Source: Paenibacillus humicola
GTDB lineage: Bacteria > Bacillota > Bacilli > Paenibacillales > Paenibacillaceae
Direction of reading: 5' to 3'
DNA: 64,000 nucleotides
NCBI RefSeq assembly: GCF_028826105.1
Contig: NZ_JAQGPL010000001.1
Span: 2,878,501 to 2,942,500 of the forward strand
Shown: positions 1-64,000 of the stretch, piece after piece
Numbering within the stretch: the first letter of the stretch is position 1
How the letters are laid out: each line of letters starts with the position of its first letter
Notes under the pieces: model-generated
Told to the model about the DNA's origin: nothing
What the model saw: only the letters and a program-made list of their open reading frames with translations
Database searches by the model: none
Translations under genes and position numbers: made by a program

Positions 1-942
1 CCGCTGTTTCTGTATTTGTCGTTTTTGAAGCCGCATGCCGGGTTTAACGTGCCGAAGGAATTTGAGGATTTATACGATATCCGCGACATTCCCGATCTGC
101 CGCAGCCTCCATGGGACGATGAGCGGGATACGCATCTGGCCGCGACCGACGAGGTGAGCGATTCGAGCCGGCGGCAGTATTTGGACAAGAAACGAATCTG
201 GCAGCGAATGACGCCGGAGGAGCGAAGAAGGACGACGCTGCGCTACTGGGCGAACTGCTCCTGGCTGGATCATTATTTCGGCCGGGCGCTGGAGAGGCTT
301 GAGCGGCAGGGAAGGCTGGACGACGCGCTCATCGTGTTCGTGTCCGACCATGGCGAGATGCTGGGCGAGCGGCAGTACCGTTTCAGCAAATACTGCCTGT
401 ACGACAGCAGTGTCCGGGTGCCGATGATTTTGGCCGGCTCGCGGATTCCGGCGGACCGGCGCGGGACGCTTGACGATCGTCCGGCCGAGCTCGTCGATCT
501 GGTGCCGACGCTGGCGAAGGTCGCCGGGCTTCCCCGCGATCCGCGGCTGCCCGGTCTCGATCTGCTCGGCGAGGAGCGGCGCGCCGGAACGTTTTGCGAA
601 TTTCACGGCAAAGGCGCTTCGGGACCAGTATCGATCCATTCGGCTCCCGCGCTGATGTGGCGGAAGAAGGACTGGAAGCTGATCCTCTATTTGCCGGGCG
701 CCATCGAAGACGCCATCCAACGGGTCGGCAGTTTCCGCGGGGAGCTGTACCGTTTATCCGACGACCCGCACGAATGGAACAACCTTTACGGCGAGGATGA
801 ACACGCAGCCGTCCGGGAGCGGATGACCGCGGAGCTGCTGATGCATCTCGCGTGCGTTTGGGCGAAAGGTCCGTTCTTCTACGACCGGCACGGAACGGAG
901 GCACTTGAGACGAAATTCGCCGGTACTCAGCCGAACGCGTGA
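1..942 (+). CDS. Sulfatase (C-terminal part, cut by window edge)
   Basis: The frame is open from base 1, so the N-terminus, including the Cys/Ser that becomes formylglycine, lies outside the window. About 313 residues remain. Residues ~80-145 carry the alkaline-phosphatase-superfamily pattern seen in type I sulfatases: a YWANCSWLDHYFG segment, then VFVSDHGEMLGERQ with the metal-binding Asp-His, then a Lys-containing SKYCLYDSSVRVPMIL segment. The end resembles the family's C-terminal subdomain (LYRLSDDPHEWNNLYG). Such enzymes remove sulfate esters, often from glycans. The neighbouring Lpl-type importer would fit uptake of desulfated sugar, but that link is inferred from position only. Confidence 0.85.
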   Translation, partial: PLFLYLSFLKPHAGFNVPKEFEDLYDIRDIPDLPQPPWDDERDTHLAATDEVSDSSRRQYLDKKRIWQRMTPEERRRTTLRYWANCSWLDHYFGRALERLERQGRLDDALIVFVSDHGEMLGERQYRFSKYCLYDSSVRVPMILAGSRIPADRRGTLDDRPAELVDLVPTLAKVAGLPRDPRLPGLDLLGEERRAGTFCEFHGKGASGPVSIHSAPALMWRKKDWKLILYLPGAIEDAIQRVGSFRGELYRLSDDPHEWNNLYGEDEHAAVRERMTAELLMHLACVWAKGPFFYDRHGTEALETKFAGTQPNA

Positions 943-1072
943 CGCGTTGGCTGCACCGCCGATTGCGCGGCCGGGTGAGAAACAGGCGCCGTACAGCCTG
1001 CCGTGCGTACGATAAGGCTTAAGCCGAGGAGACGGGTCAGCGGCAAACCCTGGCGCGGCTGTATTACAGCGT

Positions 1073-1106
1073 TGCAAAAAAGTGCAAGCCATGCAACGAA
1101 GTGCAA
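1073..1106 (+). promoter_or_regulatory. Four helically phased TGCAA repeats, candidate AraC-type operator
   Basis: TGCAA occurs at 1073-1077, 1083-1087, 1092-1096 and 1102-1106, at 10, 9 and 10 base steps. The second and fourth copies share the longer AGTGCAA core, 19 bases apart. AraC-family proteins bind direct repeats in which each ~17-20 bp half-site presents two motifs one helical turn apart. The array lies about 60 bases upstream of the TATAGT -10 candidate, where an activator would sit. The likely binder is the membrane AraC regulator encoded at 3325-5661; this is inference. Confidence 0.45.
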
Positions 1107-1139
1107 CCCGGGCCGGAACCGCCCGGCAAAAGAGTATGA

Positions 1140-1168
1140 TTTTGGGGAAACGCCCCGCGAGGTATAGT
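1140..1168 (+). promoter_or_regulatory. Candidate promoter of carbohydrate operon 1
   Basis: TATAGT (1163-1168) is preceded, after 17 bases, by TTTTGG (1140-1145), a poor -35. A weak -35 fits a promoter needing an activator at the upstream TGCAA array. Confidence 0.35.
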
Positions 1169-1267
1169 TAAAAACATGCTGCCCCGTCCAGACCCCGCCG
1201 GCTGCGGCTTATCAGCCGGTGCCGGGAAGGGGGGGCGCGGCAGCCGAGAACGAGGAGGAGCTTTGCG

Positions 1268-1390
1268 ATGTTTGACTGGCAGCGTTTCCGGCTGCCGCCC
1301 GCGGCCGGCCGCAGCGGGCAATTTCGATTGCCGCGTCCATGCCGTAAGACCGGTCCGCGACAGAGAGGAGCTGGCCCAATTGATGAATGA
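1268..1390 (+). CDS. Possible 40-residue leader ORF overlapping the permease start
   Basis: ATG at 1268 follows GAGGAGGAG (1252-1260) at good spacing, and its TGA (1388-1390) overlaps the permease ATG (1383) in an ATGAATGA arrangement that would permit translational coupling. The predicted peptide is rich in Arg, Pro and Gly and matches nothing I recognise. It may be chance, or the ribosome binding site may really serve a TTG at 1263 that extends the permease. Weak call. Confidence 0.25.
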   Translation: MFDWQRFRLPPAAGRSGQFRLPRPCRKTGPRQRGAGPIDE

Positions 1391-2354
1391 ACAACCTGCG
1401 GTTTTAACTCCCGGCACGGGAAAGAAGACGGGCGGCCGGGCCGACTGGCTGCGCCGGCTCGCGCTCGACATCCGGCGCGACAAATATTTGTACATGCTTG
1501 CGCTCCCGGGACTTGCCTTTTTTCTAGTGTTCAAGTACGTACCGATGTGGGGCATCGTGATCGCGCTCCAAAATTATTCGCCGTTCGCGGGCATCTCGGG
1601 CAGCCCCTGGGTCGGCTTCGAAAATTTCCACCGCTTCTTCGCGAACCCGGACTTCATGCTGCTGTTTCGCAACACGATGGCGATCAACCTGCTGAACCTG
1701 GTCTTTTTCTTTCCGCTGCCGATTCTGCTCTCGCTGCTGCTGAACGAAGTGCGGAGCATGTTTTACAAGCGGGCGGTTCAGACCGTGATTTACATGCCGC
1801 ACTTTCTGTCCTGGGTCATCATCTCCAGCCTGACGTTTCTGCTGTTCGCCAAAGGGAGCGGCCTCGTCAACAAAATACTGGAGGCGTCGGGCGCCGGCAA
1901 AATCGACATTTTAACGAATCCGCACCTGTTTTGGATCATGCTGACGGTGCAGTCGATCTGGAAGGAATGCGGATGGGGTACGATCCTGTTCCTGGCCGCC
2001 ATGGCGGGCATCGATCCGCAGATTTACGAAGCGGCGAAAATCGACGGCGCCGGCCGCATTCGCCAGATGTGGAGCATAACGCTGCCGGCGATCCGCAACG
2101 TGATCGTCATTCTGCTCATTTTGCGGCTCGGTCACATGATGGACGTCGGCTTCGAGCAGGTGTTCCTGATGTACAACGGCGCGGTTTCGCAGGTGGCCGA
2201 GGTGTTCGACACGTACGTTTACCGGGTCGGCATACAGCAGGCGCAGTTCAGCTACAGCACGGCGGCCGGCCTGTTCAAGTCCGTCGTCGGCCTGGTCCTC
2301 GTCGTAGGGGCGAACCGCCTTGCCAAAAAAATGGGCGAGGACGGCATTTACTAA
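1383..2354 (+). CDS. Carbohydrate ABC transporter permease, LplB type
   Basis: A 323-residue inner-membrane permease of the LplB/YteP type, forming a heterodimeric channel with the next gene product. After a charged N-terminus ending DIRRDKYLYML come about six hydrophobic helices. The EAA loop that docks the ATPase is EAAKIDGAGRIRQMWSITLP, near residues 213-232. I chose ATG 1383 because family members begin shortly before the RRDKYLYML segment; the same frame stays open back to 1176 but the upstream part is unlike the family. No ATPase gene is present, so a shared MsmX-like ATPase encoded elsewhere is likely (known for this family). Confidence 0.9.
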   Translation: MNEQPAVLTPGTGKKTGGRADWLRRLALDIRRDKYLYMLALPGLAFFLVFKYVPMWGIVIALQNYSPFAGISGSPWVGFENFHRFFANPDFMLLFRNTMAINLLNLVFFFPLPILLSLLLNEVRSMFYKRAVQTVIYMPHFLSWVIISSLTFLLFAKGSGLVNKILEASGAGKIDILTNPHLFWIMLTVQSIWKECGWGTILFLAAMAGIDPQIYEAAKIDGAGRIRQMWSITLPAIRNVIVILLILRLGHMMDVGFEQVFLMYNGAVSQVAEVFDTYVYRVGIQQAQFSYSTAAGLFKSVVGLVLVVGANRLAKKMGEDGIY

Positions 2355-2369
2355 GGAGGCGAAGCCGCT

Positions 2370-3236
2370 ATGAGAGTCAGCTTTGGAGATCGAGTCTTTA
2401 CCGCCCTGAATCTGCTGCTGCTTGGCCTGATCGGCATCGTGACGATTTTTCCGATCTATTACGTGGTGGTCGTGTCCTTTACGGATCCGGCCGAATATGT
2501 CCGCAGATCCTTTATTCTGTTCCCGCATACCTGGTCGCTCGCTTCCTACAAGTATCTGCTGTCCACCGAGGCGTTCGCGCGGTCGCTCGGCGTCAGCACG
2601 TATTTGGCGGTCGTAGGCACCGCGTGCAGCCTGGTGGTGACGGCATCGCTCGCCTACGCGCTTTCGCGCAAGCGGCTGCGCGGCCGCAATCTGTTTCTGC
2701 TGCTCATTCTGCTGACGATCCTGTTCAACCCGGGCATGATTCCGCATTATATGCTCGTGCGCCAGCTGCATCTGATCAACAGTCTCTGGTCGCTGATCAT
2801 TCCGGCGCTGGCGAGCGGCTGGAACGTCATCCTGATGAAGGGCTTCTTCGACAGCATCCCGGCCGAGCTGGAGGAATCGGCGGCGATCGACGGCTGCAAC
2901 GATTTGTCGATCTGGATCCGGATCATCCTGCCGCTGTCGCTCCCTTCGCTTGCCGCGTTCGGCCTGTTTTACGCGGTCGGCTACTGGAACCAGTTTTTCA
3001 ACGCGCTGATCTACCTGAACGACGCCGCGAAGTGGCCGATCCAGGTCATGCTGCAGAACATGCTGCTGAACGCCGACAACACCGAGCTGCAGGCCGATTC
3101 GTTCATGGCCACGCCGCCTTCGGAGACGCTGATGATGGCGGCCGTCGTCACCGCCACGATTCCGATTTTGTGCGTCTATCCGTTCCTGCAGAAGCATTTT
3201 GCGAAAGGCGCTATGGTCGGTTCCGTCAAAGGGTAA
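2370..3236 (+). CDS. Carbohydrate ABC transporter permease, LplC type
   Basis: A 288-residue partner permease with six predicted helices, starting 15 bases after the first permease behind a GGAGG site. The EAA loop appears as EESAAIDGCNDLSIWIRIILP-like residues near 167-187. The C-terminus FAKGAMVGSVKG is typical of YteP/LplC-type second permeases, which usually end in a GAxxGSVKG motif. Together with the 1383 gene and the lipoprotein at 5809 it makes one oligosaccharide importer. Confidence 0.92.
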   Translation: MRVSFGDRVFTALNLLLLGLIGIVTIFPIYYVVVVSFTDPAEYVRRSFILFPHTWSLASYKYLLSTEAFARSLGVSTYLAVVGTACSLVVTASLAYALSRKRLRGRNLFLLLILLTILFNPGMIPHYMLVRQLHLINSLWSLIIPALASGWNVILMKGFFDSIPAELEESAAIDGCNDLSIWIRIILPLSLPSLAAFGLFYAVGYWNQFFNALIYLNDAAKWPIQVMLQNMLLNADNTELQADSFMATPPSETLMMAAVVTATIPILCVYPFLQKHFAKGAMVGSVKG

Positions 3237-3324
3237 GCGGACGCCGGCTGCTGCGAAAAGATAGGCCGCTTGCGGCGAATGCGACGAATCCATAAGGCAT
3301 CCTCTTGGAAAGGTAGGGAGAATC

Positions 3325-5661
3325 GTGGTCGGATCGATTAAGCTTTGGTTCCGGGATATGGCGAAATACAAATACAACCGGCGTTTTTTTCGCAAAAGTC
3401 TGGTGCTGATTCTGCTGATCGCCAGCATTCCGGGGATGATTATCGGGGCGAGTATTTATCTGGTGTCCGGGAACAAGCTGGAGGGGGAGCTGCAGCGGCT
3501 TCACCAAAACCAGATCCGGGAGCGCGCCGCCAATATCGACGATCAACTGGCTTATTTGGAGCTGACCTTCTCCCACTGGGCATTCGAGCCTTCGTTTGAC
3601 GATAATTTAAATCACCTTAACGTATCCAAGCAGTTCGAGCAGGTGCAGGAGCTGTACCGGATGCTGCTCATTATGGAAAGCTCGCATCCGCTGATAGGCA
3701 GGGTGCAGCTGTACCTCGACAAGCCGAAGCCGCTCGTATTCGACAAGTCGGAATATCAATACTTGACCGTTCCGGGTGAAATCAAATCTTACGAGTCGCT
3801 GATGGCCCCGGGCAAAAGGGCCGTCTTCTGGACGAACGCGCCGTCCGGCGGCGCGGATTCCGGCTCCGCGCTGTCGTTGGTGAACAAGCTGCCCGGCGGC
3901 AGCATCGAGCCGTTCGGCGTACTCGTGGCGAGCATCGACACGAAGCGGCTGATGCAGCTCTTCGGCACGCTGAACCCGTACAACGAAGGCGAAACGATCG
4001 TCGACGCCGCGGACGGCAGCTGGGTGCTGTCGGGCAGCGGCACCGGAGACGGCAAATCGCCGCTCGACGAGGCACTTCGGCAGGAGATCGGAAAGCAGCA
4101 GCGATCCGCCGGGTCCTTCCTGTTCACCTACGACAGCAAAACGTATTCCGTTTCCTACGGGCATCTCTCGCGGCTCGGCAAAACGTGGAACTACATTTCG
4201 GCGGTGCCGCTCACGGCGATTACGGCCCCCGTCGTCACGATGTCCAAATGGATCGTCTATATCAGCCTTTCGGGCCTGCTGCTCGCACTAATCCTGTCCT
4301 GGCTCGTCTCCAACCGCATTTATGTACCGATCGAACGGCTGGTGCGCAATTTGACGGGCAGCAGAAACGAAGGAGACGAGGACGAGTTCGGCCTGTTCGA
4401 GAAGCAGCTGGCCGACCTGTCGCGGGAACGGGAATCGATGCGCACGAAGCTGGATGAGCAGCTGCCTCTCCTGCGAGAGGGCTTCTTCCTGCAGCTGGTC
4501 CAGGGCCACTTCCTGTCGTATCCGGAAAACGACATCCGCGAGAAGATGAAAATGTACGGCTGGCATGCGGAGGACCGGCAGTTTATTTCGCTGCTGTTTC
4601 AGCTGAACGGCTTCTCCAGCCTTCAGGGACGGTTCTCCTCGGGCGACGAGGACCTGGTTACCTTCGCAGCCGCGAACATCATCGAGGAGCTGACGCGCGA
4701 GCAGTACGAGCAGGCGAGCGTCATCAATTTTCACAACTTCTCGGTCGGCCTGCTTCTGTCGTTCCCCGCCGATCACCCGGCAGGGTGGCTGGCGGAGGAT
4801 CTGGACGCTTTCTGCACGAACGCCGTCCAAACCTTGAAGCGGCTGCTCAAAATGCAGGTGACCGCCTCCATCAGCAAATCGACGGACGCCGTCCAGATGA
4901 TTCCCCGCATCTTCGAGGAAACCCAGCAGGCGCTCCTGTTTCGGGATCTGTCCGACGATTTGCAGATTATGAAAGCGGGACAACCCTCGGGGGCGAGCAC
5001 GATGGAATGCAGCTATCCTTTTTCACTGGAAAAAGAAATTATTCACGCTATTCGCACCGGACTCGAGCAGGAAGCGGTGGAGCTGATCGGGCAGTTTATG
5101 AAGGAGCTCTCGCAGGGCGGCGCGACCGAGCTGTTCGTCCAGCAGGGGATGCTGCAGCTGCTCGCCGCGATCCGCTACACGGTGCTGCAGTCCGGCATGA
5201 ATCCGGTGCAGCTGTTCGGCGGCGTAAACCTGTTCGATCAGCTTGCGCAAATCCGCGAGCCGGAGCAGATGCTTCGCTGGTTCGAGGTCAAGGTGGTCGC
5301 CGTCTTCGTGCAGGAGCTGATCAACCGCCAAGAGTTCCGTTTGAAGCAGATGGTCGAAAAAGTCGTTCATTATTTGGAGTCGCGCTATATGGATGCGCTT
5401 TCGCTGGACTCCTGCGCCGAGCAGTTCGGTACGAGCCCTTACACGCTCAGCCGGGCGTTCAAGCAGGTGATGGGCATCAATTTCATCGATTATTTGACGC
5501 AGATCCGGATCGATCAGGCCAAATCGCTGCTGCGCGAAAGCGAGCTGAAGATCAATAACGTGGCGGAGAAGGTGGGGTATCAGCACTCGTACTTCAACCG
5601 GATATTCAAGAAATACGAGGGCATTACGCCAAGTCATTACCGCGAGCTGAACCGCACCTGA
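3325..5661 (+). CDS. Membrane-anchored AraC-family regulator with extracytoplasmic sensor region
   Basis: A 778-residue protein starting at GTG 3325 behind GGGAG. A first membrane helix (about residues 27-48), a ~260-residue extracytoplasmic region, a second helix (about 309-329) and a cytoplasmic C-terminus with two AraC helix-turn-helix units (about 672-776) are visible; the end reads VGYQHSYFNRIFKKYEGITP. This one-piece layout is common in Paenibacillus sugar operons, where it is thought to replace a kinase/regulator pair. It lies between the permeases and the binding protein, so it probably controls them, possibly through the TGCAA array at 1073-1106. Confidence 0.88.
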   Translation: MVGSIKLWFRDMAKYKYNRRFFRKSLVLILLIASIPGMIIGASIYLVSGNKLEGELQRLHQNQIRERAANIDDQLAYLELTFSHWAFEPSFDDNLNHLNVSKQFEQVQELYRMLLIMESSHPLIGRVQLYLDKPKPLVFDKSEYQYLTVPGEIKSYESLMAPGKRAVFWTNAPSGGADSGSALSLVNKLPGGSIEPFGVLVASIDTKRLMQLFGTLNPYNEGETIVDAADGSWVLSGSGTGDGKSPLDEALRQEIGKQQRSAGSFLFTYDSKTYSVSYGHLSRLGKTWNYISAVPLTAITAPVVTMSKWIVYISLSGLLLALILSWLVSNRIYVPIERLVRNLTGSRNEGDEDEFGLFEKQLADLSRERESMRTKLDEQLPLLREGFFLQLVQGHFLSYPENDIREKMKMYGWHAEDRQFISLLFQLNGFSSLQGRFSSGDEDLVTFAAANIIEELTREQYEQASVINFHNFSVGLLLSFPADHPAGWLAEDLDAFCTNAVQTLKRLLKMQVTASISKSTDAVQMIPRIFEETQQALLFRDLSDDLQIMKAGQPSGASTMECSYPFSLEKEIIHAIRTGLEQEAVELIGQFMKELSQGGATELFVQQGMLQLLAAIRYTVLQSGMNPVQLFGGVNLFDQLAQIREPEQMLRWFEVKVVAVFVQELINRQEFRLKQMVEKVVHYLESRYMDALSLDSCAEQFGTSPYTLSRAFKQVMGINFIDYLTQIRIDQAKSLLRESELKINNVAEKVGYQHSYFNRIFKKYEGITPSHYRELNRT

Positions 5662-5808
5662 AGCGGCCGCCCATCGATGTCTTACTCGCGCAACAAAGTC
5701 TTATCCGGGCGAAACGCCGCCCGCAAAAGAATCCGATTGTTTGCAAGCTTCCGAGCGGTTACCGTCTGAAGTAGTCTCGAACGAACATAAAAAAGGGAGG
5801 ACCAGGAC

Positions 5809-7380
5809 ATGAACGAAAGAACGAAAAAGGCAAGAGGAGCCTTCGCGGCGGCTGCCGCGCTGCTGTCGCTTCTGCTGCTGCTGACGGCATGCGGCGGCTC
5901 ATCCGGCGGCGGCCAGAACGCGGACAGCGGGAGCGCGGGCGGCTCGAACGCAGGCGGCGCATCCGAGAAGCCTCTGGAGGTCAGCATTATGGCGATTCTG
6001 CTGACCCCGACGGCGCCGACGGACGACAACAAAATCAAACAGGCGATCGAGAAGGCGACCAATTCAAAAATGAAAATCAACTGGGTGTCGGGCAACAATT
6101 ATACGGACAAGCTGAACGTCACGCTGGCTTCCGGCGACATTCCCGACCTCATCTTCATCAACGATCCGTTCTCGTCGGTGTTCCGCAGCGCGGTGGCGCA
6201 GGGCGCGTTCTGGGATATCGGCCCGTACATCAAGGATTATCCGAACTTGACTTCGAAAATTTCGCAGACCGCCTGGGACCTGACCAAGATGGCCGACGGC
6301 AAAAACTACGGCGTTCCGCGCCCGCGGCCGTCCGAAGCGGATTCCTTCTTCATTATCCGCAAGGACTGGCTCGATAAGCTGGGTCTGCAGGTGCCGACGA
6401 CGACCGACGAGCTGTACAACGTCATGAAGGTGTTCACGGACAAGGATCCGGACGGAAACGGCAAGAACGATACCGTCGGGCTGACCGCCTATATCAATCC
6501 GACCGACATGGGCTCGCTCGGACAGGTGGAGCAAAGCTTTACCGGCGTCGACGGCGAGTGGAAGCTGCAGGACGGCAAGCTGGTCTATACCGCGCTGCTG
6601 CCGGAAACCCGCACGGCGCTCGAGTACCTGGCGAAGGTGTACAAGGAGAATCTCATTCCGGAGGACGTCGCATCGATGAAGCTGACGCAGTCCCAGGATC
6701 TGTTCGATTCGGGCAAGGCGGGCATTCTCGTCGATAAGTCCGGCACCAGCTCCGACCATTACAACAAGCTGAAGACCGTCGACCCGAATTTCAAGCAGAT
6801 CGACTTCTACCCGCTGACGAGCATCAACGGCTACAACCCGAAGGGGCCGGGCTTCTCGGGGCTGATGGCGATCCCGAAGAGCGTGCCGGAAGCGAAGATG
6901 AAGCGCATCCTGAAAATGATGGACACCTGGATGAACGACGACGTGTTCCAGTACCAGCAGTACGGCTTCGAAGGCACCGACTACAAGGTCGTGAACGGCG
7001 AGAAGGTGATCGACGAGGAGCAGCTGCAGAAGGACAACGGCCCGACCTTCAACCAGATCGTCTACGTGGCCGATCCGTATGCCAGCTCGACGAAGATTTT
7101 CTTCCCGAAAGAGGTCAACGAACTTTATACAAAAATTCAGGACGAGCGGGCCAAGTCGAGCGTCGCGGATATCAGCACCGGCCTGAACTCGGATACCGCC
7201 GTCAGGGCGCTTCCCGAAATCGAGAAGCAGGTGCAGGATCTGAAGACGAAGATCATCATTGGCCGGGAGCCGATCACCGCTTGGGACAGCTTCGTGAACC
7301 AGCTGAAAAACAACCCGGATATGATCAAGATGAGCCAGGAAATGACCGACGCTTATCAGAAGCGTAACGCAGGGCAATAA
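5809..7380 (+). CDS. Extracellular solute-binding lipoprotein, LplA type
   Basis: A 523-residue lipoprotein. The signal peptide ends in the lipobox LLTAC, with Cys28 as the lipidated residue, followed by a Gly/Ser-rich tether. The mature part has the fold-typical segments of large (about 500 aa) family 1 binding proteins, for example LASGDIPDLIF, and DPDGNGKNDTVGLT, a calcium-loop-like stretch common in the LplA group. GGGAGG lies just upstream of ATG 5809. It delivers an unidentified oligosaccharide to the permeases at 1383 and 2370. Confidence 0.92.
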   Translation: MNERTKKARGAFAAAAALLSLLLLLTACGGSSGGGQNADSGSAGGSNAGGASEKPLEVSIMAILLTPTAPTDDNKIKQAIEKATNSKMKINWVSGNNYTDKLNVTLASGDIPDLIFINDPFSSVFRSAVAQGAFWDIGPYIKDYPNLTSKISQTAWDLTKMADGKNYGVPRPRPSEADSFFIIRKDWLDKLGLQVPTTTDELYNVMKVFTDKDPDGNGKNDTVGLTAYINPTDMGSLGQVEQSFTGVDGEWKLQDGKLVYTALLPETRTALEYLAKVYKENLIPEDVASMKLTQSQDLFDSGKAGILVDKSGTSSDHYNKLKTVDPNFKQIDFYPLTSINGYNPKGPGFSGLMAIPKSVPEAKMKRILKMMDTWMNDDVFQYQQYGFEGTDYKVVNGEKVIDEEQLQKDNGPTFNQIVYVADPYASSTKIFFPKEVNELYTKIQDERAKSSVADISTGLNSDTAVRALPEIEKQVQDLKTKIIIGREPITAWDSFVNQLKNNPDMIKMSQEMTDAYQKRNAGQ

Positions 7381-7390
7381 CCGGCTGACA

Positions 7391-7423
7391 GGGGGACGGG
7401 AGGAAGCTTCCGTCCCCCTTATT
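7391..7423 (+). terminator. Rho-independent terminator after the binding protein
   Basis: GGGGGACGG (7391-7399) pairs perfectly with CCGTCCCCC (7410-7418), followed by TTATT. It lies 10 bases past the stop codon at 7380 and closes operon 1. Confidence 0.75.
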
Positions 7424-7518
7424 CGTACGTGTCCTCCGAAGGCTGTTCCGGCCAGAGACAGTGTCTGCTTAGATTCCCTGCCCAAATCGGACGGGTACTA
7501 ATAGGAACGCACCCGTCA

Positions 7519-7536
7519 TATTCTTGTACAAGAATA
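7519..7536. promoter_or_regulatory. 18-bp perfect palindrome, candidate operator
   Basis: TATTCTTGTACAAGAATA is a perfect 18-bp palindrome 25 bases before the TTG start of the next gene. It may be a repressor site or, in mRNA, a hairpin near the ribosome binding site. No regulator gene is adjacent. Confidence 0.4.
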
Positions 7537-7561
7537 CAAGAAGAAAGGGGCGTATCGTTCG

Positions 7562-8980
7562 TTGACTACCGTTAAAGTTAGGCTGCGGCCCATTGTAAAC
7601 AGCATCAATTTGCCGACTGTATTGAAAACAACGATCCTTCCGGGCGACTCCGTCGAACGATTATTTATGGCCACGCAGGTCGGGGAAATCTTTTATATCG
7701 GAAACGGCGGAGCGATCAAACCTTTTTTGGATATTCGCCCGCGAATCCTAAAGCTTGGCGCCGTCGGCGGAGGATATGATGAACGGGGACTGCTGGGGCT
7801 GGCGTTTCATCCGGAATTTTATTATAACGGCCTGTTTTATCTTCATTATTCGGTTGCCGGAACACAAGGCCCGGGCGCGCTTTCCGAACCTTTTCAGCCT
7901 GACCCGTGCGACCCCGCCACCTTAAACCTCAAGTGGACCGATCGAGAGACTCGATATGATCATATCGATACCGTCGAGGAATGGATTTTACGATCGAACG
8001 GTCAGCCTCAACGAAGACGGACACTGCTGAACTTGAGAAGGCCCTTTTTCAATCATAATGGGGTGAACAGCCTGAACTTTTCACCGGAATCGGGAAAGCT
8101 GGTGTTAACGACCGGAGACGGCGGATCCGGCTATGACCCCTTTCGATTGAGCCAGGACGATATGGAAATCGCCGGTAAAATCATTGAAATCGATGTCATG
8201 CAGCATACGTTTATCCTTGACCCGCCTGCAGCTACACGTTTTCATGAACTGCCCGCGCCCATTCAGCAAACGCTTGCGGTCATCGCCAAAGGGGTTCGCA
8301 ATATTCCGGGGATATCCTTTCAAAAGTTTTACCATCAGGTGATCAAATATGCGGGAAATGTCGGGCAGGATTTGGTCGAGTCGATTTTTTCGTTCGTGCA
8401 TTATAAACCGATACCGGTGACTCAACTTGTAAAAGCTTATGAAATGAAATCCGAATACGGCCTGGACGGGTCGGTTAATTTTGGCTGGCGGGGATGGGAA
8501 GGCGTTTTTCCGACTTCCATCACTAGAAGCTGCCCTGCCAATCCGGCTATGGATCAGAAAACAATCGCTTATTATCAAGAAGCTGTCAATACCTCCGTCT
8601 TGCGTCTTCAGCCTTTAACGAGTTATTTTCATCAGGATTCAAGGCCCGATAAGTTTAGCGGAACTGCGCTAACAGGCGTCCAGCCGTATATGGGAAGGGG
8701 AATTCCCCAGTTAACGGGAAGCGTCGTGTTTACCGATTTTGCCCGGAAAGAACAAGCCCAGCCTCCGGTCCGGGGAGCTTTAGCATATACCCGAATAAGA
8801 TCGGCTGGTAAAACGAGTGATTTTCATGTCATTGAAACCGATCATCCGTTCGGGTCGCAGCCCGCTTATTATGTGAGTTTGGGAACGAACCGGGATCAAA
8901 CCGGACTCTATCTGGGTGTGTATGGTTCAATGAATGTGACGGATCTTAATCGAGGCACCGTTTGTGAACTTGTTCCGTAA
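7562..8980 (+). CDS. PQQ-dependent sugar dehydrogenase (sorbosone/glucose dehydrogenase family)
   Basis: A 472-residue protein starting at TTG 7562, with an AGAAAGGGG site ~10 bases upstream. Family motifs of the six-bladed soluble glucose/sorbosone dehydrogenase fold are present: DERGLLGLAFHPEFYYNG near residue 75, LNFSPESGKLVLTTGDGGSG near residues 170-190, and VNFGWRGWEGVFP near 310. No signal peptide or lipobox is visible, unusual for a family that mostly works outside the cytoplasm. It stands alone between a terminator and the MerR cluster, and no PQQ-synthesis genes occur in the window. The enzymatic activity is therefore only suggested by homology. Confidence 0.75.
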   Translation: MTTVKVRLRPIVNSINLPTVLKTTILPGDSVERLFMATQVGEIFYIGNGGAIKPFLDIRPRILKLGAVGGGYDERGLLGLAFHPEFYYNGLFYLHYSVAGTQGPGALSEPFQPDPCDPATLNLKWTDRETRYDHIDTVEEWILRSNGQPQRRRTLLNLRRPFFNHNGVNSLNFSPESGKLVLTTGDGGSGYDPFRLSQDDMEIAGKIIEIDVMQHTFILDPPAATRFHELPAPIQQTLAVIAKGVRNIPGISFQKFYHQVIKYAGNVGQDLVESIFSFVHYKPIPVTQLVKAYEMKSEYGLDGSVNFGWRGWEGVFPTSITRSCPANPAMDQKTIAYYQEAVNTSVLRLQPLTSYFHQDSRPDKFSGTALTGVQPYMGRGIPQLTGSVVFTDFARKEQAQPPVRGALAYTRIRSAGKTSDFHVIETDHPFGSQPAYYVSLGTNRDQTGLYLGVYGSMNVTDLNRGTVCELVP

Positions 8981-9334
8981 TTCACAGCGATCAAAATCGG
9001 CCTTGTTCTCCATGCCGGGAATTTGCTTTTCTTTACGTACGATGCGTTTCTCCCCCCGTAACCCTCGGCTTCTCGAACACTTCCTTTATCCTCTCATTGC
9101 AGCTTGATGGACCGGTATCACACGCGGCGGGCGGAAGTCCCGTCTTTTTCTTTATCCGTGGGCGGCTTGATTCGCCGGCGTTCCGGAAAAGATGGATGGG
9201 GGCGCCCGTTTTCCAATCTCGCGGCGGAAAATAAACATCAACTAAATGCGCATAAACGCTTGAACCTGACGTGACGTCATGTTTTATAGTATAGTTACCG
9301 GTAAAGAGCTGGCGCAGCAGAAAAGGAGTTGGTT
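8981..9334 (+). other. Intergenic region upstream of merR-type gene
   Basis: Apart from the MerR-type promoter at 9260-9290, no gene, repeat or clear hairpin was seen in these 354 bases. Confidence 0.5.
9260..9290 (+). promoter_or_regulatory. MerR-type promoter with 19-bp spacer and dyad operator
   Basis: TTGAAC (9260-9265) and TATAGT (9285-9290) are separated by 19 bases, the over-long spacer typical of MerR-controlled promoters. The spacer contains TGACGTGACGTCA (9267-9279), a perfect inverted repeat about one G. The regulator encoded just downstream very probably binds here and controls its own operon. Confidence 0.7.
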
Positions 9335-9829
9335 ATGAAGCTTTGGAAAGTGGGACAGCTTGCTAAGCTGACAGGTCTCACGATACGAACCTTGCGGTTT
9401 TACGATCAAATCGGCTTATTCTCGCCTTCGGCGCATTCCGATTCGGGACACCGGCTGTACAATGAAGCCGACTTGTCGCGGCTGCAGCAAATTTTATCGT
9501 TAAAAGAGCTCGGTTTATCGCTCGATGAGGTGAAGTCCGTACTTAACGGCGGGTATTTCAGTCCGCTCGAGATTGTATCGCTGCAAATCGCCCGTCTGAA
9601 AGAAAATATTCGGATGGAGCAAAGGATTGTATCCGAATTGGAACATGTCTCCCGTTTAATGCAGTTGAAGCAGCCCGTGACGGTGGATGATTTTACGAAA
9701 TTGCTGGATATGATGAAAAAGAGTCATGAAAAATATATCGTCGAACGCCGGATGTCGTGGGAACGCCGCCTGAATTTGCTGGGCGACCTTGTAGACGGAC
9801 AATCCGGCGATCCAAGCCAAGGGAGCTGA
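9335..9829 (+). CDS. MerR family transcriptional regulator
   Basis: A 164-residue protein. Residues 1-70 form the MerR winged-helix domain (KVGQLAKLTGLTIRTLRFYD), close to TipA-like members that begin with a Leu-Thr-Ile-Arg-Thr-Leu-Arg-Phe-Tyr core. Residues ~75-125 form the dimerisation coiled coil. ATG 9335 is chosen because AAAAGGAG (9321-9328) lies six bases ahead; an in-frame TTG at 9329 is too close to it. The short C-terminus shows no ligand-binding domain I recognise. It leads an operon with two AHSA1 proteins, starting five bases before the first. Confidence 0.9.
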   Translation: MKLWKVGQLAKLTGLTIRTLRFYDQIGLFSPSAHSDSGHRLYNEADLSRLQQILSLKELGLSLDEVKSVLNGGYFSPLEIVSLQIARLKENIRMEQRIVSELEHVSRLMQLKQPVTVDDFTKLLDMMKKSHEKYIVERRMSWERRLNLLGDLVDGQSGDPSQGS

Positions 9830-9834
9830 AAGAG

Positions 9835-10275
9835 ATGAACGAACGATTTGCCATACCCGACACCTTTGTTATCGAACGGGTGTATAAAGCCTCGCCTCCG
9901 CAGGTGTTTGCCTCCTGGTCGGATCCCGAGCTGAAAGCGCAATGGTTTTCGAAACCGGATACATTCGACTTCCGTGTCGGCGGTCAGGAAAAAAGTCAAG
10001 GAGGTCCTCCCGGCGGACCGGTATTTACCTTCGATGCCCGGTACCAAGACATTGTCCCGAAGGAGCGCATCGTATACACCTACACGCTGGATATGGACGA
10101 GACGCGCCTATCGGTTTCCGTGACGACGGTCGAGTTTAAGTCAGAAGGCGCTGGTACGAAGCTGATTTTCACGGAGCAGGGCATTTTCCTGGACGGCCAC
10201 GATACATCGGCCCAGCGAGAGCACGGCACCAAGGAGATGCTGGACAAGCTGGGAGAGCTGCTGGAAAACAGGTAA
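9835..10275 (+). CDS. AHSA1/SRPBCC-domain protein
   Basis: A 146-residue START-like (Bet v1 fold) protein of the activator-of-Hsp90 ATPase homologue 1 type. The opening FVIERVYKASPPQVFASWSDPELKAQWF and the ending REHGTKEMLDKLGELL are diagnostic. These small proteins have a hydrophobic ligand pocket; their role in bacteria is mostly unknown. The frame is open upstream to 9757, but ATG 9835 follows AAAGAG just after the merR-type stop and matches the usual family start. Confidence 0.85.
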   Translation: MNERFAIPDTFVIERVYKASPPQVFASWSDPELKAQWFSKPDTFDFRVGGQEKSQGGPPGGPVFTFDARYQDIVPKERIVYTYTLDMDETRLSVSVTTVEFKSEGAGTKLIFTEQGIFLDGHDTSAQREHGTKEMLDKLGELLENR

Positions 10276-10305
10276 ACGATCATCTTACCGCGAGGAGGAA
10301 CAGAC

Positions 10306-10773
10306 ATGGCGGAAAACGAGGCAGGAAACAGCAGCGCGGCGGAAACGTACGAATTGGTTGCTTCGCGTGTTTTTGACGCGCCGCGCGATCTCGTTTACGA
10401 GGCGTGGACAAACCCCGAGCATTTGGCGCAGTGGTGGGGACCGAACGGGTTCACAAGTACGTTTCATGAATATGATTTACGGCCGGGCGGGACATGGCAG
10501 TTTGTCATGCACGGACCGAATGGCGTCGATTATCCCAACAAAAGCGAGTTTGTCGAAATCGCACCTGAACGAATCGTGCTTCGGCATCTTTCCGCGCCAC
10601 GATTTCAGATAACGGCCGTTATTGAGCAGCTCGGCGGCAAAACCCGATTGACCTTCCGCCAGCTTTTTGAAACTGCCGCTGAATTTAACGCCGCCAAAAG
10701 ATTCGCCCCGGAAGCCAACGAACAAAACCTGGACCGTCTTGGGGCGCAGCTGCAGAAGATGAGGACCGTTTAA
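10306..10773 (+). CDS. AHSA1/SRPBCC-domain protein
   Basis: A 155-residue second member of the same family (ASRVFDAPRDLVYEAWTNPE, then HLAQWWGPNGFTSTF, the typical WWGP block). It starts behind GAGGAGG, 30 bases after the previous gene, and is followed by a strong terminator, so the three genes 9335-10773 form one unit. Sequence identity to the first copy looks low, so this is an old pair and not a recent duplication. The MerR protein may sense a small hydrophobic compound that these proteins bind; that is inference. Confidence 0.88.
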   Translation: MAENEAGNSSAAETYELVASRVFDAPRDLVYEAWTNPEHLAQWWGPNGFTSTFHEYDLRPGGTWQFVMHGPNGVDYPNKSEFVEIAPERIVLRHLSAPRFQITAVIEQLGGKTRLTFRQLFETAAEFNAAKRFAPEANEQNLDRLGAQLQKMRTV

Positions 10774-10806
10774 GTCGGTTATAATTGCATTGAGCGAGAA
10801 CGACAG

Positions 10807-10828
10807 CCGGCCGCAAGGCCGGTTTTTT
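10807..10828 (+). terminator. Rho-independent terminator of the MerR/AHSA1 operon
   Basis: CCGGCC (10807-10812), loop GCAA, GGCCGG (10817-10822), then six T. Confidence 0.85.
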
Positions 10829-10922
10829 CACGTGCGCCGAAAATGATGACGCCCTTTCGCTCACCTATTTTTGTCCCAAGTTGGAATTCGCTCACACAAT
10901 TTTGATTGACTCAAAAAAATGT

Positions 10923-10954
10923 TTAGATCTAACTGATCGTTAAGTTCATATAAT
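10923..10954 (+). promoter_or_regulatory. Candidate promoter and operator before the 11110 gene
   Basis: A consensus TATAAT (10949-10954) has no good -35 at the right distance. The perfect palindrome TTAGATCTAA (10923-10932) overlaps the -35 position, so a regulator may act here. The surrounding 10774-11109 stretch holds nothing else but the terminator at 10807. Confidence 0.35.
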
Positions 10955-11109
10955 GAGATTAATTCTTCAAAAAACGCTTGGAATGATGGTAAAATGATTG
11001 TAAAATTCAAATAGGATGATTGAAACCTTATTTTGACGGGATGTCATCCGACTGCTATGGGAGTGCGTTGGACGTACATAGGGTTAAAAATCGAGAGGAG
11101 AGATTTCAA

Positions 11110-12255
11110 ATGAACGAAATCAACATCCCTTTGCCGATCCAAATCGTAATCGACGATGTAGGCTGGTGGACAGGGAGGGACAGTTCAGCGGAAAACGGCC
11201 CGTTTCGTACCGGAATTGAGCGCAATCATCATCCGCTGGATTATGAAGCGATAGCCGAATTGGGAAAACGGCTTCACATGCGCCCGCAGGCCGCTTTTAT
11301 TTTAAGCGAATGGGATCGAACCGATTGTTTAAAGTCGATGCCCGAAGCCACGCATTTGGGGAGACAATGGAGCAATCCGTGGAAGTCTTCCGCCTTATTG
11401 GAAGAGGCGGCGGCGATCGTGCGGCAAGAACATCGTTTTATAGAAGTCGTTCTGCACGGAATCGGCCATGAATATTGGGGAAACGGCACCATGGAACGAG
11501 CGGAATGGCATGACAGACACGGAAACATGAGACCGAAAGAAACGGTGCTCGGGCACCTTCGGACCTTTGCCGCGCTGCTTCAGGAAAACGATCTTGGTTC
11601 TTTTCCCGAATCCTTCGTGCCAACGGCATTTTATCACCGGTTCGGAGCTGAAGACGGGCTTGCCGGACTGCTGGAACAATTCGGCGTGAAATATATGTCC
11701 ACTCCATTCCAGATGATGCAGAAATCAAAACAACCGGAATCGGAGCTGTTCGGAATCGACGGCGATCTGATCACCGTTAACCGGGGATCGGATTTGTGCA
11801 ATTGGAATCAAATCGCCCCGGAGGTAAAGGGGGAGCTTGAAGGTCCGATCTGCGGCATGCATTGGCCCAATCTCCTTCACCCGAACCCGGAAAAGAACGG
11901 GGAAACGGTCCGCCGTTGGGTCGAATTTTTGCTGCCGTACCAGCGCCGATTCGATACCATGCTGTCCGCCAACACCGCCGAGGGCTTCAGCCAATTGGTT
12001 TACCGCTGGGGCGTATTTTTACAGCCCGGTCCATCCGGCTGCCTCCTGGATTTCTCCAAGCTGTCCGGTTATAAGCTTCCAGGATTAGCCGATTCGTTTA
12101 CCCTTAAGGTGAAACGAAATGTGCGGATTGTATCCTCATCCCATGACATTGACCTTGAGGAGAATACCGAGCGATCAACCCCGGATTACCGGACCCTGAC
12201 AGTCAGAAGGAAAAGCGAAGCGAAATCGGCCTTTATAAACTGGGAGACGCTATGA
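11110..12255 (+). CDS. Polysaccharide deacetylase-like protein, function unknown
   Basis: A 381-residue soluble protein without a signal peptide. The opening IQIVIDDVGWWTGRD and the later LHGIGHEYWGN resemble the metal-binding Asp-Asp and His-x-x-x-His strands of the glycoside hydrolase/deacetylase beta/alpha barrel, and SFVPTAFYHRFGAEDGLAGL fits a later barrel segment, but the match is loose. ATG 11110 follows GAGAGGAGA; the frame is open back to 11020 without a site. The stop overlaps the start of the MFS gene by four bases, so the two are translated together and probably act on the same compound. Confidence 0.5.
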   Translation: MNEINIPLPIQIVIDDVGWWTGRDSSAENGPFRTGIERNHHPLDYEAIAELGKRLHMRPQAAFILSEWDRTDCLKSMPEATHLGRQWSNPWKSSALLEEAAAIVRQEHRFIEVVLHGIGHEYWGNGTMERAEWHDRHGNMRPKETVLGHLRTFAALLQENDLGSFPESFVPTAFYHRFGAEDGLAGLLEQFGVKYMSTPFQMMQKSKQPESELFGIDGDLITVNRGSDLCNWNQIAPEVKGELEGPICGMHWPNLLHPNPEKNGETVRRWVEFLLPYQRRFDTMLSANTAEGFSQLVYRWGVFLQPGPSGCLLDFSKLSGYKLPGLADSFTLKVKRNVRIVSSSHDIDLEENTERSTPDYRTLTVRRKSEAKSAFINWETL

Positions 12256-13496
12256 AAACAAGGCTTAACGGGGAATCTGCGAGCCTATCCCGAAGAACGG
12301 AGGAGGCGCCGCTCGAGAGGAAGTTTTCAAGAGAAGCGGTACTGACGATCATTCTTCATTCCTTTTTTCAATTCGGCAGCTCCATGTCTTTTGTGTTCGT
12401 CAATATTTATTTGTGGCGGCTTTCCCACCAGCTTTCCGTCATTGCGGTTTATAATTTGATCTGTTATACGTTCGTTCCGCTAGGTTTTGTCATCGGGGGA
12501 AAAATCGCCAAGCGCCGGGATCGATTGCTGACCTACCGTCTCGGAATCGGTTTTTATTCGCTGTTCTATTTATCCATCGTACTCGCCGGTACGTATGTTT
12601 CTGCCTATTATGTTCTTTTTGCGGTTTCGATCGGTTTGGCAATGGGCTTTTACTGGTCCGGATTTTTGGTCCTGCTGTACGATGCGACGACGAGTTCCAA
12701 CCGATTAAGGTTCCTCAGCTTAAGCACGGCCTGTTTTTCGTTGGCGGGCATTACCGGTACCGCCGTATCGGGAAATATCATTGCTTCTTTCCGCAATACG
12801 ACTGGCTATATTATCGTTTTCGGGATTGCGCTGCTCGTATTTCTTGTCACGGCATTCGGCAGCTTCCGGATTGCCGTCAAACAGTCCCGCAAAAAACGTT
12901 ATTTTCTGAAATACACCTTTCTGCTCGCCGCTAAAAATAAGCCTTGGGCAAGAGCGGTCCTCGGATTTTTTATCATCGGCCTTCTCGAAGGGATGATGTT
13001 TTTTCTGCCAAGCATTTTGCTTTATCAATCCTTTACCCGTGAAGATGTTGTAGGGTATCTGACGATTTTATTTTCGGTTATTTCCGTTGCATCCAGCTAC
13101 ATGCAGTCGAAAATCGGATCCCGCTCGTCCGTATCCCGTTATCTGCTTAGCTCGGGGGCGGGCATTGCGCTTGCGGCGGCCGTTCTGCTGACCGGATATT
13201 CGGGTTGGCCGGTCGTTTTTTTCATGATCGTACAAAGCTTCTTTAATCCTTGGCTGCAAAATGGGATGATGGCGTATTATTTTTCGATGGCCGATCGGCT
13301 TCCGCTTAAGGGGCAGCTGCGAATCGAATCGGTCGTCGTTTATGAAAGCATGTTAAACGTGGGCAGGGTGGTTTCCATCTCGCTCTTCTGCATTTTCGTC
13401 CTCATGGCCAAATTGGTATCAGCGGAAATTTTCCTGTTCGCCGCCGCTTGTACGCAGGTTTTCATTGTGCTTTGTGTCGATAGAAAAGCGGCCTAA
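12252..13496 (+). CDS. Major facilitator superfamily transporter
   Basis: A 414-residue membrane protein with about twelve hydrophobic helices and a charged loop between helices 2 and 3 (GGKIAKRRDRLLTYR), the position of MFS motif A. Its ATG lies inside the previous gene's end (ATGA). The substrate cannot be read from the sequence. Pairing with a deacetylase-like enzyme suggests movement of a modified sugar or glycopeptide, in or out. A strong terminator follows. Confidence 0.8.
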   Translation: MKTRLNGESASLSRRTEEAPLERKFSREAVLTIILHSFFQFGSSMSFVFVNIYLWRLSHQLSVIAVYNLICYTFVPLGFVIGGKIAKRRDRLLTYRLGIGFYSLFYLSIVLAGTYVSAYYVLFAVSIGLAMGFYWSGFLVLLYDATTSSNRLRFLSLSTACFSLAGITGTAVSGNIIASFRNTTGYIIVFGIALLVFLVTAFGSFRIAVKQSRKKRYFLKYTFLLAAKNKPWARAVLGFFIIGLLEGMMFFLPSILLYQSFTREDVVGYLTILFSVISVASSYMQSKIGSRSSVSRYLLSSGAGIALAAAVLLTGYSGWPVVFFMIVQSFFNPWLQNGMMAYYFSMADRLPLKGQLRIESVVVYESMLNVGRVVSISLFCIFVLMAKLVSAEIFLFAAACTQVFIVLCVDRKAA

Positions 13497-13516
13497 AATG
13501 CGATAAACAAATAAAG

Positions 13517-13544
13517 AAAAAGACGGCCAACAGCCGTCTTTTTT
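13517..13544 (+). terminator. Rho-independent terminator after the MFS gene
   Basis: AAAAAGACGGC (13517-13527) pairs with GCCGTCTTTTTT (13533-13544) around a five-base loop, giving a strong stem and T-run. Confidence 0.9.
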
Positions 13545-13700
13545 GTTCTCTGACAAAAGTATAAGCCCGTCGTATATGAGTGAACGTAAATCAGGACCCT
13601 GATTCCGCTGGAATCGGTTAACGGCAATGAACAAGTGTGATAGAATTCAACTGAAAGCGGCCCTTATTCTGGAAAGGCTGTCATATCGCCGGATTTTTTA

Positions 13701-15566
13701 GTGATTTTAATTTATTTAAGGCTTATTACTTTTCTGAACGGAGGTGCTGTTCTGCCCTTTTTTTCGTTTATCAATCGAAGTCTGCAAAGAAAGATTTTCG
13801 TCTATTTTATCGTGGCGGCGCTATTTCCAACAGCTGTTATCAGCATCAGTTCCTATCTGATTTCGGTCGATATTGTAAAAGCGAAAGTAAGCGATTCCAT
13901 TGTCGAATCGCTCGGTTATATTCGCAACAGTATCGAGAATGAATTGAAGCAGGTCGAGCAAATTTCCAGTTATATGTACATCAGCTCCGATATTAAACAG
14001 ATTCTGGCGCCCGACTTTAAAGAGAATACACCGGCGTCGTATTATGCCATGGTCAAGGCCAACGAGGCGTTCTCCCTGTATTCGATACACTCTCGGGACT
14101 TCTCATACATCTCCTCAATTCAGGTGCTCGGGGAGAACGGAGTCAATCTGCTTTATGGCGAGGAGGTCAATCATTTCGACCGGCGAAATTTAAAGCAGTT
14201 GGAATCGACCTCCTGGTTTAGGGAGGTGAAGAAATTGAACGGAAAAATTTACTGGATCGGAAATGACGCCAATTTCGACAGCACCAATTCTAGAGAGAAA
14301 AACAAAGTTCTGATTTCGATGGCTAGAATGATCAAGGATGTCAATATGGACGACAATGTAGGCATGATTTATATCAGTCTCGACAACACCGTATTCAAAG
14401 AAATGCTCGGAAATTCAACGGTTAACAGCGCGAGCCGCATTTTTATAATCGATAATCACGGGAAAACCGTTTATGCGCCTGAAACGCCCGAAGAAAATGA
14501 AAGCGCACTCAATTTGAAGCTTATCAAACTCCAGCCAAACAAACACGGCTACTTGATTGATTTTGACCGAACGGGGGTTAAGCAGCTAGTCGCTTATTAC
14601 TATATTAGCCGTTACGACTGGTGGGTAATCGAAACCATTCCATACCATGTACTCGTTAAAGACAACAAAATGATCTTTGAAATTACCGCCAGCGTATTTA
14701 TCGTCTGCCTGCTGCTGTCCGGACTGATCTGGTATTTCTTGTCCCTGAATATCGTCAAGCCGGTCAAACAGCTAATCGAGACGATGAGAAGCATCAGGGA
14801 GGACCGTCTGCCGGTCAAATCCACTATACGCAGCAAAGATGAGATCGGCGTTCTGAGCTCCAGCTACAATTACATGATCGAGCGGATTCATGAATTGTTT
14901 CAAAGTGTTCTGGAGGAGCAGGCCATGAAGAAGGACGCGGAATATAAAGCGCTCCAGGCGCAAATCAATCCTCACTTCCTGTTTAACACGCTCAATTCCA
15001 TCCGCTGGATGGCGTTGATTCAGAAGGCCAACAACATTAAAGAAACGATCGACGCCCTCGGAAGACTGCTGCAGAACAGCACCAATAAAGTCGATCCGTA
15101 CCTGACGATCGAAGAAGAGCTTCAAAATTTGAAGGACTATATCAGCATCCAGAAAATGAGGTATAAAGATAAGTTCGATGTGCAATATGATGTGGATGAA
15201 AGTCTGCTTCCCTGCAAATGCATTAAATTCCTTCTCCAACCGCTTGTGGAAAATGCAATTTTTCACGGAATCGAGCCCAAACAGGGCTTCGGCACCATTT
15301 TGATCAGGATCGCCAAAGACGGCGACAGGGCGGTTTTCATCGTGCGGGATGATGGCATCGGCATGGATGCACACAAAATAAACGAGCTGCTGAACATGCC
15401 CTGTGAAAATAAAACTGGCTTCAGCGGAATTGGCATTCGCAATGTCAACGAGCGGGTTAAACTGACGTACGGGGATCCGTTCGGGATTACGATCAACAGC
15501 TCCCTGCAGCAATTTACCGAAATTATGCTGGTGCTGCCCATTCAAAAGGACAGCGGCGGCGCTTAA
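13701..15566 (+). CDS. Sensor histidine kinase, YesM type
   Basis: A ~600-residue two-helix membrane kinase: helix 1 near residues 30-52, an extracytoplasmic sensing region, helix 2 near 325-350, a HAMP linker (VKPVKQLIETMRSIREDRLP), the phosphoacceptor block QINPHFLFNTLNSIRW, and a HATPase end with RDDGIGMD and GIGIRNVNER. Start uncertain: GTG 13701 has no ribosome site, while GGAGGTG (13740-13746) precedes no ATG, GTG or TTG in this frame and would best serve CTG 13752. It forms an operon with the response regulator 36 bases downstream and should control the importer at 17425-20617. Confidence 0.9.
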   Translation: MILIYLRLITFLNGGAVLPFFSFINRSLQRKIFVYFIVAALFPTAVISISSYLISVDIVKAKVSDSIVESLGYIRNSIENELKQVEQISSYMYISSDIKQILAPDFKENTPASYYAMVKANEAFSLYSIHSRDFSYISSIQVLGENGVNLLYGEEVNHFDRRNLKQLESTSWFREVKKLNGKIYWIGNDANFDSTNSREKNKVLISMARMIKDVNMDDNVGMIYISLDNTVFKEMLGNSTVNSASRIFIIDNHGKTVYAPETPEENESALNLKLIKLQPNKHGYLIDFDRTGVKQLVAYYYISRYDWWVIETIPYHVLVKDNKMIFEITASVFIVCLLLSGLIWYFLSLNIVKPVKQLIETMRSIREDRLPVKSTIRSKDEIGVLSSSYNYMIERIHELFQSVLEEQAMKKDAEYKALQAQINPHFLFNTLNSIRWMALIQKANNIKETIDALGRLLQNSTNKVDPYLTIEEELQNLKDYISIQKMRYKDKFDVQYDVDESLLPCKCIKFLLQPLVENAIFHGIEPKQGFGTILIRIAKDGDRAVFIVRDDGIGMDAHKINELLNMPCENKTGFSGIGIRNVNERVKLTYGDPFGITINSSLQQFTEIMLVLPIQKDSGGA

Positions 15567-15601
15567 AGCTGGTATACCCTACAGAATAAGGCGGTGTTTG
15601 C

Positions 15602-17212
15602 ATGATTACAGTCATGATTGTCGACGATGAAATTCTCGTCCGCATCGGCGTGAAATCGATTATTCCCTGGAAACAGTACGAGTTTGAGGTCGTAGGCGAA
15701 GCGGAGAACGGCGAACGGGCGCTGGCGCTTGCCAGAGAGCTGCAGCCCGACATTATGATTACGGATATCAAGATGCCTCTTCTTAACGGGATCGAGCTGA
15801 TCCAGGCGATGAAAGCGGAACAGCTTGAAACAAAATTTGTCGTTCTCAGCTCATACGGCGATTTCAACTATGTGAAAGAGGCGATGCAGCTCGGAGCGGA
15901 GGATTATATTTTAAAATTAAACATGGAGCCTGAACAGCTGCTGGACATTTTGAACAAAATAAAGGAAAAAATCGAACGGGAAAGATCGGAGAGAGCCGGT
16001 CGGCAGCAGAACCTGAATCAGTACCAGACGTATCTCCCATCGCTGAGGGAGTCGCTTTTTAACCGAATCTTATTCGGCTACTTCAAGAGCAATGAAGACA
16101 TTGCTGAGCAGCTTGATCTGATGCACGTCGTACTGCCGCAGCGGAATATATTTTGCTTGTTGACACAAGTCGACAGCATTGAGATCATCCGGAAATATAC
16201 AGAGAACGATCTGTATGTGATCAGCTACTCCATTTCCAATATCATGCAGGAAATTGTAAACGAATTTCAATGGGGCTACGTATTCGCCGTTAATCCGCTG
16301 GAGTTTGCGATCATCTACGCGGACGACACCGTTTCCGGCGTCGGGACGCCCGAGGAGAAGATCCGGGACATGGCAGAAAGGATCCATTCCGCCTTGAAAA
16401 CCTATCTCAACATCTCCATAGCGATTGGAGTCGGAGGGGGGCAGAAGACGTACGCGGATATTCGCATCGGCTACAGGCAGGCGTCCACAGCGCTGGAGCA
16501 CGGCTTTGCTCTTCCCAAGGGCAGTACGATCTTTTTCAGCCGCCTGCCGGCATCCTTGCCTTCGACGGGCTCCGCGTTTGATCAGGAATTCGCCGCTCTG
16601 GAGCAGGCTTTCGTTTTTGACGATCTGGACAAAATCATTGATCTGCTGGAGACGATGGGACGGAGTCTGCTTCGTTGTACCCAAATTACGAAGATGAGCA
16701 TTCAGGGCTTCTGTTCATCGATCTATTTTATGTTCCAGGCGCTGATGAAGCGGAAAGACGTATCCCCGAAGGATCCGGACTGGGCGGTGATTCCGCCCGA
16801 CAAGTTTCTTAAGCTGCAGGACTATGCCGATTGGATATTGCAGGTTAAAAATACGGCCGAACGAATGCGCCTGCTGGATTGTCATACGATGATCACAAAA
16901 GCCAAACAGTTTATCCACGAGCATTTCAATGAAAACATTTCGCTGCAAACGGTTGCGGACCATGTTCATCTGTCTGCCAATTATTTGAGCCACGTGTTCA
17001 AACGGGAAACGGACGAGAACTTCATCGATTATCTGATCGGCATCCGTATCCGGCACGCGAAGTCGCTGATTCGGTCGACGGACAGCCTGATTTATGAAAT
17101 CGGAGAATCGGTGGGGTACAGGGACCTTTATTATTTCAGCAAGCTTTTCAAAAAGGTAACGGGCATGACGCCCAGTCAGTACAGGAACGCCCAAGGCAAG
17201 GAGCGGAGCTAA
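15602..17212 (+). CDS. Response regulator with AraC DNA-binding domain, YesN type
   Basis: A 536-residue protein. Residues 1-120 form the receiver, with acidic residues in MIVDDE, the phosphoacceptor Asp in MITDIKMPLLNG and the conserved Lys in YILKLNMEPEQ. A ~290-residue middle region of the usual YesN type follows, then two AraC helix-turn-helix units (about 430-530, ending LFKKVTGMTPSQYRN). It is the partner of the kinase just upstream and probably activates the promoter before 17425. Confidence 0.93.
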   Translation: MITVMIVDDEILVRIGVKSIIPWKQYEFEVVGEAENGERALALARELQPDIMITDIKMPLLNGIELIQAMKAEQLETKFVVLSSYGDFNYVKEAMQLGAEDYILKLNMEPEQLLDILNKIKEKIERERSERAGRQQNLNQYQTYLPSLRESLFNRILFGYFKSNEDIAEQLDLMHVVLPQRNIFCLLTQVDSIEIIRKYTENDLYVISYSISNIMQEIVNEFQWGYVFAVNPLEFAIIYADDTVSGVGTPEEKIRDMAERIHSALKTYLNISIAIGVGGGQKTYADIRIGYRQASTALEHGFALPKGSTIFFSRLPASLPSTGSAFDQEFAALEQAFVFDDLDKIIDLLETMGRSLLRCTQITKMSIQGFCSSIYFMFQALMKRKDVSPKDPDWAVIPPDKFLKLQDYADWILQVKNTAERMRLLDCHTMITKAKQFIHEHFNENISLQTVADHVHLSANYLSHVFKRETDENFIDYLIGIRIRHAKSLIRSTDSLIYEIGESVGYRDLYYFSKLFKKVTGMTPSQYRNAQGKERS

Positions 17213-17234
17213 CGCTCTCTATTTTCGTTGAAAA

Positions 17235-17300
17235 AGCAAAATATAGCAAAGGTCCGGTAAATAAGACAACATGAGGCAGGAGCGACGGGGGGCTTAGAAT
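17235..17300 (+). promoter_or_regulatory. Phased AGCAAA repeats and -10 candidate before the binding-protein gene
   Basis: AGCAAA occurs at 17235-17240 and 17245-17250, exactly one helical turn apart, about 45 bases before a TAGAAT -10 candidate (17295-17300) that lacks a good -35. This is the arrangement expected for an AraC-type activator such as the YesN-like protein encoded upstream. Confidence 0.35.
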
Positions 17301-17424
17301 AGAAGAGCGGCCGATAGCCGTAATCTTTTACAAATCGCAGTCAAGACCGTCCATTTTTTAACGTGTAATCATGCTTTACAGTAATACGTGTTCCAACAAT
17401 TATTTTACCGGGAGGAGAATACGT

Positions 17425-18798
17425 ATGCTTAGAAAAGCGGTTGCCGTCTTGGCGTCAGCGATGCTGGTCTTTGTCGCGGCATGTACATCCGGCGGTGGAG
17501 CGGACGGAAACAAGTCGCAATCAAGCGGCGGACAGGGGGAATCACCTCAGGGAAAAGTGAAGATCGAAGTGTATCACTGGACGCCCGTCGAAGGAATGGA
17601 AAGCGCATTCAAGGTATTCAATGAGACGCATCCGAATATTGAAGCGGAATACAAGCTTATTCCGGATTCACCCGATCTGCCGCTCAAGGTCAACACGCTT
17701 TTGGCCTCCGGCGAGCCGATTGACGTGATTGCGCAGTGGTCGCCCGACGATTTGAGAACCAGGGTCGACAACGACCTGTATGAGCCGCTGAATCAATATT
17801 TTGAGGATAATCACATTGACTATGCCAAAACTTTCGGTGACGAAGTAACGAAGCTGGAGACGATTAACGGGAAAATATACGGCGTGCCGTACGGCAATAA
17901 GATCAATGCGATCTTTTACAACAAAAAATTGTTCGACGAAGCGCATGTTCCGTACCCCAAGGACGACTGGACTTGGGACGACTTCAGAGAGACGGCCAAA
18001 AAGCTGACAAAGGGCGACGGGCCGAACAAGCAGTACGGCTTCATCCCCTATGTCATCGACGACTGGAAGACGCTGGCCACCCTGAAGCTGGGGCTGAACG
18101 CAATTTATAAAAGCGATAAGGAATCCAACTTCGACAGTCCTTACTTTAAACGGAGCCTGCAATTTTTCTATGATATGCAGTTCACCGACAAGTCCATCAT
18201 GCCGCTGGCCGAATTTCCGGCGCAGAAGCTGGACTCGACTACCAATCGCGCCACTGTGTTCTTCAAAGGCCAGGCGGCGATGTTTATGGGACCGTCGTTT
18301 GTTACGTTCTATTCGTCGTTTCCCGAGAACAAACACGACTTTGATATCGGCGTCGTGAATATGCCGCGCTATGACGCCAATTCCAAGACGACATCGACGA
18401 TATCTTACAGCGATCTCAGTATTCCGAAGAATAGCAAGCACAAAAAGGAAGCCTTTGAATGGGTCAAATTTTTCGCGATTGACCGGCCGGATATTACAGC
18501 GGCGCCGAAAGGCATGCAGCCTCCTGGCGTCATCAACGACGAGACGGTGAAGAAGAACGTCTTTAATACGCTATACAATGTTCCGACTTTTGACGGCAAT
18601 CAGGTGTATAAGGTGTTCAACGATCCCAATACGGCGCTGGTGTCCGATCAAACCACGATTACTGTTGCCAAAAAGGAAATCACCGCTGCGGTCAACGAGG
18701 AAGTGACCAAGGTATTCCTGGGGGAGAAGAGTGTCGACGATGCTCTGAAAGCAATGAAGACGCGGGCGGACGACCTGATCGCCAAAGCGCAGAAATAA
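17425..18798 (+). CDS. Extracellular sugar-binding lipoprotein (family 1)
   Basis: A 457-residue protein with a lipoprotein signal ending VAAC (Cys20) and a Gly/Ser linker. The mature part fits family 1 sugar-binding proteins (VYHWTPVEGMESAFKVFNE, YGVPYGNKINAIFYNKKLF, GQAAMFMGPSF). ATG 17425 follows GGGAGGAGA; the frame is open upstream to 17371. It feeds the two permeases that follow within 25 bases. Confidence 0.93.
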   Translation: MLRKAVAVLASAMLVFVAACTSGGGADGNKSQSSGGQGESPQGKVKIEVYHWTPVEGMESAFKVFNETHPNIEAEYKLIPDSPDLPLKVNTLLASGEPIDVIAQWSPDDLRTRVDNDLYEPLNQYFEDNHIDYAKTFGDEVTKLETINGKIYGVPYGNKINAIFYNKKLFDEAHVPYPKDDWTWDDFRETAKKLTKGDGPNKQYGFIPYVIDDWKTLATLKLGLNAIYKSDKESNFDSPYFKRSLQFFYDMQFTDKSIMPLAEFPAQKLDSTTNRATVFFKGQAAMFMGPSFVTFYSSFPENKHDFDIGVVNMPRYDANSKTTSTISYSDLSIPKNSKHKKEAFEWVKFFAIDRPDITAAPKGMQPPGVINDETVKKNVFNTLYNVPTFDGNQVYKVFNDPNTALVSDQTTITVAKKEITAAVNEEVTKVFLGEKSVDDALKAMKTRADDLIAKAQK

Positions 18799-18819
18799 CA
18801 GTCGGGAGCTGATGCAGCT

Positions 18820-19761
18820 TTGCAGCCGAATCCGATCATCGGAACGGAATTACCGAGGAAAGCCCGCTCCGGCAAAGGCATATTCAGAAGGGAAAACCTG
18901 GACGGCTGGCTGTTTTTGTCGGTTAGCCTCATCGGATATATTCTATTCCGGTTTATCCCGATTATTTTCTCCTTTGTCCTGAGCTTCAGCGAATGGAATC
19001 TGGTTTCCGGCCTGCGCGGAATCCGGTTCACCGGACTGGAAAACTTCATCGAGCAGTGGTCCGATACATGGTTTCTGCATTCGCTCGTCAACACGTTCTA
19101 TTTCTCCGTCGTCAGCGTTCCCATATCGATCGCCTTGTCGCTTCTGGCGGCGGTGATCGTGAACGAGAGCATTTATTTTAAAGGCTTCGTGCGGCTGCTT
19201 CTGTATTCGCCGCATATATCCTCCATGGTCGCGATCTCGATCGTCTGGGCCGTGCTGTACTCTCCGAGTTACGGCCCGATCAATATGTTTCTCCAGTCGC
19301 TCGGGATCAGCCATCCGCCGGGATGGATCAGCTCGTCGGCCTGGGCGATGCCTTCGCTCATTATCATGAGCATATGGCAATCGGTCGGCTACAATATGGT
19401 CATCATGCTGGCGGGCCTGCAGGGAATACCGCGCGATTATTACGAGGCCGCGGAGGTAGACGGGGCCGGCGTCTTGCAGAGATTCCGATCGATCACGATT
19501 CCGCTGATGTCGCCGACATTGTTCTTCGTGATGATTACGTCGGTAATCGGTTCCTTCCAGATCTTTGCCCAGGTTAACATTTTGACCAAGGGCGGCCCGG
19601 GAACGTCTACGTCCGTGCTCGTTTATTACATCTATAATGTGGCATTCAACTATAATCGTCTGGGCTACGCCAACAGCATTTCCTGGGTACTGTTTGTCAT
19701 GATTTTCGCGCTTACCTTATGGCAGTGGCGACAGCAGAAGAAATGGGTGCATTTACAATAA
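18820..19761 (+). CDS. Sugar ABC transporter permease (MalF/UgpA type)
   Basis: A 313-residue, six-helix permease. The EAA loop reads EAAEVDGAGVLQRFRSITIP near residues 208-227. The start is TTG 18820, 11 bases after GGGAG; the nearby ATG 18812 is in another frame. The product pairs with the next permease. No ATPase gene is nearby, again pointing to a shared ATPase. Confidence 0.93.
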   Translation: MQPNPIIGTELPRKARSGKGIFRRENLDGWLFLSVSLIGYILFRFIPIIFSFVLSFSEWNLVSGLRGIRFTGLENFIEQWSDTWFLHSLVNTFYFSVVSVPISIALSLLAAVIVNESIYFKGFVRLLLYSPHISSMVAISIVWAVLYSPSYGPINMFLQSLGISHPPGWISSSAWAMPSLIIMSIWQSVGYNMVIMLAGLQGIPRDYYEAAEVDGAGVLQRFRSITIPLMSPTLFFVMITSVIGSFQIFAQVNILTKGGPGTSTSVLVYYIYNVAFNYNRLGYANSISWVLFVMIFALTLWQWRQQKKWVHLQ

Positions 19762-19780
19762 GAAGAAAGGAGTGCCAACG

Positions 19781-20617
19781 ATGACGAAAGCATCGCGGGC
19801 CATTCTCGGAAAATCAATCTTGACCATCATCATGCTCTCGTTATCCGTCATAACGGTCATGCCTTTCCTATGGATGCTGTCGACCTCGTTCAAACTGGAT
19901 GCCGATGTGTTCAGCTTTCCCATCCAATGGATCCCGCCGAAAGTTACGTTTCAGAATTACCGGGACGTTTGGTTTGGAGAAATTCCCTTTTACCACTTTT
20001 ATATCAATTCTGTTAAAGTCACTGTAATTTCGATAGCGGGAGTTATTGCAACCAGCTTGATGGCCGGCTATGCGTTTGCAAAAATTCAGTTTGACGGAAA
20101 AAATGTGCTGTTTCTGTTTTACTTAGCCACATTAATGTTTCCCGATCAGACGCTGCTGGTGCCCCGGTTCATTTTTTACAAATATCTCGACATCTACAAC
20201 ACGCACTGGGCGCTCATCCTGCCCGGCATGATTTCGGCCTTCGGCACGTTTCTAATGCGTCAGTTTTTTATGACTTTGCCCGGCGAGCTTTCCGAATCTG
20301 CACGCATTGACGGAGCCGGCCATTTCAAAATTTTCTTTCACATCGCGCTGCCGCTCGTTAAGCCGGCCATCGTCTCATTCCTGATCTTTTCGTTTGTCTG
20401 GTCGTGGAACGACTATGAGAACCCGCTCATCTTCCTGTCGGATACGGAGCGATTCACGATCCCGCTCGGCCTGCTTACGTTCCAGGACGAAAACAGAACG
20501 AGTTACACTCTAATCATGGCGGCGTCGGTCTGCTCGCTGCTGCCGATCTTTATCATTTTTCTTGCCGGACAGAAGTACTTTGTACGGGGCATCGCCATGA
20601 CCGGAATCAAAGGATAG
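19781..20617 (+). CDS. Sugar ABC transporter permease (MalG/UgpE type)
   Basis: A 278-residue, six-helix permease with EAA loop ESARIDGAGHFKIFFHIALP and the usual C-terminal FVRGIAMTGIKG. ATG 19781 follows AAAGGAG at eight bases; the in-frame GTG at 19772 overlaps that site and is unlikely. It lies 19 bases after the MalF-type partner. Confidence 0.93.
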   Translation: MTKASRAILGKSILTIIMLSLSVITVMPFLWMLSTSFKLDADVFSFPIQWIPPKVTFQNYRDVWFGEIPFYHFYINSVKVTVISIAGVIATSLMAGYAFAKIQFDGKNVLFLFYLATLMFPDQTLLVPRFIFYKYLDIYNTHWALILPGMISAFGTFLMRQFFMTLPGELSESARIDGAGHFKIFFHIALPLVKPAIVSFLIFSFVWSWNDYENPLIFLSDTERFTIPLGLLTFQDENRTSYTLIMAASVCSLLPIFIIFLAGQKYFVRGIAMTGIKG

Positions 20618-20671
20618 TAAGGTTAACGCCGATTTAATTGAATGATTAAATGGAGAAGGAAGTGGCTTAGA

Positions 20672-22825
20672 ATGGGGAAATGGGATTGGCTGCAGGAGCG
20701 CAACCGAGGCATACATTTAACGATCCGGGATATCGATTGCAAGGATTTCGACGCCCGGCGTCTTGCGAAGGACCTGCACGAGCTTGACGTCAACTTTCTG
20801 ACTTTCTTTTCGGGCGGGTATGTGACCACCTATCAGACGGACATCGAGCTGCAGCGCAAGAGCCCGTTCCTCGGGAACCGGGATATTACCGGGGAGATCA
20901 TAACCGCTTTGCACGCTTATGGAATCAAGGCGCTTCCTTCGATCGAGCTGGGGGTTATGCCGCTTACCGCCGGTGACGCTCATCCGGAATGGTGCTCGCG
21001 GGACATCGACGGCAATCCGTACGTAGTAGCTGAGCAGCTGTACGCCTGCTGTCCGCTGGGCGGGTACCACCACGAACTCGGAAGCCGGTTTGTTGAAGAG
21101 GTTCTCTCGCGCTACGAGATCGACGGCTTATATTGGTGCGGGGCGAGCTACGGTTTTCAAGCTTATGGCTCCGGAATATGCTACTGCGATAAATGCCGGG
21201 CGGATTTCCTGGCGGTATCGGGCCTGGAGATCCCCGTCAAGAAGGATTGGAATGATCCGGCGTGGCGGACGTTTCTGAAATGGCGAACGGAAAAAACGAC
21301 ACAATCGGCAAAGCGGATTTACGATATGGTCAAAAGGCTGGACCCGGACATGCCGGTAATCGGCAACAGCGTATGCTTCGGCGACCCAAGCTGGACGATG
21401 AATTCTTCTCTCGATATGGAGCAAATTTCAAAATACCAGGATACGGTCATTATCGAGGCGCAGACGCGCGTAAAAATCGATGAAACAGCCGACCGGGAGA
21501 ATTGGCACTCGCTCACCTGGCCGGATGAGGAAGCAAGATACATGACGACAATAAGCGATAATCCGGTGTGGATCGTCGTCTCCTATTTTTTGGCCTGGCC
21601 TTGGAGAAGAACTGCCGTCCCTCCGGTCGAGCAGAAAATCTATCTCGCCCAAATCGCCGCCAACGGGGCCACGCTGCAGGTCAATCTGTCGGGAGGGCCT
21701 CCCGCAACGCATAACGACAGTCGAGGCTTTCAGGCAATCAAGGAGCTATACGGTTTTCTGAAACGGCATAAAGCCTATTACGACCACGACCGGTCCGGCG
21801 CGGCTACCGCCATTGTGTTCTCCCAGGAGACCCTGATTCATTACGGCCGGGAAAACGGGATGGAGCGCTACGTGGAGAGTATCCGCGGAGCTGAGCAGGC
21901 TTTGCTGGATGCGCATATTCCATTCGACATCCTTTCTGCCAAGACGCTGAGTGGAGAGAAGCTCAGTCAATACCGGACCTTGATTTTGCCTTCGCTGTGC
22001 TGCATGTCGGAGGAGGAAGCGAGCCGAATTCGGGATTTTGTCAACGGCGGGGGCAATCTGATCGCAACCTTCGAGACTTCCCTGTATGACGAAAATGGAA
22101 ATCGGCGCAGCGACTTCCTGCTGGGGGACTTGTTTTGTGCCGCCAGCATAGGGGAGAGTAAGCGAGTTAACGGGGAACAGGACGGAGTTTTGAAGCAGGC
22201 CTATATCAAAATAGCCGGCGATCATGACATTCTGCGCGGCATCGACGATGCCGATGTGATTCCGATCTACGGTCAATACTGTCCGGTTCGAGCCGACGGT
22301 TCCGCACAGGCTTCCCCATTGAAGCTGTCTGCTCCGTTTCGAGTATTTCCTGAGGGACTGTCGTATACACTGGAGGATGGCCCGGAATATCCGATGGTGG
22401 TTTTGTCCGAGAACGGCAAAGGCGGGAGGGTGGCATATTTCCCCAACCAATTGGATAAGTCGTATTTGAAAATCGGGTTCCCCGATCTGGGCCGGCTGAT
22501 CGCTAATACCGTCCGTTGGGCGGCGCACGGGGAAGAGCAGCTCCGAATTGTAGGGCCCGACTCCCTGAATGTATCGCTTCGCACCAAGCCGGGGCTCCGG
22601 ATGGTTCATCTGATCAATTTGGCCGGCGGACGGAGATTTTTCACATCTTTGGTTCCTATCCGGGAAATTTCCGTCGGGCTTGCCGAAGACATTCAAGTCA
22701 AGCGGGCGTTCATGCTGTCCAGCGGCCAGGAGCTGGCCGTGAGTGAAGACGGGACCTTTCAGTCCGTCGTTGTTCCGGAGCTCCTTGATTACGACGTTGT
22801 CGTATTCGTCGTTTCGGAGCCGTGA
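20672..22825 (+). CDS. GH42-like glycoside hydrolase with trimerisation domain
   Basis: A 717-residue protein with no signal peptide, so it probably acts in the cytoplasm on imported sugars. Residues 1-370 resemble an alpha-amylase/GH42-type barrel, including GLYWCGASYGFQ and a Cys-rich CYCDKCRADF stretch of the kind seen next to the catalytic strand. Residues ~385-600 resemble the beta-galactosidase trimerisation (GH42_M) domain, with YRTLILPSLCCMSEEE and DFVNGGGNLIATFETS. ATG 20672 follows AGAAGGAAG. As last gene of carbohydrate system 2 it is the best clue that the substrate is an oligosaccharide. The catalytic acids cannot be assigned with confidence. Confidence 0.75.
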   Translation: MGKWDWLQERNRGIHLTIRDIDCKDFDARRLAKDLHELDVNFLTFFSGGYVTTYQTDIELQRKSPFLGNRDITGEIITALHAYGIKALPSIELGVMPLTAGDAHPEWCSRDIDGNPYVVAEQLYACCPLGGYHHELGSRFVEEVLSRYEIDGLYWCGASYGFQAYGSGICYCDKCRADFLAVSGLEIPVKKDWNDPAWRTFLKWRTEKTTQSAKRIYDMVKRLDPDMPVIGNSVCFGDPSWTMNSSLDMEQISKYQDTVIIEAQTRVKIDETADRENWHSLTWPDEEARYMTTISDNPVWIVVSYFLAWPWRRTAVPPVEQKIYLAQIAANGATLQVNLSGGPPATHNDSRGFQAIKELYGFLKRHKAYYDHDRSGAATAIVFSQETLIHYGRENGMERYVESIRGAEQALLDAHIPFDILSAKTLSGEKLSQYRTLILPSLCCMSEEEASRIRDFVNGGGNLIATFETSLYDENGNRRSDFLLGDLFCAASIGESKRVNGEQDGVLKQAYIKIAGDHDILRGIDDADVIPIYGQYCPVRADGSAQASPLKLSAPFRVFPEGLSYTLEDGPEYPMVVLSENGKGGRVAYFPNQLDKSYLKIGFPDLGRLIANTVRWAAHGEEQLRIVGPDSLNVSLRTKPGLRMVHLINLAGGRRFFTSLVPIREISVGLAEDIQVKRAFMLSSGQELAVSEDGTFQSVVVPELLDYDVVVFVVSEP

Positions 22826-22909
22826 CCTACGTGACCAACAGTCCGCAACTCGGGGCATCAGTGTACTCAATACGGAACCTAAGCTAAGAGAAAGCAGAAT
22901 GGTGAACGT

Positions 22910-22945
22910 AAAAAGAAGCCCAATCCCTTAAGGGGACTGGGCTTC
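22910..22945 (-). terminator. Terminator for the 87-residue gene on the minus strand
   Basis: GAAGCCCA (22915-22922) pairs with TGGGCTTC (22938-22945), with further pairing inside. On the minus strand the stem is followed by a T-run (A-run at 22910-22914). It may also help stop the plus-strand operon ending at 22825. Confidence 0.7.
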
Positions 22946-22960
22946 GCCTGACAACTTAAC

Positions 22961-23224
22961 TCATTTTTTTGAAATCTTCAGGCTCATAGGACTTGCCGGC
23001 GTAGTAATGCTTTCCAGAGAACACATCACTTCGAACGTATCCGTAATTTCTACCGTGTACGTGACATCCAGGGATGCGAATAAGTGAAGTCCTTCCTCAT
23101 CAATAAATGGCGTCGTTGAAGTGCAGGCATCACAGCTGATGGTTTGTCTGACGATCGTTCCGGTTAATACGTCCGGTACAATTTCAAGACATACGCTACG
23201 AGTAACCGATGATATACAGGACAT
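22961..23224 (-). CDS. Small Cys-containing protein, unknown
   Basis: An 87-residue protein with no family I recognise. It has six Cys, including a CDAC pair near residue 31, and a Thr/Val/Ile-rich middle suggesting a beta-rich fold. ATG at 23224 is preceded by a near-perfect ribosome site (AAAGGAGGTGA), predicting strong translation; the frame is open upstream but that part carries the ribosome site itself. A terminator follows directly, so it is a single-gene unit divergent from the RCC1 gene. Sporulation or envelope roles are possible but unsupported. Confidence 0.6.
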   Translation of the reverse strand: MSCISSVTRSVCLEIVPDVLTGTIVRQTISCDACTSTTPFIDEEGLHLFASLDVTYTVEITDTFEVMCSLESITTPASPMSLKISKK

Positions 23225-23809
23225 CTTTTCCTCACCTCCTTTCAATCTAGTAAATGAAACAAGGACAAGTTTTGAACCGGACAAATGACAGAATCGAGTC
23301 CCTTTTTTTGTCGAAATCGGTTGGATGACGCCCGCCGCACTTCGATGCTATTTAAAAAGGGAAAGATTATCTTAAAATGGAGATTTAGATCAAAAGTGTC
23401 AATCTGGTAAAAGAAGGATATTTAGGCTGAGGTGAGAATATTTAATTGGAGACCGTTATTACTGCAGATGCCATTGGTAAAGGAGGTGAGATAATGGTGA
23501 GCGATATCGTCTATTGATTCAGGCGAACACGATTATCCCATAAGTGCAGGGATAGGTCCCTTGAAGTTGGCTAATCGGATGCCGGCCCACCTGATCCTCA
23601 ATGGAACTTAGGACATTTCGGGCGCAATGACCTGTTGCTGTGTGCAATTCTCCTCGAAAATTTCAGCCCATGGAGCAAGTGGAATTCTTATCGCGATATA
23701 TACTTCTCGACTGCCTTTCTCTCATCGAAACAATCGATATGATGATTCTGACCGTCAGAATTATGAACCCTTAGCGGGAAAACGGATAACGTTTTGGGAG
23801 GCAACCATT
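23225..23809 (+). other. Long divergent intergenic region
   Basis: This 585-base region separates the minus-strand 87-residue gene from the RCC1 gene. It holds a seven-codon ORF with an excellent ribosome site (23494-23517) and a small hairpin TATCCC/GGGATA at about 23535-23555. No riboswitch class was recognised. Confidence 0.5.
23494..23517 (+). CDS. Possible seven-codon ORF behind a perfect ribosome site
   Basis: AAAGGAGGTGAG (23479-23490) lies three bases before ATG 23494, whose frame ends after MVSDIVY. The same AAAGGAGGTGAG signal precedes the 87-residue gene on the other strand. It may be a leader peptide or the stub of a decayed gene. Confidence 0.25.
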   Translation: MVSDIVY

Positions 23810-25324
23810 ATGAGATTACGATATCGGTTCATAAGTATGATCAGCCTGCTCTTTGGTCTCGTATCTGTATCCCATCCTGCGGCCGCCGCGGAAAAAACGG
23901 TTCAGCAGGTTGAAGGAGGAGGGGAGCATACGCTCTCTCTCCAAAGCGACGGTTCGGTCTGGGCGTGGGGGCAGAATTGGTATGGCCAGCTCGGCGACGG
24001 GAGTACGAAGGACCGCGTCACGCCCGCTCAGGCGGTGAGCGTCACGAATGCGACCTATTTAGCTGCAGGTTATTCGCACAGTCTGGCGCTCAAAAGGGAT
24101 GGAACCGTCTGGGCGTGGGGAGAAAATTACAACGGCCAGCTCGGCGACGGGAGCACGATAAACCGTGCCGCGCCCGTTCAAGTGCAGCGTCTCGGTTCGG
24201 TCGCCGCCATCTCTGCAGGGACTTGGTATAGTTTGGCACTAAGGCGTGATGGAACCGTCTGGGCGTGGGGGATTAATAACTGGTCCCAGCTCGGCGACGG
24301 GAGCAGGACAGACCGGCATACCCCCGTTCAAGTAAAGGATTCGTTTCATGATAACCTTCATTCTGTCGTCGCCATCGCTTCGGGCGATAGTCACAATCTA
24401 GCCCTCAAACAAGACGGAACCGTCTGGGCTTGGGGATTCAACAGCCGCGGTCAAATCGGAGTCGGACCTTTATGGCAGCCGTCAAAACCGGTTCAAGTTC
24501 CCCGCCTTCAATCGGTGATTGCCATTGCAGCTAAAGGCAGCCATAGTTTGGCGCTGAGAAACGACGGGACCGTCTGGGCATGGGGAGATAATCTGCCGAA
24601 TGACGATAAGGGCGGGTTCACGACAGACTCTCCGGTTCAAGTGCAGGGCCTCGATTCGGTAACCGCCATCGCCAGCGGAGAAAGCCATAATTTGGCCCTC
24701 AAAGCCGATGGAACGGTCTGGGAGTGGGGTGCTCAACTGGGAGCCGACGGAAGGATAGACCCTCCGGTTCAGGTGCAGGGCCTTCGATCGGTCACCGCCA
24801 TTGCTGCGGGCAGCCGCCACTATTTGGCGGTTACAAGCGACGGAACGCTTTGGGCATGGGGAGATAATTCCTATGGCCAACTGGGTGATGGCACAACGAA
24901 TGATCGTCATACTCCCGTTCAAGTTATGTATCCGAACGCACCAGACACTTTTCAGCTTTCCGATTCGAAAACCTATCAAGCAGGCGGAATTCATTATCAG
25001 TATTCGTTAAATTACGGATACATTTCATCCCCGGGACAAGAGCTAAGCGGATCTTGGACAGCTCCTGAAGGGTTTCATGGAGAGGTTACCGTCTCGATGA
25101 TTTCTCCGGAAGGGGTAAATGTTGACCTTCGTCTGGAGACGATTAGCGGGGGGAACCGATTGCCGGAAGATACGAAGGCTCTCCCGGATGGTACCGAACG
25201 CAGTACGGCCAAGGTGCCCGGCGGTGACACAGCCAAATGGACGGTTAAAGGACATACGGACAATGACTTTAGTCCGGATAAGAAGGTAATTGTCTATGTA
25301 AACATCAAATATGACAATCAGTGA
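23810..25324 (+). CDS. Secreted RCC1-repeat beta-propeller protein
   Basis: A 504-residue protein. The N-terminal signal peptide ends around Ala-Ala-Ala-Ala-Glu. Residues ~35-390 contain seven RCC1 repeats, each with a TVWAWGxNxxGQLGDGS-like core; repeats 5 and 6 are shortened or degenerate (TVWEWGAQLGADG). Seven repeats match one complete seven-bladed propeller. The C-terminal ~110 residues form a separate, probably beta-sandwich region of unknown kind. ATG 23810 follows GGGAGG; the frame is open to 23627 but the signal peptide fixes the start. RCC1 propellers are protein-interaction modules; an outer-surface binding role is inferred. Confidence 0.88.
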   Translation: MRLRYRFISMISLLFGLVSVSHPAAAAEKTVQQVEGGGEHTLSLQSDGSVWAWGQNWYGQLGDGSTKDRVTPAQAVSVTNATYLAAGYSHSLALKRDGTVWAWGENYNGQLGDGSTINRAAPVQVQRLGSVAAISAGTWYSLALRRDGTVWAWGINNWSQLGDGSRTDRHTPVQVKDSFHDNLHSVVAIASGDSHNLALKQDGTVWAWGFNSRGQIGVGPLWQPSKPVQVPRLQSVIAIAAKGSHSLALRNDGTVWAWGDNLPNDDKGGFTTDSPVQVQGLDSVTAIASGESHNLALKADGTVWEWGAQLGADGRIDPPVQVQGLRSVTAIAAGSRHYLAVTSDGTLWAWGDNSYGQLGDGTTNDRHTPVQVMYPNAPDTFQLSDSKTYQAGGIHYQYSLNYGYISSPGQELSGSWTAPEGFHGEVTVSMISPEGVNVDLRLETISGGNRLPEDTKALPDGTERSTAKVPGGDTAKWTVKGHTDNDFSPDKKVIVYVNIKYDNQ

Positions 25325-25390
25325 ATAAGGCAGTCCGGTTATTTTGCTGACGCTCACTGCTGCAGTGCCGGTCGGGCCGGGATGCAAAAT

Positions 25391-25442
25391 AAGCGTCAAA
25401 TTGCCTCCGCCTTTTTTAAAAGATGAGGGCGATTTGACGCTT
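25391..25442. terminator. Hairpin between convergent genes
   Basis: AAGCGTCAAAT (25391-25401) pairs perfectly with ATTTGACGCTT (25432-25442). It lies between the RCC1 gene and the convergent pectate lyase gene; the T-runs are weak, so it may be a partial bidirectional terminator. Confidence 0.5.
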
Positions 25443-25448
25443 ACGACT

Positions 25449-25481
25449 AAAAAAAGAGAAGCACCCGCGATGGAGCGCTTC
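25449..25481 (-). terminator. Terminator of the pectate lyase-like gene
   Basis: On the minus strand, GAAGCGCTCC-type pairing (arms at 25477-25481 and 25458-25462, extended inside) is followed by a run of seven T, just after the stop at 25504. Confidence 0.55.
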
Positions 25482-25503
25482 CCTCGATCATCAGCATGCA
25501 TTG

Positions 25504-27054
25504 TTAATTGTTCAACGCATTCGCTTCGAGAGTTAGAATATGTGCGGCTTCCTTATCGATATGCTTTCCGGATTGAGCCGCCAACTCGTTGATAAAAGCC
25601 GTCCAATCGTGGTTCTGCAGCTTCGATTGAAGGCTGTTTGCGATTCCGCTATCGTCGATTTGTCCGTATTGGGTATATGCGGATACCAGTTTTTGCAAGG
25701 ATGCGGAAGGATCATTTTTGTCGGCAAGGTAGCCTAATCCGTGTTGGGCAAGAGGACTGGCGGTTACGGGCTGCATAAAGGTTACATCAGGTAATGTTCC
25801 GTCCGGTTTTCGGGGTGCGGTTAATTGGGAACTGTCCAGGCTGACAAAATCGTCGGAAGTAATCGGAAGACCGCCGTCGATGGTCCACGAATTATTCGTG
25901 ACTTGTGCGGGCGGGTTGTTATCATTGGCAATTAAGGTACCGCCAAAAGCGATGTTATTGTGCAGCACCTCTCGGAAACCCGCGATGTTATCGGCACTCG
26001 TTGGGCTGACGCGCTCCAGCATATTGAAGTCGGCGCCGGTACGAACACCGTTACTATAGGACGTGTTATTCGTCCAATTCGCCGACTGCCCCGGCATATG
26101 ATTCGCATAAAAGCCGTTCGCCCCGTTGTTGAACGATAAACAATATTCAACGGTATGTAACGGCAGCGGGTCCGGAAGTCCGCTTGTTTTATATGCATAT
26201 CCGCCGACTTTAAAGCCGTTTTGGTCGCCTGTACCCTCCTGATTCCCCTGATTGTTGAAGGACCAGTCTTGGTGATAAATGACCGGACCATTGGAATTGA
26301 TGCTGTCGAATCCGTCATCGCTGTTATGCCATGCACGGTCGTTAATAAAAATAACGGCATCGCCATGAGCGCCGAATCCGTCCGTATTTCCTGCATTCGC
26401 ATCATTCGGTCCGATATTGTTATAAGAATCGCTATTGATCACCGTACCGGAACCGTGAACATTAAAGTAGAAGCCGTTGGCTTCGTTATCGTGGGCCGCC
26501 ATATTTTCGAAATTGGCATTCCCGCGAATGTTAAAAGCTTCGGATTGCTTTTGACCGCCGACTTTTACCCCGGTTACATCGAATCCTTTGAAGGTAAGAT
26601 CGGCTGCGCTGGGATCGATAAAAAATGCGGCCACGCGCCGATCGGTCGGCACTTGTTCGAAATCGAAAACCGGTCTCGGATCCCCGGGATAGGCTTCATA
26701 CGTAATTCCGCTTTTCGTAAAATTGTTGACATAATGGTAGATATCATCGGTTTTCGCAATCGTAAAATCATCATAAACGCCTCCGCGAATATAGACGATA
26801 TCCCCGGAGGAGGCTTCTGATTGCGCTTTCATTAAACTTTTAAAAGGGCCGCTTATCGTTCCCGAATTGCTGTCACTGCCGTTCGGAGAAACGTAATAGA
26901 CTTGTGCCGTATTCGAAGCTGCATTTGGAGCTGCCGTGTTCGCCTCGTTGGATACCGTCTGCGCAAGATCCTCAGCGTTGGCACGAGCAGCACTTGCCGA
27001 AAACGCGGTCGCAAGCATACAACCGGCCATAATCAAGCTTCCCATCTTTTTCAC
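25504..27054 (-). CDS. Secreted right-handed beta-helix protein, PL9-like pectate lyase with FIMAH-type tail
   Basis: A 516-residue exported protein. The signal peptide (MKKMGSLIMAGCMLATAFSA) ends near Ala-Arg-Ala-Asn-Ala. VYYVSPNGSDSNSGT opens a parallel beta-helix of the polysaccharide lyase family 9 kind, with coils such as HDNEANGFYFNVHG, GNTDGFGAHGDAV and HNSDDGFDSINSNG carrying Asp clusters where PL9 enzymes bind calcium. The last ~70 residues (LQKLVSAYTQYGQID to AFINELAAQSGKHIDKEAA) resemble a FIMAH domain, likely for wall or glycan attachment. The start is GTG 27054 behind GAGAGGAGA. Pectin cleavage is likely but unproven. Confidence 0.82.
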   Translation of the reverse strand: MKKMGSLIMAGCMLATAFSASAARANAEDLAQTVSNEANTAAPNAASNTAQVYYVSPNGSDSNSGTISGPFKSLMKAQSEASSGDIVYIRGGVYDDFTIAKTDDIYHYVNNFTKSGITYEAYPGDPRPVFDFEQVPTDRRVAAFFIDPSAADLTFKGFDVTGVKVGGQKQSEAFNIRGNANFENMAAHDNEANGFYFNVHGSGTVINSDSYNNIGPNDANAGNTDGFGAHGDAVIFINDRAWHNSDDGFDSINSNGPVIYHQDWSFNNQGNQEGTGDQNGFKVGGYAYKTSGLPDPLPLHTVEYCLSFNNGANGFYANHMPGQSANWTNNTSYSNGVRTGADFNMLERVSPTSADNIAGFREVLHNNIAFGGTLIANDNNPPAQVTNNSWTIDGGLPITSDDFVSLDSSQLTAPRKPDGTLPDVTFMQPVTASPLAQHGLGYLADKNDPSASLQKLVSAYTQYGQIDDSGIANSLQSKLQNHDWTAFINELAAQSGKHIDKEAAHILTLEANALNN

Positions 27055-27465
27055 AAAAAGCTCTCCTCTCGTTCATCGTTCTTCTGAGTTAAACGGCACT
27101 TGCTAATCGCTGCCTTGCCTTCCTGAACAAGGCAGTGGGTTATGGTTTTCAGTCACCTCCTTTATAGATACGTTCTATCGTTCGCTTCGCTCATGATAGC
27201 CCAGCCAACTCAGATCCGTACCCTTGTCCAGAACGGCGATGGATACGATTTACGTATTCGCAACATCGCCAATTGTAGGGTTTGTTGATCCGAATGGTTT
27301 CCATAATTAGCAATTCGTGAACGAACGTCATTTTCCTGCCTGTCAACCAGGCAAAATGAGCCGGCAAACGCGGCTGTGAAGGACGATTGTCCGTTTTCAT
27401 GACTGTGCTTGCTGCCGATTTGGTGTACAATAGAGAAAAATCGGATTTCGAAGGGAGAAAAAGGG
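27055..27465. other. Divergent intergenic region, with hairpin and orphan ribosome site
   Basis: On the minus strand, ahead of the pectate lyase gene, lie a perfect AAAGGAGGTGA (27154-27164) with no proper start codon behind it and a hairpin CTGCCTTG/CAAGGCAG (27110-27135). On the plus strand a TACAAT -10 candidate (27426-27431) precedes the aldolase gene. Confidence 0.4.
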
Positions 27466-28353
27466 ATGAACAAGGCACAATTGGAGCGTATTGCTGCAGG
27501 TAAGGGATTCATCGCGGCATTGGATCAAAGCGGCGGAAGCACGCCGAAGGCATTAAAGCAATACGGCATCGAAGAAAGCAGCTATTCCGGCGAGGAAGAG
27601 ATGTTCGCGCTGGTCCACCGGATGCGGACTCGGATTATTAAAAGCCCAGCCTTCAATGCTCAATATATCCTTGGCGCCATCCTATTCGAGAATACGATGG
27701 ATCGAACGATTGAAGAGCAATTGACCGCCGATTATTTGTGGGAAAAGAAGGGCATCGTCCCCTTTCTCAAAGTCGACAAAGGACTTGCCGACCTCGAGGA
27801 GGGGGTTCAACTGATGAAGCCCATTCCCGGACTGGACGATCTTCTGAAGCGGGCGTTCGACCGAAACATTTTCGGGACGAAAATGCGGTCGGTAATTAAA
27901 GAAGCCAATTCCGCAGGCATCCGGAAGGTCGTGGAGCAGCAGTTCGAAATTGGCCAGCGTATCGTGGCGGCGGGACTCGTGCCTATTATCGAGCCCGAGG
28001 TCGATATTTACAGCGCCGACAAAAAGGAATCGGAAAAAATATTGAAGGACGAGCTTCTGAAGCACTTGTCCGCACTTGAGACGAATGTCAAAGTGATGCT
28101 GAAGCTGTCCATCCCAACGGAAGATAATTTCTATCTCGATCTGGTAAACGAACCGCACGTTGCGAGGGTGGTCGCATTGTCGGGCGGGTATGAGCGTGAC
28201 GAAGCCAATGAGCGGCTGGCCCGTAATCACGGCGTTATCGCCAGCTTCTCGCGCGCCTTGTCGGAGGGGCTGACCGCCGGGCAGTCGGATGAAGCATTTA
28301 ACGCCATGCTGTCCGATGCGATCCAGTCGATCTATAAGGCATCGATCACCTAA
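27466..28353 (+). CDS. fda: Fructose-bisphosphate aldolase, class I
   Basis: A 295-residue cytoplasmic enzyme cleaving fructose 1,6-bisphosphate to two triose phosphates in glycolysis. The start [20 protein letters not shown] is typical of bacterial class I aldolases of the Staphylococcus type, and [16 protein letters not shown] holds the Schiff-base Lys. The length matches the ~295-residue family norm. ATG 27466 follows GGGAGAAAAAGGG; the frame is open to 27409. Class I enzymes are metal-independent. The gene stands alone, between a divergent gene and its own terminator. Confidence 0.93.
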
Positions 28354-28424
28354 TATTTTAAGAAACGCCCGGTATTTTCAAGCTAATCCGAAAAGTACCG
28401 GGGACAACAACATAGGTCATTCCG

Positions 28425-28449
28425 ATCCGCGGAATCCGCGGATTTTTTT
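28425..28449 (+). terminator. Rho-independent terminator after fda
   Basis: ATCCGCG (28425-28431) pairs with CGCGGAT (28437-28443) around a five-base loop, followed by seven T. Confidence 0.7.
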
Positions 28450-28608
28450 ATCGAAAAGGGTAGGTTGGCCTTTCACATTCGAGATCGAAGATGGCAGCGT
28501 TATCCATGGTTGGAAATCCCTTTAAGTTCAGTCGGCCGAGTTTCCGGGTACGATGAATGATACAATGGGAATAAAAGTTGTACATTTCACGATTGAGAGG
28601 ATGTTAGC

Positions 28609-30864
28609 ATGAACGATTCGAATCAGGAGTATATCGTGATCTCAGGTGCAAGAGAAAACAATCTCAAGAACGTATCCCTGCGCATTCCGAAACGAAAAAT
28701 CACAATTTTCACGGGGGTATCCGGTTCCGGCAAGTCGTCGATCGTCTTCGATACGATCGCCGCAGAATCCACACGGTTGCTGAATGAAAATTTCAGCATG
28801 TTCGTTCGCAATTTCCTGCCTCGTTACCCGCAGCCGGATACGGATGCAATTGAAAACCTGAGCATGGCGGTTATTGTGGATCAGAAACGGCTGGGCGGCG
28901 GTTCTCATTCCACGATGGGCACGATTACCGATATTTCTCCCATTCTCCGTCTGCTCTTCTCCCGCGTGGGCAAGCCCTATGTCGGGCAGGCGCATATGTT
29001 TTCGTTTAACGATCCGCAAGGCATGTGTCCCGAGTGTAATGGGATCGGCCGCAGGCGGGGCGTCGATATGAGCAGGGCGCTGGACAAGTCAAGGTCGCTC
29101 AAGGAAGGGGCGATCCTGCTGCCGGACTATGCGGTGGACAACTGGGACTGGAACATGCTCGTGCAGTCCGGGTCCTTCGATCCCGACAAGAAGCTATGCG
29201 ATTATTCGGATGAAGAGCTGGAGCAGCTGCTGCATGGCAAGGCGAAGAAAGTGGAGGTGCAGTTCGCAGGCAAAGCCGTGAATATTACGGTGGAAGGCAT
29301 TATCGAGAAGTTTACCAACAAGTACATCAAGCGGGACGTGAAAACGATGTCCGAGCGTACGCAGCGAGCCGTTGCTCCTTACATCTCCGAAGGTCCGTGC
29401 TCAAGCTGCCGCGGCGCGAGACTCAGTCAGGCTGCGCTCAGCTGCCGGATTGACGGACTCAACATCGCGGAGATGTCCGCTATGGAGGTGGGGCAGCTCA
29501 TCCGCGTCATTCGGGAGATCGAAGACAAGACAGCCGCGCCGGTCGTCAAGTCGCTGACGGAACGGCTGCAGCATCTGGTGGATATCGGGCTGGATTACTT
29601 GACGCTGGACCGTGAAACGGACACGTTGTCCGGCGGCGAGTCGCAGCGCGTCAAAATGGTGAAGCACCTGAGCGGCAGTCTGGTGGATGTCACGTACATT
29701 TTCGACGAACCCAGCGTCGGCCTGCACCCCCGGGATGTCCACCGGTTAAACGAATTGCTTTTGAAGCTGCGCGACAAAGGAAATACGGTGATTGTCGTCG
29801 AGCATGATCCCGATGTGATCAAGGTCGCGGATCATATCGTCGATGTCGGACCACATGCCGGCAGCCGCGGCGGTACCATTGTATATGAAGGAAGCTTCCA
29901 AGGCCTGCTGGAGGCAGGTACACTGACAGGCAGCCATATGAAGCGGCCGCTCCGGTTGAAGCACGATTGCAGGCAGCCGTCCGGCAAATTGTCCATCAAG
30001 GATGCTGGCCTTCACAACCTGCGGAACGTGAGCATAGATATTCCAACCAGTGTCCTGACCGTCGTTACGGGTGTCGCCGGCTCGGGCAAGAGCACGCTGA
30101 TCAATGAAGTATTCCTCAGCCAGCATCCGGATGCGATCGTCATCGACCAATCGGCTGTAGGCGTGTCGACTCGCTCGAATCCCGCAACTTACACGGGTAT
30201 TATGGAAGATGTGCGCAAAGCGTTTGCTTCCGCGAACAAGGTGAGCCCGGGCTTGTTCAGCTTCAACTCCAAAGGGGCTTGCGAAAACTGCCAAGGGCTT
30301 GGTGTCGTGTACACGGACCTGGCATTCCTCGACAGCGTGAAGCTGCCTTGCGAAGTTTGCGAAGGCAGACGGTTCAAAGAAGAGGTGCTTGCGTACAAGC
30401 TGAACGGCAAATCGATTGCAGATGTGCTGGAGATGACGGTCGAGCAGGCATTGGATTTTTTTCAGCTTAAAGAAGTGGTTCGAAAGCTCCGGGCGATGAG
30501 CGATGTGGGACTGAACTATATTACGCTCGGCCAGCCGCTCAGCACGCTCTCGGGCGGAGAATGCCAGCGTATCAAGCTCGCAAGCGAGCTGCATAAGAAG
30601 GGCAGCATCTACGTGATGGACGAGCCGACGACCGGCCTGCATATGTCGGATATCGGCCACCTGCTCGAGATCATGAACCGCCTTGTGGATGCCGGCAATA
30701 CGGTAATTGTTATCGAGCACAACCTCGACGTGATCAGCCAGGCGGATTGGATTATCGATATGGGACCGGATGGAGGCAGCAAGGGCGGGCAGGTGGTGTT
30801 CGAGGGTACGCCTTCACAGATTATTCATGCGGAGCAGTCGATCACCGGAAGGTACTTGAAGTAA
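28609..30864 (+). CDS. Short UvrA-like ATPase (UvrA paralogue, drug-resistance type)
   Basis: A 751-residue tandem ABC ATPase, shorter than housekeeping UvrA (about 940-950). Half 1: Walker A GVSGSGKSS near residue 38, signature LSGGESQRVKM, Walker B YIFDEPSVGLH. Half 2: Walker A GVAGSGKST, signature LSGGECQRIKL, Walker B YVMDEPTTGLH. Zinc-type CPEC, CSSC, CENC and CEVC pairs are present. The missing length falls around the first ATPase half, where UvrA carries its UvrB- and DNA-contacting insertions. Such short class III proteins are linked to self-resistance to DNA-binding drugs (for example DrrC); that role is inferred. No antibiotic gene cluster adjoins it. Confidence 0.85.
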   Translation: MNDSNQEYIVISGARENNLKNVSLRIPKRKITIFTGVSGSGKSSIVFDTIAAESTRLLNENFSMFVRNFLPRYPQPDTDAIENLSMAVIVDQKRLGGGSHSTMGTITDISPILRLLFSRVGKPYVGQAHMFSFNDPQGMCPECNGIGRRRGVDMSRALDKSRSLKEGAILLPDYAVDNWDWNMLVQSGSFDPDKKLCDYSDEELEQLLHGKAKKVEVQFAGKAVNITVEGIIEKFTNKYIKRDVKTMSERTQRAVAPYISEGPCSSCRGARLSQAALSCRIDGLNIAEMSAMEVGQLIRVIREIEDKTAAPVVKSLTERLQHLVDIGLDYLTLDRETDTLSGGESQRVKMVKHLSGSLVDVTYIFDEPSVGLHPRDVHRLNELLLKLRDKGNTVIVVEHDPDVIKVADHIVDVGPHAGSRGGTIVYEGSFQGLLEAGTLTGSHMKRPLRLKHDCRQPSGKLSIKDAGLHNLRNVSIDIPTSVLTVVTGVAGSGKSTLINEVFLSQHPDAIVIDQSAVGVSTRSNPATYTGIMEDVRKAFASANKVSPGLFSFNSKGACENCQGLGVVYTDLAFLDSVKLPCEVCEGRRFKEEVLAYKLNGKSIADVLEMTVEQALDFFQLKEVVRKLRAMSDVGLNYITLGQPLSTLSGGECQRIKLASELHKKGSIYVMDEPTTGLHMSDIGHLLEIMNRLVDAGNTVIVIEHNLDVISQADWIIDMGPDGGSKGGQVVFEGTPSQIIHAEQSITGRYLK

Positions 30865-30928
30865 TCACAATTGACCGCCACGATAAAATGAGAGTTTCGC
30901 CGTGCCGCGCGGCAGTGCCCGCTCCGAT

Positions 30929-30975
30929 AAAAATCGTCCTGCATCAACCTGATCGGCTGGTGCAGGACGATTTTT
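30929..30975. terminator. Bidirectional terminator between convergent genes
   Basis: AAAAATCGTCCTGCA (30929-30943) pairs perfectly with TGCAGGACGATTTTT (30961-30975). A/T runs on both sides serve the UvrA-like gene on plus and the acyltransferase gene on minus. Confidence 0.9.
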
Positions 30976-31000
30976 CGCTTATGGCGTTTACGTTGAACCG

Positions 31001-32164
31001 CTACAAAACTTTTGAGGAATAGGGAATTTTTCGAATGAATTTCGCCAGCAAAAAACAAAGAGGTATGGTAGCGACTACGGTTACAGGAAAGATGAATGCG
31101 TGGGATACGCGAAGTACTTCCAGGGTAACAATGACAATCGCAATCAACGGAATGTGGATGATATAAATCGTAAACGCATGGGCCGACAGAAAACCCCAGC
31201 CTCGATCTTGGCGAAAAAATCGTTTGCGGAACAATGTAATCAGTCCCAGACTGATGCCGATGCAGAACAGCGATCCCCACAGGGAATAAACCAACGATGT
31301 CCAGTTCCAGCCGCCGGAGAACCGATATCCATTCAACCCGAATATCAAGGCCAAGGGAAGGAACAGAATCGTTGCTCCAGCCGCAATTCCGAATCCGGCC
31401 CTGCCCATGGCGTCCGGAATGGCTCGAAACCAATTGCGCCGGTAAGCGATGATGCCGATGATGAAAAAGCCGACATATTGCGTGAGATCGTAGCCGCTAG
31501 GAGTGAAAAATATGACGATTGACTCCACCTTGGGTGATCCGCCGGGTAAACCGAGCTCGGGGACCCACAACCTCATTATAAAAGCCGCTGCGGTTAATAC
31601 GATGGCAAAAACGGTAATCATGGTGTAGGTAGGCGGAGTACCCGGCCGGATTTCAGGTCGGACACGCTTGTTCATCAGCCTTGCCCCTACCGCGTAGAAA
31701 CAAGCGAAGATAAGAAGCAGCCCGACATACCACATCGGCCCGTAGGTAAATAGCGAGGAGTAGGTCTGCCATGAAAACGGCTTGCGGTCAAGCACATAGG
31801 TACCGATCGATTGGACCGGGCTCAGCAGATAAACGTAAATGATCCAAGGAACAAGCAATCGAAAGATCCGGTCCTTAATAAACCGGCCGGCTCCGTTACG
31901 TTCAAAAGACGAAGGAACAAAATAACCCGAAATAAGAAAAAATAGCCCCATGAAAAAAGACTGATTGACGGCAAGGAATATATTGCCTATTCCATATTCA
32001 AGGGAGGAAGGAGCGAATATTCCGTAACCAATCGAAAAATAAACCAAATGGTGCAGCACAACCAGCATGGTCAGAGCCGCCTTCAGATTATCGATATACA
32101 ATAACCGGCCTTCTTTTTGCGATGATGCCGGTCTTATGGGGGTACTTTTTACCGTAGTGATCAT
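31001..32164 (-). CDS. Acyltransferase family 3 membrane protein
   Basis: A ~387-residue membrane protein with about ten helices. The opening YIDNLKAALTMLVVLHHLVY carries the conserved His of the acyltransferase 3 (OafA/WecH) family, and SFFMGLFFLISGYFVPSSF is the second diagnostic block. Such enzymes acylate surface sugars or other small molecules across the membrane. GAGGAG lies 11 bases before ATG 32164 and eight before an in-frame TTG (32167); a GTG at 32173 is too close. It is transcribed alone. Confidence 0.88.
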   Translation of the reverse strand: MITTVKSTPIRPASSQKEGRLLYIDNLKAALTMLVVLHHLVYFSIGYGIFAPSSLEYGIGNIFLAVNQSFFMGLFFLISGYFVPSSFERNGAGRFIKDRIFRLLVPWIIYVYLLSPVQSIGTYVLDRKPFSWQTYSSLFTYGPMWYVGLLLIFACFYAVGARLMNKRVRPEIRPGTPPTYTMITVFAIVLTAAAFIMRLWVPELGLPGGSPKVESIVIFFTPSGYDLTQYVGFFIIGIIAYRRNWFRAIPDAMGRAGFGIAAGATILFLPLALIFGLNGYRFSGGWNWTSLVYSLWGSLFCIGISLGLITLFRKRFFRQDRGWGFLSAHAFTIYIIHIPLIAIVIVTLEVLRVSHAFIFPVTVVATIPLCFLLAKFIRKIPYSSKVL

Positions 32165-32247
32165 CAATCTCACTTCTCCTCTTTACGCATGCTCTGGTCT
32201 TTCCAGAATGACAATTACGTACACCTTTGCTTGTAGATCAATTCGTT

Positions 32248-32298
32248 CTATGTTGTAAATCCTTCATCCGCCTCGCCGCTCATGTCCAATGCCAGCAA
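32248..32298 (-). CDS. Possible 16-residue leader peptide
   Basis: TTG at 32298 lies six bases after GAGGAGG and starts MLALDMSGEADEGFTT followed by TAG, between the promoter and the acyltransferase gene. It has no family and could be regulatory or chance. Confidence 0.3.
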   Translation of the reverse strand: MLALDMSGEADEGFTT

Positions 32299-32338
32299 TC
32301 GATACCTCCTCGAAAAATTGTGTATGTTGTTAATGCAC

Positions 32339-32367
32339 AATATACCACGAGCAGTATGTGAAGTCAA
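32339..32367 (-). promoter_or_regulatory. Promoter of the acyltransferase transcript
   Basis: On the minus strand TTGACT (32367-32362) and TATATT (32344-32339) are separated by 17 bases, close to the sigma-A consensus. Confidence 0.65.
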
Positions 32368-32541
32368 TGGTTCTAAAACCGATTTTTTCCTGCGTATTCA
32401 TCATTCAAAATGGCTGCGCTTCAGGATTTTTTCCCTTCGGGATTAAACAAAGGTATCCGCTGGCCTTCTGGCCAATAGGATAAGGGAGAAATGGATGATA
32501 GGAGGGAGGCGGTAGTGAGCGGTCTCATCTTCGGGAATATG

Positions 32542-32568
32542 AAAAAACCGGTGCTCCGCTTGCACCGG
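32542..32568 (-). terminator. Terminator of the AraC-type gene
   Basis: CCGGTGC and GCACCGG arms (32548-32554, 32562-32568) pair; on the minus strand the stem is followed by six T. Confidence 0.85.
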
Positions 32569-32571
32569 CAT

Positions 32572-33411
32572 TTAGCGCGGGGCGGCATACAGCTTGCGGA
32601 AGGCACCGGGCGTAACGCCTTCGTATTTCTTGAACATGGCGCAGTAATAGCTGGCCGATTGGAAACCGCAGGCGGCTGCAATCCGCTCGAGCTCAAGCGC
32701 CGGAGAGCCGATCAAGAGCGGCTTGCTGCGGTTGACGCGAACCTGATTGATGTAGGCAAACGGGCGAAGGCCGGTCGCCTTGCGGAACAGCTGGCATAAA
32801 TATTCCGGCGAGATGCAAAGTAAATCCGCCAGTGCTTGCAGCGTCAGTGGCTGCGTGTAATTCGCCTCGATATAAGCAAATACGGGCTGCAGCCGCGCAC
32901 ACTGCTGACTGACGGTCTCGATCCGATGATGGATTCCGCGCTCGATAATATCGGTCAGAATCCCATAGAGCATGGAAGAACAGGTATAAACGTTCAAAGC
33001 GCCCTGTGTCCGCACCTGCTGCTGCAGGCTCCGGATTTTTGCGAGCAGCCCTTCCGGGTCGGGCATAGTGAACAGACTGCTTGTGGCGATGCCGGCATCC
33101 ATCCATAAATTTCGTACATATGTGCCGTCGAAGGTCAACCAGTCCACCTGCCACCGATCCCCTTTGGCGTAATATTCGTGATAAACGCCGGGAAACAGAA
33201 GCATGCCCATCCCCGGCCGGACAGCATGCTCTTTGCCGTCCGCCAATTTCAGCACGCCTTCGCCTTCGAAGCATTGGAGCCATTGAAACAAATGAAGCCC
33301 GGCTTCCCTTCTTACATGCTCCTGCTCATATCGGCAGCCGATCGCGCTCACATAGAACGGAAGCCGTTTGCTGCGTTCCGTAATGAGCAGAAAAGACGGA
33401 TGCGGGACCAT
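32572..33411 (-). CDS. AraC family regulator with cupin-like sensor domain
   Basis: A 279-residue cytoplasmic regulator. Residues ~20-150 form a cupin-like ligand domain (FEGEGVLKLADGKEHAVRPG, LLFPGVYHEYYAKGDRW), and residues ~180-278 form two helix-turn-helix units ending FKKYEGVTPGAFRK. ATG 33411 follows GGAGG at nine bases; an in-frame TTG sits at 33414. It is divergent from the oxidoreductase pair at 33536-35487 across ~125 bases and very probably controls them in response to a sugar. Confidence 0.92.
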   Translation of the reverse strand: MVPHPSFLLITERSKRLPFYVSAIGCRYEQEHVRREAGLHLFQWLQCFEGEGVLKLADGKEHAVRPGMGMLLFPGVYHEYYAKGDRWQVDWLTFDGTYVRNLWMDAGIATSSLFTMPDPEGLLAKIRSLQQQVRTQGALNVYTCSSMLYGILTDIIERGIHHRIETVSQQCARLQPVFAYIEANYTQPLTLQALADLLCISPEYLCQLFRKATGLRPFAYINQVRVNRSKPLLIGSPALELERIAAACGFQSASYYCAMFKKYEGVTPGAFRKLYAAPR

Positions 33412-33485
33412 CAACGATCATCCTCCGTTCAAAATCGTACTATCGGGTTCAATATATTGGGATGGATATCAGAATTTTCAATTAT

Positions 33486-33491
33486 TATAAT
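33486..33491 (+). promoter_or_regulatory. TATAAT -10 candidate of the oxidoreductase operon
   Basis: A perfect TATAAT lies 45 bases before the Gfo-type start in the shared divergent region; no good -35 precedes it, which fits AraC-type activation. Confidence 0.4.
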
Positions 33492-33535
33492 AGGAATAAC
33501 GTGATATGACAACGGTTTCAAAGAAAGGAGTGAGC

Positions 33536-34522
33536 ATGATCGAACGGCAATTGAATTGGGGGATTCTCGGATGCGCAGCCATTGCCAAACGGGCGGTGAT
33601 TCCCGGCATTCGGGAATCGCGCACCGGGAGGCTCGCGGCGATTGCGAGCCGCGATGGGAACAAGGCCCAAGAAACGGCAGCTTCATTCGACATCCCCAAA
33701 TCTTATGCAAGCTATGACGCGCTGCTTGCAGACGACGAGATTGAAGCCGTTTACATTCCGCTGCCTAACCATCTGCATATGGAGTGGACGATCAAGGCGG
33801 CACAGGCCGGAAAGCATGTCTTGTGCGAAAAGCCGCTTGCGCTGACGGCTGCGGAGGCGGAGACGATGGCGGCTGCCTGCGAGCGGGCCGGCGTACGCTT
33901 GTCCGAGGCGTTCATGTATCGCTACAACCCGCGTTTCGAGCTGATTAAGGAAGTGCTTCGTTCCGGAGAAATCGGCGAAATCCGGGGCATTCACGGCACG
34001 TTTACGTTTAATAGCGCAGGGTCCCGGAACAATTTCCGCTTCAGGCAGGAGTGGGGCGGAGGCTCCATCTATGATATTGGCTGCTATCCGATTTCCGCAG
34101 CGAGACTGCTGCTGGAACGGGAACCGGAAGCGGCTGCGGTTCATGCCCTGTTCTCGCCGGAGCATGGCGGCGTCGACATGGTGGCGTCCGGGATGCTCGA
34201 GTTCGGTGGAGGCGTCGCGCTTACGTTCGAGTGCGCCATGTGGGCGGCGCCCCGAAATGCGCTGGAGATTCTCGGTACGGACGGCCGCATCGAGCTCTTG
34301 CCGGCATTCGGCGGACACGACTTTACCGTAACGACGAAGAGCGACGTCCGGGTTGTCGAGACCCCTGCGGTCAATCAGTATGCGCTTCAGGCCGATCGTT
34401 TCGCCGAAGAGGTGCGCGGCGCGACGCCGCTTTTCCCGTCGTCCGATGCCGTGTGCAATATGCGCGTCATCGACGCTTGCCTGAAGTCGGCCAGAGAGCG
34501 AGCACGGATTGTAATAAATTGA
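33536..34522 (+). CDS. Gfo/Idh/MocA family oxidoreductase
   Basis: A 328-residue NAD(P)-dependent sugar or inositol dehydrogenase homologue. The nucleotide loop is WGILGCAAIAKRAVIPG, the second signature CEKPLAL contains the catalytic-region Lys, and WGGGSIYDIGCYPI opens the C-terminal dimer domain. ATG 33536 follows AAAGGAG; the frame is open to 33506. It forms an operon with the aldo/keto reductase 17 bases on, a pairing typical of sugar catabolism by oxidation at a ring carbon; the exact substrate is unknown. Confidence 0.92.
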   Translation: MIERQLNWGILGCAAIAKRAVIPGIRESRTGRLAAIASRDGNKAQETAASFDIPKSYASYDALLADDEIEAVYIPLPNHLHMEWTIKAAQAGKHVLCEKPLALTAAEAETMAAACERAGVRLSEAFMYRYNPRFELIKEVLRSGEIGEIRGIHGTFTFNSAGSRNNFRFRQEWGGGSIYDIGCYPISAARLLLEREPEAAAVHALFSPEHGGVDMVASGMLEFGGGVALTFECAMWAAPRNALEILGTDGRIELLPAFGGHDFTVTTKSDVRVVETPAVNQYALQADRFAEEVRGATPLFPSSDAVCNMRVIDACLKSARERARIVIN

Positions 34523-34539
34523 AGGAGGTATCTCGCGAG

Positions 34540-35487
34540 ATGGAATATGTTAACGTGCAGGGATTGGACCAGCCGGTATCGCGCCTCATTTTGGGCTCCG
34601 GCGGTTTGTCGCCGAATAATATGGATTATGTACGGACGATGCTCGAAGCATACCGAAAGCTGGGCGGCAATACGGTCGACCTGGCTTATATATACGGCGG
34701 AGGTGCATGCGAGCGCGCGATCGGGCTGTGGCTGGCGGAGAACGGCAGAGACGCGATTCATGTCTGGACAAAAGGCGCGCACCATGACCAGAACGGTCCG
34801 CGCGTCAATAAGCAGGCGATATATGAGGAACTGATGGAGAGTCTCGAGCGGCTGCAGACCGATTATGTCGACTTGTATGCGCTTCATCGCGATGATCCTT
34901 CGGTGCCGGTTGGCGAGATTTTGGAAGCGTTGAACGAGCATATCGAAGCCGGCCGGATGAAGGCGATCGGCGCTTCGAACTGGACGCATCGGCGGCTGCA
35001 GGAAGCCGGCGAGTACGCCGCATCCCACGGACTGACCGGATTCGCTTTCAGCAGTCCGAACTTGAGTTTGGCCAAAACCAATGAGCCTTATTGGGCGGAC
35101 TGCGTATCGGCCGATGAGGAGATGTGCGCCTGGCACGAACGCACGCAGCTGCCGCTCTTCTCGTGGTCTTCGCAAGCGCGAGGCTTTTTCTCCGGACGGT
35201 TCTCTCCGGAAGACCGATCGAATGCCGACATGGTCCGCGTATTTTATAACGACGGCAATTGGGAACGGCTGAGGCGCGCGGAACGAATGGCGGCGGAGAA
35301 AGGCGTGACGCCGATTCAGCTGTCGCTTGCCTACGTCCTGAATCAGCCGTTCCCGGCGGCGGCGCTGATCGGTCCCGCGAATATTGCGGAGCTGCAATCA
35401 TGCTACGAGGCTTCGCAAATCCGGCTGAGCCGGGAAGAGCTGCGATGGCTCGACCTGTCCGACGGAACGCATCAAACTTCCGCCTGA
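34540..35487 (+). CDS. Aldo/keto reductase
   Basis: A 315-residue NADPH-dependent barrel enzyme. The catalytic Asp and Tyr lie in VDLAYIYGGGACERAIG, the Lys in IHVWTKGAHH and the His in LYALHRDDP. ATG 34540 follows GAAGGAGGT; the frame happens to be open back to 34231 inside the previous gene. A terminator follows at 35511. It probably works with the Gfo-type enzyme upstream on the same sugar. Confidence 0.9.
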   Translation: MEYVNVQGLDQPVSRLILGSGGLSPNNMDYVRTMLEAYRKLGGNTVDLAYIYGGGACERAIGLWLAENGRDAIHVWTKGAHHDQNGPRVNKQAIYEELMESLERLQTDYVDLYALHRDDPSVPVGEILEALNEHIEAGRMKAIGASNWTHRRLQEAGEYAASHGLTGFAFSSPNLSLAKTNEPYWADCVSADEEMCAWHERTQLPLFSWSSQARGFFSGRFSPEDRSNADMVRVFYNDGNWERLRRAERMAAEKGVTPIQLSLAYVLNQPFPAAALIGPANIAELQSCYEASQIRLSREELRWLDLSDGTHQTSA

Positions 35488-35510
35488 CAGAATGCCGAGC
35501 GGAAGATCAA

Positions 35511-35542
35511 AAAAGAACCTGATCCATGGATCGGGTTCTTTT
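35511..35542 (+). terminator. Terminator of the oxidoreductase operon
   Basis: AAAAGAACC (35511-35519) and GGTTCTTTT (35534-35542) flank GATCCATGGATC, giving a long stem with a T-rich tail. Confidence 0.85.
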
Positions 35543-35545
35543 GTA

Positions 35546-35574
35546 TTGCACATAAACAATCGCAATGATATAAT
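35546..35574 (+). promoter_or_regulatory. Sigma-A promoter of rph
   Basis: TTGCAC (35546-35551), a 17-base spacer and a perfect TATAAT (35569-35574). Transcription should start near 35581, giving a ~100-base leader. Confidence 0.8.
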
Positions 35575-35592
35575 CAGAACACAACTGAGGTC

Positions 35593-38279
<2,687 letters not shown>

Positions 38280-38287
38280 TCCATCAT

Positions 38288-38314
38288 GGAGCAGGCGCCG
38301 CGGCGGCCTGCTCC
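38288..38314 (+). terminator. Hairpin after rph
   Basis: GGAGCAGGC (38288-38296) and GCCTGCTCC (38306-38314) pair perfectly nine bases after the rph stop; no T-run follows, so termination is uncertain. Confidence 0.45.
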
Positions 38315-38396
38315 GAATCGCTGGAATGGGGGGAGTTTAGCGCAACCTGACAGTAAAAGGAAAGTATAATAAAGAAAACGAATTCAGGGGGAAAGG

Positions 38397-38972
38397 ATGA
38401 CGAAACAAAAATTAGGGGATGCAAGTATCGGTTTACTGCTAGCGGCGGTATTGTTTTTTGCCGGCGGGTACAAATTCGATGCGTTAAGCGCTGCCCGGGC
38501 GAACTCATTTGTACCGAGCGATTCGGTTTTATTGGATAAAGTAGACTATCCATGGGGAAAAGTGTTCATTTTCGATTCGCCTGAAAAGCCGATTACGGTC
38601 CTCAGCTTCAAATCATTCGGTTTTATATGGCATTCGAGCATGTCCACCTATAATTATCATCACGATGACCCGATTCAAACCGTCGGGGAAATTTCGTATT
38701 CCGATGACAAAGGCCGGGACACGACCGTTATTAGTATCAGGGTGACCGACGCGCAGGTCTCTTATTTAGAGATTGGACCAGAGGGGAACCGATTACGAAA
38801 GGAAGCCGTACTGCATGCTCCGATCACATTTTCTTGGGATCGGTCGTTTCCGTGGAATGATTTTAATGCCAAAGCGTTTACTAAAGACGGGAAGGTTCTT
38901 TATGAATATCGCTACGCCAATTCAAATGTTATTCGATCGGAAGATTTTAAATGGTATCCCATTGCCCTCTAG
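38397..38972 (+). CDS. Exported or membrane-anchored protein, unknown
   Basis: A 191-residue protein with an N-terminal hydrophobic segment (IGLLLAAVLFFAGGYKF) that is a signal anchor or signal peptide. The remainder looks beta-rich, with repeated Tyr/Trp/Asp strands; I recognise no family. ATG 38397 follows GGGGGAAAGG. It lies between the rph hairpin and a terminator at 39134, so it may be monocistronic. Confidence 0.7.
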   Translation: MTKQKLGDASIGLLLAAVLFFAGGYKFDALSAARANSFVPSDSVLLDKVDYPWGKVFIFDSPEKPITVLSFKSFGFIWHSSMSTYNYHHDDPIQTVGEISYSDDKGRDTTVISIRVTDAQVSYLEIGPEGNRLRKEAVLHAPITFSWDRSFPWNDFNAKAFTKDGKVLYEYRYANSNVIRSEDFKWYPIAL

Positions 38973-39291
38973 CAAACAGGTTTAACAAGAAAACCGGCCG
39001 ACCTGACGAAAAGATCGGGTATTGACTTAACCATAAACGAATACAGGTGTTACATCGTACTCAATCTGCAGGCGAGGCTTTCTTAAATAGCGGAGCAACA
39101 TGTTTTTTTGACAAGCGTTATCAGTGAAGAGCCAAGACCGTGGCCGGATGCTGCCATGGTCTTTTTGAGTTGAAAAAAACAAAGGGGAAGGTTATCTTCA
39201 ACTGCCACAAAAATTTTTTTAACTGGTAACTTTTCACAAAAATGTGCGTAACAATAATGTCGCGATGAAGGGGGAGTGTGAATATCCGTTT
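38973..39291 (+). other. Intergenic region with a terminator
   Basis: Only the terminator at 39134-39166 stands out; no gene was found. A TTGACT at about 39023 has no clear -10. Confidence 0.5.
39134..39166 (+). terminator. Rho-independent terminator
   Basis: AAGACC (39134-39139) pairs with GGTCTT (39158-39163), extended by TGGC/GCCA inside, with a short T-run. It probably ends the 38397 transcript. Confidence 0.6.
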
Positions 39292-40701
39292 ATGATAACG
39301 TTCATGCATGTCAGGAATAAGCTTTTCTATTGGATGGTCATTCTCATTCTAACGGCGTTTATCGGCTTAGCGGCTGCTTTGCTGTATAAAAACGACAACC
39401 CCGCCAGACTGGTCAAAGCCGCCAGCTGGCAGCAGGTTAAGGCTTACCAATATGAAAAAACGCCGGGGCTGGAGCGTGCAGAAGCTTTGAAGCTGACCCG
39501 GCAAATAAATCAAACCATAAACATCCCCGGAACGGACCGAACGGTAAGCCTGGATGAAATCTGGTACAACTCGCAGTATATTTATTTCTTTTACAGCGTG
39601 GATATGAAAGCTCCCCATCTCGGCTCCGTCAAAGAGGAGGATCTTCCGGTTGTGTCTTTTCAAGTGAAGAACGGCCAGGATGAAGCGGCTGACGGCAGCC
39701 CTTTATTTACTTTAAATTGGCTGCAGGACGAAGGGGTTTATTATAACGGCCGGTTCTATGGAAGAATGGCGGCAAACCCTTTTCCCGAGCGTGACGGCAC
39801 CGGCTCGACGGCCAAACGGGATGTAAGTCAGCTGGATCTTAAGGGCATGACCGTTCGGTTAGCGGGAACGCCTTATCCGCTGTCATCCGATATAAAGCTG
39901 GCTGTGGATTATAAGGCTTCGCAGGAGAAAACCGAAACTTTACCTGTAAATCAATCGTACACAGCGCTCGGACAAACGATTGAAATTACCCAATTCGAGA
40001 TGGGGACGACGATGAACCGCCTTTACCTCCGTTATCACGATTCGGGAGAAGCCGGTCAGTTTGCCGGTGCTTCGATCGTTATAAAGACGGATGCGGGGGA
40101 AACGAGGCATGCTGAGGTAACCGAGACTTTGCCTGACGGAACGGTCAAGATGGAGTTTCCTCCTTTTAACCGCCGGCCGCGAAACGTCGACATTGAATTG
40201 CAGTCCGTTCTGTTTTTTAATGGCAGTCACCGGATCGAATTTTCGCTTAATGTTTCGAAATACGACACGTTCATTCAGCGCGGCGACGATTCCCGCAGGG
40301 AGGAGACCCGGCGTCCGATTGGCCGAATCGAAAATACGGATATTGACCTGGATGAGCTTTATTACGACAACAGAGGCATCGATTTTACCATTGCCTATCA
40401 AACCGAGAAGGGCTTAAGGAAGCCTTATCTGCATTTATATCCCGCGCTGCCGGGTTCAATCCCGACTGGTGCGCATCAGGTAGACGAAACAAAAATCCCG
40501 ATGCTGGTACGTGTCACCAACGAACGCGGGGAAGAGGGAACGATCGGACAGCGAGGGGGAGGCAGCGGGGACCGGTTCGACGCTTTTATCGATAAACCGC
40601 TTATTGAGCATTCCAAGGAAATCCATGTGACAATCGACAATCTCATGACAGAGCCTGTAACGGATTGGAAAACCTCTGTTTCCATCCCTGCGGGTTCATG
40701 A
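39292..40701 (+). CDS. Membrane-anchored protein with large outside domain, unknown
   Basis: About 469 residues. A single helix near the N-terminus (LFYWMVILILTAFIGLAAALLY) is followed by a long extracytoplasmic region with beta-rich segments (VSLDEIWYNSQYIYFFYSV, IDLDELYYDNRGIDFTIAY). This layout resembles Paenibacillus/Bacillus DUF4179- or DUF5643-like anchored proteins often tied to sigma-factor systems, but no sigma gene adjoins. The start is uncertain: ATG 39292 has AAGGGGGAG 15 bases upstream; GTG 39244 and ATG 39268 lack a site. Confidence 0.65.
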   Translation: MITFMHVRNKLFYWMVILILTAFIGLAAALLYKNDNPARLVKAASWQQVKAYQYEKTPGLERAEALKLTRQINQTINIPGTDRTVSLDEIWYNSQYIYFFYSVDMKAPHLGSVKEEDLPVVSFQVKNGQDEAADGSPLFTLNWLQDEGVYYNGRFYGRMAANPFPERDGTGSTAKRDVSQLDLKGMTVRLAGTPYPLSSDIKLAVDYKASQEKTETLPVNQSYTALGQTIEITQFEMGTTMNRLYLRYHDSGEAGQFAGASIVIKTDAGETRHAEVTETLPDGTVKMEFPPFNRRPRNVDIELQSVLFFNGSHRIEFSLNVSKYDTFIQRGDDSRREETRRPIGRIENTDIDLDELYYDNRGIDFTIAYQTEKGLRKPYLHLYPALPGSIPTGAHQVDETKIPMLVRVTNERGEEGTIGQRGGGSGDRFDAFIDKPLIEHSKEIHVTIDNLMTEPVTDWKTSVSIPAGS

Positions 40702-40812
40702 TACGCGACGGGAAAGCTTCGGTTCATTCTAGGAAAAAGATGGATGTATGCGGATTAAAGATGTTCTATAATGAAAGGAAACCCTCGCTAACCGTGAATT
40801 GGGAGTGATAAC

Positions 40813-41589
40813 ATGCCGACTTTTATTTCGAATGGTACACAGCTTTATTATGAAGATGAAGGCGAAGGTTTTCCTTTAGTATTTCTGCATGGCATCTATG
40901 GAAGCAGCAGGATGATTCATGTTGAAATCAGCCGGCTGAAAGAGCATTTTCGTGTCCTTGCATTAGATTCGCGCGGACATGGACAATCGGAACGCCCCTC
41001 TCATTATACGATCGCCGACCATGTGCAGGACGTAATCAATTTATTTCATCATCTCGAGCTCGATACTGCCTATCTGATGGGCATTTCAATGGGCAGCTAT
41101 ATTGCTCAAGGCGTTGCGATCGCGGTACTCGACCGGGTGAAGAAGCTTGTACTTGTTGTCCCGAAAAGCCATGGCAAAACTTCCTCCATGCAAGAGCTTT
41201 TCACCCGCCATGCCAAGGAGCTGGAAGGACTTTCGCTCGAGGAAAAGATCAGCCGTTCTTTCAACTATATGTTCCATAACCACGATTCTGTTCAGAAGGC
41301 CTTTCGTGATTATCATGCCAGGCAGGCAATGCTGACGCAGCCTCACGAACAAGAAGCGGCGAACCGGGCATTGGATGGATTCGATTTCCATGATGGACTA
41401 AAGAAGATTACGGCACGCACCTTAGTGATCAGCGGAACATACGACGGGTTAAACCCGCCCGAAATTGGCAAAGCGCTCGCCGCTCAAATTCCCGATGCAG
41501 CCTTCATGGAATTCATGCATTCCGGCCATGCTCCAAGTGTTGAAGAGCCGGAACGTTTTATTCATGAGGTAACGCAATTCCTGGCATGA
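40813..41589 (+). CDS. Alpha/beta hydrolase
   Basis: A 258-residue hydrolase of unknown substrate. The oxyanion loop is FLHGIYGSS, the nucleophile elbow GISMG (Ser near residue 95), the acid probably the Asp in SGTYDGLNPPE and the base the His in HSGHAPSVEEP. No signal peptide. ATG 40813 follows GGGAGTG. Likely a single-gene unit ending at a palindromic terminator. Confidence 0.9.
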   Translation: MPTFISNGTQLYYEDEGEGFPLVFLHGIYGSSRMIHVEISRLKEHFRVLALDSRGHGQSERPSHYTIADHVQDVINLFHHLELDTAYLMGISMGSYIAQGVAIAVLDRVKKLVLVVPKSHGKTSSMQELFTRHAKELEGLSLEEKISRSFNYMFHNHDSVQKAFRDYHARQAMLTQPHEQEAANRALDGFDFHDGLKKITARTLVISGTYDGLNPPEIGKALAAQIPDAAFMEFMHSGHAPSVEEPERFIHEVTQFLA

Positions 41590-41621
41590 CGTCTTGGAAA
41601 AACAACGATAGAACCATGACG

Positions 41622-41650
41622 ACAGGCTGCCGATCGGCAGCCTGTTCAAT
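41622..41650 (+). terminator. Rho-independent terminator after the hydrolase
   Basis: ACAGGCTGCC (41622-41631), loop GATC, GGCAGCCTGT (41636-41645), then TCAATTT: a perfect ten-base-pair stem with a modest T-run. Confidence 0.75.
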
Positions 41651-41928
41651 TTGAATACCATTAAGGCCAATTGTAGTGATTTACTTTAAATTACCTGCAA
41701 AATACCCCTGAAATGGTGTAAATATATGGTCCGGCTCTTTTCGTTTTATTTGAAAAGGAGCGGGAATAACTGGTTCGATAAAAATTTAGTGACATCGTAT
41801 TGAGACACTTCCAAGAGAATGACACACGTGATCACGCGCATCAAGTAGCCGGAGTATAAAGTCCATCTATATCGGGAATGAATTTTACAAAACAACACAA
41901 ATTGAATCGACGGGAAAGGGGAAAGAAG
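41646..41928 (+). other. Region upstream of the germination operon
   Basis: No gene seen. It contains a ten-base perfect palindrome CGTGATCACG (41827-41836). A sigma-G promoter would be expected for this operon type, but I could not identify one with confidence. Confidence 0.4.
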
Positions 41929-43461
41929 ATGCGTTTTCGCATTCGAAAGCCTGAGCCGCCGAGAACGGAACTACCGGATACGCTTTCTGCGGATATCAAT
42001 AAGAATTTGCAGGTTTTTCGTTCGATCTATGCCGATTGTTCGGATGTGATCTTTCGCCCTTTTTTGATCAGCGGCAGCCGGCAATCGGAACTGATCCATA
42101 TTGACGGGCTGTCCAATATAGAGGAGATCGACCGGAGTGTACTCGCCCCGCTCATGCAGGAAATAGAAGCGGGAGCAGCCGATATTGAAGGGATTTTTGC
42201 GAATAAGCTCACGGTTAGTAAATTAAAGGTCGTTCAGACCTTCAACGAATGTGTAGAGCAAATTTCTGCGGGAAACCCCTTGCTTCTCATCGATCTGGAA
42301 AATCGGGCTCTCTCTTTCGGGTTAGGAAAGTGGGAGAAGCGAGCGGTTGAAGAACCGGCCGCCGAAAGGGTATTGCGGGGACCGCGTGAAGGGTTTACGG
42401 AAACGCTAGGGGTAAACACTTCGTTATTGCGCAGAAAGATCCGAAGCCCCGAGCTGAAAACGTTGACGATGAAAGTGGGGCGGCGTACCCGCACGGATGT
42501 CGTTATTGCCTACATGGAAGGAATCGCCGACAAGACTTTAATCGATGAGGTTAAAAACCGGCTGCAAAGAATCGATATCGAAGGGGTCCTGGAAAGCGGA
42601 TATATCGAAGAGTTGATCGAGGACAATCCGTATTCCCCTTTCCCACAACTCTTGAATACGGAACGGGTGGATGTAGCCGCGTCCAGCCTGCTGGAAGGGC
42701 GTGCGGTTATTTTGATGGATGGCACGCCTTTTGTTCTGGTCGCTCCCATTTCGTTTTTTTCGTTGCTGCATTCGGCGGAGGATTATTATTCGCGGTTTAT
42801 GATCGGTACGGCGATCCGCTGGCTGCGATATTTTTTCGTCGTGCTCTCCATGCTGCTCCCATCGCTATATGTGGCCTTAATTACGTTTCACCATGAGCTG
42901 GTGCCTACCTCGCTTTTAATCAGTATGGCGCGTTCACGGGAAGATATTCCGTTCCCGGCCTTGGTGGAAGCCCTTATAATGGAGATCATATTCGAGGCTC
43001 TGCGGGAAGCGGGTGTCCGATTGCCGAAGCAGGTCGGCGCTGCGGTTAGTATAGTTGGGGCACTTGTCATCGGAGAAGCGGCGGTATCAGCCGGCATCGT
43101 TTCCTCGCCAATGGTTATGGTGGTCGCGATTACCGGGATCGCCTCCTTCACCATTCCGCGCTATGCGATGGGAATCTCTCTCAGAATGCTTCGTTTTCCG
43201 ATGATCTTCTTGGCGGGCACGCTGGGGTTATTGGGCATCATGCTTGGAATTATTGTGATCGCCATCCATTTATGTACGCTGCGTTCCTTCGGAGTTCCTT
43301 ATTTAAGTCCGATTGCCCCATTGAAAACGCGTGAATTGAAAGACGTGCTTATACGGGCACCATGGTGGTCATTAAACAGTAGGCCGCATTTAACCGGAAA
43401 ATACGATCCATACCGTCAGGCTCCCAGGCAAAAACCCGGTCCAGGCCGAGGAGAAGAATAG
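41929..43461 (+). CDS. Spore germination receptor subunit A (GerA/GerKA type)
   Basis: A ~510-residue membrane protein of the germinant receptor. A soluble N-terminal half (SRQSELIHIDGLSNIEEIDR; VAYMEG-like IAYMEGIADKTLIDEVKNRL) is followed by about five helices, with the diagnostic GAALVIGEAAVSAG-like GALVIGEAAVSAGIVSSPMV and AITGIASFTIPRYAMG. ATG 41929 follows AAAGGGGAAAG; ATG 41878 in frame is an alternative. It works in the spore inner membrane with the following B and C subunits to sense nutrients. Confidence 0.93.
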   Translation: MRFRIRKPEPPRTELPDTLSADINKNLQVFRSIYADCSDVIFRPFLISGSRQSELIHIDGLSNIEEIDRSVLAPLMQEIEAGAADIEGIFANKLTVSKLKVVQTFNECVEQISAGNPLLLIDLENRALSFGLGKWEKRAVEEPAAERVLRGPREGFTETLGVNTSLLRRKIRSPELKTLTMKVGRRTRTDVVIAYMEGIADKTLIDEVKNRLQRIDIEGVLESGYIEELIEDNPYSPFPQLLNTERVDVAASSLLEGRAVILMDGTPFVLVAPISFFSLLHSAEDYYSRFMIGTAIRWLRYFFVVLSMLLPSLYVALITFHHELVPTSLLISMARSREDIPFPALVEALIMEIIFEALREAGVRLPKQVGAAVSIVGALVIGEAAVSAGIVSSPMVMVVAITGIASFTIPRYAMGISLRMLRFPMIFLAGTLGLLGIMLGIIVIAIHLCTLRSFGVPYLSPIAPLKTRELKDVLIRAPWWSLNSRPHLTGKYDPYRQAPRQKPGPGRGEE

Positions 43462-43501
43462 AAGAAAAGGTTCGAACACCGTCGAGGAAAGGAGGAGTAC
43501 C

Positions 43502-44596
43502 GTGATCGAAAAGGAGAAAATATCCTCGTTCCAGATGGCCGTCATGATGTTTATCGCTGTGCTCGCAACGGGCGATCTGCTGGCGCCGGCCATTGCCGTG
43601 AGAGCTGCAGGGATTGACATGTGGCTATCCCCGATTTGGGCATCACTAAGCGGCTTTTCGGTCGTGTATATCTGTTATCGATTACATAAGCTTTACCCAA
43701 ACGAAACAATCATTCAATATTGTGTTTCGATTCTCGGCAGCATCCTGGGAAAGACGGCCGGTTTGCTCATTCTGTTTTTTTTGCTGCATGATGTTGGCGT
43801 CATTATCCGAGAGTATACGGATTTCATCATCGGTCATTTTCTCCCGAAAACGCCGATGATTGTCGTTCTGGGGAGTATGTGTTTGGTTTGCGCCTTCGCC
43901 GTGCGCGGAGGAGTGGAAGCGTTAGGCAGACTTGCGCTACTCTTTGTGCCGGTTGTTGTTCTGCTATGGGTGTTGATTGTGATCTTACTTATTCCCAATT
44001 TGCAGCTGGAGCTTATCTTACCAGTCATGGAAAAGGGCGTTGGACCGTCTTTGAAAGGAGCGATCCCGCTGCAAAGCTGGTACACGCATTTATTTTTGTC
44101 TGCCTTCCTGTTACCCTCTTTAACCGATCAGGAAAGAGGGATGAAGCGGGGAATGGCAACGGTATTGAGCTTAATAATCGCGTTGACCGTCTTGAATCTG
44201 ACGGTTCTGTTGCTATTTGGGGAAGTGACGGTCAGTTTGACATACCCGGTATTTGAAGCTGTACGGTACATCAGACTCGCCGGCTTTTTCGAGCATCTGG
44301 AGGCTGTCGTGATCGCGATCTGGGTGCTCGGAGGATTCGTCAAAATCTCCGTATACTTTTATGTGCTTGCTCTCGGCGCCTCTCAATGGCTGAAGATGAA
44401 TGATTACCGGCCCCTTGTTTTTCCCTTCGGTTTTATGATCATACTGTCCGGTTTCTGGTCCGCTTCCAATATTCAGGAACTGTCAAATTTTTTAAGTACG
44501 ATCGCGCCTTTCTATTTAAGTACCTTCCGTTTGGCGATACCGATGTTTCTCCTTGTGATTGCAATTTTCCGAAAGAGATTTTCCGGAGAGCACTAA
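43502..44596 (+). CDS. Spore germination receptor subunit B (GerAB-type permease)
   Basis: A 364-residue, ten-helix member of the amino acid/polyamine/organocation-like endospore germination permeases. The start ISSFQMAVMMFIAVLATGDLL is typical. It begins at GTG 43502 behind AAAGGAGGAG. In known receptors the B subunit binds the germinant. Confidence 0.93.
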   Translation: MIEKEKISSFQMAVMMFIAVLATGDLLAPAIAVRAAGIDMWLSPIWASLSGFSVVYICYRLHKLYPNETIIQYCVSILGSILGKTAGLLILFFLLHDVGVIIREYTDFIIGHFLPKTPMIVVLGSMCLVCAFAVRGGVEALGRLALLFVPVVVLLWVLIVILLIPNLQLELILPVMEKGVGPSLKGAIPLQSWYTHLFLSAFLLPSLTDQERGMKRGMATVLSLIIALTVLNLTVLLLFGEVTVSLTYPVFEAVRYIRLAGFFEHLEAVVIAIWVLGGFVKISVYFYVLALGASQWLKMNDYRPLVFPFGFMIILSGFWSASNIQELSNFLSTIAPFYLSTFRLAIPMFLLVIAIFRKRFSGEH

Positions 44597-44688
44597 GGTA
44601 AGGTGCGCTCGTCTTATTACGATGTGCTCATGCTTAAAATCGCAATTGCCGAAAGCAGATCCGGGAAAGGCCAGAAGAAGGATTAAGA

Positions 44689-45993
44689 ATGGCTAAATCT
44701 CCGCGACAAGTCGACAGGGGGTCAGATGAGATGAACCGTTTTGGGGCAGACAAGATCTCTCGGATATTTCTGATCTTGTTTCTCGCTGTGACCCTGCTTC
44801 CACTCGCCGGTTGTTGGGACAAGAGGGAATTAAACGATGTACTGCTGGTAACGGGAGCGGGTATCGACAAAAACGATAAAGGGATCGAGCTTTCTATTCA
44901 AATGATCCTTCCGAGAGCACTAAACGGGGGGCAGCAGTTAATGAAGGGAGATAGTGGCGGCGGCGAGGGCAGAGGACAGACGACGACTGTCATATCGGCT
45001 GTTGGAACTACAATTGCCGATGCGATGTCGAAGCTCCAAGAAAAGACAGCGCGCAGAATTTTTTGGGGTCACGTCAAGATTATGGTGATCGGTGAAGAAC
45101 TGGCGAGAGAAGGCATAAGCGAGTATATGGATTTTTTGACACGCCATCCGCAACCGCGACTTCGCATGTCTATATTTGTCTGCAAAGGGAAAGCAGCGGA
45201 TATTTTGGACATGCAGCCGGAGCTTGAGAGAGAGACGTCGGAAGTCGCCCGGCAAGAGGCCGAGCTCGGATTCGGAATGCAGGTCACGCTCAAAGAACTG
45301 CTGCTAATGCTGAGGGGTGAAACTGGCGCGGCGCTTCTGCCATGGCTGGAAAAAGCCCCCATGAGGCAGGATCAAGCAAATCTGAATACAGCGCTTCGTC
45401 TGACCGGTTCCGCCGTTTTCAAACAAGACAAAATGATCGGACATATCGATGACGAAGTGACAAATGGGGTTCAATGGCTGAGAAATAAGATCAAACTCGA
45501 TACGGTTACCATACGAACGGAAGAGGCGGAAGGATACGTTTCCCTTGAAATGATTCATGCTCACCTAACCTTAACTCCGCGTATAGAGAATGAGAAATGG
45601 AACATGACGGTTTCGATCGAGACGCAGGAGGATATTTATGAAAACACGACGAAGCTGAATATGATGAACCCGACCGTCGTAAAAAAGCTTCAGAAAGTTG
45701 CTGAAAAGGACCTCAAAATCTTTATAGAGTCGGCGCTGGATGTAGGGCAAAAAAAGTTGAAAGCCGATATCTTCGGATTCGCGAAGGCGTTCCACCGCAA
45801 ATATCCCAAACAGTGGGAATCGGCGAAAGACCGCTGGGATAAAATCTTTCCCGAGATTGAGGTCACAATCAATCCCCGGGTTAACATTCTCCGTCCCGGA
45901 TTGTCCACCGAGCCGCCAGCCGTGCCGCATAAAGAAGTCAAGAATGAGATGGAAGCAATGAATAGAGAATCAAAAGAGGTGGAAGAAAAATGA
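44689..45993 (+). CDS. Spore germination receptor subunit C lipoprotein (GerAC type)
   Basis: A 434-residue lipoprotein. The lipobox LAGC gives lipidated Cys42, followed by WDKRELND, the hallmark of GerC proteins; LVTGAGIDKNDKGIELSIQM continues domain 1. ATG 44689 follows AAGAAGGA at good spacing; ATG 44731 would give a more usual 28-residue signal peptide and is a real alternative. It overlaps the next gene by four bases. Confidence 0.93.
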   Translation: MAKSPRQVDRGSDEMNRFGADKISRIFLILFLAVTLLPLAGCWDKRELNDVLLVTGAGIDKNDKGIELSIQMILPRALNGGQQLMKGDSGGGEGRGQTTTVISAVGTTIADAMSKLQEKTARRIFWGHVKIMVIGEELAREGISEYMDFLTRHPQPRLRMSIFVCKGKAADILDMQPELERETSEVARQEAELGFGMQVTLKELLLMLRGETGAALLPWLEKAPMRQDQANLNTALRLTGSAVFKQDKMIGHIDDEVTNGVQWLRNKIKLDTVTIRTEEAEGYVSLEMIHAHLTLTPRIENEKWNMTVSIETQEDIYENTTKLNMMNPTVVKKLQKVAEKDLKIFIESALDVGQKKLKADIFGFAKAFHRKYPKQWESAKDRWDKIFPEIEVTINPRVNILRPGLSTEPPAVPHKEVKNEMEAMNRESKEVEEK

Positions 45994-46217
45994 AGTGGGG
46001 AGCCGTGCTAGGCGCCACTGCAGCCGTCATTGCAATGGCGATGTATGAATGGCCGAGAATGAACAGGAGTCCGAAGAAATATAAAGTGACCTTTGTATCA
46101 TTGTCCGTCATGGGGTGGCTGCTTGCGGTGTTACTTATTTGGTATCCGGATCTGCCGGGGCCGACTCAATTGGTCGATAAACTTTATAAGCCGCTAGGGA
46201 AACTTATTGCAAAATAA
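45990..46217 (+). CDS. Small membrane protein of the germination operon (GerD-subunit-like)
   Basis: A 75-residue protein with two hydrophobic segments (WGAVLGATAAVIAMAMYEW; MGWLLAVLLIWYP). Its ATGA start overlaps the gerAC-type stop. Small two-helix 'D' subunits are encoded in several Bacillus receptor operons and can modulate the receptor; the assignment rests on position and topology. Confidence 0.65.
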   Translation: MKWGAVLGATAAVIAMAMYEWPRMNRSPKKYKVTFVSLSVMGWLLAVLLIWYPDLPGPTQLVDKLYKPLGKLIAK

Positions 46218-46272
46218 CGAGATCGAAGAACATGTCCGCGCAGTAACGATTCATTCAGGTTTGACAATGGAG

Positions 46273-46310
46273 AGCGGTCATTTCCTTCCGGAAACGACCG
46301 CTTATTTTAT
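46273..46310 (+). terminator. Terminator of the germination operon
   Basis: AGCGGTC (46273-46279) pairs with GACCGCT (46296-46302), extended inside by TTTCC/GGAAA, followed by TATTTTAT. Confidence 0.75.
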
Positions 46311-46350
46311 CTGAGACGTAAGCAATCGTCACAATTTGGCATCGATAAGG

Positions 46351-46998
46351 CTAGACCGTGACTTTCTTGGCCAGATGCGCTGCCGCTTCTTCGGCGTCTT
46401 TCTTTGCATTTTTCAGCACATCTGCTTTATCAAGCACATTTGTACCTTGAGCCCGGATAATTTGGTAATCCTCGACACCGAGGAAGTTAAACATCGATTT
46501 AAGGTACTTGTGTGAAAATTCGTTATCCGTGTACCAGTCGTTATTTGTGTAGATGGCCCCGCTTCCTTGAATCACGAGTACACTGCGTCCGTCGGTCAAT
46601 AAACCTACGCCGCCATTTTTCGTATATTTGAAGGTTTCGCGGGCGATCATGACGTTATCCATATAATCCTTGAGCCGGGAGGGAATATTGAAGTTGTGAA
46701 GCGGCATGATGATGACGTATTTTTTTGCGCTCTTAAATTGCTGCAAAATGTCGTTCATTCTGCCGGTAACGCGTTTCTCTTCATCCGTCAGCTCTTCGCC
46801 CGATGCTAATTTACCCCAAGCGCTTAAAACGGTGCTGTTCACTTCCGGGATTTCTTCGGCATAGAGATCGATTTGTTCAATCGATTCGTTCGGATTCATT
46901 TTGCGGTAGTGCTCAAGAAAATGTTTGCCGACTTCAAGACTAAAGGAATCCGGGGAATCCACCGTTGCATGCGCATTAATAACAAGTAATTTTTCCAT
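46351..46998 (-). CDS. azoR: FMN-dependent NADH-azoreductase family protein
   Basis: A 215-residue flavodoxin-fold reductase. LLVINAHATVDSPDSFS opens the fold with the FMN phosphate loop region, and VIIMPLHNFNIPSRLKDYMDNV is the MPxxNFxIPxxLKxYxD block typical of AzoR proteins, which reduce quinones and azo compounds. ATG 46998 follows AGGAG at seven bases; the frame is open upstream to 47064. It is divergent from an Rrf2-type regulator that probably controls it, as in other redox or electrophile-sensing pairs. Confidence 0.9.
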   Translation of the reverse strand: MEKLLVINAHATVDSPDSFSLEVGKHFLEHYRKMNPNESIEQIDLYAEEIPEVNSTVLSAWGKLASGEELTDEEKRVTGRMNDILQQFKSAKKYVIIMPLHNFNIPSRLKDYMDNVMIARETFKYTKNGGVGLLTDGRSVLVIQGSGAIYTNNDWYTDNEFSHKYLKSMFNFLGVEDYQIIRAQGTNVLDKADVLKNAKKDAEEAAAHLAKKVTV

Positions 46999-47024
46999 TT
47001 TTCCACTCCTATCGCTGTTTATTA

Positions 47025-47049
47025 ATCGGCGACAAAATTTATCGCCGAT
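47025..47049. promoter_or_regulatory. Inverted repeat in the azoR leader
   Basis: ATCGGCGA (47025-47032) and TCGCCGAT (47042-47049) form a perfect eight-base dyad, just downstream of the azoR -10. It is a repressor-site or leader-hairpin candidate. Confidence 0.45.
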
Positions 47050-47062
47050 ACTTTCGGACTCC

Positions 47063-47091
47063 AATATACTGCATGAGATTTATCAAGTCAA
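47063..47091 (-). promoter_or_regulatory. Promoter of azoR
   Basis: On the minus strand TTGACT (47091-47086), 17 bases, TATATT (47068-47063). Confidence 0.65.
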
Positions 47092-47118
47092 ATCCATTTT
47101 TTACGGTTCAGCCAACAG

Positions 47119-47147
47119 TTGACATTTGACCGGGTCATTATTAAATT
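47119..47147 (+). promoter_or_regulatory. Promoter of the Rrf2-type gene with internal palindrome
   Basis: TTGACA (47119-47124), 17-base spacer, TAAATT (47142-47147). The spacer contains TGACCGGGTCA (47127-47137), a perfect palindrome about a central G and a likely operator. Confidence 0.6.
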
Positions 47148-47185
47148 TAAACGTAATTACCCATAATAAAATGGGAGGAGTTTTT

Positions 47186-47698
47186 ATGCAATATAGTGTC
47201 GGAGTCGAATATGCGCTGCATTGTCTTGTTTACTTAATTCCAAACGGATCCAAAATCGGTATTAAGGAACTTGCTTTTTTTCAAGGCATTCCGGAGACCT
47301 ATTTATCCAAAATATTTACAAAGCTCACCAAAGCAGGAATCATCTCGTCGGTTCCTGGCGTCAAAGGCGGTTTTAAGCTTGCTCGGAACCCGGACGATAT
47401 ATCGTTCTGGGATGTGGTCGAAGCCGTGGAGGGCAAGAAGCCGATTTTCCAGTGCCAGAACATCAAGGATAAGGGCTATTTATATCGCGGCCGCGACTGT
47501 TCGGACTGTACAGAATCCACGAGCTCCTGCTCAATTAATTTAGTTATGCTCCAAGCCGAAGAGACTATGCAAAATTATTTACGCAGCAAGAAATTATCCT
47601 GGCTGGAGGAGGAGTTGGATCGTGTTTTGCCCGCGCAGACACGTAAGGACACAAGGGCTTTCTTCGCAAAAGCGGATTCCGTAAACGAAAGCGAATAG
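47186..47698 (+). CDS. Rrf2 family transcriptional regulator with Cys cluster
   Basis: A 170-residue regulator. Residues 1-80 form the Rrf2 winged helix (YSVGVEYALHCLVYLIPNG; ETYLSKIFTKLTKAGIISSV, then PGVKGGFKLAR). Residues ~90-120 carry Cys in FQCQN, GRDCSDC and SSCSI, a spacing compatible with redox or iron-sulfur sensing, though it does not copy the IscR pattern. ATG 47186 follows GGGAGGAG; the frame is open to 47126. Probably autoregulatory and controlling azoR. Confidence 0.9.
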   Translation: MQYSVGVEYALHCLVYLIPNGSKIGIKELAFFQGIPETYLSKIFTKLTKAGIISSVPGVKGGFKLARNPDDISFWDVVEAVEGKKPIFQCQNIKDKGYLYRGRDCSDCTESTSSCSINLVMLQAEETMQNYLRSKKLSWLEEELDRVLPAQTRKDTRAFFAKADSVNESE

Positions 47699-47805
47699 TC
47701 GGGATGTTGATGGGTGCTAGACCCTCCTTACTCAACGGGGCAGAATTAACCAATATGTGGTATTATTTTAAAATAATATCACCCATGAATTGAAGGAGTC
47801 CAAGG

Positions 47806-48414
47806 ATGAAACAAACTGCGAAAAAACAAATGCTGCTGACTGTTACGCTGCTGGCCGTCCTTGCCGGTTGTTCCCGTAATCAGAAGGCTCCAGTAGCAGT
47901 ACAAACTAACCCGGTTCCTGTATCCGTTTCGGCTAAACAGTCTGCCAACGCCAAAGGGCATGCTCCCGATACCATAGACCGTACAGACTCGGAATACGGC
48001 GTTGCGAACCTGAAATGGACGCTGCCGCAGGGATGGAGCCTGAAGATCGAAAGCCGCTCTTACGCATCCCTCATCGACGAATACGGAGTAAAAATCGGGA
48101 GCGTCAGTACGTACCCGTATGCCGACGATTTTGATTTCAAACTTTATAAACCGAATCATAGCGAAATTACAAGTACGGAAGCGATCGATACCCCAATCGG
48201 AAACGGCAAGCTATACACGCTCGACGCCGATAATGGTCCGGCCGCCTCCGGCCTGACCGGCACTCACGACGTCTATTTTGCGGTCATCACGTTACAAAAT
48301 AATATGATTTACGTACTAGAATTTTCAAAGCATGATAAAGAAGCGTCAACCAAAAAGCAATTTGTCGGTTTATTGAACGGATTGCGGTTAAAAAATGAAC
48401 CGTACGTTCGATGA
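47806..48414 (+). CDS. Lipoprotein, unknown
   Basis: A 202-residue lipoprotein: signal peptide ending LAGC (Cys22), a ~35-residue Gln/Pro/Ser tether, then a compact domain (LKWTLPQGWSLKIESRSYAS) of the kind found in Firmicute lipoproteins of unknown role. It begins behind GAAGGAG-like bases 14 nt ahead. Single gene, no functional clue from neighbours. Confidence 0.75.
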   Translation: MKQTAKKQMLLTVTLLAVLAGCSRNQKAPVAVQTNPVPVSVSAKQSANAKGHAPDTIDRTDSEYGVANLKWTLPQGWSLKIESRSYASLIDEYGVKIGSVSTYPYADDFDFKLYKPNHSEITSTEAIDTPIGNGKLYTLDADNGPAASGLTGTHDVYFAVITLQNNMIYVLEFSKHDKEASTKKQFVGLLNGLRLKNEPYVR

Positions 48415-48894
48415 TTGAAATTCTTTCGGTATGCGAACAAGATTTGAATAAGTCTGCCAATGGATTGCGGGGAGCTGCTGCTTCCGTTAGCGGGCAGATC
48501 TGCGGTTCAAACGTATCGTATCGGACACCTCACCTTTGTTCATGCATGCCTATCACTAACCCCGTCTGTTTTCTCCACCATCTTTTCTCTTCTCTCACGC
48601 TTTGCTAAAGGTGAAATCCTGCGAAATCATGACCTTCTCGAAAACGCCGCACGCACTGGCTTCGGTAGATTTAGGAGGAGGGGACGGTTCCGGGTTAATT
48701 TTACGTCAATAAAACGAACATAATGTCGAATCTGCAACAGCGTTCGGCTTTATCCGAACTTCTTCTCTCTTTAATTGAGTTATATACTCTCACATTTAGA
48801 ATGGATTTGGCTTCAAAATCCGATTATATAACATTTCATGTTATATAATCTCCAAAGTAAGCGCTTTAATTGCTTAATTCTTTGTCGAAACCTA

Positions 48895-48923
48895 TTGAAA
48901 TCTAATTTTCTTTGTAATAAAAT
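48895..48923 (+). promoter_or_regulatory. Promoter of the LacI-type regulator and cluster
   Basis: TTGAAA (48895-48900), 17 bases, TAAAAT (48918-48923). Confidence 0.6.
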
Positions 48924-48935
48924 GAAATCAGAAAT

Positions 48936-48953
48936 TGTGTAAACGTTTAGACA
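48936..48953. promoter_or_regulatory. LacI/CcpA-type operator
   Basis: TGTGTAAACGTTTAGACA: a ten-base perfect palindrome TAAACGTTTA with outer TGT/ACA arms, 12 bases past the -10. It fits self-repression by the LacI protein and also nearly matches the CcpA cre consensus, so catabolite repression is an alternative. Confidence 0.65.
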
Positions 48954-49044
48954 AATGGTCTTAATAATATTACGGAAGTGGCGTTTTTGATTGGGAAACC
49001 TATGTAAAAACGTTATGATAACTTTCCGGAGAATGGAGGTAGCT

Positions 49045-50058
49045 ATGACAAACCGGAACATTACGATTAAAGATGTAGCCAAGCAAGCCAACGTTTCCGT
49101 CGCCACCGTCTCCCGGGTCATCAACGGGTTGGACCGCGTGAGCGATGCCACACGGAAGAAGGTGCTTAAGACCATACAAGAGCTGAACTTCGTTCCGAAC
49201 ACGATGGCTGCTTCAATGGTGAACAAGAAGACGAAAATGCTCTCGGTCGTGGTGCCGAATATTCAGAATTCCTTTTATACGGCGGTAATCGAGGGTACTG
49301 TAGAAGTGGCCAAGCGGGAAGGATTCTTTACGCTGGTCCTCTCCACCAATGGGGACGAGAGTGAGGAAGAAGAATTTCTGGAGAGCTTCCTGGGAAAAAA
49401 TGTGGATGGCATCATTTTGATCGGGAGCCACAAGGAAGCGGAGTTCTATCGGGGGATTCAGAAGCCAACCATCCTCGTGGATCGCTACCTCAATGACTGC
49501 GGCCATGACGGCGTCATAATCGACAACTATCGCGGTGCTTATGAAGCGACGAGACATTTTATCGAGTTCGGGCACGAACGGATTGCCATCATTGACGGCG
49601 AGCATGACTTCAACGACGGCAAGGATCGATTCTGGGGCTACCAGCAGGCGATGCTGGAGAGCGGGCTTTCGCCCGATCCCGATTACCACAAGCAGGGACA
49701 CTGGGCGGAAGCCGACGGCTATCGGCTGACAATCGAACTGCTGCAATCGGAACGTCCCCCTACGGCGATTTTCGCCGCCAATAACGTACTGTGCAAAGGT
49801 GCCATCCGGGCGATTCGTGATTTGAATATGCAGATAGGAGAGGACATCTCGCTCATCGGCTTCGACGAAAACGAACTGGCCCAGTTCGTGAAGCCGCAAG
49901 TAACCGTTGTTCGAAGGCCCACCAGGGAGATGGGGGTGCAAGCTGCGGAAATGCTCGTTCGTAAAATCAGGGACACCCCGCAGGAACACGCCAACCCCAT
50001 GCGGGTCGTTCTCGGAGTGGAACTGATGAAGTACGGCTCCGTCAAGAAGCTCAAGTAA
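49045..50058 (+). CDS. LacI family transcriptional regulator
   Basis: A 337-residue repressor. Residues 4-24 hold the helix-turn-helix (IKDVAKQANVSVATVSRVIN), followed by the hinge and a periplasmic-binding-protein-like sensor (MLSVVVPNIQNSFYTAVIEG; ISLIGFDENELAQFVKP). ATG 49045 follows GGAGGT; the frame is open to 48991. It heads the cluster 50267-58675 and an operator precedes it, so it likely responds to the sugar or nucleoside-like compound imported by that cluster. Confidence 0.93.
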   Translation: MTNRNITIKDVAKQANVSVATVSRVINGLDRVSDATRKKVLKTIQELNFVPNTMAASMVNKKTKMLSVVVPNIQNSFYTAVIEGTVEVAKREGFFTLVLSTNGDESEEEEFLESFLGKNVDGIILIGSHKEAEFYRGIQKPTILVDRYLNDCGHDGVIIDNYRGAYEATRHFIEFGHERIAIIDGEHDFNDGKDRFWGYQQAMLESGLSPDPDYHKQGHWAEADGYRLTIELLQSERPPTAIFAANNVLCKGAIRAIRDLNMQIGEDISLIGFDENELAQFVKPQVTVVRRPTREMGVQAAEMLVRKIRDTPQEHANPMRVVLGVELMKYGSVKKLK

Positions 50059-50266
50059 GCCGCGAGCTGGACGCGAACGGTGGGATATCAGACGGCAAAA
50101 CCGCGATATCAGCGTCGTTGTGGAAAAGGTTCTCGTACCGCCCTCCAAAAAAGATTTGGTACTCCCAAGACTCTGCCATTTACGCTTAGTCTTGTTAAAT
50201 ATACCTAAAAACAGCTAAACAAAAGCCCCAATCTCCACGATCGACGGGAAAAGGGAGGGAGTTACC

Positions 50267-51781
50267 ATGGAACATCCGGTTCTGACAATGGAAGGAATCA
50301 GTAAGGAATTTCCCGGTGTGAAGGCTTTGTCCAATGTTCATTTCGAATTGTATCCGGGTGAGGTTCACGCACTGATGGGAGAAAACGGTGCCGGTAAGTC
50401 AACTTTGATGAAGATTCTTTCCGGGGTCTACACAGCTACGAAGGGCGTCATCCGGCTGAAGGGCAAGGAGGTCGCGTTTGGCAGCCCGCTTGACGCCCAA
50501 AAACAGGGCGTATCGATTATCCACCAGGAGTTCAATTTGTTCGCCAACTTATCGGCTGCCGAGAACATCTTCATCGACCGGCCGGAGATGGTCGGCCGGC
50601 TTGGGCGGATCCGATGGTCCAAGCTGTACGATGAAGCGCAGCGGCTCGTTGACTCCATCGGCGGCGCAGAGATCGACGTCCGCCGGGAGGTTCGTCACCT
50701 CGGGGTGCACAGTCAGCAGGTCATCGAGATCGCCAAAGCTTTGTCCTTCCAGTCGGACGTGCTGATTATGGACGAGCCTTCGGCTGCTTTGCCTGAGAAC
50801 GAAGTGCAGAAGATGTTCGACGTTGTAAAACGGCTGAAGGAGCAAGGTGTGGCGATCGTCTATGTCTCGCACCGTATGAAGGAAATTTTCGAGATTGCGG
50901 ACAAGGTCACGGTGCTTCGAGACGGTGCCAAGATCGACACCAAGCATATCGGCGAGGTTACGGAACAGAGCCTGATCCAGATGATGGTAGGCAAGGAAGT
51001 GAACCGGCTCTATCCGGTTCGTGATCAAAAGCCCCGCGAGGAGCATGTCCTGAAGGTCAGGAACCTGTCGCTGGATGCCTCTCATTCCGTGTCGTTTGAT
51101 TTGCGAAAAGGCGAAATTCTCGGCTTGTTCGGAGTTCCGGGCTCCGGCTCCCACACGATTGCCGAGAGGTTGTTCGGCCTGAAGCGTGGAACAGGCGACA
51201 TTCTCGTCAACGGTGAAGCGGTACGGATTCACCGCCCCAGCGACGCTAAAACGAAGCGAATCGCCTACGTGCCGCCGGACCGCCACCGTCAAGGCATCAT
51301 CAAGCCGATGTCCATTCGCCAGAACCTCTCCTTTCCTCTCCTTCAGAAGCTTTCGAAGGGACCGATGCTGGACGAAAAGCGCATCAAACAGATGAGCCAG
51401 GAGTATTTGGACAAGCTGCGGATTAAAGCGCCGAGCGATCAGCAGAGCGTCGATTTCCTGAGCGGCGGCAACCAGCAGAAGGTGGTTATCGGTAAGTGGC
51501 TGGCGGCTCAACCGGAGATTCTGATTCTGGAAGAGCCGACCCGTGGTGTCGATGTCGGAGCCAAGGCGGAGATTTACAGCATCATTCACCGGTTGGCGCA
51601 GGAGGGCCTCAGCATTCTGCTGATCTCATCCGAGATGCCGGAGGTGATCGGGCTCAGCGATCGCATCCTGGTTCTTTACAAGGGCGAGATCGTACATGAA
51701 TTCGCCCGTGGGGAAGCCGATCAGGAAGAGCTGCTCAGACGCGCTTCGCATCCACGCGCTACGGAAGGAGAACCGCTATGA
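50267..51781 (+). CDS. Ribose-type ABC transporter ATPase (RbsA-like)
   Basis: A 504-residue protein with two fused ABC domains, the norm for this class. Domain 1 has Walker A GENGAGKST and Walker B VLIMDEPSAAL. Domain 2 has the degenerate Walker A GVPGSGSHT, as in RbsA, and an intact signature and Walker B (LSGGNQQKVVIGKWLA; LILEEPTRGVDVG). ATG 50267 follows GGGAGGGAG. The genes from here to 54727 overlap by four bases each, an unbroken translational coupling chain. Confidence 0.95.
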   Translation: MEHPVLTMEGISKEFPGVKALSNVHFELYPGEVHALMGENGAGKSTLMKILSGVYTATKGVIRLKGKEVAFGSPLDAQKQGVSIIHQEFNLFANLSAAENIFIDRPEMVGRLGRIRWSKLYDEAQRLVDSIGGAEIDVRREVRHLGVHSQQVIEIAKALSFQSDVLIMDEPSAALPENEVQKMFDVVKRLKEQGVAIVYVSHRMKEIFEIADKVTVLRDGAKIDTKHIGEVTEQSLIQMMVGKEVNRLYPVRDQKPREEHVLKVRNLSLDASHSVSFDLRKGEILGLFGVPGSGSHTIAERLFGLKRGTGDILVNGEAVRIHRPSDAKTKRIAYVPPDRHRQGIIKPMSIRQNLSFPLLQKLSKGPMLDEKRIKQMSQEYLDKLRIKAPSDQQSVDFLSGGNQQKVVIGKWLAAQPEILILEEPTRGVDVGAKAEIYSIIHRLAQEGLSILLISSEMPEVIGLSDRILVLYKGEIVHEFARGEADQEELLRRASHPRATEGEPL

Positions 51782-52740
51782 AGCGAATCGCTAACATTCA
51801 CGAAGCGCCCATCATTCTGTTTACGCTCATAGTAATCGCCCTGTTTTCCAGTCTGTCGTCAGACTTTTTCCAGTTCGACAACGCGAGGCTGATATTGGAC
51901 CAGAACATTTCATCCTTTATTGTTGCTATCGGCATGACGATGGTCATTTTGCTGGGGGGGATGGACTTGTCCGTCGGCTCCGTGCTGGCGCTCACCGCCA
52001 CCGCCGTCGGCGTATTTCTTAATCACGGCATACATCCGTGGATCGCAGCGCTGCTCGGCGTCTGTATCGGCGTGTTGTGCGGAGCTGTGAATGGCTACTT
52101 CATCGCGATGCGGAAAATACCCGACATTATCGTGACGCTCGCTACCATGTACATTTTCCGGGGTGTCGCGGTCGGAATCAGCGGCGGCACCTGGATGACG
52201 AACTTCCCGGATGGCTTCAGGTACTTCGGGCAAGGCAGCCTGTTTGGCATGTCATTTCCGCTGCTCGTTGCCATCGCGCTGATCGCCTTCTTCATCTACC
52301 TCATGAAGTTCACCCGAAGCGGTCGAAGAATTTATGCGATCGGCGGGAACGGCTCGGCTGCCAAGCTTGCCGGCATCAGTGTAGCCCGAACGAAGTTTAA
52401 GGTATACGTTTGGACCGGCATGCTGGTCGGAATCGCAGCCGTGATCTTCGCCTCCAAGGTGGGGAGCGTGCAAGCCTCTACGGCAGGAAGCAGCTTGTCC
52501 TTCGAAGTGATGGCCGCGGTCCTGATCGGCGGGGGCAGCATCTTCGGCGGCGTCGGCACGGTAGCGGGCACGATGCTGGGCGTGCTATTTATGGGCATCA
52601 TCAAGAACGGCTTGATCATCTCCAAGATTTCTCCGTTTTGGGTAGATGCCAGCACCGGATTTCTGATAATTCTGGCAATTGTTATCAACACGTTGCAGCG
52701 CGTCAGACAAAACAAGAGAAAGGAGAGTGATTTGGTATGA
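51778..52740 (+). CDS. Ribose-type ABC permease (RbsC-like), copy 1
   Basis: A 320-residue membrane permease of the BPD_transp_2 family, with MVILLGGMDLSVGSVLALTA and AGISVARTKFKVYVWTGMLVG, the segment that contacts the ATPase, and FEVMAAVLIGGGSIFGGVGT near the end. Overlaps the ATPase gene and the next permease by ATGA. Confidence 0.94.
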   Translation: MKRIANIHEAPIILFTLIVIALFSSLSSDFFQFDNARLILDQNISSFIVAIGMTMVILLGGMDLSVGSVLALTATAVGVFLNHGIHPWIAALLGVCIGVLCGAVNGYFIAMRKIPDIIVTLATMYIFRGVAVGISGGTWMTNFPDGFRYFGQGSLFGMSFPLLVAIALIAFFIYLMKFTRSGRRIYAIGGNGSAAKLAGISVARTKFKVYVWTGMLVGIAAVIFASKVGSVQASTAGSSLSFEVMAAVLIGGGSIFGGVGTVAGTMLGVLFMGIIKNGLIISKISPFWVDASTGFLIILAIVINTLQRVRQNKRKESDLV

Positions 52741-53690
52741 GCGTGCGGACAATTATGCTTTCGTTCAGGCAGAACAAGCTGCTGGTCCAGCTGTTCCTGC
52801 TGCTCTTCATTCTCGTCTTGTTTAGCATCCTATCCCCCTACTTCCTGTCCGTCACCAATTTCATGAACGTCTTTAACCAGATGGTTGAAGTCGGCCTGAT
52901 TGCCATCCCGATGACGATGATCGTCATCTCGGGCGCAATGGACCTTTCGGTCGGCTCCATTCTCGGCTTCTCTGCCGTCTGCATGGGAATCGCCTACGAG
53001 CACGGCCTGAACATCTGGGCCTGCGTTTTCGTCGCCTTGCTGGCGGGATTGCTGTGCGGAGCGGTCAACGGCTATCTGATCGCCCGGCATCGCATGCAGG
53101 CGATTGTGGTGACGATCGGAATGCTGGTCATGCTTCGCGGCCTGGTCTACGTTCTCAACGAGGGCAGGCCGATAAGCGGCTATCCGGACAGCTTATATTT
53201 CCTGGGTCAGCAATACATCGCCGGCGTTCCGTTCAACGCGATTTTTCTCGCGGTCATGTTCCTATTGGGCAACTTCGTCATGAAGCGGACGAGATTCAGC
53301 ACCTACGTATACGGCATCGGCAACAACGAAGAAGCGGTTCATTATTCCGGGGTGTCCGTCGTGCGCATACGATTTATCTTATTTCTGCTCAGCGGCTTGT
53401 TTTCGGCAATGGCGGGTGTCTTCCTGGTTTCGCGTCTGGCAAGCGCAGAAGCGACATCAGGTACCAATATAGAACTGGATGTTATCACAGCTACATTGAT
53501 AGGAGGCACACATATTTTCGGGGGGAGGGGGAGCTTATCGGGAACATTCATCGGCTTGTTGATCATCGTGTTCCTGCGCAATGGGCTGAATTTGCTGGGC
53601 GTATCGGTTCTCTATCAATCGGTTATTCTGGGTGCATTGCTGCTCATTGCCGTTGGCAGCAAACAATTTAATAGGGGGTCATCTCAATGA
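52737..53690 (+). CDS. Ribose-type ABC permease (RbsC-like), copy 2
   Basis: A 317-residue permease of the same family (ISGAMDLSVGSILGFSAV; YSGVSVVRIRFILFLLSG). Two different permeases imply a heterodimeric channel, as in rhamnose or autoinducer-2 type importers and unlike the RbsC homodimer. Confidence 0.94.
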   Translation: MSVRTIMLSFRQNKLLVQLFLLLFILVLFSILSPYFLSVTNFMNVFNQMVEVGLIAIPMTMIVISGAMDLSVGSILGFSAVCMGIAYEHGLNIWACVFVALLAGLLCGAVNGYLIARHRMQAIVVTIGMLVMLRGLVYVLNEGRPISGYPDSLYFLGQQYIAGVPFNAIFLAVMFLLGNFVMKRTRFSTYVYGIGNNEEAVHYSGVSVVRIRFILFLLSGLFSAMAGVFLVSRLASAEATSGTNIELDVITATLIGGTHIFGGRGSLSGTFIGLLIIVFLRNGLNLLGVSVLYQSVILGALLLIAVGSKQFNRGSSQ

Positions 53691-54727
53691 GAAAAGTTGC
53701 TTTGTCGGTTCTGACGGGCGTTATGGCATTTAGCTTGGCGGCATGCGGAAGCACCAGCAAGAACAATTCTGCATCGTCAGGCAGCGGCGGTTCGGACGCT
53801 TCGTCGCCCAGCGCTTCCCGCACCTACTTCATCAATCCGAAGTCCATCGGTCCGGCCTATTGGGCGGCTGCCCAAAAAGGCGCTGAACAGGCGGCCGGTG
53901 ACCTGAACGTAAAGGTCGTCTACAACGCGCCGACTGAAGCGGACTCCTCCAAGCAGATCAACATGATTCAAGATATGCTGACGCGTAAAGTCGACGGAAT
54001 CGGCGTGTCGCCCAATGACGCGAAGGCGGTTGGCCCGATCTTCAAGAAGGCGGCAGGACAGAACGTCAAGATTGTTACCTGGGACAGCGACGCACCGGAT
54101 TCGGATCGCCAATACTATGTTGCTCCAGATACCGATAAGGCGATCGGCGAGCTGCTGGCCAAGACGATCGGCGACGAGATCGGAGGCAAGGGTAAAGTGG
54201 CCTTCATGGTGGCCGGGCTGGGCGCGGAAAACCAGATCGCCAAGTCTGACGCGGCAAAGGCGTACTTCACAGCGAACTATCCGGACATCCAAGTCGTGAC
54301 GACCGTCGCCAGTGATGACGACCAGCAGAAGGCATATGCCAACGCGCAGAACCTGATTAAGACGTACCCGGACCTGCGGGGCATTATTGGCTTCGCTGGC
54401 GGTGAACCGCCGGCTGCCGCAGAAGTTGTTGAGCAATCCGTCAAGGACGGCACTTTGAAGCAAGGCCAGGTTGCAATTACCGGTATTGCTGTGCCGAGCG
54501 TCGTGAAGAACTACATTCACAATGGCACGATTAAAACAGACATCATCTGGGATCCGGGCAAGCTGGCGTACACGACGGTGTATGCACTTGACCAACTGGC
54601 GCAGGGCAAGGAGATCACCGACGGCATGGACATTCCAAAGGTCGGCAAGGTGAAGGTGGACGGTCAAAATATCTTCATCGGCTCTCTGCAGGTAACGAAG
54701 GACAATGTGGACAGCTTCGACTTCTAA
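53687..54727 (+). CDS. Sugar-binding lipoprotein (RbsB/LsrB-like)
   Basis: A 346-residue type I binding protein. The lipobox LAAC gives Cys20, followed by a Ser/Gly tether. The core reads YFINPKSIGPAYWAAAQKGAEQAA and IQDMLTRKVDGIGVSPNDAKA, closest in style to LsrB/RhaS binding proteins. The ligand is unknown. It is the fourth gene in the coupled importer set. Confidence 0.93.
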   Translation: MRKVALSVLTGVMAFSLAACGSTSKNNSASSGSGGSDASSPSASRTYFINPKSIGPAYWAAAQKGAEQAAGDLNVKVVYNAPTEADSSKQINMIQDMLTRKVDGIGVSPNDAKAVGPIFKKAAGQNVKIVTWDSDAPDSDRQYYVAPDTDKAIGELLAKTIGDEIGGKGKVAFMVAGLGAENQIAKSDAAKAYFTANYPDIQVVTTVASDDDQQKAYANAQNLIKTYPDLRGIIGFAGGEPPAAAEVVEQSVKDGTLKQGQVAITGIAVPSVVKNYIHNGTIKTDIIWDPGKLAYTTVYALDQLAQGKEITDGMDIPKVGKVKVDGQNIFIGSLQVTKDNVDSFDF

Positions 54728-54768
54728 ACACAGCGGTTGAAGCCACAGCATTAGGGAGGCAATCATTC

Positions 54769-55278
54769 ATGCAGCATCAAGTGGAAATCGAGGAGTTGAC
54801 GCCGAAGGCGTTCGCTCCTTACGGTAAAGTGATCGATTTGCCCGGAGGCGCTCCTTCCAAGACCGGAGACGGCTGGGATTGCTGGAGCTATATCCAAATG
54901 CTCGACGTGGACGTGCCGATCGGCTTCGGCCTGGTCGTCACCCGGCGGCGGGAGCCGGTCGTGGATGCGATGGAACGGCACGTTAGCCGCGAAGAGCTGC
55001 TGCTCACCTTCGATCGTGAGATCATTCAGCCGGTCGCCCGGTGCGCGGACATCGACGACCCGGACGAGAGACCGGATCCCGCCACGGTGAAGTGCTTCAA
55101 GATCAAGCCCGGACAAGCGATCGTGATCGACCGGGGAGTCTGGCACAGTCCGGCGTATGCGGCTGCAGACGACGCACGATATCTGTTCGGCATCGAGAAG
55201 AAGCCTGATAAATTTGGCGACGAGATGGTCGATCCGTGGGTGAAATTCCAAAATGACGATACGATTCGATTCGGTTAG
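54769..55278 (+). CDS. Ureidoglycolate lyase (AllA)-like protein
   Basis: A 169-residue cupin-fold protein. EIEELTPKAFAPYGKVIDLP is the AllA-type start; VTRRREPVVDAMERHVSREE and FKIKPGQAIVIDRGVWHSPAY carry the His residues of the active pocket. True AllA releases urea from ureidoglycolate in allantoin breakdown, but no other allantoin gene is present, so a related lyase on a different N-acyl or ureido compound is as likely. ATG 54769 follows GGGAGG, 42 bases after the importer. Confidence 0.8.
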   Translation: MQHQVEIEELTPKAFAPYGKVIDLPGGAPSKTGDGWDCWSYIQMLDVDVPIGFGLVVTRRREPVVDAMERHVSREELLLTFDREIIQPVARCADIDDPDERPDPATVKCFKIKPGQAIVIDRGVWHSPAYAAADDARYLFGIEKKPDKFGDEMVDPWVKFQNDDTIRFG

Positions 55279-55296
55279 CCGGGAAGGAGCAACAGT

Positions 55297-56607
55297 ATGG
55301 ATCAGGAACAACGCATTATGCAATGGATCGACGGGCACCGGGAGGAGATTTTGGCATTTTTGCAACAGCTCATCCGTATTCCCAGCGTAAACCCGTGGTT
55401 CTTCGATGAACCGGCGCCTTCAAAAGAGAAGGATCTGCAGGAATTTCTGCTCCGGAAGCTGTCCGGGCTGGGGGCGAGCACCGAGCTCTGGGAACCGGTC
55501 GCCGGCGATTTAAAGCAATACGAAGGGATGGCCGGGTATTACCCGGGGAGAGACTTCACGGGCAGACCGAATCTGGCCGCGACCTTCGAGCCGGAAGCTA
55601 AAGGCAAGTCGCTGCTTCTGTTCGGCCACATCGATGTCGTCATGGCGGGGAGCAAGTGGACCGTCGATCCGTTCGAAGGCAAGATTGTGGACGGGAAAAT
55701 GTACGGGCGCGGCACGGTTGACATGAAGGGCGGCGTCGCCGCCATGATCATGGCGATCGAAGCGGTTATCCGCAGCGGCTTCAAACCTAAAGGCTCCGTT
55801 GTCGTTGGGACGGTCGTCGACGAAGAAGCCGGCGGGATGGGTGCGCTGGACTTTATCCACCATGGCTACCGTACCGACGCATGCATCCTGACCGAGCCGA
55901 CTTCTTTGACGATCGCACCACTGTGCAGAGGAATACTGTGGGGCAAGATTAAGGTTCAGGGACGCAGCGGACATATCGAGATGCCGCAGGCGGACTGGAA
56001 GGACGGCGGCGCAGTTGATGCGATCAAGAAGGCACGGTATCTGCTGGACAAACTGGACATACTCAATGAGGACTGGGCGGCGCGAAAGACGCATCCGTAT
56101 CTGTCGATTCCATGCCAGGTGCATGTCGCGAAGCTCAACGCCGGCGAGTACCCTACTTCCTTCGCTAACGAGGCGGAGATCGTGTTCAACGCGCAGTACC
56201 TGCCGTCCGAACGCGACGAGAAGCTGGTCGGCGGCAAAGTGAAGAAGGAGCTGACGGACTTTCTAGCTGCAGCAGCGAAGGAGGACCCGTGGCTGAGCGA
56301 GCATCCGCCGGAGATCGTGTGGCTGGTCGATGCCGACTGCGCGGAGACCGAGGCCTCCCACCCTTTCGTTCAGACCTGCGTCCAGTCACTGAAGGCGATC
56401 GGCGAAGAAGGCAAGATTGAAGGTCTTGGCTTCCATACGGACATGGGCTGGCCCGTGAATGTCGGCATTCCGACCATAAACTTCGGTCCCGGTGATCCAA
56501 GCCTGGCTCATCACAGCGACGAATATACACCAGTGGATGAAGTGATTCAAGCGGTCAAGATGATCGCTAAGACAATCATCGACTGGTGCGGCGTGGAAGA
56601 GGCCTGA
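55297..56607 (+). CDS. M20 family metallohydrolase (ArgE/DapE-like)
   Basis: A 436-residue di-zinc amidohydrolase. Metal ligands lie in LLLFGHIDVVMAG (His, Asp), GRGTVDMKGGVAA (bridging Asp), VVDEEAGGMGALDF (Glu pair) and a C-terminal DPSLAHHSDEYTP (His). Family members remove N-acyl or carbamoyl groups from amino compounds. It follows the AllA-like gene by 18 bases and so probably acts on the same imported molecule. Confidence 0.9.
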   Translation: MDQEQRIMQWIDGHREEILAFLQQLIRIPSVNPWFFDEPAPSKEKDLQEFLLRKLSGLGASTELWEPVAGDLKQYEGMAGYYPGRDFTGRPNLAATFEPEAKGKSLLLFGHIDVVMAGSKWTVDPFEGKIVDGKMYGRGTVDMKGGVAAMIMAIEAVIRSGFKPKGSVVVGTVVDEEAGGMGALDFIHHGYRTDACILTEPTSLTIAPLCRGILWGKIKVQGRSGHIEMPQADWKDGGAVDAIKKARYLLDKLDILNEDWAARKTHPYLSIPCQVHVAKLNAGEYPTSFANEAEIVFNAQYLPSERDEKLVGGKVKKELTDFLAAAAKEDPWLSEHPPEIVWLVDADCAETEASHPFVQTCVQSLKAIGEEGKIEGLGFHTDMGWPVNVGIPTINFGPGDPSLAHHSDEYTPVDEVIQAVKMIAKTIIDWCGVEEA

Positions 56608-56672
56608 CTCTCCGCACGTCGCCTCGCGTAGGGGCGGAGACGTCCCGATTAGAAATGGAGGTCATAGCAATT

Positions 56673-57404
56673 ATGAAAATATTGTTTGTTGGTGAATCCT
56701 GGGTTATCCATATGATTCATACGAAGGGCTACGACAGCTTCACCTCGACCAAGTATGAGGAAGGCGCGACGTATTTGTTGTCCTGTCTTCGGGAGAACGG
56801 AATAGAATTCACCTACCTGCCGGCACATGAAGTACAGGTGCGCTTCCCTCAGTCACTCGAGGAGCTTCAAGCTTACGATGCCATCGTGCTCAGCGACGTC
56901 GGCGCGAATACATTCCTCCTGCAGAATGCGACCTTCTATCAGATGCAGGTCGTTCCGAATGCGTTGGAGCTAATTAAACAGTTCGTGGCGGATGGCGGAG
57001 GCCTGCTTATGGTCGGCGGCTACCTGTCATTCATGGGCATCGAGGGCAAAGCCAATTACAAGAACACGGTGCTTGCCGAGGTGCTTCCGGTAGTGATGAC
57101 TGACGGGGACGATCGTGCGGAGATGCCGAACGGTTTTGCGCCAATCACGGCCGCGTCCCATCCGCTGGTGGATGGCTTGGGAGCATGGCCGAAGCTGCTC
57201 GGATACAATCGGTTGACCGCTAAGCCCGGCGCGGAGAAGCTGCTCGAGAACGGAGACGACGCAATCTTGACCGTCGGCCGCTTCGGAGCGGGCAAGACGG
57301 CGGCTTTCGCCAGCGACTGCTCGCCGCACTGGGGCTCGCTGGAGTTCATGAACTGGGAGCATTACTCGGCGTTTTGGTCCAATCTTATTCGGTATTTGAA
57401 GTAA
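56673..57404 (+). CDS. Class I glutamine amidotransferase-like protein
   Basis: A 243-residue protein whose opening KILFVGESWVIHMIHTKGYD and core LKQFVADGGGLLMVGGYLSF-like segment match the putative amidotransferase family PF07090. No catalytic Cys-elbow of true amidotransferases (GxCxG) is visible, so a binding or trehalose-utilisation (ThuA)-like role is possible. ATG 56673 follows GGAGGT; the frame is open to 56586 inside the M20 end. Distal member of the LacI cluster. Confidence 0.7.
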   Translation: MKILFVGESWVIHMIHTKGYDSFTSTKYEEGATYLLSCLRENGIEFTYLPAHEVQVRFPQSLEELQAYDAIVLSDVGANTFLLQNATFYQMQVVPNALELIKQFVADGGGLLMVGGYLSFMGIEGKANYKNTVLAEVLPVVMTDGDDRAEMPNGFAPITAASHPLVDGLGAWPKLLGYNRLTAKPGAEKLLENGDDAILTVGRFGAGKTAAFASDCSPHWGSLEFMNWEHYSAFWSNLIRYLK

Positions 57405-57760
57405 CGTCTGCCAAGTGGCGGCAATTAAGGCGCACAAAGTTGGTCACCGGACTGAAAATGGAACGGCAGTGAAAGTGAAATTTTATTTTTTGCACTTGCG
57501 TTTAGAATCAATGACGCCCTTATTTGGGCGTCTTTAAATTTTTTTGAATTGATCAAATGACATTTCTACAGAATGCACATGTAGTGTTATGCAAAATTAC
57601 AACAAGTGCCAATTGGACGAAACAATAGCGTCACAATAGGGATTCAATTAATGACAATACAAGTTACAGCGAAGGGTTTTTCATGCCATATCCATGAACC
57701 TACGAATCGCCATTCCAGTAAATGTAAATCCTACAAAGTGAACTGAACGGAGGAATGAAG
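57405..57760 (+). other. Intergenic region before the ribokinase gene
   Basis: Apart from a terminator at 57513-57545, nothing recognisable. The ribokinase gene may therefore have its own promoter, which I could not place. Confidence 0.45.
57513..57545 (+). terminator. Rho-independent terminator after the amidotransferase-like gene
   Basis: GACGCCC (57513-57519) pairs with GGGCGTC (57526-57532), then TTTAAATTTTTTT. Confidence 0.8.
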
Positions 57761-58675
57761 ATGAGCAAAATTGTGGTCGTAGGAAGCATCAACATGGACA
57801 TCGTAAACGAGGTCGTCAGGTTCCCGGAACCAGGGGAGACGATTCACGGACGCGGGACGTCCTATCAACCTGGCGGCAAAGGTGCCAACCAGGCCGTTGC
57901 ATCCTCGCTCGCCGGCGGCGAAACCGTGATGGCAGGCGCGTTCGGCGACGACGCATTCGGCGGGGTTCTCCGTTCTTCCTTACGGGAACACGGTGTGGAT
58001 ACGACCCACATGATAACGAAGCAAGGATCTTCCGGGCTGGCCTTCATCACGGTGTCGGACAGCGGGGAGAACCAGATCATTCTGTCTGCGGGCAGCAACG
58101 GAGAACTAACGCCCGGCGACATCTCCGAAGCGGCCTTCGTAGGCGCGGCATTTGTACTACTGCAAAACGAGATCCCGCCGGAGGTCAATCTGCGCGTAAT
58201 GAAGCTGTGCGCGGACCACGGAATCAAAGTTTGCTATAATCCTGCGCCCGCAGCGACTATTCCTGCGGAGGTTTTTCCGTTGATTGACACGCTGGTCGTT
58301 AACGAAACGGAGGCCGCGGTAGTGAGCGGTATCAGGGTCTGCACCGCGGAAGATGCGGAGGCCGCAGCGAACAAGCTGAGACAGGCCGGTGTCGCCAACG
58401 TCATCGTGACCTTGGGCGGCAATGGCGTCTATGCGCTCGATGCTGCAGGCGTCTCGCACCGGGTGCCCGCATTCCGCGTAGAGGCCGTGGATACGACCGC
58501 TGCAGGCGACACGTTTATCGGGGCTTACGCCGCAGCTTTGGCGGGCGGGCACGAGGTTGCGGAGGCGCTTCGCTTCGCATCGGCGGCTGCCGCGATCTCC
58601 GTAACGCGCCAGGGCGCGCAGAGCTCGATTCCGCAGCGGGAAGAGATCGAGCGCTTCCTGCGGGAGCGGGGATAA
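57761..58675 (+). CDS. rbsK: Ribokinase / PfkB-family carbohydrate kinase
   Basis: A 304-residue kinase. The ribokinase opening VVVGSINMDIVNEVVRFPEPGET with GGKGANQAVA (sugar-binding Gly-Gly) and the catalytic Asp in TTAAGDTFIGAYAAAL are clear. ATG 57761 follows GGAGGA; ATG 57755 is too close. It phosphorylates ribose or a similar sugar after import and release. Separated from the rest of the cluster by a terminator, but the gene content fits the same pathway. Confidence 0.92.
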   Translation: MSKIVVVGSINMDIVNEVVRFPEPGETIHGRGTSYQPGGKGANQAVASSLAGGETVMAGAFGDDAFGGVLRSSLREHGVDTTHMITKQGSSGLAFITVSDSGENQIILSAGSNGELTPGDISEAAFVGAAFVLLQNEIPPEVNLRVMKLCADHGIKVCYNPAPAATIPAEVFPLIDTLVVNETEAAVVSGIRVCTAEDAEAAANKLRQAGVANVIVTLGGNGVYALDAAGVSHRVPAFRVEAVDTTAAGDTFIGAYAAALAGGHEVAEALRFASAAAAISVTRQGAQSSIPQREEIERFLRERG

Positions 58676-59007
58676 GAGTGTGGGGACCGCCCGGAGATTG
58701 CCGGGAGATCCAAGTCCCAATGAACCTAAACATGTCCAGCGTTTCGCCGATGCGCCTTCGAATCTCGCGGAAGCTGGGCGAGACTGAATCAATCTCTACG
58801 TACAGGGGCGAATGCAATTGCTAACGGATAAAAGAGTTTGGAGCATCCTTCTCTCAAAAGAATTCGTCTTGATAGGAACGTACGTTCTGAATTTGCTGCA
58901 AGGGCAAAGATATGTGAAAGCCGCGCGATCATCGACAAGTACGGGAGCAATCTTAGGGGCGGAAGCTCAATACAATTGGCGCATTGCTGATTACGATACG
59001 TCTCATT
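58676..59007 (+). other. Intergenic region, no gene recognised
   Basis: A 75-residue frame (58812-59039) has no ribosome site and no family, and overlaps the transposase remnant. The stretch probably belongs to the decayed region that follows. Confidence 0.4.
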
Positions 59008-59290
59008 CTACTGGTTTACCACCGTCATTTCTCGAATAAAATCGTCGAAACGCTGTTGAGCCTCTTCTACAGAACAGATAGAATAAAGATAGAGCGCTTC
59101 CATTTTTAAATGCGGGAAGGAGCTCTCCATTGCGGCATTGTCGTAATGCCGGGACATGCTCATCTTGGCACCAAACTTATGACATAATGTCGCGGTATTC
59201 ACGGGACGTGTACTGGCACCTTCGATCGTTGTGACGATCAAGCCGGTCACGTTTTTCTTGTGTTGAAGGCATTGCTGCCGTTTCTTATCC
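59008..59290 (-). pseudogene. IS3-family transposase (OrfB) remnant
   Basis: On the minus strand, a frame encoding GAKMSMSRHYDNAAMESSFPHLKMEALYLY (here split for quoting: MSMSRHYDNAAMESSFPHLK, then MEALYLY) matches the C-terminal rve/DDE segment of IS3-group transposases. Upstream, in a neighbouring frame, QYTSREYRDIM is the expected preceding motif, so at least one frameshift lies near 59190. The N-terminal half and OrfA are missing. No terminal inverted repeats or target duplication were found. A dead fragment. Confidence 0.7.
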
Positions 59291-59551
59291 GCGGGTTTGT
59301 TACGCTTCTGCAGGTTCTCTGAGACCCGGCGCAATCCCGTCCATTCGGTTGGAGTACTGCTTACGCCGTATTTATCGAACAGATGCCCATCTCCTGCATG
59401 AGTTACACCGCTTAAAGCTTCTCGCAAAACCTTCCTGCTGCTGGACAGCTTGTATGCATTAGACGAAAATCCTTCTATTATGGTGGTAGACAGCTATTAA
59501 TAGCCGCCAATTCGCTGCATCTCTATCCATGCAAACAAAAGGACAACCGCC

Positions 59552-59749
59552 ATGCATCCCGGCAAACGAATAAGAAATTTTTGGGGAAAACTAGGGGACA
59601 TGCGGATGGAGCGCAAGCTGCTGCTCGTCTTCCTGGTGCTGATTACGCTGCCGCTGACGTTCATCGGGTATGTCTCCTATCGGAATTACTCGGAGTCGGT
59701 CGAGCAAACGACGATCGATTATTCGACCAACATGCAGACGGTTGTCTAA
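59552..59749 (+). pseudogene. Sensor histidine kinase, N-terminal stub
   Basis: About 65 residues: a basic start, then a membrane helix (LLLVFLVLITLPLTFIGYVS) and YRNYSESVEQTTIDYSTNMQ, the normal opening of YesM-type kinases. The frame stops at 59747, and the next bases belong to a binding protein, so a deletion removed the rest (more than 500 residues in intact relatives). Confidence 0.75.
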
Positions 59750-59921
59750 AGCTGTCGTATCGGCAGTACTTGCTGCGGGTCTTGCAGTGTGCGGAAGCAG
59801 CGGCGGGAACGGCGGCCAGGTGGATACCGGTTCGGCTAACGGAAAGACTAACAATTCAACAAACGGATCAACCGGCAGCGGTTCTGACGGGGCGGCTGCC
59901 GATGGAGGAAAAATAAGCTGA
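59742..59921 (+). pseudogene. Sugar-binding lipoprotein, N-terminal stub
   Basis: In the next frame, LSKAVVSAVLAAGLAVCGSS and a long Gly/Ser/Asn linker form a lipoprotein signal and tether. The lipobox is abnormal (Val before Cys). The frame ends after ~59 residues and passes directly into permease sequence, so the whole binding domain is deleted. Confidence 0.7.
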
Positions 59922-60513
59922 ACACGAGGCTGAAGGGCAAATATTTTTTTCGGCTGCTGCTGTTTCTTCCTTATATCCTGAACGGTGTGGCCGTAGCGTA
60001 TTTGTTCGGATACGTATTCGATACGACGAACGGATCGCTCAATTTCTGCTCGGGAAGCTTGGATTGCCTTCGGATACAAGCTGGCTCGGCAGCGAAAGCT
60101 TCGTCAACTACATGCTGGCGTCGATCGGGTTCTGGCGGTTTATGGGCTTTAATATGGTCATCTATCTCACCGCTCTGCAGTCGATCCCGTCCGACCTTTA
60201 CGAAGCGGCTTCGATCGACGGGGCGAACGGTTGGCAGAAATTTATATTTATCACACTGCCGAACATTTACAAAATTATCGAACTGAATTTGTTCCTGACG
60301 GTTTCCGGGGCGCTTGAAGTGTTTGACCTTCCGTTCATCCTGACGAACGGCGGACCGGCGGGAGCCAGCGATACTTTCGTGCTGAAAATCGTCTCGACCG
60401 CATTTCAGTTCAGCAATTACGGCATGGCGTCGGATATGAGCGTGGTGCTGCTGCTCTCCGTCGTCATCGTGCTCGGGATTCAGCGTCTTCTGCTCAGCAA
60501 AGGAGGGAAATAA
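59912..60513 (+). pseudogene. Sugar ABC permease (MalF type), truncated and frameshifted
   Basis: The reading starts in mid-protein (LKGKYFFRLLLFLPYILNGV, normally after helices 1 and 2) and shifts frame by one missing base around 60041-60048. It then continues as SDTSWLGSESFVNYMLASIG to an intact C-terminus with EAA loop EAASIDGANGWQKFIFITLP and LFDLPFILTNGGP-like ending. The first ~100 residues are lost. Confidence 0.8.
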
Positions 60514-60516
60514 ACC

Positions 60517-60721
60517 ATGGCCGTGCGAAATCCGGTTTGGACGGCAACCAAATATATATCGCTCTTGATCGCGGCATTCGCCGTTCTGTTTCCGCCCTAT
60601 ATCATTCTCGTGAAAGCCTTCAAGTCCAAGGCTGATTTTCAGAACAGCCCGGCGATGGCATTCCCGAAAAGCATCGACCTCGAAAACTTCGCGCACGCCT
60701 TCCAGCAGGCGGATTTCGATC
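60517..60721 (+). pseudogene. Sugar ABC permease (MalG type), N-terminal stub
   Basis: ATG 60517 behind AAAGGAGGG encodes helix 1 (YISLLIAAFAVLFPPYIILV) and AFKSKADFQNSPAMAFPKSI up to FAHAFQQADFD, a normal MalG-type start. At about 60720 it fuses into response-regulator sequence in another frame. Confidence 0.8.
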
Positions 60722-61231
60722 GTGCTCTTAAGCGGTTTCGGCGAATTCGAGTACGCCCGCACAGCGATCCGCTTGGGCGTGCGGGATTATTTACTCAAGC
60801 CCGTCGACAAGTCGGCGCTTTTCGAGCTTCTGGGCAAAATCCGGCAGGAGCGGGAGGAGGCATCATCCGGTTCCGAAGCCGAAGAAAGGACTGCCGCCGA
60901 AGGGGATCCATATGTCATCGAGCGGATCAAGGAAATTTTGGAGCACGAATATGACAAAAACTTCGAGCTCGAACGGCTGGCCGATACTGTGAGCATGAAC
61001 GCCAGTTACCTTAGCCGCCTGTTTAAAAACAAAACCAATATGACGATTACCGATTATCTGATCCATATTCGGATCGAAAAGGCGAAGCAGTATTTGACCG
61101 GCCGCCCGGAGCTCAAAAACTATGAAATTTCGCACCTGGTCGGCTACAGCGACCCGGTCTACTTTAACAAGCTGTTCAAAAAAATGGTCGGGGTTACACC
61201 GCGCGATTATAAAGAAAAAAACCGCTCCTAA
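60722..61231 (+). pseudogene. AraC-type response regulator, C-terminal part
   Basis: The frame enters in mid-receiver at VLLSGFGEFEYARTAIRLGV, keeps the receiver Lys (YLLKPVD) but has lost the phosphoacceptor Asp. It then has a short linker and a complete AraC DNA-binding region (LADTVSMNASYLSRLFKNKT; HLVGYSDPVYFNKLFKKMVG). The DNA-binding half could in principle still be made as an independent protein, but no good start site is visible. Confidence 0.75.
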
Positions 61232-61322
61232 CCGGCCGTGCAATACGATACCAATCGATTTGGCAGGATAATGCAGATCAATGTTGAATTCTCTGGAAGA
61301 AGCAGATTACCAGAGGTGAGGT

Positions 61323-62231
61323 ATGGAACAATTTGATGATCAGGCAGCGGGTTCAGCTATAAAAGACTCATTGGCAGGTTTGGAGTGGCATGAAACAACC
61401 CCGATTTTGAACACCTTGATTACTTCAGAAGGTGAGCTGACGTTTAGCACGCTTTCGCCGGGGCTTGAGGCGGATGTGGTTAAGATCACGCTCGGGGAGA
61501 ACCATTTTGTGCTGAAGGTGTGGAACAAACGCTCGAAACCCGACGTCCTGCGCCAATATCGCCTTTTGGACGCTCTATATCGCAAGGGAATTCGCGTTTC
61601 CGAGCCGATCGGTTATGGTCGAACCGAAACGGGAGACGATGTGCTGCTGACCCGCTATCACGGTACTCCGGTAACGAAGGTGAGTCCGAGCATTTTCAAG
61701 AAAATCGCTGCAGTATTAGCCGATATTCACCGACTGCCTCCAGATGGATTAGAGGAAAGCTTGCTGGCTGATCATGATTTTGCAAAGTATTTTTTTCCAG
61801 GGATCGAGGCAATTCCGGCTATGCAAAAGGAACTGATCCGCCTGATCGCTTCCGCGGACATGAAAATGGACCGGATTATTCACGGCGATTTCAATTTAGG
61901 CAATATTCTTGAAGAGAATGGACAATACACGGTAATCGACTGGACGAACGGGCAGCTGGGGGAGCCTAGGTTTGATCTGTCGTGGGCTTGTCTGCTTTTG
62001 CGTGTCTATTTGAGCGATAGCAAAAGCCTTGCTTTTTTACATAAATATCAAGAGGAAATAGGCGCAGCGACAGAAGAACTGGAAATTTTCGAAGCGCTTG
62101 CCTGTCTGAGGTGGCTGTCGTACGACCGAATCGGCGGAGTGCCCAAACACGCGGATACAATGAAGAAGGTTAGAAAAGTCATCAGGGATAATCGATTTTT
62201 AAATGAGAATTTGCTGCTGTATGAGAGCTGA
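61323..62231 (+). CDS. Aminoglycoside/fructosamine-type phosphotransferase
   Basis: A 302-residue kinase-fold protein. The catalytic loop is RIIHGDFNLGNILEENGQYT (His-Gly-Asp...Asn) near residues 180-199, and TVIDWTNGQLG holds the metal-binding Asp. The N-lobe has ENHFVLKVWNK with the ATP-anchoring Lys. APH-family proteins phosphorylate antibiotics, fructosamines, choline or other small molecules; nothing here selects among these. ATG 61323 follows GAGGTGAGG. Confidence 0.85.
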   Translation: MEQFDDQAAGSAIKDSLAGLEWHETTPILNTLITSEGELTFSTLSPGLEADVVKITLGENHFVLKVWNKRSKPDVLRQYRLLDALYRKGIRVSEPIGYGRTETGDDVLLTRYHGTPVTKVSPSIFKKIAAVLADIHRLPPDGLEESLLADHDFAKYFFPGIEAIPAMQKELIRLIASADMKMDRIIHGDFNLGNILEENGQYTVIDWTNGQLGEPRFDLSWACLLLRVYLSDSKSLAFLHKYQEEIGAATEELEIFEALACLRWLSYDRIGGVPKHADTMKKVRKVIRDNRFLNENLLLYES

Positions 62232-62239
62232 AAAACGGA

Positions 62240-62452
62240 AAGAAGCCCAAGATTGCAGTCGATGAGAAAGTGCCCACGACAAAGATCGATGTCAACAAAA
62301 AGGGGGCAGGGGGCATGAAAATGGATTTCGAGGTCGGAATTAAGAATCATTTTGATAACGTTAGAGCCGAATAAGAGAAAAAAGTGAATGATGAACTTCG
62401 AAAATTAATTAATGATGTTAATGGAAAATACATCGTTGACCAGAATATCGAT
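62240..62452 (+). pseudogene. Decayed gene leading into tandem repeats
   Basis: One frame reads KKPKIAVDEKVPTTKIDVNK, then ATG 62315 with MDFEVGIKNHFDNVRAE, a TAA (62372), then EKKVNDELRKLINDVNGKYI and VDQNID before the next stop. The continuous, Lys/Asp-rich sense suggests one former protein with a Tyr-to-stop change. The last ~15 codons are the unit that is repeated downstream. I do not recognise the family. Confidence 0.45.
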
Positions 62453-62536
62453 TAATGATGTTAAAGGAAAATACTCCGTTGACCAGAATTTCGATTAATG
62501 ATGTTAAAGGATAACACTTCGTTGACCAGAATATCG
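62408..62536. repeat. Three tandem copies of a 43-bp unit
   Basis: Copies at 62408-62450, 62451-62493 and 62494-62536 each start ATTAATGATGTTAA and end GTTGACCAGAAT(A/T)TCG, differing at a few positions. 43 is not a multiple of three, so repetition breaks the reading frame. Confidence 0.9.
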
Positions 62537-62689
62537 TTTTTACATAAGAGTCATAGGAGGATTCGAAAGGGCTGCCGCGCGGCTTTTACGTATACGGGAG
62601 TAGCTCCAATGACTAAAACGTGAAATTGATAAATTAAGATATGTATAAATTTCAACACAACGGTTGAGAAGCAGAGGGGAGCAGATATT

Positions 62690-63202
62690 TTGAACGATTT
62701 TTCGGCGATTATCGAGCAATACTTGCAGCATCTGGACCGTTATTCGATCGAGCAGCTGCGATTTAAATGCAAAGAAGACGTATGGTCGATCGGGCAAATG
62801 TATATCCACGTCATCGAAGTGGCGAAAGAGTACATCGGACATATTGAAACCTGCTCCAAGGCATCACGAGATGAGCCTGAAGGCAAGACGGAAGATGGAA
62901 CGAAAGCGCTCGCCGAAAAAGAGTGGCCCAATATTCGTGTGAAACTTGAGGAATCGCCCAACGCGACCAAAAACCCCGAGAGCATGGATGAAATTATTGC
63001 TGGTCTGGAGCAAGTGCTAGAGAAGTTAGCACTGTGGGAGAGATTCGCAGACGAGGCGAATCCGGCGTGCAAGGTGCGGCATGGCTGGTTTGGCTGGCTC
63101 AACGCGCGTGAATGGTTTGAGATGGTTGGTATGCACAGCAGGCACCATTTGCGCCAGAAGGCGAGGCTGGACGAGAAATTGGCGGCGGCAGGCATAGGAT
63201 AG
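62690..63202 (+). CDS. DinB-like / DUF664-type protein
   Basis: A 170-residue four-helix-bundle protein of the DinB superfamily. The metal-site His residues are probably in WSIGQMYIHVIEVAKEYIG (first His) and MVGMHSRHHLRQKARLDEKL (two later His). Such proteins include thiol-dependent transferases. The start is TTG 62690 behind GGGGAG. Single gene with its own terminator. Confidence 0.85.
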   Translation: MNDFSAIIEQYLQHLDRYSIEQLRFKCKEDVWSIGQMYIHVIEVAKEYIGHIETCSKASRDEPEGKTEDGTKALAEKEWPNIRVKLEESPNATKNPESMDEIIAGLEQVLEKLALWERFADEANPACKVRHGWFGWLNAREWFEMVGMHSRHHLRQKARLDEKLAAAGIG

Positions 63203-63253
63203 ATTTTATAACTTAAAGCGGGTCGGCAGCTAACGTTCATGTGTACGGAAAGA

Positions 63254-63287
63254 CAGGAGATCACGCCATGGAGCATGATCTCCTTTT
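63254..63287 (+). terminator. Rho-independent terminator after the DinB gene
   Basis: AGGAGATCA (63254-63262) pairs with TGATCTCCT (63275-63283), then four more T. Confidence 0.85.
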
Positions 63288-63498
63288 TCAGTTCGTTTAG
63301 TTCAAATCGCAAACCTGGCCTATGAAAAGATTTTCATAATGACTTGCAGCGCTTCGTTAAACGATGCAGCGAACCTTGATATTGTTCGATCTGCTTCTGG
63401 AGCCGTTGGCACGTCCATTTTTTTGCTCATATCACGACGGACAATCCTATACATATAAGATATCTGGAAAAGAAAGCCATGAGCGGGGAGGGATCGAA

Positions 63499-64000
63499 GT
63501 GGAGTGGGAAGGGTTGCTGCTGCCCCTGTTTTGGCTGCTGCTGCTTGTGTTTGTCGTCCAGACGGCTCTCGCGAAAATCAGATGGATTCAAATTCCGTCC
63601 ATTATTGCGTACGTCATGCTCGGTATGCTGCTGGAAAATAGCGGGCTGCTCCATTTGCAAGGTGTAGCCTGGCTGCACGGCTTGAGTCAGCTCGGACTGT
63701 TCTATCTGATGTTCCTATCCGGGCTCGAGATCGATCTGGAGCTGCTGCGGATCAGGAGAGGCGGACCCAGACTGCGGGAGCATCCGGTCGTCCTCGGCCT
63801 GCTGGCTTTCACCTTGAGCGTGGGCATCGCTTACTTGCTCGGCCTGCGCATGCAGCAGATCGATCCGACGGTCCACGCCTGGATGATCATGCTCATTTTG
63901 TCGACCACGTCTCTGGGCATCGTCATGCCTGTTTTGCGCGAGTATGGCTTGATACGCAGCCGTTACGGCCAGACGCTGCTGACGGCCGCTTTTATCGCCG
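63499..64000 (+). CDS. CPA2-family cation:proton antiporter (N-terminal part, cut by window edge)
   Basis: GTG 63499 follows GGGGAGG (63484-63490) at eight bases and opens a frame that runs off the window end (167 codons seen). The protein is strongly hydrophobic, with IPSIIAYVMLGMLLENSGLL and LSQLGLFYLMFLSGLEIDLE, the second being the GLxFLLFLxGLEID block of KefB/Na+-H+ exchanger family transporters. It exchanges K+ or Na+ for protons across the membrane. An in-frame alternative start is not evident; ATG 63479 is in another frame. Confidence 0.85.
   Translation, partial: MEWEGLLLPLFWLLLLVFVVQTALAKIRWIQIPSIIAYVMLGMLLENSGLLHLQGVAWLHGLSQLGLFYLMFLSGLEIDLELLRIRRGGPRLREHPVVLGLLAFTLSVGIAYLLGLRMQQIDPTVHAWMIMLILSTTSLGIVMPVLREYGLIRSRYGQTLLTAAFIA

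Follow-up and report, generated by a model that had tools for sequence, protein, structure and literature searches.

Probable remnant of a carbohydrate ABC-uptake operon reduced by deletions in Paenibacillus humicola

The window analysed here, a stretch of 64,000 nucleotides of the P. humicola chromosome, contains at 59552-61231 pieces of five genes that follow one another on the plus strand: a kinase, a binding lipoprotein, permease 1, permease 2, and an AraC-type response regulator. The segment is located at 2.938 Mb in a genome of 5.93 Mb (two contigs, 99.24% complete) and is present in a single copy; the six further DNA matches in the genome, of 46-95 bp, all fall inside the permease 1 region. 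Such a run of pieces on one strand had been claimed in the original prediction, and blastn, alignments, Pfam, and a profile recovered all five in the order proposed. The features are as follows, with the evidence for each gene piece in brackets.

59008-59427, minus strand: C-terminal part of an IS3-family transposase remnant, upstream of the relic (partial match to NCBIfam NF033516, blastn)
59552 to about 59737, plus strand: kinase N-terminus (blastn, alignment, protein identity)
About 59737-59742, plus strand: junction 1, where codon ~62 of the kinase meets codon ~4 of binding protein B in another frame
About 59742 to about 59916, plus strand: putative N-terminal piece of binding lipoprotein B (profile score, alignment)
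About 59915-59921, plus strand: junction 2, where codon ~68 of binding protein B meets codon ~97 of permease 1 in another frame
About 59919 to 60513, plus strand: permease 1, residues ~97-294 to the stop (blastn, PF00528, alignment)
60517 to about 60716, plus strand: permease 2 N-terminus, residues 1 to ~67 (alignment, reading frame; no Pfam match of its own)
About 60713-60722, plus strand: junction 3, where codon ~67 of permease 2 meets codon ~81 of the response regulator in another frame
About 60722 to 61231, plus strand: C-terminal part of the response regulator, from residue ~81 (PF12833, PF00165, protein identity)

The kinase piece comprises about 62 N-terminal codons of a sensor histidine kinase. 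In blastn it gave blocks of 131-194 bp with 72-82% DNA identity to the kinases of ten out of ten relatives, and at the protein level it is 76% identical to the P. sacheonensis kinase over residues 20-69. The permease 1 block shows 72-75% DNA identity to orthologues in blastn and matches PF00528 with 51 bits; the one-base frameshift that had been claimed for this gene was placed at about 60036-60040. The regulator piece carries the last part of the receiver and an AraC-type helix-turn-helix (PF12833, 75 bits; PF00165, 64 bits), and shares 59-73% protein identity with five longer ORFs of relatives, 248-300 aa in length (L030 71%, L031 62%, L034 73%, L036 66%, L039 59%). Pfam places BPD_transp_1 in 60064-60513 and the AraC-type helix-turn-helix in 60722-61231; at an E-value of 0.001, the kinase, binding-protein, and permease 2 pieces have no match. 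The weakest of the five assignments appears to be the binding-protein piece, which has a signal sequence, an altered lipobox, and an Asn/Ser/Gly linker, and which gave neither a blastn match in the relatives nor a Pfam match. Its score against a profile of 28 orthologous N-termini (obtained from 28 of the 34 loci tried) is a modest signal of 16-17 bits with a bias correction of 5.5-7.1, as compared to a maximum of 7.7 bits among 200 shuffles; two N-termini of binding protein A score 10.0 and 7.0 bits. None of the pieces contains an in-frame stop; the open frames are broken by the three out-of-frame junctions and the one frameshift. The GC content of the pieces is 51-57% vs. 52% for the window.

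The rest of the genome yielded no intact orthologue of either the kinase or binding protein B; the further matches there are at most 37% identical for the P. sacheonensis kinase and at most 36% for the binding protein. Permease domains occur in at least 150 places of the genome (of 291 candidates, 150 were scored), and no internal stop occurs among the 150 listed. Two of 67 histidine kinase matches, at 2436040-2436969 and 3510607-3510975, contain one internal stop each (TAA and TAG) and are possibly other pseudogenes.

To the left of the segment, 48828-57403, which holds the second sugar system of the window and its neighbours, is collinear with a stretch of the congener G009 at 5.83 Mb, with 72-74% identity over about 8.5 kb, and the collinearity ends before the ribokinase at 57755. 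On the right, an APH-domain gene at 61262-62231 lies in a block that is 85% identical to G013 and begins about 30 bases past the stop codon of the relic. Since a G009-collinear side and a G013-like block flank it in this way, the relic lies near a seam. The APH-domain protein has six NCBIfam matches, all far under the cut-offs, and is not recognised as a resistance gene. Between this gene and an ORF at 62690, a 43-base, AT-rich unit occurs three times in tandem, head to tail (90% matches), at 62408-62536. No RNA family reached its gathering score in 57-64 kb. The IS3 fragment that had been pointed out upstream is real: it covers positions 268-349 of the 369 of NF033516 with 37 bits, below the cut-off of 160, has no Pfam match, and shows 71-75% DNA identity to elements in congeners, at least five copies of which are present in each of G005 and G009. 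A role of this fragment in the collapse of the operon was not shown.

Intact homologous operons, to which the original prediction had proposed aligning the segment, were found in relatives. A blastn search with 58.6-62.3 kb against stretches from ten related genomes returned kinase, permease, and regulator blocks, and in seven of the ten (G018, G004, G009, G020, G022, G015, and G003) these three blocks are collinear on one strand, the collinearity in G015 and G003 being pieced from two adjacent stretches each. The remaining three depart from it: the kinase of G021 is on another contig, that of G023 separates the permease block from the regulator block, and in G017 the kinase block is the only one. 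Close copies of the permease block are present in 7 of 21 congeners. A wider genome scan yielded 50 operon loci, some species having two. The order binding protein B, permease 1, permease 2 is kept in 49 of them; in the other, L111, the permease has no match to the reference. In 28 loci a small response regulator directly follows permease 2 (one of these, L094, is cut by a contig end), and in five (L070, L071, L073, L095, and L097) the kinase sits between permease 2 and the regulator. Thirteen loci (L098-L110) are of a more distant type in which the kinase and regulator precede the binding protein, and in three (L076, L084, and L092) the regulator was not found.

The native order is kinase, binding protein A, variable genes, binding protein B, permease 1, permease 2, and small regulator. 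It is intact, with a full kinase and binding protein A upstream, in P. lycopersici (L081) and P. sacheonensis (L085), and the same intact order occurs in G018, G004, G009, G015, and G003. Of these, G018 and G004 probably represent the same two species; proteins of L027 match those of L081 at 100%, in line with this for G018. The L085 operon is a compact form of 7.5 kb whose Pfam domains are dCache-HAMP-His_kinase-HATPase in the kinase, SBP_bac_1 in both binding proteins, BPD_transp_1 in both permeases, and Response_reg with HTH_18 in the regulator. With a binding protein of sugar type and two BPD_transp_1 permeases, the domains mark the intact operon as a predicted carbohydrate uptake system, which we take to be of the CUT1 type; its two-component system is presumably YesM/YesN-like. 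Against the carbohydrate-type NCBIfam models, binding protein B gives weak matches under the cut-offs. The succession kinase-SBP-permease-permease-regulator, which had been put forward as differing from that of the second system in the window, is indeed present in the segment, and it is simply what many Paenibacillus normally have in operons of this type. Five of the six operon genes are represented in the relic, and binding protein A leaves no piece that could be seen.

Comparison with the intact operons also defines what is missing. The blastn blocks break at the three junctions originally put at 59742, 59912, and 60720: kinase blocks stop at 59727-59737 and permease blocks begin at 59918-59945, while the permease blocks that reach junction 3 stop at 60710-60714 and regulator blocks begin at 60713 at the earliest. 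The kinase block of G017 begins earlier than those of the other relatives. Each gap corresponds to one contiguous missing block in the intact operons, of about 3.3, 1.5, and 1.0 kb relative to L085 and about 5.4, 1.5, and 0.9 kb relative to L081; the first deletion took the complete gene of binding protein A as well. The proposed origin from one operon by repeated internal deletions is therefore borne out, given the matching order and strand and the single block per gap. The expression "in-frame-order" used for these deletions should not be taken to mean that they were in frame: as worked out by hand from the frames, the reading frame changes by 1 from kinase to binding protein, by 2 from binding protein to permease 1, and by 1 from permease 2 to regulator. 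Microhomology of 1-3 bases at the junctions is possible, the nearest intact relatives found having only about 75% DNA identity, and one complex rearrangement could mimic three deletions.

Two other origins of the junctions were discarded. An insertion of unrelated fragments at random is ruled out by the order and strand shared with the intact operons. A selected gene fusion is ruled out by the change of frame at all junctions and by the separate gene matches in relatives: fused proteins were not seen, and in 49 of the 50 loci the two permeases and binding protein B each match on their own over nearly their full length. An open permease 1 frame of 800 bases or more is present in 48 of 48 loci checked (L094 and L111 were left out).

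The chromosomal position of the relic adds a complication. The operon comes directly after an ECF-sigma gene in G018, G009, and G004, and in G015 and G003 the kinase follows this gene at a distance of about 7 kb. Farther downstream of the operon in G018, G009, G015, and G003, though not within the G004 stretch, there is a locus that we assume to be macAB-like. In P. humicola the ECF-sigma gene is at 4.626 Mb and the macAB-like locus is 3 kb away; the two are separated by a gene of 569 codons, and blastn detected nothing of the operon between them. The relic lies away from the ECF-sigma-linked operon site of these five congeners, so relocation, an extra copy, or acquisition of the operon may have to be added to the deletions. 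In G014, G016, and G002 the ECF-sigma and macAB-like genes have no operon between them, which leaves both loss from this site and later insertion into it possible. G017 (G017:C1:9001-29000, L152) has a lone kinase in the interval from the ECF-sigma gene to the macAB-like locus, with 69% identity over residues 9-610, and the other operon genes were not found in this 20 kb stretch; perhaps loss from the site common to the congeners is seen here at a different stage. Neither the operon nor the macAB-like locus was found in the 8.6-14.5 kb around the ECF-sigma gene of G008, G012, G005, G019, G001, G007, and G013, and the corresponding stretch of G006 covers only 2.1 kb. The argument from position is weakened by G020 and G021, in which the permease block is present and a close ECF-sigma match is absent (best 54.5 and 61.7 bits), and by the 45 of 49 loci that lack those flanking genes nearby at >45% identity: the place of the operon varies across Paenibacillus.

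These observations bear on the possibility that the operon was acquired or copied already broken, by horizontal transfer or transposition of a fragment, and did not decay in place. The off-site location speaks for it, as does the fact that none of 11 flanking genes of the window (50.3 kb on) lies beside the operon in 49 loci (L062-L110), where only ABC-ATPase matches of 25-29% were obtained; the adjoining IS3 remnant points the same way. Against it, the same junctions occur in none of the relatives examined, the GC content of the pieces is close to that of the window, and in a tree the pieces adjoin the operons of four Paenibacillus loci (L072, L074, L081, and L085), the exact node having no support value. 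On balance, we regard this origin as unlikely.

The state of the leftover frames was examined in a codon-position tree of 31 sequences, with a combined ratio taken from the permease and regulator pieces and the kinase left out. The ratio of changes at positions 1 and 2 to those at position 3 is 0.115 on the window branch vs. 0.149 for the whole tree; by piece (tree value in brackets) it is 0.124 (0.092) for permease 1, 0.145 (0.170) for permease 2, and 0.087 (0.180) for the regulator. For these permease and regulator pieces the window branch thus reveals no overall loss of codon constraint and no rise in the ratio, and hence the decay looks young. Nearly all divergence of the pieces seems to be older than the decay. 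Dating by synonymous change was ruled out, as the window branch, with 1.18 substitutions per site at third positions, is close to saturation there. At residues otherwise invariant, permease 1 has 5 changes in 92, where none of 34 relatives exceeds 1 in about 88; permease 2 has 2 in 15, where the maximum among 34 relatives is 1; and the kinase has 1 in 26, where the maximum among 8 relatives is likewise 1. The regulator has none in 35; among its 30 relatives the highest value is 8 in 43 (L066), followed by 2 (L095). Only permease 1 shows a clear excess, and in the permeases these changes may be a weak sign of relaxation.

The same figures raise the question of whether one of the pieces, most obviously the C-terminal part of the regulator, is retained as a functional gene, which could for example encode a free-standing AraC-type DNA-binding protein beginning at GTG 60722. 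Its open frame of 169 codons retains an intact helix-turn-helix domain, the GTG is preceded by an AGGCGG stretch whose end is 9 bases away, the invariant residues of the piece are unchanged, and its position ratio is the lowest of the three measured. Yet the permease 1 rate, as calculated by hand, predicts only about 2 changes in 35 sites, so that zero is not significant; moreover, the frame begins within the cut receiver domain, and a young pseudogene would look alike. A kept function is, in our estimate, quite improbable. Hardly any credence is given to a collapse of the assembly, in which the real chromosome would carry the whole operon and the assembler would have dropped three blocks, since the assembly is nearly complete in two contigs, no long repeat lies at the junction points within 58.6-61.4 kb (a search of retained sequence, to which the lost blocks are invisible), and three separate drops would be needed in addition to the independent frameshift in permease 1.

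We conclude that the segment is very probably what remains, without function, of a single CUT1-type ABC-uptake operon for carbohydrates under two-component control, reduced by deletions. The operon would have lost its usefulness, after which at least three illegitimate deletions, by non-homologous joining or very short homology, would have removed most of it and outpaced the point-mutation wear of the pieces left over. It is less certain that, before the collapse, the operon or one copy was located elsewhere than in the five congeners. A bolder version, which we consider unlikely, would have the collapse proceed rapidly or as a burst: the operon would first have moved off the congeners' site, then undergone three kilobase deletions while gaining no more than one frameshift and a few point changes, and the DNA-binding half of the regulator might still be made. 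The P. humicola genome is the smallest of the 22 searched in the genus group (the others are about 6.0-8.3 Mb, rounded), by a small margin.

Thus, the relic amounts to a cluster of pseudogenes of the ordinary kind, from an operon type already known, and it shows no new mechanism; bacteria commonly lose genes through large deletions. Its value is that of a clean example, in which operon pieces set against intact copies show several large deletions outrunning point decay, and of a case for gene-loss studies in Paenibacillus, where a close permease block occurs in only some of the congeners and G017 has the kinase alone at the shared site. In comparison with the operons of P. lycopersici and P. 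sacheonensis, the genes, their order, and their strand are the same, the kinase and permease blocks having 72-82% DNA identity; relative to the latter operon, the relic lacks about 5.8 of 7.5 kb and every gene kept is truncated. G017 also has a partial operon, but there the kinase is whole and stands at the site shared by the congeners, whereas the fragments of the relic lie elsewhere. In passages of Kuo and Ochman (2010, PMC2916853) on pseudogenes under deletional bias, large deletions are presented as the likely main route of complete removal. The relic resembles the pseudogenes described there in its large deletions and differs from them in that several truncated genes of one operon remain adjacent, and this is what allows several losses to be read from a single segment.
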